A stretch of DNA of 32,410 nucleotides from Polyangiaceae bacterium. GTDB taxonomy: Bacteria > Myxococcota_A > Polyangia > Polyangiales > Polyangiaceae. The number at the start of each line of letters is the position of its first letter. The first letter of the stretch is position 1. Of the stretch, positions 1 through 32,410 are shown in pieces. A program made the position numbers and the translations under genes. The stretch is taken from NCBI GenBank assembly GCA_020848455.1, contig JADLAB010000164.1, forward strand, positions 1-32,410, given 5' to 3'. The notes below the pieces were generated by a model. It did not search any database. It saw nothing but the letters and a program-made list of their open reading frames with translations, and was not told where the DNA came from.

Positions 1-43
1 TGTCGTGGGTCGGGGGCGGGCGCGAGAGCGACAGATGTGGGCT

Positions 44-58
44 GTCTTCCTGGAAGAC
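44..58. repeat. Perfect 15-nt palindrome
   Basis: Seven-base arms GTCTTCC and GGAAGAC flank a single central T. It lies in non-coding sequence beyond the 3' end of the hydrolase gene at 203-1078. It could be an operator for a gene outside the left edge or part of a transcription stop. No T-tract follows it on either strand, so its role is open. Confidence 0.4.
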
Positions 59-85
59 TGGGGGTTGGTGTCGGTGTCGAGGGTC

Positions 86-190
86 GCGGGCGGGCGCGTG
101 CGTGCGCGAGTGCGCGTGCGTGCGCGAGTGCGGGCGCGTGCGCGGGCGCGGGCGCGAGTGCGTGCGCGGGTGCGGGTGCGGGCGGGCTCG
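86..190. repeat. Alternating purine/pyrimidine (GC/GT) low-complexity tract with an exact 18-bp tandem repeat
   Basis: About 100 bases consist almost only of GC, GT and GAG steps. Within it an 18-base unit is repeated exactly and head to tail: the bases at 96-114 recur at 114-132. Long alternating purine-pyrimidine runs of this kind are known to favour left-handed Z-DNA under negative supercoiling. The tract starts just past the stop codon of the hydrolase gene (203-205), where transcription of the 3.4-kb minus-strand operon would end. I see no convincing reading frame in 1-202. Confidence 0.7.
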
Positions 191-202
191 GAGCGGTCGC
201 GG

Positions 203-1078
203 TCACGCGCCGCCGACGAGCGCGCGGAGCTCGGCGAGCGCGCCACGGATCCCCGGCGCGTCGTCGTGGCGGCGGAGCAGGGCGAGATCGGCGCGCGGCA
301 AGGTCGCGGCGAGGAGCTCCGCCGTCGAGAGCGGATGGCCCGCGTCGTTCGGCCACGGGCGCAGCAGCGTCGGCACGTCGAGCCCGGCGAGCGCGCGCCG
401 GTCGGGCATGTCGCTCGCCGCGGCGCCCTCGACGATGCGCTCGAGCGCGGTCCAGGGCGCGTGCCGCAGCCACTGCACCATGGCGCGCAGGGCCGGGGTG
501 AGGGTCTCGGGGGTGAACATCCCGTCGAGGTCGGCCTTCACGCGGGCGGCGAGCGCCTCGGGCGTGCGGGTCTCGAGGAGCTCGCGGTAGCGCGCTTGCT
601 CGGCGGGCCGGGTCTCCCACGCCGTCGGCAGCGCAAAGAGGAGCATCGCGGTCACCCGCTCGGGCCGGGCCAGGGCCGCGTGGAGCGCGACCGCCGCACC
701 CATGGAGATGCCGCCGAGCGCGAAGCGCTCGAGCCCGAGCGCGTCCGCGAGCGCGAGCACGTCGTCCGCGAGCCGGTCCCAGCGGTGGAGCTCGGCGCGC
801 GCCGCGGGCGGCGTCCGGCCGTGGCCGCGCGCGTCGTAGCGCACGAGCGTGAAGCCGGGTGCGTGGCGGAGCTCGTGGGCGAGCACGCTGTGGTCGTCGA
901 CCTCGGTGGGGAAGAAGACGCCGTGCGACCAGACGAGCGCCGGCCCCGCGCCGCGCACGCGCACGCGCACGGGGCCGTTCGGCAGCTCGATCAGGCGATC
1001 CTGCTCGTGCTCCGCCGCGTCGTGCCCCTGCGACGCGGCGGAGCCTCGAGCCCCGGGTGCTGCCTCGGCCTCGGACAT
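203..1078 (-). CDS. alpha/beta hydrolase fold protein
   Basis: A 291-residue cytosolic hydrolase, with no signal peptide. The oxyanion-hole region SHG is at 51-53, the strand/loop YDARGHG at 81-87, and the nucleophile elbow GISMG at 123-127 with Ser125 as nucleophile. The third segment is unusual: where the family has a D-x-x-P acid loop this protein has NDAGHP (244-249), and the last candidate His (271) sits in RHDDAPG, so Asp245/His271 as acid and base are only inferred. Overall it resembles the 3-oxoadipate enol-lactonase/haloperoxidase-like group. The ATG at 1078 lies 8 bases after the stop of the upstream ATP-grasp gene, so it is probably the last cistron of an operon with the two ATP-grasp genes and may act on their product. 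The substrate cannot be read from sequence. Confidence 0.88.
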   Translation of the reverse strand: MSEAEAAPGARGSAASQGHDAAEHEQDRLIELPNGPVRVRVRGAGPALVWSHGVFFPTEVDDHSVLAHELRHAPGFTLVRYDARGHGRTPPAARAELHRWDRLADDVLALADALGLERFALGGISMGAAVALHAALARPERVTAMLLFALPTAWETRPAEQARYRELLETRTPEALAARVKADLDGMFTPETLTPALRAMVQWLRHAPWTALERIVEGAAASDMPDRRALAGLDVPTLLRPWPNDAGHPLSTAELLAATLPRADLALLRRHDDAPGIRGALAELRALVGGA

Positions 1079-1086
1079 GGCGTGGG

Positions 1087-2418
1087 TCAGGGCGCGCCGT
1101 AGTCGAAGCGAAGTGCCTCGGCGCACAGGCCGTCGAGCGCCGCCTGTTCGGGCGCGACGGCGATGACGAGCCCGAAGCCCTGGACCGGATTCCAGCCCCA
1201 GGGCAGCAGCGCTCGCCCGTCGACCTTCAGGTTCTCCGGATCGACGAGCACGCCGGCGCGGCGCGCGAAGGCCTCGAAGGTCAGGCCTGGCCGCTCGGTC
1301 GGCAGCGGCAAGAGGCACGTGGCGAAGTCGCGGTCCGTGAGCTTGCGCGCGAGGTGCGCGGCCATGGCCGTCGCCGTGTTGCCGGTGGGGCGCAAGCCCG
1401 GGTCGTAGATGACGGGCCCGGCGGCCGTCTGGAAGTAGTCCGACATGAGAAAGCCGAAGGCCTCGGGGTGGCGGGCCCAGATGTGGTCCACCATGTCGAG
1501 GATCGCGGCGCCGACCGGCTCGACCGTCGCGCGCGTGATCGCGTGGTTCACGCTCGAGCGGTAGGTCTTGCCGTCGGCCTCGACGAGCTGGTCCGACAGG
1601 GCCACGACCTGGATCTCGCCCGGCGCCTTCGGATCGAGGAACACCTGGAAGCTCTTGTTCGTGCCGCGGATCTCCGGCTGCACGACGAGCCGGCGGGACA
1701 GGCCGAAGCGCGCCTGCTTGTCCCGGATCTTGGCGAGCTCGGCCTCGAACTCCGCCGCCGTCGCCGCGATGAACACGCCCGAGCCGGCGTTCTCGGTGTT
1801 GCAGGTCTTCAGGAACACGCGCCCGCCCGCGCCGCGCGCGTGCTCGAAGTCCGCGAGCGCGACCTCGTACATGTCCTTGACGACCTCGCGCGGGCCGTAG
1901 CTCGTGATGGTGTCGAGCCCCTCCTTCGAGTTGAGCCAGCGCGACACGTCGGTGCGCACGACCGAGCAGTCGTCGAAGTCCACGCCGAGATCGTCGATGT
2001 CGTAGAGCCGCCCACCGCGCTGCCGCACGCGCTCCTTCATGGCTCGCACGCTCGGCACGAGCTCGTAGGCGCCGAGCAGGCCCACGCGCTTCGCGTAGTC
2101 GACGAGCGTGAGGTCCATCCCCTCCATGAAGAAGACGGTGTTGCCGCCGCGCTCGCTGCCGGGCCCGGTCGAGAGCCAGGCCCCGACGAACGGCATCATC
2201 AGCGCCGAGCCCGGCCCGCGCAGGCTGTCGTAGGAGGGCCGGAAGCCGGCCCGGCTCGGGTCCTCGACGGCGTCGACCCAGATGGTCGCGACGTACATGT
2301 CGCGGAGCGAGCGCCGCAGCGTGTCGAAGGTGGGCCGCACGAGACGGCCGAGCGGGTGCCCCGCGGGGAACAGGGGCTCGGGGCGGTCCAGGCTCGCGAG
2401 GGCGTTGTGCGCGACCAC
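1087..2418 (-). CDS. ATP-grasp domain protein (second of a tandem pair)
   Basis: A 443-residue protein that looks like a divergent ATP-grasp ligase. The fold's glycine-rich lid and lysine are suggested by VFLKTCNTENAGSGV (201-215), the adenine-binding hinge by VVQPEIRG (245-252), and the metal-binding end by SDYFQTAAGPVIYDPGLRPTGNT (starting at 326; key residues D327, D339, R343, G346, N347). The usual E-x-N-P-R-x-G end motif reads D-P-G-L-R-P-T-G, so the metal ligands differ from textbook members. The start is a GTG at 2418 preceded by AGGAG 8 bases upstream; a much longer open frame upstream is only an artefact of GC content. It follows the other ATP-grasp gene by 11 bases and precedes the hydrolase by 8. 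Members of this superfamily join a carboxylate to an amine, thiol or similar nucleophile using ATP; the actual substrates are unknown. Confidence 0.8.
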   Translation of the reverse strand: MVAHNALASLDRPEPLFPAGHPLGRLVRPTFDTLRRSLRDMYVATIWVDAVEDPSRAGFRPSYDSLRGPGSALMMPFVGAWLSTGPGSERGGNTVFFMEGMDLTLVDYAKRVGLLGAYELVPSVRAMKERVRQRGGRLYDIDDLGVDFDDCSVVRTDVSRWLNSKEGLDTITSYGPREVVKDMYEVALADFEHARGAGGRVFLKTCNTENAGSGVFIAATAAEFEAELAKIRDKQARFGLSRRLVVQPEIRGTNKSFQVFLDPKAPGEIQVVALSDQLVEADGKTYRSSVNHAITRATVEPVGAAILDMVDHIWARHPEAFGFLMSDYFQTAAGPVIYDPGLRPTGNTATAMAAHLARKLTDRDFATCLLPLPTERPGLTFEAFARRAGVLVDPENLKVDGRALLPWGWNPVQGFGLVIAVAPEQAALDGLCAEALRFDYGAP

Positions 2419-2429
2419 GGTGATGCTCC

Positions 2430-3644
2430 TCAGCGCAGCGGCGGCAGCTCGTAGTGCGGCATCACCGCGAGGTAGTCCTTGGTGAGCCGACGCGCGTAGT
2501 CGTCGAGCAGCTCGCACACCCGCGCCTGGCTCGTCGAGCGCACGATGAGGCCCGCGTGGTACGGGTCGTCGGTGCGGTAGCAGACCTCGGGGTCGACGAA
2601 GCTCGACAGGTCCGGGTGCTCGCTCCGCGCCAGGCTCTGCACGAGGCCGGCGTACTCCGCGCGCCGCGGCGGCAGCACGTAGGGCACCTCGCCCTTGTCG
2701 ATCTCGATGTCGGCCCACTCCTGCCACAGGTTCACGCCGGTCGCGGCCTCGACCACGTCGGCCACGTGTGCGCCGCCGACGCGTGCGCCGACCTCGAGGA
2801 AGTACACCTTGCCGTCGTCGCGGCCGCGGATGTACTCGGCGTGGGTGACGCCGCGCACGAAGTGCATGCGCGTCAGCATCTTCTCGTTGAGCGCCTCGAG
2901 CTCCCGCCACTCGGCCGTGTCGCGCGGCAGGGTGTAGGTGCTGAACACGCCGCCGCCGTGCGCCACCTCGAACGGCGGCACGCCGTTCTTGTGCACCTCG
3001 GCGAACACCACCTTGCCTTCGGTCACGATGGCGTCGACGTGGTGCACGTCGCCGGGCAGGAAGCGCTCGAGCAGGAAGTACGAGGCGCGGTCGCCGAGCT
3101 CGTGGATGGCGCGCCACAGCTCCTCCACGCTGCCGATCTTGCGGATGCCCGTCGCGGACGCCTCGGTGCGCGGCTTCAGCATCCAGGGCGGCGGCACACG
3201 CTCGGTGTAGTCGCGGATGTCGTCGTGGTGGATGAGTCCCACGAAGTCGGGGACGGCGATGCCCTCCTCCTCGGCGCGGACGCGCATCGCGAGCTTGTCG
3301 CGGAACACGCGCGCGGTCGTGTCGCCCATGCCGGGCACGCGCAGGTGCTCGCGCAGGCGCGCGGCCGGATCGACCTCGACGTCGTCGAAGGGGACGATGC
3401 GGTCGAACTTGACGTTGCGCGCGAGGTAGCTGACGGCGTTGACCGTGTCGGCGATGGGCGCGTGATCGGGCAGGGCGAACACGTCCTCGAGCAGATCGCG
3501 CCGCCAGCGCTTCTTCTTCAGATACGTCTCCTGGGTCAGGAGCCACACGCGCGCGCCGCGCTCGCGGGCGCGCTGGATGAAGCGGTCGCCCGTGTTGAAG
3601 CAGGCGAGGGCCAGGATGTTGAGCGGTCGCGATGAGGTCGACAT
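2430..3644 (-). CDS. ATP-grasp carboxylate-amine ligase-like protein (first of a tandem pair)
   Basis: A 404-residue ATP-grasp enzyme with well-preserved motifs: an N-terminal Rossmann-like pre-ATP domain (LNILALACFNTGDRFIQRAR, from 8), FDRIVPFDDVE (80-90), ATP-contact lysine in WMLKPRTEASATGI (K157), hinge LLERFLPGD (191-199, E193), and the Mg-binding end FLEVGARVGG (282-291; E284, R288). This matches the carnosine-synthase/biotin-carboxylase-like branch that forms amide bonds via an acyl phosphate. The start is not certain. ATG at 3644 has GGTGG about 6 bases upstream and is chosen here; another in-frame ATG is at 3656. It is the first gene of a minus-strand operon with a second ATP-grasp gene and a hydrolase. 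No carrier protein, precursor peptide or adenylation gene is visible beside it. Confidence 0.87.
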   Translation of the reverse strand: MSTSSRPLNILALACFNTGDRFIQRARERGARVWLLTQETYLKKKRWRRDLLEDVFALPDHAPIADTVNAVSYLARNVKFDRIVPFDDVEVDPAARLREHLRVPGMGDTTARVFRDKLAMRVRAEEEGIAVPDFVGLIHHDDIRDYTERVPPPWMLKPRTEASATGIRKIGSVEELWRAIHELGDRASYFLLERFLPGDVHHVDAIVTEGKVVFAEVHKNGVPPFEVAHGGGVFSTYTLPRDTAEWRELEALNEKMLTRMHFVRGVTHAEYIRGRDDGKVYFLEVGARVGGAHVADVVEAATGVNLWQEWADIEIDKGEVPYVLPPRRAEYAGLVQSLARSEHPDLSSFVDPEVCYRTDDPYHAGLIVRSTSQARVCELLDDYARRLTKDYLAVMPHYELPPLR

Positions 3645-3656
3645 CGCGCCCACCAT

Positions 3657-4031
3657 CGCGGCGCGGCGGGCGGGCAGCAAGGCTCTCGAGCACGGCCCGC
3701 CTCCGCAGCTGCGGGCCCTGCGGCGCGCAAGCGTTGCCGTGCGGGCGGGCGCGCGGCGCATGCCGTGCGCGCCGGCCCCGCCGTGGCGCCCGCTGGCTCG
3801 AGGGGCGAAGGCGCCCGGGGGCGGCGCTCGCGGCCGCACGCCATCGGGGCAGTCCCCGAGACAAAACCTAACTAATCAACATTTCTCCAACTCGCTGTCA
3901 AGCGAATCCGCACGAGCGCATCCTGTGAAACCCGGAGGGGGCAGGTGGGGTGCTCGGCTCGTGTGTGGGCGTCGTGTCGCCACGCGCGTTCGCGAGGGCT
4001 CCGAGGGCACGCTCCTTGCGAACCGGCAGGC
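3657..4031. other. Divergent intergenic region with an AT-rich patch
   Basis: A 375-base non-coding gap between the minus-strand ATP-grasp operon and the plus-strand gene at 4032. Most of it is GC-rich, but about 3861-3905 is conspicuously AT-rich for this window and holds a TTGACA hexamer on the minus strand. No small gene with credible codon use was found in the gap. Confidence 0.7.
3873..3901 (-). promoter_or_regulatory. Possible sigma-70-type promoter for the ATP-grasp operon
   Basis: On the minus strand a perfect TTGACA (3901 to 3896) is followed, at 16-17 bases, by the overlapping hexamers TTGATT/TGATTA, with TGT just before the latter as in an extended -10. The -10 match is poor, but the -35 is exact and the site sits in the only AT-rich patch upstream of the operon. 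The leader to the ATG at 3644 would be about 220 bases. Confidence 0.45.
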
Positions 4032-5369
4032 ATGGCGTTCCTGAGTACCGCCCCCGAGGGTGCGGTGCTGCGGCCTCACGCCCCTGTGCGCGGCTCGCAG
4101 CTCCGCGAGACCGATGACGACTCGATCTGCGACGACGCGTGGCTCGTCGAGGAGCCCGCGACGCGGCCTGCGCTCGGTGCGACCCCGCCGCCGCCGCCGG
4201 TACGAGCGCGACCGAGCTCGCTGCCGCCGCCGATCGGGGGACCGCGACCGAGCTCGCTGCCGCCGCCGGCACGAGCGCGAGCGAGCTCGCTGCCGCCGCC
4301 GGCACGAGCCGGGTGGCGCACCCACGCCGTGCCGCCGCCCGCGCCGCGCCGACCCGTGGCGGGTGTCGCGCCGCCGCGGAGCTCGGCTCCGCCGCCCTGC
4401 GACGAGGAGCTGGCGGCGACGCTCGTTCCTCACAGCTGGGCGCCGCCGTCGTTCGACGATCTCGTGACGCCGCCGACCATCCCGCCGCCGCCCCGCATGC
4501 CGAGCTCGGCCCGGCCGTCGTGCGACCCCGGCGCGTTCGCCGCGTCCGGGGTCTACGACAGCGTGGCGCCGGCCGTGCCACCGGCGGTGCCGTCGAGCGA
4601 GACGTCTGCGCCGCACGCTCTCTCGGTGCCCGGCGGAGCACCGCCGCGCTCGGTCCTGACGTTCGTGGGCGGGCTCCTCGCCGGCATCGCCGTCTTCTGC
4701 GCGCTCGCGTTCGGCGTCCAGACCTGGAGCGGCGCCGACGCGGCCCCGGTGGTGGTCCAGACGGCCGCGCCCGGTGCCGAGCCGGAGTCGACACCGCGGC
4801 CGGTGGTCGCGCTGCCCGCCGGCGAGGCTCGGGCGGTGCTGGCCGATGCCGGCGACGCCGTCGCACCGCAGCCTCTGCCGGTCGCGGCGCACCCCGCCAA
4901 GCCCGCGGGTCGCGCATCGCACGCGCTCGGGGTGCACTCGCCGGGCGGGTCTCCGGCCCTCGACGCCAAGCCGTCCTCGTCGGCGGGCGCGGCCCCGGCC
5001 GATGCGGGCGCGGCCTCGGCCGGTGCGGGCGCGGCCTCGGCCGGTGCGAGCGCGGCCTTGGCCGATGCGAGCGCGGCGGACGCCGGAGCTCGGCCGCCCG
5101 CCGCCTTCGCCGAGGATGCGGCCAAGGCCGCCGCGTCGGCGGCGGCCGCGCAGGCCTCCGGGTGCGGCGACGGAGCGCTGCGCGGCTCCGCGCGCGTGAC
5201 GCTCACCTTCGCGCCCTCGGGGCGCGTGACGCAGGCGCTGCTCGACGCGTCGTCCGCGCTCGCCGGCACGCCGGTCGGCAGCTGCATCGTGGGCGCGATG
5301 CGCTCCGCGCAGGTGCCGCCCTTCGACGGCGAGCCGGTCACCGTGCAGCGGACCGTCACCGTGCGCTGA
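4032..5369 (+). CDS. Pro-rich single-pass membrane protein with AgmX/TonB-like C-terminal domain
   Basis: A 445-residue protein with four zones. A cytosolic Pro/Ser/Arg-rich region (about 45-205) carries three SSLPPP repeats. One membrane helix follows (about 207-229, SVLTFVGGLLAGIAVFCALA). Next is an Ala/Asp/Ser-rich periplasmic spacer with a 7-residue tandem repeat. The last domain, of about 65 residues (ARVTLTFAPSGRVTQALL onwards, with paired cysteines before and within it), resembles the C-terminal domain of myxobacterial AgmX/PglI-type and TonB-like proteins. The topology suggests it links cytoplasmic signalling to the envelope. ATG at 4032 follows GGCAGG; an upstream in-frame extension to 3945 has no ribosome site and is rejected. 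The next gene, a Ser/Thr kinase, is in the same direction 152 bases on, and the Pro/Ser-rich cytosolic tail would be a plausible phosphorylation target, which is inference. Confidence 0.82.
   Translation: MAFLSTAPEGAVLRPHAPVRGSQLRETDDDSICDDAWLVEEPATRPALGATPPPPPVRARPSSLPPPIGGPRPSSLPPPARARASSLPPPARAGWRTHAVPPPAPRRPVAGVAPPRSSAPPPCDEELAATLVPHSWAPPSFDDLVTPPTIPPPPRMPSSARPSCDPGAFAASGVYDSVAPAVPPAVPSSETSAPHALSVPGGAPPRSVLTFVGGLLAGIAVFCALAFGVQTWSGADAAPVVVQTAAPGAEPESTPRPVVALPAGEARAVLADAGDAVAPQPLPVAAHPAKPAGRASHALGVHSPGGSPALDAKPSSSAGAAPADAGAASAGAGAASAGASAALADASAADAGARPPAAFAEDAAKAAASAAAAQASGCGDGALRGSARVTLTFAPSGRVTQALLDASSALAGTPVGSCIVGAMRSAQVPPFDGEPVTVQRTVTVR
4202..4310 (+). repeat. Imperfect coding repeat (SSLPPP units)
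   Basis: Three near-identical units of roughly 30-36 bases share the core GAGCTCGCTGCCGCCGCC, each encoding SSLPPP followed by a short Arg/Gly/Ala linker. They form the proline-rich cytosolic region of the protein at 4032-5369. The nucleotide identity, beyond that needed for the amino acids, points to recent duplication. Confidence 0.7.
4984..5079 (+). repeat. 21-bp tandem repeat in coding sequence
   Basis: Four full copies and a partial fifth of a 21-base unit, starting at 4984, 5005, 5026, 5047 and 5068, encode Ala-Gly-Ala-x-x-Ala-Gly/Asp heptads in the periplasmic spacer. Units two and three are identical, so copy number is likely to vary between strains. Confidence 0.75.
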
Positions 5370-5521
5370 CGCGAGCGCCGGGCGCCGGGCGCGACGCGCA
5401 GCCCGGTCGCAGCGCGGGCTCGCCCTCGTGCGGGCGTCGGTCTAACCTGCCGCCTCTGGGTCGCGGGACGGGCACGCGGCGGACTGCTGCGCGAGCGGCC
5501 GGCGCCCGACGGAGGGCAACG
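5370..5521 (+). promoter_or_regulatory. Leader region of the cNMP-kinase gene
   Basis: This 152-base gap separates the Pro-rich protein gene from the kinase gene. It contains a GC-rich direct duplication (GCCGGGC units near 5376-5392), a slightly AT-richer spot TCTAACCT near 5441-5448, and a good ribosome site GGAGGG 5-10 bases before the ATG at 5522. No promoter hexamers can be assigned with confidence, but the gap is long enough for the kinase gene to have its own promoter. Confidence 0.4.
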
Positions 5522-6859
<1,338 letters not shown>

Positions 6860-6873
6860 AGGCTCGCGGCGGC

Positions 6874-7923
6874 ATGGCGCGCGATCCGCTCGGCCTCGTC
6901 GGTACGGTGCTCGACGGCGCGTACCGCGTCGACGAGCTGTGCGACCCGCAGCCGCCGTGGGTCGGCTACCGGGCGTGGCACGTGGCCTTCGAGGAGCAGC
7001 TCGCCCTGCGCGCCCTCGTGCTGCCGGCCGACCTCGATGCGGACGCGGCGCGCCGGTGCCTCGAGGGCTTCCGGCGCGCGGCGCGCCTCCACGTGAAGCT
7101 GCGCGCTCACCCGGGCATCGGGATGGCGGTCGGCTTCGGGGTCGCCGAGCTCGGCGCGGACGAGCGCGTCGCCTACCACGCCCGCGAGTGGCTCGACGGC
7201 GCCCCGCTCGGCGAGATCTACGCCGTCGGCGCGCGCCGGCACGCCGAGCGCGAGGCCGTCGCGGCGCTCCGTCCGGCGGTCGCGGCGCTCGCCTTCGCCC
7301 ACGAGCGGGGCGTGCACCACGGTGCGCTCGGGCCGGACGCGCTCCTCGTCGCGGCCGCTCCGCGCGGGCTCGTCGTGGTCGACTTCGCGCTCGGTCCGGC
7401 GCTCGAGGCGGGCGGTGTCGGCGCGCCGGAGGCCCGCGCCCGCTACGCGGCGCCCGAGCAGCTCCGGCCCGGCGAGCTCGGCCCGTGCGGCCCGGCGACC
7501 GACGTGTACGCGCTCGGCGTGCTGCTCGTCGAGCTCGTGACCGGTCGGCGCCTCGAGCGCCCGGAGCGGGAGGCGGTCGACGAGCCGGACGAGCCGCGCA
7601 CGCCGCGCGCGCTCGGGATCGACGTGTCCGATGCCTTCGAGGCGGTGTGTGCCCGCGCGCTCGCGCGCCACCCGTCCGAGCGCTACGCGAGCGCGCTAGA
7701 GCTCGGTGCGGCGCTCGACGCGCTCGGGCACGAGGTCGGGGCGGTGGCCGCGCGTGCCGGCTCGTCGGGGCGCAGCACGAGCCTCGTCTTCGTCGGCGCG
7801 CTCGCGCTCGCGCTCGGCGGTCTAGGTGTGGCCATCGGGCTCGCCCTCGGGCACCAGCGCGCGCCCGTGTGCCCGGAGCCCGCGCCGACCGCGGCCGGTT
7901 ACTCCAGCCCCTCGACCAGGTAG
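6874..7923 (+). CDS. Membrane-anchored pseudokinase (degenerate Hanks-type kinase)
   Basis: A 349-residue protein with clear kinase architecture but without catalytic residues. The VAIK lysine site reads LALRALVL (43-50, Arg or Leu instead of Lys). The HRDLKPEN loop reads HHGALGPDALL (148-158, no catalytic Asp in place). DFG reads DFA (170-172). Structural parts survive: YAAPEQ (191-196), ATDVYALGVLLVELVTGRR (208-226) and the terminal RHPSERYASALELG (265-278). A single helix at about 303-326 (SLVFVGALALALGGLGVAIG) would anchor it, with a short C-terminal tail outside. It follows the cNMP kinase by 14 bases and is probably co-transcribed, so it may be a partner or scaffold for that kinase. Its 3' end overlaps the convergent kinase/propeller gene by 25 bases. 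Confidence 0.88.
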   Translation: MARDPLGLVGTVLDGAYRVDELCDPQPPWVGYRAWHVAFEEQLALRALVLPADLDADAARRCLEGFRRAARLHVKLRAHPGIGMAVGFGVAELGADERVAYHAREWLDGAPLGEIYAVGARRHAEREAVAALRPAVAALAFAHERGVHHGALGPDALLVAAAPRGLVVVDFALGPALEAGGVGAPEARARYAAPEQLRPGELGPCGPATDVYALGVLLVELVTGRRLERPEREAVDEPDEPRTPRALGIDVSDAFEAVCARALARHPSERYASALELGAALDALGHEVGAVAARAGSSGRSTSLVFVGALALALGGLGVAIGLALGHQRAPVCPEPAPTAAGYSSPSTR

Positions 7924-10565
7924 AGCTCGTCGAGCCGCTGCCCGAGCGCGTACGCGTAGTGCGCGCCGTCGGGCGTGATCATGAGCCTGTCGACCCACTC
8001 GACCCCGACCGTGTCGGCGGGGCCGATGTCCGACACCTTGGTGCCCTGGCCCGTCGCGAGCTCGTAGCGCCAGAGCTCGAAGCTCGCCCCGACGGTCGCG
8101 TCGCGGTAGCGCACCATGAGCAGGCCCTTGCCGTCGGCCGTGAACTGCACGGGGGCGTGATCGCTGCCGAGGCCGGCGAAGGGCTCGACCTTGCCGGTCT
8201 CCACGTCGATGAGCACCGGAGCGCCGCCCTTGGCAAACGCGGCGAGCGTCTTGCCGTCCGGAGCGGGCGGCGCGTAGAGCGACAGCTTCTCGTCCACGAG
8301 CACGCGTGGCGCACCGCCCATGCCGGCGGCGTCGGGGCTGCTCGCGGCGGCCGGCTCGGTCGACTGCAGGTAGATCTTCTCCCTGCCGTCCTTGGCGCGG
8401 GCGCCGATGGCGATGCGCCGTCCGTCGGGGAAGAAGCGCACCCAGTAGATGGCCGCGAAGTCTCCGGCCGGCAGTGCGCGTGGCTCGCCGGGCCCGGTCG
8501 GCACGAGGCTGAGCGTCGTGAAGGGCGGCGCCGGCGAAACGACCGCCCACTCCTTGTCGGGCGACAGGGCGCGACCCCAGCCGGTCGCGACCAGCACCGG
8601 CGGTGAGCCGTCCGCGCGGCGCAGGTAGGTCTGGATCTCGGTCTCCGCGGCGCCGTAGCCCTCGACCAGCAAGAGCGCCTCGCCGTCGCTCGACAGATCG
8701 GCCGGCTGCGAGCCGTCGAACCAGCTGAGCGAGCGCTCCCGTCCGTCGCCGCGCAGGCGGCCGAAGATGCGCGAGCGCCTGATGCCGACGGAGAGCAGCG
8801 CGCGGCCACGGTCGTCCACGTCCTGGAGCACCATGCTGCCGGGCGTCGAGAACAGCTCGCGCTCGGTGCCGTCGAGCGCGAGCGCGCGGATCGAGCGCTG
8901 GAGCCCGCGATTGCCGGCCGCGAACCACAGCTCGTCGCCGCGGGGTCCCCACGCGACCCCCTGCAGCGTCCAGGCCTCCGTGGAGCGCGCGACCACGCGG
9001 CCCTCGAGGTCGACGATCTCGGCGTGTCCCCGGTCGTCGAAGGGCACCGGGTGGCGCAGAAAGCCGATGCGGTCGCCGCGCGGCGACACGCGCGGGTCCG
9101 TCAGCCAGTCCGATCCCTCGAGGACGGGGTGGCCGGCGGGCAGCTCGAGCGTGTACCGGCCGCCCTCGACGCGGATCATCGCGAGCTCGCCGCGCGGCGC
9201 GAAGTCGGCGCCGAGCACCCCGTCGACGAGCGGGCGCACCGCCCCACCGGCGAGCGACAGGCGCCCGAGGACCGCGCCCGGCTTCGTGGCGATGCCGCGT
9301 TGCAGCGTGCCGATCGCGAGCTCGTCCTCGGGCGACACGTCGAAGAGCGTCGTCGACGCGGAGGTGACCGCGCGCGTCTGCGGCGAGTCGAGCACGCCCG
9401 CGAGCACGAGCGGGAGCCCGCCGTCGAACTGGCCCGAGTAGACGACGCCGCGCCCGCCCGTCGCGAAGCGCGCGTTGGTGACGAGCCCGTTGCGGAAGCT
9501 CACGCGCCGCAGCGTGGGGTGCGCCTGCGGGGCCGCCGCGGCGCTCGCGCTCGGCACTGCGCTCGCGGGCGCCTCGGGGCGTGCGCCCGCCGCGCGCCAC
9601 GCGCTGCCCGCCACGAACGCCGCCGCGGCGAGCGCGCCGGCCGCGAGCACCACCGCCACCGTCGGCGGGCGGCGCGGCGCGGGGCGGCCCCCGACCTCGC
9701 GGGGCGCGTGCGGCGCCGGGCTCTCGAGCGCGGCCTCGAGCGCGAAGGCGAGGTCGCGCGCGCTCTGGAAGCGCGCCTCCGCGCTCTTCTCGAGGCAGTG
9801 GCGCAGCGTGCGCGAAAGCGCCGGGGGCAGCGCGGCGAGGGCGTTGCCCTCGGTGGGGTCGTGGGAGAGGACGGCGTAGCCCCGCTCGACGGGCGTGTCG
9901 CCGCCGAAGGCGCGCTCGCCGGTGAGGAGCTCGAAGAGGATCGCGCCGAGCGCGAAGAGATCCGCGCGCGGGTCGGCCGGCTGACCGCGCACCTGCTCGG
10001 GCGCCATGTAGCCGGCGGTGCCGACCACGGCGCCGCTCTCGGTCAGGGACTGCGTCGCGTCGGGCGCGTCGTCGCCGGCCGTCACGCGGGCCACGCCGAA
10101 GTCGAGGATCTTGACCCGCCCGTCGCGCGTGACGAGCAGGTTCTCGGGCTTGAGGTCGCGGTGCACGACCCCCCGAGCGTGCGCCGCCGCGAGCCCCGCG
10201 GCCGCCTGCACCGCGAGCTCGACCGCCTTGCGCACGGGCAGCGGGCCGTCGTGCAAGAGCTCGCGCAGCGTCTGGCCCTCGAGCAGCTCGGTCACGAGGT
10301 ACGGCGTGCCCTCGTGGCGTCCGACGTCGTGCACCACGAGCAGGTTCGGGTGCTCGAGCGCACCCGCCGTGCGCGCCTCGCGCATGAAGCGCTCGAGCTC
10401 CGCCTCGTCGCTGCGGTCCGAGCGGAGCGTCTTCAGCGCCACCTCGCGACCGAGGCGCGGATCGCGCGCGCGGCACACGACGCCCATGCCGCCCGAGCCG
10501 AGCACCCCCACGATCTCGTAGGGGCCGAAGCGCTGGCCGGGTGCGAGCTCCACGGTCCCGAGCAT
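7899..10565 (-). CDS. Receptor-type Ser/Thr kinase with extracytoplasmic TolB/WD40-like beta-propeller
   Basis: An 888-residue protein. The kinase domain (about 15-280) has all key features: G-loop GSGGMG (23-28), ATP lysine in EVALKTL (K45), VVHRDLKPEN (133-142), DFG (155-157), GTAGYMAPEQ (182-191) and DPRADLFALG (198-207). A Pro/Arg-rich juxtamembrane segment leads to one helix (about 302-323). The remaining ~550 residues are beta-rich with repeated SPRGD/SPDKE/FPDGRRIAIG/APDGKTLAAF motifs, typical of TolB/PD40 propeller blades. Such kinase-propeller fusions are common in myxobacteria, acidobacteria and planctomycetes; the propeller is thought to sense something in the periplasm. ATG at 10565 lacks an evident ribosome site; a GTG four codons in is an alternative. 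It is convergent with, and overlaps, the pseudokinase gene. Confidence 0.92.
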   Translation of the reverse strand: MLGTVELAPGQRFGPYEIVGVLGSGGMGVVCRARDPRLGREVALKTLRSDRSDEAELERFMREARTAGALEHPNLLVVHDVGRHEGTPYLVTELLEGQTLRELLHDGPLPVRKAVELAVQAAAGLAAAHARGVVHRDLKPENLLVTRDGRVKILDFGVARVTAGDDAPDATQSLTESGAVVGTAGYMAPEQVRGQPADPRADLFALGAILFELLTGERAFGGDTPVERGYAVLSHDPTEGNALAALPPALSRTLRHCLEKSAEARFQSARDLAFALEAALESPAPHAPREVGGRPAPRRPPTVAVVLAAGALAAAAFVAGSAWRAAGARPEAPASAVPSASAAAAPQAHPTLRRVSFRNGLVTNARFATGGRGVVYSGQFDGGLPLVLAGVLDSPQTRAVTSASTTLFDVSPEDELAIGTLQRGIATKPGAVLGRLSLAGGAVRPLVDGVLGADFAPRGELAMIRVEGGRYTLELPAGHPVLEGSDWLTDPRVSPRGDRIGFLRHPVPFDDRGHAEIVDLEGRVVARSTEAWTLQGVAWGPRGDELWFAAGNRGLQRSIRALALDGTERELFSTPGSMVLQDVDDRGRALLSVGIRRSRIFGRLRGDGRERSLSWFDGSQPADLSSDGEALLLVEGYGAAETEIQTYLRRADGSPPVLVATGWGRALSPDKEWAVVSPAPPFTTLSLVPTGPGEPRALPAGDFAAIYWVRFFPDGRRIAIGARAKDGREKIYLQSTEPAAASSPDAAGMGGAPRVLVDEKLSLYAPPAPDGKTLAAFAKGGAPVLIDVETGKVEPFAGLGSDHAPVQFTADGKGLLMVRYRDATVGASFELWRYELATGQGTKVSDIGPADTVGVEWVDRLMITPDGAHYAYALGQRLDELYLVEGLE

Positions 10566-10619
10566 AGCCGAAAGGCAACGCGCCGCCCGGCCCTCGCGGG
10601 CGTGGGGCGCGCGGCGCCG

Positions 10620-11702
10620 TCAGCCGCCCGGGGGCGCGCCGAAGCCGCACGACACGTGGATCGGCCGACCGCCGGCCGTCCGTGCCCCGGTGCCGCGCAG
10701 GGCGTCGTTGAGGGCGCTCTCCTCGGTGCGGAGCGTCGCCTCGGCGTCGGAGTCGCGCAGCCGCGCCGGCATCCACAGGCGCAGCTCGCCGCTCGCGCGC
10801 GGGTCCTTCTTGGCCGCGTCGGCCGCCCCGAGCGCGGCCCCGAGCAGCCGGACCATGGTGCGGTCGAACGAGCCGCCGTCGGCCGACAGGTGGACGGTGA
10901 CGAAACCGTCCGCGTCCGTGACGCGCCGCGTGCGGACCTCGACCGAGCCCACGTCGAGGGGGTCGAGCACCTTCTTGGGATCGCCGAGGAACACCGGGAT
11001 GGTCGGTCGCGCCGAGCTCTCCGTGCGGCTCGCCGCGCGCAGGAGCACGAGGCCCGCGCCCACGACGACGATGGCGATCGCGATGACGGCGTTCTTGCCG
11101 ATGGCGCGGAGCGCGGGTCCGGCGGGGTGTCGGCCGCGCACGGCCGCGAAGGCGATCGGGCCGCAGAGGACGAGCACGAGGAAGATGGCGAGCCCGACGA
11201 AGAGGCCGACGATCGGGCTCGTCACGAACGTCGTCGCGAGCGCCATCGCCCCGAACAGCACGAGGCCCATCGCCTGCACGCCGAGCGAGAGCAGAGCGTA
11301 GTGGCGCGCCGCGCCGCGCGTGTCGAGGTCGGGCGGTGGCGCGGTGAAGACGGCGCGCAGCGGCAGGCTCGCCACGGCGAACCCGCCCATGATCGCCGCG
11401 AGCCACAGCCCTTGCGCCTCGAGCCAGGGCTCGGCGGCGAAGAGCAGCCCCATGATCGGCGCGGCGAGGGCCCACGCTCCGACGAGCGTCACGAGCCGCA
11501 CGCCGGCATGGCTCGGAGGTGCGGGCGCGTCCGCGCCGAAGTTGCGGCCCGGCTCGAGCCCGGGCTCGAGCGCTTCGAGCCGCGGGCGCCGCTCGCGCCG
11601 TGGCGCGTCCGCGTCGACGAGACCGCTCTTGCGCAGGCAGCGCGGGCAGCGCTCGGCCTCGGGCTCGAGCGCGAGCTCGCAGTGGATGCAGCGCAGGCTC
11701 AT
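10620..11702 (-). CDS. Zinc-ribbon polytopic membrane protein of unknown function
   Basis: A 360-residue protein. It begins with a zinc ribbon (C5-x2-C8 and C19-x2-C22: CIHC, CPRC), followed by a charged linker and four to five membrane helices at roughly 70-90, 99-119, 135-160, 165-190 and 202-225. The C-terminal soluble domain of about 130 residues (SVEVRTRRVTDADGFVTVHL onwards) is Asp/Arg-rich and matches nothing I recognise. It starts 19 bases after the lipoprotein gene upstream and ends 54 bases before the kinase/propeller gene, all on the minus strand, so these three may be one transcript. N-terminal zinc ribbons followed by membrane helices are frequent in myxobacterial hypothetical proteins. 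Confidence 0.82.
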   Translation of the reverse strand: MSLRCIHCELALEPEAERCPRCLRKSGLVDADAPRRERRPRLEALEPGLEPGRNFGADAPAPPSHAGVRLVTLVGAWALAAPIMGLLFAAEPWLEAQGLWLAAIMGGFAVASLPLRAVFTAPPPDLDTRGAARHYALLSLGVQAMGLVLFGAMALATTFVTSPIVGLFVGLAIFLVLVLCGPIAFAAVRGRHPAGPALRAIGKNAVIAIAIVVVGAGLVLLRAASRTESSARPTIPVFLGDPKKVLDPLDVGSVEVRTRRVTDADGFVTVHLSADGGSFDRTMVRLLGAALGAADAAKKDPRASGELRLWMPARLRDSDAEATLRTEESALNDALRGTGARTAGGRPIHVSCGFGAPPGG

Positions 11703-11721
11703 GGCGTGCGCCCCGTTCGCC

Positions 11722-12489
11722 TCAGCGCCCGAGCTTCTTGCGCACGGCCTCGACCGATCCGAGGTCGCGGATGCCTTCCTCGAGCTTCAAGAGCCGCCGC
11801 AGGCCCTGGTCGGTCCACTTGAGGAGCGCGTTGCGGTAGTGCGGATCGGGTGCGCGCTGCACCGCGTAGCGCGCGACGACGAGCGCGTCGGTCGTCGTGT
11901 CGCCGTCCGCGTCGAAGAAGGCGACCGCCATCACCTCGCCGTGGTGGTAGGTCTCCTCCTCCGCGAGCGGCCCGGCGGGCCATGCCTTGCCGTCGGCGAG
12001 AAGGACCGCGAAGAGCTGGTCCCCGCCCCGGCGCGTGACGGCGAAGATCGACCTCGGCCCCGGACCGAAGGGACCCTCGTAGACGCCGTGGACCACCTCC
12101 GAGCCTGCGGGCATCTTCGGGCCGAGCAGCGGCGTCCACTCGACCGGAGCCAGCTCGCGGAAGCCCGGGCCCGAGAGCCCCGGCAGCGGCGGAGCCCCGG
12201 ACGCGGGCCCTGGCGGCGGCGCGGGCGGCGGTGGCGCGGGTAGAGCGGAGGCCGGCGGGCTTGCGACCGCGCTCGGTGGCTTCGCCGCGGAGCCCGTCGC
12301 GGGACCGGGGCGGTCGGTGCACCTCCGATCGACACACACCCTGTCGCCCTTGCAGTCGGTGTCCTTGGCGCAGCCCGCCGTGCTCGAGTCCGCCTCGACG
12401 CTCGCGCCCGAGCCGCACGCGCCGAGCGCGCCAACGAGACCGAGCGCGCCACCGAGAACACCCGCGACCACGCGTGCCCGCACGTCCAT
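11722..12489 (-). CDS. Secreted lipoprotein of unknown function
   Basis: A 255-residue lipoprotein. The signal peptide MDVRARVVAGVLGGALGLVG ends in the lipobox LGAC, giving Cys25 as the lipidated residue. A short Cys-rich stretch (CAKDTDCKGDRVCVDRRC, starting at about 40) resembles the small Cys-rich modules of myxobacterial surface proteins. It is followed by a Pro/Ala linker and a C-terminal domain of about 150 residues containing FFDADGDTTTDALVVARY, an Asp-rich FG-GAP/EF-like motif that may bind calcium. The start is secure: AGGAGG (12504-12499) lies 9 bases before the ATG. It is followed closely by the zinc-ribbon membrane protein gene. No known family can be named. Confidence 0.85.
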   Translation of the reverse strand: MDVRARVVAGVLGGALGLVGALGACGSGASVEADSSTAGCAKDTDCKGDRVCVDRRCTDRPGPATGSAAKPPSAVASPPASALPAPPPPAPPPGPASGAPPLPGLSGPGFRELAPVEWTPLLGPKMPAGSEVVHGVYEGPFGPGPRSIFAVTRRGGDQLFAVLLADGKAWPAGPLAEEETYHHGEVMAVAFFDADGDTTTDALVVARYAVQRAPDPHYRNALLKWTDQGLRRLLKLEEGIRDLGSVEAVRKKLGR

Positions 12490-12596
12490 GACCCGAGCCC
12501 TCCTGCCGTCGCGCGCGGCCCCGCTCGGGCCCGCCTCGACGTGGCCCGGACGCTACCTCGGGCGGCGGCAGGAGCGAAACCCCGACCCGGCGACGC

Positions 12597-13367
12597 TCAC
12601 GGCGCGACGCAGGCCCAGTACTCGCCGCCGCAGGCGTTGCAGGGCAGATCGGCGCACGGGTCGTAGACGAAGGGCTGGCAGAGCTCGTCGGCGGTCGCGC
12701 AACCGGCGAGGTCGCAGCCGGTCGCCGGGTAGCAGCCCTCGACGATGGGCGTCTGCGCGGGGTCCGCGCAGCCCGGCACGAGCCATCCGCAGCCCGGCGT
12801 CGCGCCGCAGGCTTCCTTCGTTCCGGCGGTGGAGCAGTCGCCGCAGGCGGGCGTGCCCTGGAGCTGCCAGGTGGGCGGCGAGGTCGACAGATCGCAGGCC
12901 ATCGCCTCGAACGCGAGCTCGCCGCAGTCGACGTAGTACTCGCAGTAGTAGCCGTCCTCGAAGCCCGTGCAGTCGCTGCCGACGGTGGGCGCGGTCGCCG
13001 GGCACGTCGGCTCGGGCATGCAGGCCGGGTAGGCGGTCTGCCACCCGGAGGTCGTGCACACGGCGGTGAGCATGCCGGACGGCCCGCACGGGATGTCGAC
13101 GTCGTAGTCGCAGGTCATGCCGAGCTCGGGGCAGGCCGAGCCGCTGCTGGGCTCGGCGAGGGGGCACGCGGGCTCCGGGCACGCGCCCGAGGTGTCGACC
13201 CAGCTGCCCTCCACGCAGGTCCACGCCTCGGGGCAATCGGGATTCGTCGCCGGCAGGGCGCCGCAGCTCGGGTCGCCTCCGGAGCCACCGCCGCCGCCGA
13301 TGACGGTCGGGGCGCAGGCGCCGAGGGGGAGGAGGAAGAGAAGGGCGAGCGGGGCGATGCGATTCAT
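12597..13367 (-). CDS. Cys-rich lipoprotein of unknown function
   Basis: A 256-residue lipoprotein. MNRIAPLALLFLLPLGAC is a classic lipoprotein signal peptide with Cys18 in LGAC, followed by a Gly-rich linker (GGGGGSGGD). The mature part has more than 25 cysteines in loosely repeated blocks (CPEPACPLAEPSSGSACPE, CMPEPTCPATAPTVGSDC, CGACTAG-like turns), suggesting a disulfide-stabilised surface protein. The block resembles the 'C-P-x-x-P-x-x-G-x-x-C' repeats seen in many myxobacterial lipoproteins. ATG at 13367 was chosen because it gives a complete signal peptide; an in-frame extension to 13427 would put a non-signal segment in front. It is separated by 107 bases from the next minus-strand gene. 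Confidence 0.85.
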   Translation of the reverse strand: MNRIAPLALLFLLPLGACAPTVIGGGGGSGGDPSCGALPATNPDCPEAWTCVEGSWVDTSGACPEPACPLAEPSSGSACPELGMTCDYDVDIPCGPSGMLTAVCTTSGWQTAYPACMPEPTCPATAPTVGSDCTGFEDGYYCEYYVDCGELAFEAMACDLSTSPPTWQLQGTPACGDCSTAGTKEACGATPGCGWLVPGCADPAQTPIVEGCYPATGCDLAGCATADELCQPFVYDPCADLPCNACGGEYWACVAP

Positions 13368-13455
13368 GGCCGTCGCTACTGCAGGAGCCGGGCCAGCGGA
13401 CCCAATGCATCCAAGTACTCGAAACAAGGGCAGGTAGACGAGGCGCGAGGTGTGT

Positions 13456-13479
13456 CACATGTGCCATGTGTCTGGCACA
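13456..13479. repeat. Nested inverted repeats in the 13368-13492 gap
   Basis: CACATGTG (13456-13463) is a perfect palindrome. Overlapping it, TGTGCCA (13460-13466) and TGGCACA (13473-13479) form a 7-bp stem with a 6-base loop. They lie upstream of the Cys-rich lipoprotein (start 13367) and just downstream of the methyltransferase gene (stop 13493), both on the minus strand, so they could be an operator for the former or a stop signal for the latter. No T-tract is visible. Confidence 0.45.
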
Positions 13480-13492
13480 CGGGGCGCCCTCC

Positions 13493-14233
13493 TCACCCGT
13501 CGAGCCCGAAGAACTGCCGCATCTCGAAGCTCGCGGCCGTGCGGTTGCCCTGCGCGTCGCGGATGGTGACGGTCTCGTGCGCGAGCTCGCCCGGCACGCG
13601 GGTGCAGGTCCACACCGCGAAGAGCGGGCCCGCGCCCGCGCGCGCCACGACGTCGACGCGAGCCCGGGGCACGAGGCCGGCCCGCGCCGCGCCGTCGAGC
13701 ACGCGCGCCGGGTAGCGTCCGTCCGAGCAGACCACCGCCGCGCCGTCCTCGGCGAGCACGCGCGCCGCGGCCGCGAGGTAGTCCTCCACGCCGCCTCGCA
13801 GCTCGATCCGCGCCGCCGCGCGCTGTGGATCGGCCGCGGGCAGGGCGGTGCCGAGCGGCAGGTAGGGCGGCGTGCCGGTGACGAGGTCGCAGGCGCCGTG
13901 CGGCCAGTCGCGCGTCACCGCGCGCAGATCCCCGTGGACGAGCGTGGTCCGCGCGTCGAGGCCGTTGTCCGCGACGTTGCGGCGCGCGAGCGCGAAGGAG
14001 GCGTCCTGCGCCTCGACGCCGAAGAGCCTCGCCGGGCCGAGGCGCCAGGCGACCATGAGCAGCACCGAGCCGATGCCGCAGCCGAGGTCGAGGTAGCGCG
14101 CGGCGTCGGGCCGCGCGCGAGCCGCCACCCACGCGGTCGCCAGGTCGTCGAGCGAGTACCGGTGTCCACGCCGCCGCTGCCAGAGATCGAAGTCGGCGGT
14201 GAGCTTGTCGCGGGTGAGCTCGTCGGCGATCAC
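13493..14233 (-). CDS. TrmN6-like N6-adenine methyltransferase (tRNA1(Val) type)
   Basis: A 246-residue class I SAM-dependent methyltransferase. Motif I is YLDLGCGIGSVLLMVAW (47-63), the acidic loop is FGVEAQDASFALARRNV (71-87), motif IV is TGTPPYLP (119-126), and IELRGGVEDYLAAAARVL (143-160) matches the segment after it in TrmN6/YfiC. The start of the protein, LTADFDLWQRRRGHRYSLDD, also matches the family, where it reads '...L.Q...GYRF..D...L'. TrmN6 methylates N6 of adenine 37 of tRNA-Val. The catalytic tetrapeptide is usually NPPY; here it is TPPY, so either specificity or activity may differ. The start is GTG at 14233, without a clear ribosome site. The gene is divergent from the CoA-transferase gene with a very short spacer. 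Confidence 0.82.
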   Translation of the reverse strand: MIADELTRDKLTADFDLWQRRRGHRYSLDDLATAWVAARARPDAARYLDLGCGIGSVLLMVAWRLGPARLFGVEAQDASFALARRNVADNGLDARTTLVHGDLRAVTRDWPHGACDLVTGTPPYLPLGTALPAADPQRAAARIELRGGVEDYLAAAARVLAEDGAAVVCSDGRYPARVLDGAARAGLVPRARVDVVARAGAGPLFAVWTCTRVPGELAHETVTIRDAQGNRTAASFEMRQFFGLDG

Positions 14234-14240
14234 GGGGGCG

Positions 14241-14254
14241 CGTGCTCTAGCACG
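14241..14254. promoter_or_regulatory. Short palindrome in a divergent promoter region
   Basis: CGTGCT and AGCACG arms are separated by CT. The element sits between the divergent starts of the methyltransferase (14233) and the CoA-transferase (14275 or 14311), the right place for an operator or -10-proximal site serving both genes. This is position-based inference only. Confidence 0.35.
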
Positions 14255-14310
14255 ATGGGCGCGTCGCTTGGCGGTTGACGCGGACCGACGTCGAGGCGAG
14301 CCACTCGCTC

Positions 14311-15540
14311 GTGACGATCTCGAGCCCTCCCGGCGCGCGCGAGCGCCCCGTCGTCGTGAGCGTGGAGCAGGCGCTCGCGATGCCGTACGCCACGCGGCGC
14401 TTCGTCGAGCTCGGCTTCCGCGTCGTGCGCGTGGAAGCGCCCTCGGGGGCCGGTCGCGGCCACCCCGGGGATCCGAACCGCTACATCGGTCGACCGATGG
14501 CGGGGCCCGATCGGCGGAGCTACTTCGTCGCCCCGAACGCGGGCAAGGAGGCCGTGGTCATCGACCTCAAGCTGCAGGAGGGGCAGGCCCTCTTGCGGCG
14601 CATGGTCCATGCCCTCGGCGCGGACGTGTTCTGCACGAACACTCTGCCCGCGCGCCACGCCGCGCTCGGCCTCGGCTACGAGACGCTGAGCCGGGAGCGG
14701 CCCGAGCTCATCTGGTGCTCGGTGTCGGCGCTCGGGCCGGCGTACCCCGACGTGCCCGGCTACGACCCCATGCTGCAGGCCCTGTGCGGCTACATGGACC
14801 TCACGGGCAACCCGGACGGCCCGCCGCTGCTCTGCGGCGTGCCGCTCATCGACCTCAAGGCCGGCGACGAGGTGTTCGCCCAGGTGCTCTACGCGCTCTA
14901 CGAGCGCACGCGCACCGGACACGGCAAGCGCATCGACATCTCGATGGCCCAGGCGGCCGTGTCGTGGCTCGTGACCTTCCTGCCGCTGCTCGACATGGGG
15001 AGCCCGGCCGACGAGCTCCGGCGCAGCGGCAACGAGCACCGGAACTTCCTGCCGACGAACGCCTACCCGACCGCGGACGGCATGCTCTACATGGCGGTCG
15101 GCAGCGACGCGCAGTGGGCGCGCCTCGTCGCGCAGCCCCTGTTCCGCGAGGTCGCCGACCCGGCCGTGGCCACGAACGAGGGGCGGCGCGAGCGGCGCGC
15201 CGAGCTCTTCCGCGCGCTCTCGGCCATCACGTCCGCGCACTCGACCGAGGTGGTCGCGGCGGCGCTCCGGGCGGCCGGCGTGCCGAATGCGCCCGTCACG
15301 CCCATCGAGGGCGTGATGGAGCTGCCGTTCGTGGCGAGCGCGCTCCTCACGACGACGGCGCCCGGCGGCCAGACCGTGCGCCTGCCCCCGCCGGCGGTCG
15401 CGACCGAGTGGCTCGCCGAGCGCCACCAGGAGCTCGCCTTTGCGCCGGGCTACGGCGAGCACACGGACAGCGTGCTCGCCGAGATCGGCGTCGACGCCGC
15501 GGAGCGCGAGGATCTGCGGCGGCGCGGCGTCACGGGCTGA
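14311..15540 (+). CDS. Class III (CaiB/BaiF family) CoA-transferase
   Basis: A 409-residue enzyme of the formyl-CoA/carnitine CoA-transferase family, which moves CoA between carboxylic acids through an enzyme-bound mixed anhydride. Characteristic parts: VVRVEAPSG in the CoA-binding Rossmann part, FVAPNAGKEAVVIDLKLQEG (the usual 'N.gK.s..lDl...'), and PGYDPMLQALCGYMDLTG, whose Asp152 is the expected catalytic aspartate. GHGKRIDISMAQAAVSWL matches the family's 'G.GQ.vd.sl.ea' segment. The start is uncertain: GTG 14311 (GAGGCGAG about 11 bases upstream) gives the usual short N-terminus, while a TTG at 14275 would add 12 residues. It is convergent with the SDR-like gene; their stops share an inverted repeat. 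It may supply CoA thioesters to the oxidoreductase operon 3 kb downstream, but the genes are not contiguous. Confidence 0.9.
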   Translation: MTISSPPGARERPVVVSVEQALAMPYATRRFVELGFRVVRVEAPSGAGRGHPGDPNRYIGRPMAGPDRRSYFVAPNAGKEAVVIDLKLQEGQALLRRMVHALGADVFCTNTLPARHAALGLGYETLSRERPELIWCSVSALGPAYPDVPGYDPMLQALCGYMDLTGNPDGPPLLCGVPLIDLKAGDEVFAQVLYALYERTRTGHGKRIDISMAQAAVSWLVTFLPLLDMGSPADELRRSGNEHRNFLPTNAYPTADGMLYMAVGSDAQWARLVAQPLFREVADPAVATNEGRRERRAELFRALSAITSAHSTEVVAAALRAAGVPNAPVTPIEGVMELPFVASALLTTTAPGGQTVRLPPPAVATEWLAERHQELAFAPGYGEHTDSVLAEIGVDAAEREDLRRRGVTG

Positions 15541-15571
15541 GCCGCGGCTGGACCGGCAACGGTGCTCAGCC
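15535..15571. terminator. Probable bidirectional terminator between convergent genes
   Basis: Perfect 8-base arms GGCTGAGC (15535-15542) and GCTCAGCC (15564-15571) enclose 21 bases. The arms contain the stop codon of the CoA-transferase (TGA 15538-15540) and, on the other strand, the stop of the SDR-like gene (15566-15568). There is no T-tract, as is usual in such GC-rich genomes, so termination is inferred from position and symmetry. Confidence 0.5.
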
Positions 15572-16507
15572 GTACATGCGTGCGCCGGGGTTCTGGCGCA
15601 ACCACGCGATCGTGGCCGCGAGGCCCTCGGCATACGGTGTCGTGCGCACGTGGGGGAAGCGCCGCCCGAGCTTCTTGCCATCCAGCAGGATCGGTGCCTC
15701 CCACAGGTGGAAGATGTCTGCGAACGATCGCGCGACGGGCGAGACGAGTGCCGCGGCACGCACCGCGAGGGCAGGCAGCGCGAGAAAGCGACCGCCGCAA
15801 GCGATGCGCCTCGCTTCTGCGAAGAACGCGCGCGGCGTGATCGGCGCCGCGCCCGGGTAGTGGAACGTCTCGCCGTCGACGTCGTCGGCCAGCCCGACAT
15901 CGAGCAGCACGCGCGCCGCGTCGGGCATGAGCACCAGCTCCACCTCGACGTCGGGCGGACCGAACCAGATCCCGGTGCGGCCCGCTGCGATGCGCCGCAG
16001 CGGCGGACCCGTCAGCGTCTGCACGTGCGGGCCGTAGAACTCGGGGAGGCGGACCATCGCGAAACGGACGCCCGAGGCGCGCAGGCGCGCCTCTTTGTTC
16101 GCTCGCGCGCGGCCGAGCTCGGAGCAGGGCGCAGGCGCACGCGTCTCGTCGACGAGCTCTCCCGACCGACCGCGCCCGAAGATCCAGACGTTGGCCGGGA
16201 ACACGAGGCGCGTACCCGTCTTCGTGCACGCCGTGATGGCGGCCTCGAGCAGCCGGGCGGTGACGTCGACCCAGGCCTTGCCGATGACCACGTTGACGAG
16301 GTGGAAGAGCGCGTCGCACCCCTCGAGCGCGCGCGTGAGGGCCGCGGCGTCGAGCGCGTCGCCCTTCACGACCTCGACACCGGGCGCGACCTTGGCGCGC
16401 GCCGGATCGCGCACGAGCGCACGCACCGCGAGGCCACGCGCGGCCGCTTCGGCCACGACGTTGGCGCCAAGGCCGCCCGTGGCACCGGTGACGAGGATGC
16501 GGATCAT
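15566..16507 (-). CDS. Atypical extended SDR / NAD(P)-binding epimerase-like protein
   Basis: A 313-residue protein. The dinucleotide motif TGATGGLG (7-14) opens a Rossmann fold; VRALVRDPARA (28-38) and VKGDALDAAALTRALEGCDALFHL follow the extended SDR/NmrA pattern. The catalytic residues are missing: the usual SS-x-x-VYG strand reads PANVWIFG (104-111), and the YxxxK motif aligns with LGRAR (131-135). The sugar-epimerase active site therefore looks lost while cofactor binding is kept, as in NmrA-like sensors or atypical SDRs with other chemistry. ATG at 16507 is preferred because it places the Rossmann strand at residue 3; a GTG at 16522 is possible. The gene is transcribed away from the lipoprotein gene at 16579 and convergent with the CoA-transferase. 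Confidence 0.85.
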   Translation of the reverse strand: MIRILVTGATGGLGANVVAEAAARGLAVRALVRDPARAKVAPGVEVVKGDALDAAALTRALEGCDALFHLVNVVIGKAWVDVTARLLEAAITACTKTGTRLVFPANVWIFGRGRSGELVDETRAPAPCSELGRARANKEARLRASGVRFAMVRLPEFYGPHVQTLTGPPLRRIAAGRTGIWFGPPDVEVELVLMPDAARVLLDVGLADDVDGETFHYPGAAPITPRAFFAEARRIACGGRFLALPALAVRAAALVSPVARSFADIFHLWEAPILLDGKKLGRRFPHVRTTPYAEGLAATIAWLRQNPGARMYG

Positions 16508-16578
16508 GCGATTCGATATCACGACAGGCGCGCAGGGCGGAGCTCGGGGCGGCGGCGTCGTGGTATCGTCGCCCGAGC

Positions 16579-18420
16579 ATGGCCATGCGCACTCGAGCTC
16601 TGCTTTCCACTGCGGTCGCGCTCGTCCTCGGCGCTTGCACGCTCTCCCGCTCCGGCACCGCTCCCGAGCCGGGCGCGGGCGGTGCGGGCGCCGGCCATCC
16701 CACGGGCGGTAGCGGCGCCGGGGCCACGGGCGGTACGGGCGGCGAGGCTCCGGCGTGCACCGTGCCCGGCGACTGCGGGCCGGACACCGACTGCGAGACG
16801 CCGACCTGCACCAACCAGACGTGCGGTGTCGTGCTCGCGACGCTCGGCACGGCGTGCGCCGACCAGGGCGGCGAGGTGTGCGACGGGGCGGGCTCCTGCC
16901 TGCTCGACCTCGGCTCCGGCTGCGCCGGCGCGGCGGAGTGCGCCGAGGGCTTCTGCGTCGAGCAGCGCTGCTGCGAGAACGCCTGCGGCGGCTTGTGTCG
17001 CAGCTGCGCCATCGTCGGGAGCGAGGGCAGCTGCGCCTTCGTGCCGGCGGCCGACAACCCCTCCTCCGAGTGCGGCGCCGGGGTGTGCGACGGCGCAGGC
17101 AGCTGCGCCGAGGGTGCGGCGCTGTGGAGCCGTGCCTGGGGCGACCCCGGCCTCGACGACGACCAGGGGTGGGCCGTCGCGTTCGACAGCCAGGGCAACG
17201 TGATCGTCGCCGGCACCTTCCAGGGCACCATCGATCTCGGCGGAGCGCAGCAGACCTCGGTCGGCACGGATCTGTTCGTCATCAAGCTCGACGGGCAGGG
17301 TGGGCTGCTCTGGTGGAAGGCCTACGCCTCGGTGGCCGGCGACCAGCGGGTCGACGGCATCGCCATCGGCACGGGCGACGCCATCTACCTCGCGGGGGAC
17401 TTCACGGGGTCGCTCGCGCTCGGCGGCGCGCTGCCGGCGCTCCCGTCCGCCGGCGGCTCCGACGTGTACGTCGCGAAGCTCGACGCCTCGGGCAACCCCC
17501 TCTGGGCCAAGGCCTTCGGCGACGCGAGCGACCAGAACGCCGGGGCCATCGCCCGCGACGCGAACGACAACGTGTACGTCGCGGGCTGGGCGATGGGGCA
17601 GATCACCTTCGCCGCGGGTGTGCCGCTCACGGCCGTCGGCCGGGACGCCTTCGTCGCGTCGCTCGAGCCCGACGGCGACACACGCTACGGGCGGCTCGTG
17701 GCCGGCACGGGCAACGCGAGCGGCTACGGCCTCGCGGTCGACGCGACCGGACGCGCCCTCGTCGTCGGCCCCTTCGACGGCTCGATCGACCTCGGCCCCG
17801 GGGGCCTCGCGACGGCGGACGGTGTCGACGCCTTCGCCGTCGTGCTCGACGCGGCGGGCGCGCTCGCGGCGGGCGCGCGTTACGGCGGCCCGGGCGAGCA
17901 GCTGGCGTTCGGCGCGACGGTCGCGTCCGACGGCTTCGTGGTGGTCGGCCGCTACGACACCGGCATCGACTTCGGCTTCGGGGGCGCGCCCGCGCTCCTC
18001 CCGGTCGCGCCCGGGACCGACGGCTTCGTCGCCAAGCTCGACGCCGCCCTCGGCGAGGTGTGGAGCCGCGACATCGGCTCGTCGGCCTACGACGACCTCT
18101 ACACGGTGGACGTCGACGTGAACGGCAACGTGCTCGTCGCGGGCGAGGCCGAGGGCGCGGTCGACTTCGCGGGCGTGACCATGCCCACGATCGGCGGCGG
18201 GGGCGACGTGCTGCTCTGCAAGCTGTCGGCCGACGGCACGCCGCTCTGGGGCAAGCTCATGGGCGGGGCGCTCGGCCAGGAGTGGGCGCACTCGGTGGCG
18301 ACCTCGCTCCAGGGCCGGGTGGCGGTCGTGGGGCCCTTCAACGGTGCCATCGACCTCGGCACCGGCAGCCTCGCGGTGGGCGGCGGTTACGACGCGTTCC
18401 TCGGCGTGTACGATCCCTGA
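16579..18420 (+). CDS. Lipoprotein with Cys-rich module and SBBP-type beta-propeller
   Basis: A 613-residue surface lipoprotein. The signal peptide ends in LGAC (Cys20), followed by a Gly/Ala/Thr-rich linker (about 30-56). A Cys-rich region (about 58-175, roughly 20 cysteines, including CAEGFCVEQRCCENACGG) comes next. The rest (about 180-613) consists of about eight blades of roughly 50 residues with the recurring pattern 'D-x-x-GN-V-x-VAG-x-F-x-G-x-x-x-x-G ... D-x-F-V-x-KLD-x-x-G-x-x-W', the SBBP/beta-propeller repeat. Such proteins are common on myxobacterial surfaces, with ligands unknown. A second ATG two codons in (16585) is an equally possible start. It ends 58 bases before the molybdenum hydroxylase operon; a GC-rich hairpin lies directly after its stop. 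Confidence 0.88.
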   Translation: MAMRTRALLSTAVALVLGACTLSRSGTAPEPGAGGAGAGHPTGGSGAGATGGTGGEAPACTVPGDCGPDTDCETPTCTNQTCGVVLATLGTACADQGGEVCDGAGSCLLDLGSGCAGAAECAEGFCVEQRCCENACGGLCRSCAIVGSEGSCAFVPAADNPSSECGAGVCDGAGSCAEGAALWSRAWGDPGLDDDQGWAVAFDSQGNVIVAGTFQGTIDLGGAQQTSVGTDLFVIKLDGQGGLLWWKAYASVAGDQRVDGIAIGTGDAIYLAGDFTGSLALGGALPALPSAGGSDVYVAKLDASGNPLWAKAFGDASDQNAGAIARDANDNVYVAGWAMGQITFAAGVPLTAVGRDAFVASLEPDGDTRYGRLVAGTGNASGYGLAVDATGRALVVGPFDGSIDLGPGGLATADGVDAFAVVLDAAGALAAGARYGGPGEQLAFGATVASDGFVVVGRYDTGIDFGFGGAPALLPVAPGTDGFVAKLDAALGEVWSRDIGSSAYDDLYTVDVDVNGNVLVAGEAEGAVDFAGVTMPTIGGGGDVLLCKLSADGTPLWGKLMGGALGQEWAHSVATSLQGRVAVVGPFNGAIDLGTGSLAVGGGYDAFLGVYDP

Positions 18421-18436
18421 GGCGCGGGCGCGCGCC
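18421..18436. terminator. GC-rich hairpin after the lipoprotein gene
   Basis: GGCGCG and CGCGCC arms with a GGCG loop begin at the base after the stop codon. It may end transcription of the lipoprotein gene and separate it from the operon starting at 18479. No T-tract follows, and stems this short arise often by chance at this GC content. Confidence 0.35.
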
Positions 18437-18478
18437 GCCCACCGGCTCGCGGCGAAACTCGACCCGGACGACGAGACG

Positions 18479-19318
18479 ATGCAGTACCACCGACCCACCA
18501 CCCTCGCGGAGGCGCTCCGCCTCGCCGCCGAGCCGGGGGCCCGCGTGCTCGCGGGCGGCACCGATCTCGTGCTTCGCATGCGCGATGGGCGCGAACGCCC
18601 GGACGCGCTCGTCTCGCTCGGCCGGGTGGCCGAGCTCGCGGGCGTCACGTTCGGTGCGGACCGCGTGCGCCTCGGCGCGCGCACGACGCTCGCCGAGCTC
18701 GTCGAGCACGAGGAGCTCGGCCGGCTCTTCCCGGCGCTCCTCGGGGCGGCGCGCGTGTTCGGCAGCATGCTCGTGCGCAACCTCGCCACGGTCGGCGGCA
18801 ACCTGTGCAACGCGTCACCCTGCTCCGACCTCGCGCCGCCGCTCATCGCCCTCGGCGCGCGCGTCGAGCTCGCGAGCCGCGAGGCGCGCCGCGAGCTGCC
18901 GCTCGGCGATTTCTTCGTCGGCCCGCGCGAGACACGGCTCGCGCCCGGCGAGCTCCTGACGGCCGTGGTCCTCGACCGACCGGGGCCCCGCGATCGCAGC
19001 GCGGTCCTGAAGCACACGCGCGTCACCGTCGACCTCGCGCTCGTGAACGTCGCGGTGGCGCTCGAGCTCGACCGCGGCAAGGTGGCGCGCGTGCGGGCGG
19101 TCGCGGGCGCGGTCGGGCCGACGCCGCTGCGCCTGCTCGGCGTCGAGGCGCTCGTCGCGGGCCAGGCGCTCGCGCCCGAGCTGCTCGCCGAGGCGGGCCG
19201 TCGGGCCGGTGCCGAGGTGAAGCCCATCAGCGACGTGCGGGCGTCGGCCGAGTACCGGCGCATGCTCACCGGGGTCCTGTGCCGGCGCGCGCTCGCGGCG
19301 GCGGCGGAGGTGTCATGA
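18479..19318 (+). CDS. Molybdenum hydroxylase FAD-binding subunit (CoxM/CutM/XdhB-like)
   Basis: A 279-residue medium subunit of a xanthine-oxidase-family enzyme. It passes electrons from the 2Fe-2S subunit to the external acceptor through FAD. FAD-binding signatures are VLAGGTDL (23-30) and TVGGNLCNASPCSDLAP (104-120), which contact the diphosphate and ribityl chain. The C-terminal part (about 170-275, VKPISDVRASAEYRRML) is the CO-dehydrogenase flavoprotein C-terminal domain. At 279 residues it is the size of CoxM and lacks the inserted 4Fe-4S loop found in 4-hydroxybenzoyl-CoA reductase beta subunits. The ATG at 18479 was chosen by homology of MQYHRPTTLAEAL. Its stop overlaps the next start as ATGA (19315-19318). 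First gene of the operon. Confidence 0.93.
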   Translation: MQYHRPTTLAEALRLAAEPGARVLAGGTDLVLRMRDGRERPDALVSLGRVAELAGVTFGADRVRLGARTTLAELVEHEELGRLFPALLGAARVFGSMLVRNLATVGGNLCNASPCSDLAPPLIALGARVELASREARRELPLGDFFVGPRETRLAPGELLTAVVLDRPGPRDRSAVLKHTRVTVDLALVNVAVALELDRGKVARVRAVAGAVGPTPLRLLGVEALVAGQALAPELLAEAGRRAGAEVKPISDVRASAEYRRMLTGVLCRRALAAAAEVS

Positions 19319-19854
19319 GCGCAGGCGCACAGGGCGGCGGGGCACCCGTCTCGCACGCCGCGGCAGACAAGGTCCGGGTGGCGTTCACGCTGAACGGCGC
19401 CCCCGTGGAGGTGCTGGCGGCGGCGACCGACCGGCTCATCGACGTCCTGCGGGGCGCGCTCGGCCTCGTCGGCACGCGCGAGGGCTGCGGCGCGGGCGAG
19501 TGCGGCTCGTGCACCGTCGAGGTCGACGGTCGCGCCGTGCCGAGCTGCATCTTGCCGGCCCGCGAGGCCGAGGGGCGCAGCATCACGACCATCGAGGGGC
19601 TCGGCGGGCCGGGCGGCGAGCTCGACCGGCTGCAGCGCGCGTTCGTCGAGCACGGCGGCGTGCAGTGCGGCTTCTGCACCCCGGGGATGGTCATGGCGGC
19701 GCGCGCGCTGCTCCGGCGCAACCCCCACCCGAGCCCGGCCGAGATCCGGACGGCGCTCGCCGGCAACCTGTGCCGCTGCACGGGCTACGTGCAGATCGTC
19801 GCGGCGGTCGACGCCGCGGGCCACGGCGCGGACGACGGAGGCGCGCATGGCTGA
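19315..19854 (+). CDS. Molybdenum hydroxylase 2Fe-2S subunit (CoxS/CutS-like)
   Basis: A 179-residue small subunit with two [2Fe-2S] clusters. The plant-ferredoxin-type cluster uses CGAGECGSC plus a fourth Cys (C58, C63, C66, C78), and the C-terminal four-helix cluster uses C118, C121, C153 and C155 (CGFC ... CRC followed by TGY). All eight ligands are present. Residues 1-17 are an extra Gly/Ala-rich stretch before the domain starts at VRVAFTLNG. The start ATG 19315 overlaps the stop of the FAD subunit, and its own stop overlaps the ATG of the large subunit by eight bases (19847-19854). The three genes are therefore translationally coupled in the order medium, small, large, as in the cox and many xdh-type operons. 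Confidence 0.95.
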   Translation: MSAGAQGGGAPVSHAAADKVRVAFTLNGAPVEVLAAATDRLIDVLRGALGLVGTREGCGAGECGSCTVEVDGRAVPSCILPAREAEGRSITTIEGLGGPGGELDRLQRAFVEHGGVQCGFCTPGMVMAARALLRRNPHPSPAEIRTALAGNLCRCTGYVQIVAAVDAAGHGADDGGAHG

Positions 19855-22312
19855 CGCGGGCTACATCGGCCGGCCGGTCCGGCGCCCCGACGCCGGCGAC
19901 AAGGTGAGCGGCCGCACCTACTACATCCACGATCTCGAGCGGCCGGGCATGCTGCACGGCAAGATCAAGTGGAGCGCCCACGCGCACGCGCGCGTGAAGC
20001 ACATCGACACCTCGCGGGCGCGCGCCTTGCCCGGCGTGCGCGCCGTCGTGACCGCCTACGACACCCCGGAGATCCGCATCGGCTTTCTGCGCGACAACTT
20101 CGCGCTCAAGCGCGACAAGGTGCGGCAGTTCCGGGACGAGGTCGCGGCCGTCGCCGCCATCGATCCGGACATCGCGGCCCGCGCGGTCGAGCTCATCGAC
20201 GTCGAGTACGAGCCGCTGCCCGGCGTCTTCTCGCCCGAGGAGGCCATGGCCCCGGGTGCGCCCCTCGTGCACGAGCGCGACGCGGCGGGCCAGGCGCTCG
20301 CCTCGAACGCCGTGCCCGTGCGCTACGGCCACCTGACCGGCGACCTCGCCGAGGGGCGTCGGCGGTCGCGCTTCGTCGCCGAGGGCAGCTACTCGACGCA
20401 GCTCGTGCAGCAGGCCTGCCTCGGCACCGCCGGCTGCATCGCCGAGCTCGACACGAGCGGCAACCTCACCATCTGGGCCAAGACCCAGATCCCCTTCCTC
20501 GCCCAGCGCGACTACCTGCGGGCGCTCGAGGCGCTCGGGCTCGGCGGTCGCAACGTGCGCGTCATCGTGCCGGCGCTCGGCGGGGCGTTCGGCACCGGGC
20601 TCGACACCCACGCCTACGAGTACATCGCGATCCTGCTCGCGCACCGGGCCGGCCGGCCGGTCAAGATGCTCTTCAGCCGCGAGGAGGAGTTCGCCTTTCT
20701 GTCGCCGCGCCAGTCGGCGCGCTTCCGCATCACGCAGGGCTGCGACGAGCGCGGCCTGCTCGTGTTCCGCGACATGCACGTCCTGCAGGACAACGGCGCC
20801 TACACGTCGTGGGGCGCGACCTACCCCACGGTCATGATGGTGCCGGCGACCTCGCTCTACCGCGTGCCGCACGTGCGCTTCGCGGCCGAGCTCTACTACA
20901 CCAACAACACCTACTGTCAGGCGATGCGCGGTTACGGCGGGCCCGAGGCGACCTGGGCCATCGAGAGCAACCTCGACGAGCTCGCCCGGGCCGCCGGCCT
21001 CGACCCGCTCGAGATGCGGCGCCTCAACGCCAACGTCTCGAACGAGACGACGCCGATGGGCCTGCGCGTGACGACCTGTGCCATGCGCGAGTGCCTCGAC
21101 AAGGCGGCGGCGCGCATCGGCTGGACCGAGCGGCGCGCGAGCGCGACCGCGACCCACGCCTCGGCCGAGTCCGCCGCCGGCGGCACCTGGCGCCGCGGCG
21201 TCGGCATGGCGGCACTCATGCACGTCGGCGGCTCGGGGCGCATCTACCGCTCCGACGGCGGCGGTGTCATCCTGAAGCTCGACGACTACGGCAACGTCAA
21301 CGTGACGACGGGCGGGGTCGAGATGGGGCAGGGGCATCACACGGCGCTGACGCAGGCGGTCTCCGACGCGCTCGGTGTGCGGCCCGAGCGGGTGCACGTG
21401 AACCCGACCGACACCGGGACCTCGCCCTGGGACGTCGGCACCCACGCGAGCCGCGGCGCGTTCATCGCGTGCAACGCTGCGATCCGGGCGGCGGCGAACG
21501 TGCGCCAGAAGCTCTTCGCGCTCGCGGCGGAGGTCTACCCGGCCGAGGTGAAGAAGAACCTCGAGGCCCTGAAGAAGAAGCGCCCGGGCGAGCCCGTGCC
21601 CGAGGTCGATCTCGCGGCGCTCGCGCGGCCCGAGCGCTTCGAGCTCCGCGACGGCATCCTGTTCGTGCGCGATCTCCCCGACGCGGCGCACCTCCGGGTG
21701 GAGCTCGGGCGGCTGCTCCGCGCCATCCACTTTCGCGGCGTGCGCGGCACGGTCGTCGTGGGCGAGGCCTTCTACGAGCCCCCGACCGATCTGCCCGACT
21801 GGGACAAGGGCCTCGGCAACCTGTCGGCCACGTACACGACCGGCGCGCAGGCGGTCGAGCTCGAGGTCGACGAGGAGACCGGGCAGGTGCGCATCCTCAA
21901 GCTCGTGGCGGTGCACGACGTCGGGCGGGTGCTCAACCCGCAGACGCTCGCGGGCCAGATGTACGGAGCGCTCGCGCAGGGCATCGGCTACGCGCTCTAC
22001 GAGGAGGTGCACGGCGCGGGCGGGCGCATCACGAACCCGAGCTTCCGCGACTACAAGATCCCGACGGCGGGCGAGATGGGCTTTCCCATCGAGCTCGAGC
22101 TCGTCGAGACCGACGACGAGGCAGGGCCCTTCGGGGCCAAGGGTGCCGGCGAGCCCGGGCTCATCCCGACCGCGGCGGCGATCGCCAACGCCATCTACGA
22201 CGCGGTCGGCGTGCGCTTGCGCGATCTGCCGCTCACGGCCGAGCGCATCGCGCTCGCCGTCGCCCGGGCCCGGCGCGCCGAGGGCGAGGACAGCGCGGAC
22301 GAAAGGACCTAG
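19847..22312 (+). CDS. Molybdenum hydroxylase large, molybdopterin-binding subunit (CoxL/HcrA/XdhA-like)
   Basis: An 821-residue catalytic subunit. It binds the Mo-pterin cofactor and would hydroxylate (or reductively dehydroxylate) an aromatic, heterocyclic or aldehyde-type substrate. Cofactor motifs: ALGGAFGTGLD (243-253), AMRGYGGPE (359-367; R361 is the usual position of the conserved arginine), GGVEMGQGHH, and GAKGAGEPG near the C-terminus with E769 at the position of the base-catalytic glutamate. The CO-dehydrogenase-specific active-site Cys loop (VAYRCSFR) is not present; the equivalent segment reads YCQAMRGYGG, so it is not a true form I CO dehydrogenase. The substrate cannot be assigned; the adjacent CoA-linked genes favour a CoA thioester or its acid. 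The stop is followed three bases later by the thiolase ATG. Confidence 0.94.
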   Translation: MADAGYIGRPVRRPDAGDKVSGRTYYIHDLERPGMLHGKIKWSAHAHARVKHIDTSRARALPGVRAVVTAYDTPEIRIGFLRDNFALKRDKVRQFRDEVAAVAAIDPDIAARAVELIDVEYEPLPGVFSPEEAMAPGAPLVHERDAAGQALASNAVPVRYGHLTGDLAEGRRRSRFVAEGSYSTQLVQQACLGTAGCIAELDTSGNLTIWAKTQIPFLAQRDYLRALEALGLGGRNVRVIVPALGGAFGTGLDTHAYEYIAILLAHRAGRPVKMLFSREEEFAFLSPRQSARFRITQGCDERGLLVFRDMHVLQDNGAYTSWGATYPTVMMVPATSLYRVPHVRFAAELYYTNNTYCQAMRGYGGPEATWAIESNLDELARAAGLDPLEMRRLNANVSNETTPMGLRVTTCAMRECLDKAAARIGWTERRASATATHASAESAAGGTWRRGVGMAALMHVGGSGRIYRSDGGGVILKLDDYGNVNVTTGGVEMGQGHHTALTQAVSDALGVRPERVHVNPTDTGTSPWDVGTHASRGAFIACNAAIRAAANVRQKLFALAAEVYPAEVKKNLEALKKKRPGEPVPEVDLAALARPERFELRDGILFVRDLPDAAHLRVELGRLLRAIHFRGVRGTVVVGEAFYEPPTDLPDWDKGLGNLSATYTTGAQAVELEVDEETGQVRILKLVAVHDVGRVLNPQTLAGQMYGALAQGIGYALYEEVHGAGGRITNPSFRDYKIPTAGEMGFPIELELVETDDEAGPFGAKGAGEPGLIPTAAAIANAIYDAVGVRLRDLPLTAERIALAVARARRAEGEDSADERT

Positions 22313-22315
22313 GAC

Positions 22316-23509
22316 ATGCCCCTCGAGCGAACCTTCATCCCCTATGGCGCCTACTGGTCCACGCCCTTCTGCCGCTGGCAGGGCGGGCTCGGAGGCTTCC
22401 ACGCCCTCGAGCTCGCGGCGCGCGCCGGCCGGGCCTTCTTCGCGGCGCAGAAGCTCGGCGTCGAGGCCTTCGACGGGGTCGCGCTCGGCACGACGGTGCC
22501 GCAGCGCCACGCCTTCTACGGCGCGCCCTGGGTCGCGGCCATGCTCGGCATGCCGGGCGTGACCGGGCCGACGATCGCGCAGGCGTGCGCCACCTCCGCG
22601 GCCGTGCTCGCGCACGCCGCGCTCGAGGTCGAGGCGGGGGTGCGTGAGTGCGTGCTCGCCGTCACCGCGGATCGCACCAGCAACGGCCCGCACCTCTACT
22701 ACCCGAACCCGCGCGGCCCCGGCGGCCGCGGCGACGCCGAGGACTGGGTCTGGGACAACTTCAACCGCGACCCGTGGGGCGAGGTCGCGATGGTGCAGAC
22801 GGCCGAGAACGTGGGCAAGCAGGCCGGCATCGGGCGCAAGGAGCAGGAGGAGATGTGCCTCCTGCGCCACGCGCAGTACGCCGACGCGCTCGCCAACGAG
22901 CGCGCCTTCCAGCGCCGCTACCTCGTGCCGGTCGCGCTCGACGCGAAGCGGAGCGGCAGCGCCGCGGTCGAGCTCGACGACGGCGTGCGGACCCTCACGG
23001 CCGCGGACCTCGCGGCGCAGAAGCCGGTGCTGCGCGACGGCACCGTGACGTCGGGCACGCAGACCTTCCCGGGCGACGGCAACGCGGGCATCGTCGTGAC
23101 GACGGCCGAGCGCGCGCGCTCGCTCGCCCGCGACCCCGCGGTGACGGTCGCCCTGCGGGCCTTCGCCGACGCGCGCGTCGACAAGGCGCACATGCCCGCG
23201 GCGACGGTGCCGGCGGCGCGCCGCGTGCTCGAGCGCGCCGGGCTCGGCCTCGCCGAGCTCCGCGCCATCAAGACGCACAACCCCTTTGCCCTCAACGACG
23301 TCTACTTCTGCAAGCAGCTCGGCCTGGCGCCCGAGCGCGTGAACCGCTTCGGCTCGTCGCTCGTCTACGGGCATCCCCAGGCGCCGACCGGCGCGCGCGC
23401 GGTCATGGAGCTCATCGAGGAGCTCGTCCTCGCGGGTGGCGGGCACGGCCTGTTCGCCGGCTGCGCCGCGGGCGACACCGCCATGGCGCTCGTCCTCACG
23501 GTGCGCTGA
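22316..23509 (+). CDS. Thiolase family acyl-CoA acyltransferase
   Basis: A 397-residue thiolase. It cleaves a 3-oxoacyl-CoA with CoA, or runs the reverse condensation. The nucleophilic Cys91 is in IAQACATSAAVL, the activating His353 is in GSSLVYGHPQAPTGAR, and the second-acid/base Cys383 is in LFAGCAAGDTAMALVL. All three catalytic residues are present. The NEAFA motif of biosynthetic thiolases is replaced by KTHNPFALND, closer to the SCP2/peroxisomal-type branch. ATG 22316 lies three bases after the previous stop, and AAAGGA upstream acts as ribosome site. The following gene starts one base after its stop. Its place between the Mo hydroxylase and the 2-oxoacid oxidoreductase argues that the pathway proceeds through CoA thioesters. 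Confidence 0.93.
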   Translation: MPLERTFIPYGAYWSTPFCRWQGGLGGFHALELAARAGRAFFAAQKLGVEAFDGVALGTTVPQRHAFYGAPWVAAMLGMPGVTGPTIAQACATSAAVLAHAALEVEAGVRECVLAVTADRTSNGPHLYYPNPRGPGGRGDAEDWVWDNFNRDPWGEVAMVQTAENVGKQAGIGRKEQEEMCLLRHAQYADALANERAFQRRYLVPVALDAKRSGSAAVELDDGVRTLTAADLAAQKPVLRDGTVTSGTQTFPGDGNAGIVVTTAERARSLARDPAVTVALRAFADARVDKAHMPAATVPAARRVLERAGLGLAELRAIKTHNPFALNDVYFCKQLGLAPERVNRFGSSLVYGHPQAPTGARAVMELIEELVLAGGGHGLFAGCAAGDTAMALVLTVR

Positions 23510-23510
23510 G

Positions 23511-26500
23511 GTGGATCCCGCGCTCGCCGCTGCGGCCGGTGGCCCGACGCTGCTCCTGCTCGGGAACGAGGCCATCGTGCGCGGTGCGCTCGAGGCGCGC
23601 GTGGCGCACGTCTCGGGCTACCCGGGCACGCCGGCGACCGAGATCGGCGACACCTTCGCGCGCATCCGGGCGGTCCACCGGGCGGCGGCGCCGGACGCCT
23701 TTCGAGCCAGCGAGACGGGCAGCGCCGCGGGCTTCTCCTTCGAGTGGTCGATCAACGAGAAGATCGCCCTCGAGGTGGCCTACGGCGCGAGCCTCGCGGG
23801 CGTGCGCTCGCTCGTCGCGATGAAGCACCTCGGCCTGCTCTACGCGGGCGACCCGCTCTCGACCATGCCGTACATCGGCGTGGTCGGCGGCATGGTGATC
23901 GTCTCGGCCTCGGACCCGGGCTGCCACACCTCGCCGAACGAGCAGGATCAGCGCCACCTCGCGCGCATGCTCGGCCTGCCGACCCTCGACCCGTCGACGC
24001 CCGAGGAGGCGCGCGTCATGACGCGCTTCGCCTTCGAGCTGTCCGAGGCCGCGGAGCTGCCGGTGCTCGTGCGCATCGCGGCGCGCGTCGCGCACGCCTG
24101 CGGCCAGGTCGAGACCGAGGCCTTCGTGCCGGCGCGGCCGGCCGCGCGCTTCGTGCGCCAGCCCACGCGCTTCATCCCCGTGCCCATGCACGCCCGGCGG
24201 CTGCGCGCGCGGCTCGAGGAGCGGCTCGTGGTCGCGGGCGAGCGCATCGCCGAGTCGGGCTGCGTCGTGCGCCACGATCGGCCGGGCTCGCGCGGCAACG
24301 GCGCGGCGCGGAGCGGCCCGCGGCGCGGCGTCGTCACGAGCGGCGCGCCCCACGTCGTCGCGGTCGACGGCCTGGCGGCGCTCGGCATCGGCGACGAGGT
24401 ACCGTGGCTGCGCGTCGGCGCGCTGCATCCCTTGCCCGAGCGCGCGCTCGTCGAGTTCGCGCGCGAGCTCGACGAGGTGCTCGTCATCGAGGACCTCACG
24501 CCCTTCCTCGAGGACGCGCTCGCGGCGGCCCTGCAGCGCCACGGGCTCGCGGTGCGCATCCTCGGCAAGCGCTCGGGCACCTTGCCGTGGGCCGGCGAGC
24601 TCGGGCCCGAGCTGCTCGTGCCGGCGCTCGGCACGTTCCTCGGAATCGGCGCGGAGCGCGCGCGCGAGGTGGCCAGCGGGGCGCAGCCCGGGCCGGTGGC
24701 GCCGCCGCGCCCGCCGTCGCTGTGTCCGGGCTGTCCCCACACCTCGACCTTCGTCGCGGTGCGGCGCGCCTTCGGCGGCGACACCGTCTACGTGAGCGAC
24801 ATCGGCTGCTACACGCTCGGCTTCCAGCCGCCTCACGAGGTCGGCGACGTCATCCTCGCCATGGGCTCGAGCCTGCCCATCGCCTCGGGCATCGCGCGCG
24901 CCACGGGGCGGCGGGCGGTCGCCTTCATGGGCGACAGCACCTTCTTCCACTCGGGGCTGCCGGCGCTCGCGAACGCCGTCGAGCACGACGCGAACGTCGT
25001 CCTCGTCGTGATGGACAACCAGGCGACGGCGATGACGGGCCAGCAGACCTCGCCCACCTCGCCCCACGATCACGCGGGCGAGACACGCCCGCACATGTCG
25101 ATTCTCGAGGCGGTGCGCGGGCTCGGCGTCTCGCAGGTCGAGGTGGTCGATCCCTTCGAGCTCGCCACGACCGTCGGCGCGCTCGGCCGCGCGCGCGACG
25201 CCCGTGGGCCCGCCGTGGTCATCGCGGAGCGCGCGTGCCCCTACTACGGCGCGACGCCGGCCCGCCCCAAGGCCCTCGCGCCGCACGTCGACGCCGAGCA
25301 CTGCCACAGCTGCGGCATGCGGCGGGCCGGCCTCGACTGCGGCCTCGGCGAGTCCGCGGCCTGGGACCGCACCCTGTACGGCACGCGCGCCGAGAACCGC
25401 GCCCTCGTCGACCAGCTGCTCGGCGGGCCCGTGGCGGTCGCGCCCTGCGCCGAGGCCTGCCCGCTCGGCATCTGCGTGCAGGCCTACGTCGGCAGCATCG
25501 CGAGCGGGAGCCCGAAGGAGGCCCTCTCCGCCGTGACGGCGCGCGCCGCGCTGCCCTCGATCTGCAGCCACATCTGCCACCGCCCCTGCGAGGACGCGTG
25601 CGTGCGCCACGCCGTCGACATGCCCATCGCCATCAACGAGCTCAAGCGCCACCTCACGGACGGCGCGGGCCTCGTCGTCGAGCACCCGCCGTGCGCGCCC
25701 ATCGCGCCGGGCTCGCGGCCCGTGGCCATCGTGGGCGCCGGGCCGGCCGGGCTCGCGGCGGCGCGCGAGCTCCGGCGCCGCGGCCACTCGGTCGTCCTCT
25801 ACGACGCGGCCGCGCGGGCCGGCGGCGCGCTCCGCCTCATCCCCGAGTATCGCCTGCCGCGCGCCGTCCTCGAGCGCGACCTCGAGGCCCTGTTCGCGCT
25901 CGGCGGCATCGAGCTCCGCGGCGGGGTGCGCGTCGGCACCGACGTCTCGCTGGCCGAGCTCCGCGCCCAGGGCTTCGCGGCGATCTTGCTCGCGACCGGC
26001 GCCGGGCGCGCGTGGTTGCCCGAGGTCGCACGACGGCCGGACGACGCGGTCGGCGACGCGCTCGCGTTCCTCGCGGAGGATCCGGCGCCGCTCTCGGGGC
26101 CCGTCGTCGTGGTGGGCGGCGGCGACGTCGCCGTCGACGCCGCGCGCGTCGCCGTGCGGCGCGGTGCCGCGGTGACGCTCTCTGCGCTCGAGCGCGCCGG
26201 CGAGCTGCCGGCCGACCCCGGTGCCGTCGCGAGCGCGGAGCGCGAGGGGGTCGCCGTGCGCACCGGCCTCGGTGTCCTCGGTCTCGAGCGCCGCGGTGGC
26301 GAGCTCGTCGTCCGCCTAGCGCCGGTCCTCGGCCTCACGGCCGGCCCGGAGGGCGGTCTCGTGCCCGAGCTCGGCGCCGAGGTCGAGGAGCTCCATGCCG
26401 CGCGCGTGCTCTTTGCGACCGGGCAGCGCCCGGACGACACGGGTCTCGAGCTCGGCGCGCTGGCGCGCCGGAGCGGGGGCTGGCTCGTCGGCGACGACTG

Positions 26501-26972
26501 CGGGCGCACGGCCGAGCCCGACCTCTTCGTGGCGGGCGACGTCGCGCTCGGCGCCGCCAACGTCACGCGCGCGATGGCCTCGGGTGTGCGGGCCGCCTAC
26601 GCCATCGACCGGGCGGTCCGCGGCGACGCGGTCGAGCCTCCCACGGCACCCCGCGACGCCCCGCGCGCCCACGGCCCGCGCCGGCACGCGCGCGCGGCCG
26701 CGAGCGAGGGCGGCCCCCCGCTCGGGCCCGAGGCGGCCATGGCCGAGGCGGCCCGTTGCCTGCTCTGCGCCGAGTGCGGCCGCTGTGACGCCTGCGTGCG
26801 CGTCGTCGGCTGCCCCGCCTTCGTGCGCACGAGCGGGCACGCCAACGACATCGACGCGGCGCTGTGCATCGCGTGCGGCTACTGCGTGTCGCACTGCCCC
26901 AACGAGGCGGTGATCGGGCTCGACGGCCCCCCGCTCGCGCTCGGCGCGCGGGGCCCAGCGGCGGCGCCATGA
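23511..26972 (+). CDS. Fusion: indolepyruvate-type 2-oxoacid oxidoreductase alpha chain + GltD-like FAD/NAD(P)H module + ferredoxin domain
   Basis: A 1153-residue multidomain enzyme. Residues about 12-400 are the IorA pyrimidine-binding domains (VSGYPGTPATEIGDTF from 34; ETGSAAGFSFEWS from 68). Residues 400-620 are the TPP-diphosphate domain (CPGCPH 405-410, MGDSTFFHSGLPALANAV 473-490, MDNQATAMTG 501-510). Residues 646-715 are a GltD/Fer4_20 domain (C646, C650, C655, C685, C689, C693, C697). Residues 735-1040 are an FAD/NAD(P)-binding module with VAIVGAGPAGLAAARELRRR (738-757), second dinucleotide motif VVVVGGGDVAVDAA (865-878) and FVAGDVALGAANVTRAM (1006-1022). Residues 1083-1135 are the C-terminal 2x[4Fe-4S] ferredoxin normally found at the end of IorA (CGRCDACVRVVGCPA; CIACGYCVSHCP). 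It should decarboxylate a 2-oxoacid to an acyl-CoA and pass the electrons to NAD(P). The start is GTG 23511, one base after the thiolase stop; its stop overlaps the iorB-like start as ATGA. Confidence 0.92.
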   Translation: MDPALAAAAGGPTLLLLGNEAIVRGALEARVAHVSGYPGTPATEIGDTFARIRAVHRAAAPDAFRASETGSAAGFSFEWSINEKIALEVAYGASLAGVRSLVAMKHLGLLYAGDPLSTMPYIGVVGGMVIVSASDPGCHTSPNEQDQRHLARMLGLPTLDPSTPEEARVMTRFAFELSEAAELPVLVRIAARVAHACGQVETEAFVPARPAARFVRQPTRFIPVPMHARRLRARLEERLVVAGERIAESGCVVRHDRPGSRGNGAARSGPRRGVVTSGAPHVVAVDGLAALGIGDEVPWLRVGALHPLPERALVEFARELDEVLVIEDLTPFLEDALAAALQRHGLAVRILGKRSGTLPWAGELGPELLVPALGTFLGIGAERAREVASGAQPGPVAPPRPPSLCPGCPHTSTFVAVRRAFGGDTVYVSDIGCYTLGFQPPHEVGDVILAMGSSLPIASGIARATGRRAVAFMGDSTFFHSGLPALANAVEHDANVVLVVMDNQATAMTGQQTSPTSPHDHAGETRPHMSILEAVRGLGVSQVEVVDPFELATTVGALGRARDARGPAVVIAERACPYYGATPARPKALAPHVDAEHCHSCGMRRAGLDCGLGESAAWDRTLYGTRAENRALVDQLLGGPVAVAPCAEACPLGICVQAYVGSIASGSPKEALSAVTARAALPSICSHICHRPCEDACVRHAVDMPIAINELKRHLTDGAGLVVEHPPCAPIAPGSRPVAIVGAGPAGLAAARELRRRGHSVVLYDAAARAGGALRLIPEYRLPRAVLERDLEALFALGGIELRGGVRVGTDVSLAELRAQGFAAILLATGAGRAWLPEVARRPDDAVGDALAFLAEDPAPLSGPVVVVGGGDVAVDAARVAVRRGAAVTLSALERAGELPADPGAVASAEREGVAVRTGLGVLGLERRGGELVVRLAPVLGLTAGPEGGLVPELGAEVEELHAARVLFATGQRPDDTGLELGALARRSGGWLVGDDCGRTAEPDLFVAGDVALGAANVTRAMASGVRAAYAIDRAVRGDAVEPPTAPRDAPRAHGPRRHARAAASEGGPPLGPEAAMAEAARCLLCAECGRCDACVRVVGCPAFVRTSGHANDIDAALCIACGYCVSHCPNEAVIGLDGPPLALGARGPAAAP

Positions 26973-27634
26973 TCGAGCGAGGGGGAGGCACCGGCGTGCG
27001 CGAGCCTCACGCGGCCGAGGGCGGGCCCGCGGCGCGCACCGAGACGCGCGTCTGCATCGTCATCGCGGGCGTCGGCGGGCAGGGCGTCATCACCGCGGCG
27101 CGGCTCCTCGCGCGGGCGGCGCACGCCGAGGGCGCACGCGTCGTGGCCGGCCAGATGCACGGCATGTCGCAGCGCGGAGGGTCCGTCGTCGCGACCGTGG
27201 TCGTGGGTGGCGCGAGCTCGATCGTGCCCGCGGGCACGGCAGACGTGCTCCTCGCCACCGAGCCCTCCGAGGCCCTGCGCGCGCTCGGGCAGCTCCGCCG
27301 GGGCGGGCTCGCCATCGTCAGCACGCGTCCGAGCGTGCCGCCTTCGCTGCGGGCGGGCCGCACCGCCTATCCCGACGGTGGCGCGATCTTGGGCGCGCTC
27401 GCGGCGCAGGCCGGCGCCGTCGTCGCCTTCGACGGCGCGGCGCTCGCGCTCGAGGCCGGCTCGCCGCAGGTCCTCAACGTGGTCATGCTCGGCGCGCTCG
27501 CAGGCTCGGGGCGCGCGCCGGTCGGTGCGGCCGCGCTCCTCACGGCCATCGAGGCGACCGGCCGCGGTGCCGTCGTGGCGGTGAACCGGCGCGCCTTCGA
27601 GCTCGGCCGGGCGCAGGCGGTGCGGGGCGGCTGA
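26969..27634 (+). CDS. iorB: Indolepyruvate oxidoreductase beta subunit (IorB-like)
   Basis: A 221-residue PFOR gamma-type domain that completes the TPP-dependent 2-oxoacid oxidoreductase begun in the upstream fusion gene. After an extra N-terminal tail (1-26) the Rossmann motif GVGGQGVITAARLLARAA (34-51) and the family signature MHGMSQRGGSVVATV (63-77) are clear. The C-terminal half, PQVLNVVMLGALAGSG onwards, fits IorB. In archaeal and bacterial IorAB the beta chain supplies the CoA-binding part, so the alpha fusion and this protein should form one complex. ATG 26969 overlaps the stop of the alpha fusion (ATGA), the last such overlap in the operon. It is followed by a 146-base gap and an unrelated protease gene, so it is probably the end of the operon. 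Confidence 0.93.
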   Translation: MIERGGGTGVREPHAAEGGPAARTETRVCIVIAGVGGQGVITAARLLARAAHAEGARVVAGQMHGMSQRGGSVVATVVVGGASSIVPAGTADVLLATEPSEALRALGQLRRGGLAIVSTRPSVPPSLRAGRTAYPDGGAILGALAAQAGAVVAFDGAALALEAGSPQVLNVVMLGALAGSGRAPVGAAALLTAIEATGRGAVVAVNRRAFELGRAQAVRGG

Positions 27635-27780
27635 GCGTCGGGCGAGCCCGCGCGCCTCGTTCTCGCCGCGCGCCGCGGTCGCGCCGCCCGCCGGGGAATA
27701 TTGCAGCAGCGCTTCATTGTGCGCCCGGCGCGGACGATCCTTGCGGCGCCGGGCCCGCGAGCCGGCGTAAGTTCGAGGCC
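27635..27780 (+). promoter_or_regulatory. Intergenic region upstream of the protease gene
   Basis: A 146-base non-coding gap. It is GC-rich except for GGGAATATTGCAG and TTCATTGTG near 27696-27722, the only AT-richer spot and the likely promoter core for the protease at 27781. No recognised sigma-factor consensus with correct spacing could be assigned. GAGG lies three bases before the ATG. Confidence 0.4.
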
Positions 27781-29133
27781 ATGGACGCTCGCTTGGCGAC
27801 TCTTATCGGTGGTGTGCTGCTCGTCGGCTGCTCGGTGCCCGAGGCGCCCGGGGAGCGCGTCCTCGTCGACACCCAGCCCATCATCGGCGGCGTGCTCGAC
27901 AACTGGCGCGCCTACGTGGTCGGCGTGGGCAACACGCAGGGCACCTTCTGCACCGGCACCGTCATCTCGCAGCGCACGGTGCTGACGGCGGGGCACTGCT
28001 TTCAGGGCATCTCGCGGGTGTACTTCGGCAACGACGTCTCGATGGGCAACAACCCCCCGAGCGTGGCCGTCGTCACCAAGCGCCGCCATCCGGACTACAG
28101 CAGCAGCACGCTCGCCAACGATCTGTCGGTGCTCGAGCTCGCGCAGGACTCTCCCGTGCAGCCCGCGCCGCTCCTGCGCGAGACGATGGCCAACACGCCG
28201 GCGTTCATCGGTCCCGACTTCGCCCACGTCGGCTACGGCGACGACGGCAACGGGGGCTACGACATCCGCCGCGTCGTCACCTTTCCGATCCTCGCCGTGG
28301 GGCCGGCCAACGTGGGCCTGCAGACCGGCACCGGGCCCATCGACGCCACGATGTACTTCTACGCGCAGCCCGGGAAGAACACCTGCTTCGGCGACTCGGG
28401 CGGACCGGCCTTCGTGCCGCGCGGCCTCGTCGAGCACGTCGCCGGCACGACCTCCTTCGGCGACCCGAACTGCGCCATCGATGGCGTCGACGCGCGCGCC
28501 GATCTGCCGCAGATCAACGCCTTCATCCAGTCGTGGATCGATCAGTGGGAGGGCGTGAACAACCCGTGCCGCTCGAACGGCACCTGCGACGAGACCTGCA
28601 ACGTCAACAACACGCTGGTCGATCCCGACTGCGCGCAGAACCACTGCGGCGCCGACGGCATGTGCGTGCTGTCGTGCGTGAGCCCGATCGATCCCGACTG
28701 CATGGGCGCGGTCGACTACTGCGGTCCCGACGGGGCCTGCGACCCGAGCTGCAACCCCATCGACGTCGACTGCCTCGCCGAGCAGGGCGGCTCGGGCGGT
28801 GCGCCGCCTGTGGGTGGCGCGGGCGGCGCGGGTGGCGCGGGCGCGACCGGCACGGGCGGCGCGGGCGGCGCCGGCGCCACGGGCACGGGTGGCGCGGGTG
28901 CGACGGGCACGGGCGGCGCGGGTGCGACGGGCACCGGCGGCGCGGGCGCGACGGGCACCGGCGGCACGACGCCGACGGGCGGCGCCGGCCCGGTGGCCCG
29001 CATCGACCCCGGCGACGTGAGCGGTCGCGGTGGGTGCGGCTGCCGCGTCCCCGACAGCTCCGCCCCCGAGGGCGGATGGCTGCTCGTCGGGCTCGCGGCC
29101 GCGCTCGTGGGCCTGCGCCGCCGCGCGCGCTAG
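27781..29133 (+). CDS. Trypsin-like serine protease with lipobox and MYXO-CTERM-like tail
   Basis: A 450-residue secreted protease of the chymotrypsin (S1) family. The signal peptide is MDARLATLIGGVLLVGC, with Cys17 in an LVGC lipobox. The mature catalytic domain begins IIGG (34-37), equivalent to trypsin's activated N-terminus. The triad is complete: His72 in LTAGHC, Asp114 in NDLSVLEL, and Ser206 in CFGDSGGPAF. Residue D205 before the serine follows the GDSGG rule. A Cys-rich region (about 265-340, CNVNNTLVDPDCAQNHCG) follows, then a Gly-Ala-Thr repeat linker (about 345-405) and the end GCGCRVPDSSAPEGGWLLVGL, a hydrophobic helix and RRRAR. That end matches the MYXO-CTERM sorting signal: Cys pair, helix, Arg cluster. 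The lipobox and MYXO-CTERM together would give two membrane anchors. The stop overlaps that of the convergent lipid kinase gene. Confidence 0.92.
   Translation: MDARLATLIGGVLLVGCSVPEAPGERVLVDTQPIIGGVLDNWRAYVVGVGNTQGTFCTGTVISQRTVLTAGHCFQGISRVYFGNDVSMGNNPPSVAVVTKRRHPDYSSSTLANDLSVLELAQDSPVQPAPLLRETMANTPAFIGPDFAHVGYGDDGNGGYDIRRVVTFPILAVGPANVGLQTGTGPIDATMYFYAQPGKNTCFGDSGGPAFVPRGLVEHVAGTTSFGDPNCAIDGVDARADLPQINAFIQSWIDQWEGVNNPCRSNGTCDETCNVNNTLVDPDCAQNHCGADGMCVLSCVSPIDPDCMGAVDYCGPDGACDPSCNPIDVDCLAEQGGSGGAPPVGGAGGAGGAGATGTGGAGGAGATGTGGAGATGTGGAGATGTGGAGATGTGGTTPTGGAGPVARIDPGDVSGRGGCGCRVPDSSAPEGGWLLVGLAAALVGLRRRAR
28834..28976 (+). repeat. 24-bp tandem repeats encoding a Gly-Ala-Thr linker
   Basis: Units starting at 28891, 28915 and 28939 differ by only one or two bases over 24 positions and encode GAGATGTG. 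A related unit starts at 28834 and one expanded to 33 bases at 28858. They form the flexible linker between the protease/Cys-rich part and the C-terminal sorting tail. Length variation between strains is expected. Confidence 0.8.
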
Positions 29134-30278
29134 GGCCGGCCCTTGGCGTCGTCGGGCAGCGCCCGCCGGGGAGGCTCGTCGTCGGCGAGGATCTCGGTCG
29201 GCGCGGGCCCCTCGATGGGATGCGGCGTCGGCGCGCGCTTCAGATCGCGCCGTCGCACCGCGAGCGTGGCGAGGTTGAGCGTCGGACCGAGGTTCACCTC
29301 GAAGCGCCGATCGGCCGAGGGGAAGACCTCGCCGTCGATCGTGAAGTGCGACTCGGAGGTCTCGACCACGAGGTTGCGCGTGGAGCGGTTCACGTAGCGC
29401 GGATCGGTCGGCAGCCCGCCCTTGCCGAGCAGCGACAAGAGGGCCTGCCGCCAGACCGAGACCGGGTGCAGGAAGGAGCGCGGGTCCATCGGCAGCATGC
29501 CGCGGATGAGCAGCGGCAGCATGATGGCGAGCTCGCGCGGCGAGATCGCGTAGGACAAGAGGTGGTAGCTGTCGCGGGTGCGGTCGCCCACGAACGGCAC
29601 GACGAAGGGATTGATGGTCCCGGTCACGTTCGCGAAGACGGCGGCCCAGCGGTCGAAGGGCATCCGCTCGCCGTCGGCCGTCACGGTGGCCTCCATGTCG
29701 CGCAGGATCGGCTGGAAGTCGCGCGGCACGCCGCCGAGCGCGCCCACGGCCGACTGGAGCGCGACGGCGATGGCGCGCGCGTGCGTCTTCTTGCCCGACT
29801 CGTAGTACTGCAGGATGCGCACGACCGGCCCGAGGCCGAAGGTGAAGCCGAACGAGGTCTCGCCCTGCTGCGTGATGCCGAGCAGCGGCACCTCGCGCCA
29901 CAGCAGCTGATCGGCCATGTACGCGCGCATCACCTGGCGGAAGTTCTCGCCCGGCGAGCTCGACATGCCGCACCAGGTCGCCGTCACGTTCATGGTGCCG
30001 CCGCCGAGCAGCGCCAGGCGCGGCGGCGCGATGGCCGGGTTGCGCAAGAGCTCGTTGATGACCCGGTAGATGGTGCCGTCGCCGCCGTAGATGCAGAGCA
30101 GCTTCACGCGCTGGCCGAGGCCCGAGATCGCCTCGTGCACGTCGCGGATGTCGTCCGTGACGATGCGGTGCGCGGCCTTCGCCTCGTCGCTGTCGAGCAC
30201 GTCGGCGAGCACGCGCCAGCGGCCGCCGGCGCGCGGGTTGCAGAGCAGGGCGACGTCGTGCGGATGCGGTGATTTCAC
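29130..30278 (-). CDS. Diacylglycerol/sphingosine kinase-like lipid kinase
   Basis: A 382-residue member of the DAGK catalytic-domain family, which phosphorylates a lipid hydroxyl with ATP on the cytosolic face of the membrane. Signatures: LLCNPRAGGRW (11-21), the ATP-binding GGDGTIYRVINELL (about 65-78), and LLGGGTMNVTATWCG (about 90-104), the family's 'P.GT.N' segment, with GGGTMN in place of the usual PxGTxND. SHFTIDGEVFPSADR near the C-terminus is the conserved DGE motif. Part of the middle (LAIMLPLLIRGMLPMDPRSFL) may touch the membrane. The last 40 residues are a Pro/Arg/Asp-rich tail. The start is GTG 30278, with no obvious ribosome site. It follows hemG by 39 bases on the same strand and may be translated from its transcript. 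Confidence 0.88.
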   Translation of the reverse strand: MKSPHPHDVALLCNPRAGGRWRVLADVLDSDEAKAAHRIVTDDIRDVHEAISGLGQRVKLLCIYGGDGTIYRVINELLRNPAIAPPRLALLGGGTMNVTATWCGMSSSPGENFRQVMRAYMADQLLWREVPLLGITQQGETSFGFTFGLGPVVRILQYYESGKKTHARAIAVALQSAVGALGGVPRDFQPILRDMEATVTADGERMPFDRWAAVFANVTGTINPFVVPFVGDRTRDSYHLLSYAISPRELAIMLPLLIRGMLPMDPRSFLHPVSVWRQALLSLLGKGGLPTDPRYVNRSTRNLVVETSESHFTIDGEVFPSADRRFEVNLGPTLNLATLAVRRRDLKRAPTPHPIEGPAPTEILADDEPPRRALPDDAKGRP

Positions 30279-30299
30279 GGGGGCGTAGCCTACACCGGA

Positions 30300-30318
30300 A
30301 GCGCCGGATTGTGGCGCT
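30300..30318. terminator. Hairpin between hemG and the lipid kinase gene
   Basis: AGCGCC (30300-30305) and GGCGCT (30313-30318) form a perfect 6-bp stem around a 7-base loop. The stem just touches the hemG stop codon. It could reduce read-through into the downstream lipid kinase gene or stabilise the 3' end of hemG mRNA. Confidence 0.35.
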
Positions 30319-30887
30319 CAGGCGGCCCGCCGGCCCTCGCCTCGCTCCGCGACGAGCTTGTCGACCTCGTGCGCGAAGGCCTCGACCGCCTCCCAGTCGG
30401 TCAGGACGTGGTCGCGCGAGGTGTCGGTCGGCCCGCCGCCACGCCACGCGATGGCGCGCATCACGAGCCGCAGCGGCAAGGGATAGCGCGTGTAGGCGAG
30501 CTCCCCGCCGAAGAGGGCCGTCAGCGCGGGCTTCCAGCCGCTGCGGGCGAAGCGGGCGTCGACGAGCCGGCGCACCGAGTCGCGGAGCGCGGCGTCCTTC
30601 GACGCGGCGCTCAGGCTCACCGAGAAGAACGCGGTCGGCCGCGCCTCGAGCTCCTTTCTGTGGCGGCGGATGAAGCGCCCGAGCTCGGGCGGGTGATGGC
30701 GCAGGTACATCGACCCGCCGAGCACCACGGCGTCGAGCGACGCGACGTCGAGCTCCGGCCGGAACAGCACCGGGCAGCGGACCACGCGCACGTCATGCCC
30801 GCCCTCGCGCAACGGGTGCGCGATGCGCTCGGCGATCTTCCCCGCATGTCCGTGTCGTGTCGCATACAGAACGCCGATCGTCGCCAT
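30318..30887 (-). CDS. hemG: HemG-type (flavodoxin-fold) protoporphyrinogen oxidase
   Basis: A 189-residue flavodoxin-domain protein. HemG oxidises protoporphyrinogen IX to protoporphyrin IX, using FMN and passing electrons to the quinone pool. The FMN phosphate loop is LYATRHGHAGKIAERIA (7-23). DAVVLGGSMYLRHHPPELGRFIRRH carries the second FMN loop. FFSVSLSAASKDA, WKPALTALFGGELAYTRYPLPLRLVMRAIAW and GGPTDTSRDHVLTDWEAVEAFAHEV follow the HemG pattern closely, including the long C-terminal insert that separates HemG from ordinary flavodoxins. The start is secure: ATG 30887 has GGAGG 7 bases upstream; an in-frame ATG at 30917 would add ten residues before the first strand. It is divergent from the ydfG-like gene with a 104-base spacer. 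HemG is classically gammaproteobacterial, so its presence here is noteworthy. Confidence 0.9.
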   Translation of the reverse strand: MATIGVLYATRHGHAGKIAERIAHPLREGGHDVRVVRCPVLFRPELDVASLDAVVLGGSMYLRHHPPELGRFIRRHRKELEARPTAFFSVSLSAASKDAALRDSVRRLVDARFARSGWKPALTALFGGELAYTRYPLPLRLVMRAIAWRGGGPTDTSRDHVLTDWEAVEAFAHEVDKLVAERGEGRRAA

Positions 30888-30991
30888 CTCCAACCTCCGA
30901 GCGCGCGGCGCAGGCAAGGCCCGTGCCGGCGCGGCCGAGCGCGCCCTCGAACGTTCTCGACGTCGCCGAGGAGCCGCCCTACGGCAACGCC

Positions 30992-31756
30992 ATGAGCACC
31001 GCCCCCAGCGACCACGTCGTCCTCGTCACCGGAGCGTCCTCGGGCATCGGCGCTGCGGTGGCGCGCCGCTTCGCAGCGGACGGCGCGCGCCTCGTGCTCG
31101 GCGCGCGCCGCAAGGAGCGCCTCGACGCCCTCGCGCGCGAGCTCGACGTCCCGGCGCTCGCGCTCGCGCTCGACGTGCGCCAGCGCGAGCCGACGCTCCG
31201 CGCGCTCGCCGAGCTGCCCGCCGAGTTCGCGGCGGTCACCATCCTCGTCAACAACGCCGGCGGCGCGCTCGGCCTCGAGCCCGCGCACGAGGCCGACCTC
31301 GACGACTGGGACGCGATGGTCGACACCAACGTCAAGGGCCTGATGTACGTCACGCGCGCCGTGCTCCCCGGCATGGTGGCGCGCGACCGCGGCCACGTCG
31401 TCAACCTCGGCTCGGTCGCCGGCACCTACCCGTACCCGGGCGGCAACGTCTACGGCGGCGTGAAGGCCTTCGTCGAGCAGTTCTCGCTCAACCTGCGCGC
31501 CGATCTCGCCGGCAAGCGCGTGCGCGTCACGAACGTCGAGCCGGGCATGGTCGAGACCGACTTCTCGCTCGTGCGCTTCAAGGGCGACGAGGCAAAGGCG
31601 CGCGCGGTCTACGCGGGCGTGCCCGCGCTCCGCGCCGAGGACATCGCCGAGACCATCCACTTTTGCACGACCCTGCCCGCGCACGTGAACGTCAACCGCA
31701 TCGAGCTCATGAGCGTGATGCAGTCCTTCGCGGGCTTCTCCGTGAAGCGCGGCTGA
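30992..31756 (+). CDS. ydfG: NADP-dependent 3-hydroxy acid dehydrogenase, YdfG-type SDR
   Basis: A 254-residue classical short-chain dehydrogenase. The cofactor motif is TGASSGIG (13-20). The Arg pair in GARRKERL suits NADP, and NNAGGALGLEPAHEADLDDW, with NAG, follows. The catalytic Ser is in NLGSVAGTYPYPGG, and Tyr and Lys are in YGGVK. EPGMVETDFSLVRFKGD, TLPAHVNVNRIELM and the C-terminal VMQSFAGFSVKRG match the E. coli YdfG protein nearly residue for residue, well beyond the general SDR pattern. YdfG oxidises L-allo-threonine, L-serine and 3-hydroxypropionate, and reduces malonic semialdehyde. ATG 30992 was selected because it sits 8 residues before the first beta-strand. The gene ends 38 bases before the stop of the convergent AHSA1 gene. 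Confidence 0.93.
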   Translation: MSTAPSDHVVLVTGASSGIGAAVARRFAADGARLVLGARRKERLDALARELDVPALALALDVRQREPTLRALAELPAEFAAVTILVNNAGGALGLEPAHEADLDDWDAMVDTNVKGLMYVTRAVLPGMVARDRGHVVNLGSVAGTYPYPGGNVYGGVKAFVEQFSLNLRADLAGKRVRVTNVEPGMVETDFSLVRFKGDEAKARAVYAGVPALRAEDIAETIHFCTTLPAHVNVNRIELMSVMQSFAGFSVKRG

Positions 31757-31757
31757 G

Positions 31758-31790
31758 GCCGTCGGGGCGCTTCTCCCGGGCGCGGACGGC
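31758..31790. terminator. Possible bidirectional terminator
   Basis: GCCGTC (31758-31763) and GACGGC (31785-31790) flank a 21-base spacer in the 38-base gap between the convergent ydfG-like and AHSA1 genes. The position suits a shared terminator; there is no T-tract. Confidence 0.4.
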
Positions 31791-31794
31791 GCCT

Positions 31795-32325
31795 TCATCC
31801 CCGGGAGCGAGGGGTGGTCTCGTTCCGGCCGGCGTCGTTCCGGCCGAGCTCGGCGACGTAGGCCGCCAGGTTGCGCAGGGTCTGCTCGCCGCCCTCGATC
31901 GCGTGGTACTTCTCCACCGCCTCGTCGCGGAGCGCCTTGCTGCGGAACACCGTGCGCATCACGATCCGGGTCTCGTCGCCGGCCGGCTCGAAGGTCAGGA
32001 CCGACTCGAAGGTGTTGGGGTCGTCGCGGGACTCGCCGTGCAGCAGCGCGATTCGCTCCGGTGGGACGATCTCGCGCCAGGTGATCCACTCCTGGTAGTC
32101 GGTTCCGTCCGGCCCGTGCATCACGAAATCCCACGCCCCGCCGACGCGGAACTCGAAGGACCGCGTGGTGGTGGAGAACCCGTCCGGTCCCCACCACCGC
32201 GACAGGTGCCGGACCTCGGTGAAGGCCTCGAACACCAGCTCCCGTGGTGCGCTGATGATCCGGGAAATCACGACCTCGCGGTCCGCGGTCGCGTGTTCCG
32301 GCGCGCTGCTACCGATCGTCGCCAT
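31795..32325 (-). CDS. SRPBCC / AHSA1 (Aha1-like) domain protein
   Basis: A 176-residue START-like fold protein of the AHSA1 family. The opening strand and helix REVVISRIISAPRELVFEAFTEVRHLSRWWGPDGF (16-50) contain the family's 'R.i.Ap...vf.a.t.p..l..Ww' pattern. It continues with FEFRVGGAWDFVMHGPDGTDY and the closing helix ALRDEAVEKYHAIEGGEQTLRNLAAYVAEL. These proteins bind small hydrophobic ligands in a helix-grip pocket; most have no proven function. ATG 32325 is preceded by GGAAGGA at 8 bases. Its first codons lie inside the last codons of the upstream ArsR-type gene, so it is translationally coupled to that regulator, the common ArsR-AHSA1 arrangement. Confidence 0.93.
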   Translation of the reverse strand: MATIGSSAPEHATADREVVISRIISAPRELVFEAFTEVRHLSRWWGPDGFSTTTRSFEFRVGGAWDFVMHGPDGTDYQEWITWREIVPPERIALLHGESRDDPNTFESVLTFEPAGDETRIVMRTVFRSKALRDEAVEKYHAIEGGEQTLRNLAAYVAELGRNDAGRNETTPRSRG

Positions 32326-32410
32326 GGGGTGGTTCCTTCCGCCTTGCTCGTTTCAGGTCCTGCACGTACTCGTCCAGCCGGTCGAAGCTCCCGCTCCAGA
32401 ACCGCTCGAA
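32309..32410 (-). CDS. C-terminal end of an ArsR-family HTH regulator (cut by the window edge)
   Basis: The last 33 codons of a gene entering from the right edge: FERFWSGSFDRLDEYVQDLK followed by RARRKEPPHGDDR and a TAG stop at 32309-32311. The segment F-W-x-x-x-F-x-R-L-x-E-Y-x-x-x-L-K is the usual C-terminus of the ArsR-type winged-helix repressors that pair with AHSA1 genes; the DNA-binding part lies outside the window. It overlaps the AHSA1 start by 17 bases in a different frame. No metal-binding residues can be judged from this fragment. Confidence 0.78.
   Translation of the reverse strand, partial: FERFWSGSFDRLDEYVQDLKRARRKEPPHGDDR

Follow-up and report, generated by a model that had tools for sequence, protein, structure and literature searches.

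A GltD-type diaphorase module nested in the ferredoxin domain of IorA: a probable NAD(P)+-reducing indolepyruvate dehydrogenase of iaa-type gene clusters

Introduction

Among the closest described relatives of the enzyme reported here is IorAB (indolepyruvate:ferredoxin oxidoreductase, TIGR03336/TIGR03334), with which it shares the catalytic half, the TPP domain, the IorB partner and the second half of the ferredoxin. Phenylglyoxylate:NAD+ oxidoreductase (Pad) converts a 2-oxoacid to its acyl-CoA with NAD+, the kind of reaction that we propose below, but does so with separate subunits instead of a single chain. The PRK12771-type GltD-like protein (NF009410) has the same Fer4_20 domain, the same FAD and NAD(P) folds and the same RCxxCxxC leader before a ferredoxin. 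StnC (of StnABC) and NfnA (of Nfn-ABC) likewise hold a GltD module in a larger Fe-S chain, and the site of their flavin-proximal cluster also has a Lys and a Cys. In StnC this Lys is a ligand, electron transfer is linear and the clusters are 9-18 Å apart (PMC10482914).

The iaa pathway of Aromatoleum has in common with the loci described below a hydantoinase-like pair, a CoA transferase, a B12 mutase and a GGG acyl-CoA dehydrogenase. Presumably, the molybdenum hydroxylase and thiolase are shared as well. IaaCE, a hydrolase resembling hydantoinases, has been proposed to catalyse the opening of 2-oxoindoleacetate (PMC8453981), and GGG in place of YEG is the mark of the IaaF acyl-CoA dehydrogenase (PMC8360864).

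We analysed a 32,410-nucleotide stretch of Polyangiaceae DNA (GCA_020848455.1, contig JADLAB010000164.1; hereafter the window) encoding an IorA-GltD fusion that departs from each of these systems. Unlike IorA, it has a GltD module of ~470 residues splitting the ferredoxin's first motif, and it scores under the IorA cut-off. Unlike the PRK12771-type protein, it is not free-standing, the second half of its ferredoxin is IorA-type and an acidic motif stands for YRR. Whereas StnC and NfnA have NuoG/FdhF-like parts and belong to bifurcating complexes, the remainder of this chain is a TPP enzyme. Entry into the iaa-type pathway would apparently be by oxidation of indolepyruvate to indoleacetyl-CoA rather than by the ligase IaaB. 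We found no description of such a fusion in open-licence papers, which is weak evidence of absence.

Results

The fusion chain (23511..26972, + strand) is a single ORF of 1153 aa, identified by its domains, its relatives and its codon-position GC (0.79/0.57/0.96). Its GTG start lies 1 base past the stop codon of a thiolase gene, and its stop is overlapped (ATGA) by the start of IorB, a POR gamma domain protein (26969..27634, +; PF01558 115 bits, IOR_beta 163 bits). The IorB scored 27.6 bits against the PadE model, below that model's cut-off of 300. The IorA catalytic half occupies residues 11-581 (23541..25253, +) and comprises POR_N and TPP-binding domains (TIGR03336, PF01855, PF02775), with TPP_enzyme_C at residues 430-571. 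TIGR03336 matched residues 15-603 over profile positions 4-557 of 595 with 569.4 bits (E 7.5e-171), short of the equivalog cut-off of 650.9 bits. As in IorA, POR_N and TPP_C stand in one chain and IorB is adjacent. A GltD N-terminal Fe-S domain follows (residues 644-718; 25440..25664, +; PF14691, Fer4_20), containing C646, C650, C655, C689, C693, C697 and K712. Behind it is an FAD/NAD(P)-binding module (residues 738-1025; 25722..26585, +; PF07992, Pyr_redox_2, and motif table) with the FAD motif GAGPAG (25734-25751, +) and the nucleotide motif GGGDVA (26115-26132, +), next to which stands an acidic "ALE" motif. The PRK12771 model NF009410 covered residues 643-1134 at 287 bits, under its 516-bit cut-off. 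Profile tests and alignment delimit a C-terminal two-cluster ferredoxin with ten cysteines (residues 1083-1134; 26757..26912, +), and the Fer4 profile matched at residues 1114-1134.

The domain search thus confirms the unusual order claimed in an earlier note on this DNA: an IorA TPP half, a GltD-type module and then a two-cluster ferredoxin. It also supports that note's view of a single chain with predicted binding sites for TPP, FAD and a pyridine nucleotide as well as for several Fe-S clusters. In a predicted model of the chain (pTM 0.71), the IorA half aligned with PFOR and 2-oxoacid oxidoreductases at Z of about 30-33. In the region of the FAD/NAD(P) module, the model aligned with NfnA of Nfn-ABC over 426 residues (Z 33.6, rmsd 2.5), and the solved structures nearest to this module in fold come from the Nfn and Stn complexes.

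A same-genus relative has the same domain order at 96% identity, as do four further genomes of the family at 48-50%. The earlier note's suggested search for homologues of the same order was fruitful: 59 of 80 genome_contigs matches, from at least nine phyla by record title, carry the fusion. These comprise 32 clade A and 27 clade B loci, four of them contigs of the same-genus and family relatives, and IorB adjoins the fused gene in most of the 59. An assembly chimera is ruled out by this recurrence in independent genomes. The plasmid search gave no match. In the TPP tree, canonical rows fell between clades A and B, with long branches; in the GltD-module tree, the modules of the two clades grouped together with support of 93. 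The insert may have arisen once or twice, as either fits the trees.

Alignment with canonical IorA placed the GltD module within the first cysteine motif of the IorA ferredoxin. The insertion between TPP domain and ferredoxin proposed earlier is therefore right as to order but is not clean, since it breaks that motif. An orphan CxxCG-x8-C before the insert (C598, C601, C610; 25302..25340, +; alignment and Cys table) is, by its alignment, a remnant of the IorA motif. Further upstream, the Cys table gives C405, C408, C433 and C576 (24723..25238, +), which are invariant in 64/64 aligned chains. They are the likely ligands of a TPP-proximal [4Fe-4S] cluster, a site that we take to be equivalent to the proximal cluster of PFOR.

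By profiles and alignment, C1083, C1086, C1089 and C1092 are GltD-type, and C1095 to C1129 are IorA-type. Scored whole, the C-terminal ferredoxin domain of the window chain gave a tie (32.3 versus 30.4 bits), but the half after C1095 favoured canonical IorA (31.2 versus 21.1 bits). The same half favoured canonical IorA in all 33 clade A and all 27 clade B chains. A wholly GltD origin of the C-terminal cysteines is ruled out by this post-junction test, and we conclude from the profiles that the domain is of mixed GltD and IorA origin. The IorA-type ferredoxin that had been proposed for this region holds for C1095-C1129; C1083 and C1086, however, follow the pattern of GltD ligands. C646, C697, C1083 and C1086 occurred together in 34/34 clade A rows and in 0/25 clade B rows of the Cys table; hence, these four residues act as one unit. 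K712, at the flavin-proximal cluster site, is nearly invariant.

Stand-alone relatives have YRR in 9/10 cases at the position of the acidic motif. All 25 clade B rows replace it with C[ILVF]E; in clade A, 22/34 rows have an acidic variant (ALE in the window) and 12/34 retain YRR. The acidic motif suggests a preference for NAD. Because 12 of the clade A rows keep YRR, nucleotide preference probably varies.

Upstream of the fusion, all on the + strand, lie genes for the FAD subunit (XdhB-like; 18344..19318), the 2Fe-2S subunit (XdhC-like; 19315..19854; translation, tblastn 39% to L090 XdhC) and the large subunit (XdhA / 4-hydroxybenzoyl-CoA reductase alpha-like; 19847..22312) of a molybdenum hydroxylase. 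The start of the XdhC-like subunit was placed by its ATGA overlap. Then comes the thiolase (22316..23509; PF00108/PF02803), a candidate for the last pathway step whose homologue ends the L152 cluster. A family III CoA transferase (14275..15540, +; PF02515) is an IaaL-type candidate, and its homologue adjoins the B12 mutase in many clusters. The window carries part of an iaa-type set; the remainder is on contig C235 of the same genome, where a hydantoinase pair, an acyl-CoA dehydrogenase, and B12 and mutase genes lie together. Locus L152 has the complete set, in order. The grouping of molybdenum hydroxylase and CoA transferase with hydantoinase pair and B12 mutase is thus complete in L152 and divided between two contigs in the genome of the window.

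Of the 66 loci flanked by 6 kb or more of DNA, 46 had at least three of nine iaa-type genes nearby (18/29 clade A, 21/26 clade B, 7/11 canonical); the other 11 clade A loci lacked three within the DNA fetched. As a control, generic IorA loci of the same order gave 0/5. GGG replaces YEG in 43/43 cluster acyl-CoA dehydrogenases (41 distinct), the window genome's own included, and aminotransferase genes lie beside several clusters. This context, which the earlier note does not mention, names the likely reaction of IorA-GltD. Canonical IorA without the insert was found in the same kind of cluster, so the pathway can do without the insert.

Discussion

We propose that IorA-GltD with IorB is probably an NAD(P)+-reducing, CoA-acylating indolepyruvate dehydrogenase that feeds an iaa-type pathway, with cofactors and electron path read from sequence and the substrate from the gene neighbourhood. 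It would catalyse indolepyruvate + CoA + NAD(P)+ -> indoleacetyl-CoA + CO2 + NAD(P)H. Decarboxylation would occur on TPP, and electrons would leave singly through the TPP-proximal cluster and then both ferredoxin-domain clusters. The next carriers would be two [4Fe-4S] clusters of the GltD module, a distal one held by C646, C697, C1083 and C1086 and a proximal one held by C650, C689 and C693 with K712 and C655. FAD would collect the electrons and reduce NAD(P)+ by hydride transfer, with NAD+ the probable acceptor. Tryptophan-derived indolepyruvate could thus enter the pathway directly as a CoA ester and pass through molybdenum hydroxylase, hydantoinase, CoA transferase, B12 mutase, decarboxylating acyl-CoA dehydrogenase and thiolase towards 2-aminobenzoyl-CoA. 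Since the fusion joins this activity and an NAD(P)-handling module in one chain, and its gene lies within a conserved set for breakdown of indoleacetate (auxin), these bacteria probably pass the electrons of this oxidation directly to NAD and not to ferredoxin. The earlier note's suggestion of an NAD(P)-dependent dehydrogenase is supported as probable.

The choice of indolepyruvate comes from the gene neighbourhood. IorA-type enzymes accept several aryl pyruvates, so phenylpyruvate, 4-hydroxyphenylpyruvate or imidazolepyruvate might be the substrate, with the neighbours forming a related N-heterocycle pathway. No motif predictive of indolepyruvate use was found in PMC13290082, but the full iaa set, together with an acyl-CoA dehydrogenase that has GGG in each of the clusters tested, fits indoleacetyl-CoA best, and we consider another substrate unlikely. 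Free ferredoxin might still be used, with GltD serving as a side branch between NAD(P)H and ferredoxin; alternatively, the enzyme might run in reverse, carboxylating indoleacetyl-CoA reductively. Precedents exist in StnC, where a GltD-type module can oxidise NADPH (PMC10482914), and in isolated NfnL, which reduces NADP+ from ferredoxin (PMC9503767). The neighbours, however, are catabolic and take indoleacetyl-CoA onward, and the aminotransferase genes by several clusters would supply indolepyruvate. Moreover, reductive carboxylation with NADH is uphill. We regard this reading as quite improbable.

The earlier note also raised electron bifurcation, with two acceptors served through FAD, and the nearest solved folds of the module do sit in Nfn and Stn complexes. 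Nevertheless, a Pfam scan of the window neighbours found no NfnS-, StnAB- or ETF-like partner for a second acceptor. The Glu ligand of NfnL at the flavin-proximal cluster is replaced by a StnC-type Lys, K712 (roles from PMC10482914 and PMC9503767), and this module in StnC is reported to be non-bifurcating. Oxidation of a 2-oxoacid onto NAD+ is already downhill, which makes coupling unnecessary. Bifurcation is thus very improbable.

On balance, it is reasonably likely that these loci represent a class of 2-oxoacid oxidoreductase that is widespread and apparently undescribed: a GltD-type diaphorase lies nested in the TPP subunit's ferredoxin domain, giving a self-contained NAD+-dependent dehydrogenase of tryptophan and indoleacetate breakdown in two lineages one Fe-S cluster apart. 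If so, a ferredoxin-dependent, typically anaerobic reaction has been rewired to NAD+ by nesting redox modules. Canonical, clade A and clade B enzymes share the pathway and clade B is without the ligands of exactly one cluster, so the three form a natural experiment. An iaa-type indoleacetate/tryptophan pathway would also be placed in numerous uncultivated bacteria that span several phyla and mostly carry haem-copper oxidase genes.

The idea that the fused form marks aerobes was rejected: fused and canonical genomes could not be told apart by the oxidase search, and because both alike carry oxidase genes, it gives no reason for the insert. Haem-copper oxidase family genes (PF00115, a family that also takes in NO reductases) were found in 31/34 fused genomes and 12/14 canonical ones.

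Architecture of the fusion chain

The + strand of the window carries six tightly packed genes in the order XdhB (18344-19318), XdhC (about 19315-19854), XdhA (19847-22312), thiolase (22316-23509), IorA-GltD fusion chain (23511-26972) and IorB (26969-27634), with a CoA-transferase gene farther upstream (14275-15540). The fusion chain is a single ORF of 1153 aa whose GTG start lies one base past the thiolase stop and whose own stop is overlapped by the ATG of IorB. Codon-position GC of 0.79/0.57/0.96, measured over a longer ORF from 23436, follows a coding-frame pattern. Downstream of IorB, on the - strand, is a Flavodoxin_5 gene (30318-30917).

Profile searches bore out the earlier note's proposal that one chain carries a TPP half, a GltD-type module and a ferredoxin. 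TIGR03336 (IorA) matched residues 15-603 with 569 bits (equivalog cut-off, 651) and PRK12771 (GltD-like) matched residues 643-1134 with 287 bits (cut-off, 516), both under their cut-offs; Pfam recovered POR_N, TPP_enzyme_C, Fer4_20 (644-718), Pyr_redox_2 (738-1025) and Fer4. In an AlphaFold2 model built from 64 sequences (mean pLDDT 84.9, pTM 0.71), residues 11 to about 390 superpose on 2-oxoacid oxidoreductases (Z about 30-33) and residues 639-1133 on NfnA of Nfn-ABC (Z 33.6, 426 residues, rmsd 2.5).

Where does the module sit? The earlier note had placed it between the TPP domain and the ferredoxin. It does lie within the IorA chain, but the alignment puts it inside the ferredoxin motif itself. 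The canonical IorA ferredoxin opens as [VI]DQEQCNACSLCVRVLGCPAI; in fused chains VDxxRCxxCG (C598, C601) precedes the module, and the continuation CVRVVGCPAF follows it, from C1095. In all chains of the two fused lineages (33/33 in clade A, 27/27 in clade B), the half after C1095 scored better with the canonical IorA profile than with the stand-alone PRK12771 one (31.2 versus 21.1 bits in the window); the profile sets were small (14 and 10 sequences), so that the direction is consistent and the bit values are rough. Hence the C-terminal cysteines are IorA-type, as had been claimed, only from C1095 on: EAxRCLxCxxCxxC, just ahead of it, consists of GltD-type tail residues. Together, these results place the GltD module within the ferredoxin motif, as a nested insert.

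Nesting leaves the first CxxC as an orphan which, with C610, is invariant in all 59 fused alignment rows. This CxxCG-x8-C (C598, C601, C610; window 25302-25340) is kept although the ferredoxin has replacement cysteines, and may coordinate an additional metal centre; in some chains a fourth Cys lies close by.

Conservation and probable cluster ligands

A same-genus relative shares the domain order at 96% identity, as do four other genomes of the family at 48-50%. A genome_contigs scan, in which contigs of these relatives were included, kept 80 loci, among them 32 of clade A, with a ten-cysteine C-terminal ferredoxin, 27 of clade B, with an eight-cysteine one, and 14 of canonical IorA, which lacks the insert. 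Homologues of the same order, which the earlier note had proposed seeking, thus exist in both clades, and this recurrence rules out an assembly chimera. Clade A hosts are Myxococcota, Planctomycetota, Acidobacteriota, Gemmatimonadota, an acidimicrobial actinobacterium and a gammaproteobacterium, and clade B hosts are mostly Bacteroidota, with KSB1, Armatimonadota, a desulfobacterium and gammaproteobacteria; these names are labels of metagenome-assembled genomes, among which mis-binned contigs are possible.

C405, C408, C433 and C576, present in 64/64 rows, canonical included, probably hold a TPP-proximal cluster, in parallel to that of PFOR. C650, C655, C689 and C693 occur in 59/59 fused rows. 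C646, C697, C1083 and C1086 are found in 34/34 clade A rows versus 0/25 of clade B; the four thus come and go together, as the ligands of a single cluster should.

The earlier note had also entertained an electron-bifurcating enzyme, which we judge unlikely. In StnC, which is reported to be non-bifurcating, three Cys and one Lys (K170) serve the flavin-proximal cluster and C114 is close by, whereas NfnL has a Glu (PMC10482914; PMC9503767). By alignment, the window chain resembles StnC in having a Lys (K712) and a Cys (C655) at these positions, and lacks the NfnL Glu.

Nucleotide preference

YRR follows the second Rossmann strand in 9/10 stand-alone relatives and in the solved NADP(H)-type modules of the alignments. 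At this place clade B has C[ILVF]E (25/25 rows), while clade A has an acidic residue in 22/34 rows and retains YRR in 12/34. An acidic residue at this position usually means NAD(H); the window motif, ALE, would point to NAD(H) preference.

A further fusion is encoded on another contig of the window genome (C534; L130:3869-6154), where a single 762-aa ORF combines a POR gamma domain with a PRK12771-type GltD module. It suggests that the genome has a second NAD(P)-linked 2-oxoacid oxidoreductase, built differently.

Gene neighbourhood and predicted function

In a tblastn map, fused and canonical genes cluster with IorB, a hydantoinase/caprolactamase-like pair, acyl-CoA dehydrogenase, B12-binding protein, acyl-CoA mutase, CoA transferase and an XDH-like Mo hydroxylase. 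Thiolase, FadB-like and aminotransferase genes join some of these clusters, and L152 has the complete order. Of the loci flanked by at least 6 kb, 18/29 in clade A, 21/26 in clade B and 7/11 with canonical IorA had three or more of nine iaa-type genes. The same was true of 0/5 generic IorA loci from the same order, a small control with two short contigs. In the window genome, contig C235 carries genes for the hydantoinase pair, the acyl-CoA dehydrogenase, the B12-binding protein and the mutase. The Aromatoleum indoleacetate (iaa) pathway includes a Mo hydroxylase step. The gene set of the clusters mapped here is that of this pathway, which leads to 2-aminobenzoyl-CoA (PMC9613470, PMC8360864, PMC8453981). 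The likeness extends to the GGG that IaaF enzymes have in place of the YEG of other acyl-CoA dehydrogenases (PMC8360864), found in 43/43 acyl-CoA dehydrogenases tested (41 distinct).

Individual clusters carry further genes. In some clade B clusters the XdhA and XdhB genes are separated by one of the PALP family (pyridoxal-phosphate dependent; L098:16238-17113, also L109 and L114), and a RidA-like (Endoribonuclease L-PSP) gene lies directly ahead of the fused gene in a cluster among the nearest to the window enzyme (L042:8532-8945). A second, inverted IorA-IorB pair adjoins the canonical IorA of one iaa-type cluster (L116:5175-7534), and a Sec-dependent nitrous oxide reductase (NosZ) gene is near one clade B cluster (L090:18795-20774).

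The iaa pathway begins with a ligase that turns indoleacetate into indoleacetyl-CoA; indolepyruvate oxidation would yield the same ester directly. For a related two-gene enzyme, the in vitro product was consistent with indoleacetyl-CoA (PMC13290082). The fusion chain is most likely an NAD(P)+-dependent, CoA-acylating indolepyruvate dehydrogenase.

PF00115 oxidase genes do not distinguish hosts of the fused form (31/34) from those of the canonical one (12/14); they were present in all six Polyangia-type genomes searched, each carrying the fused gene.
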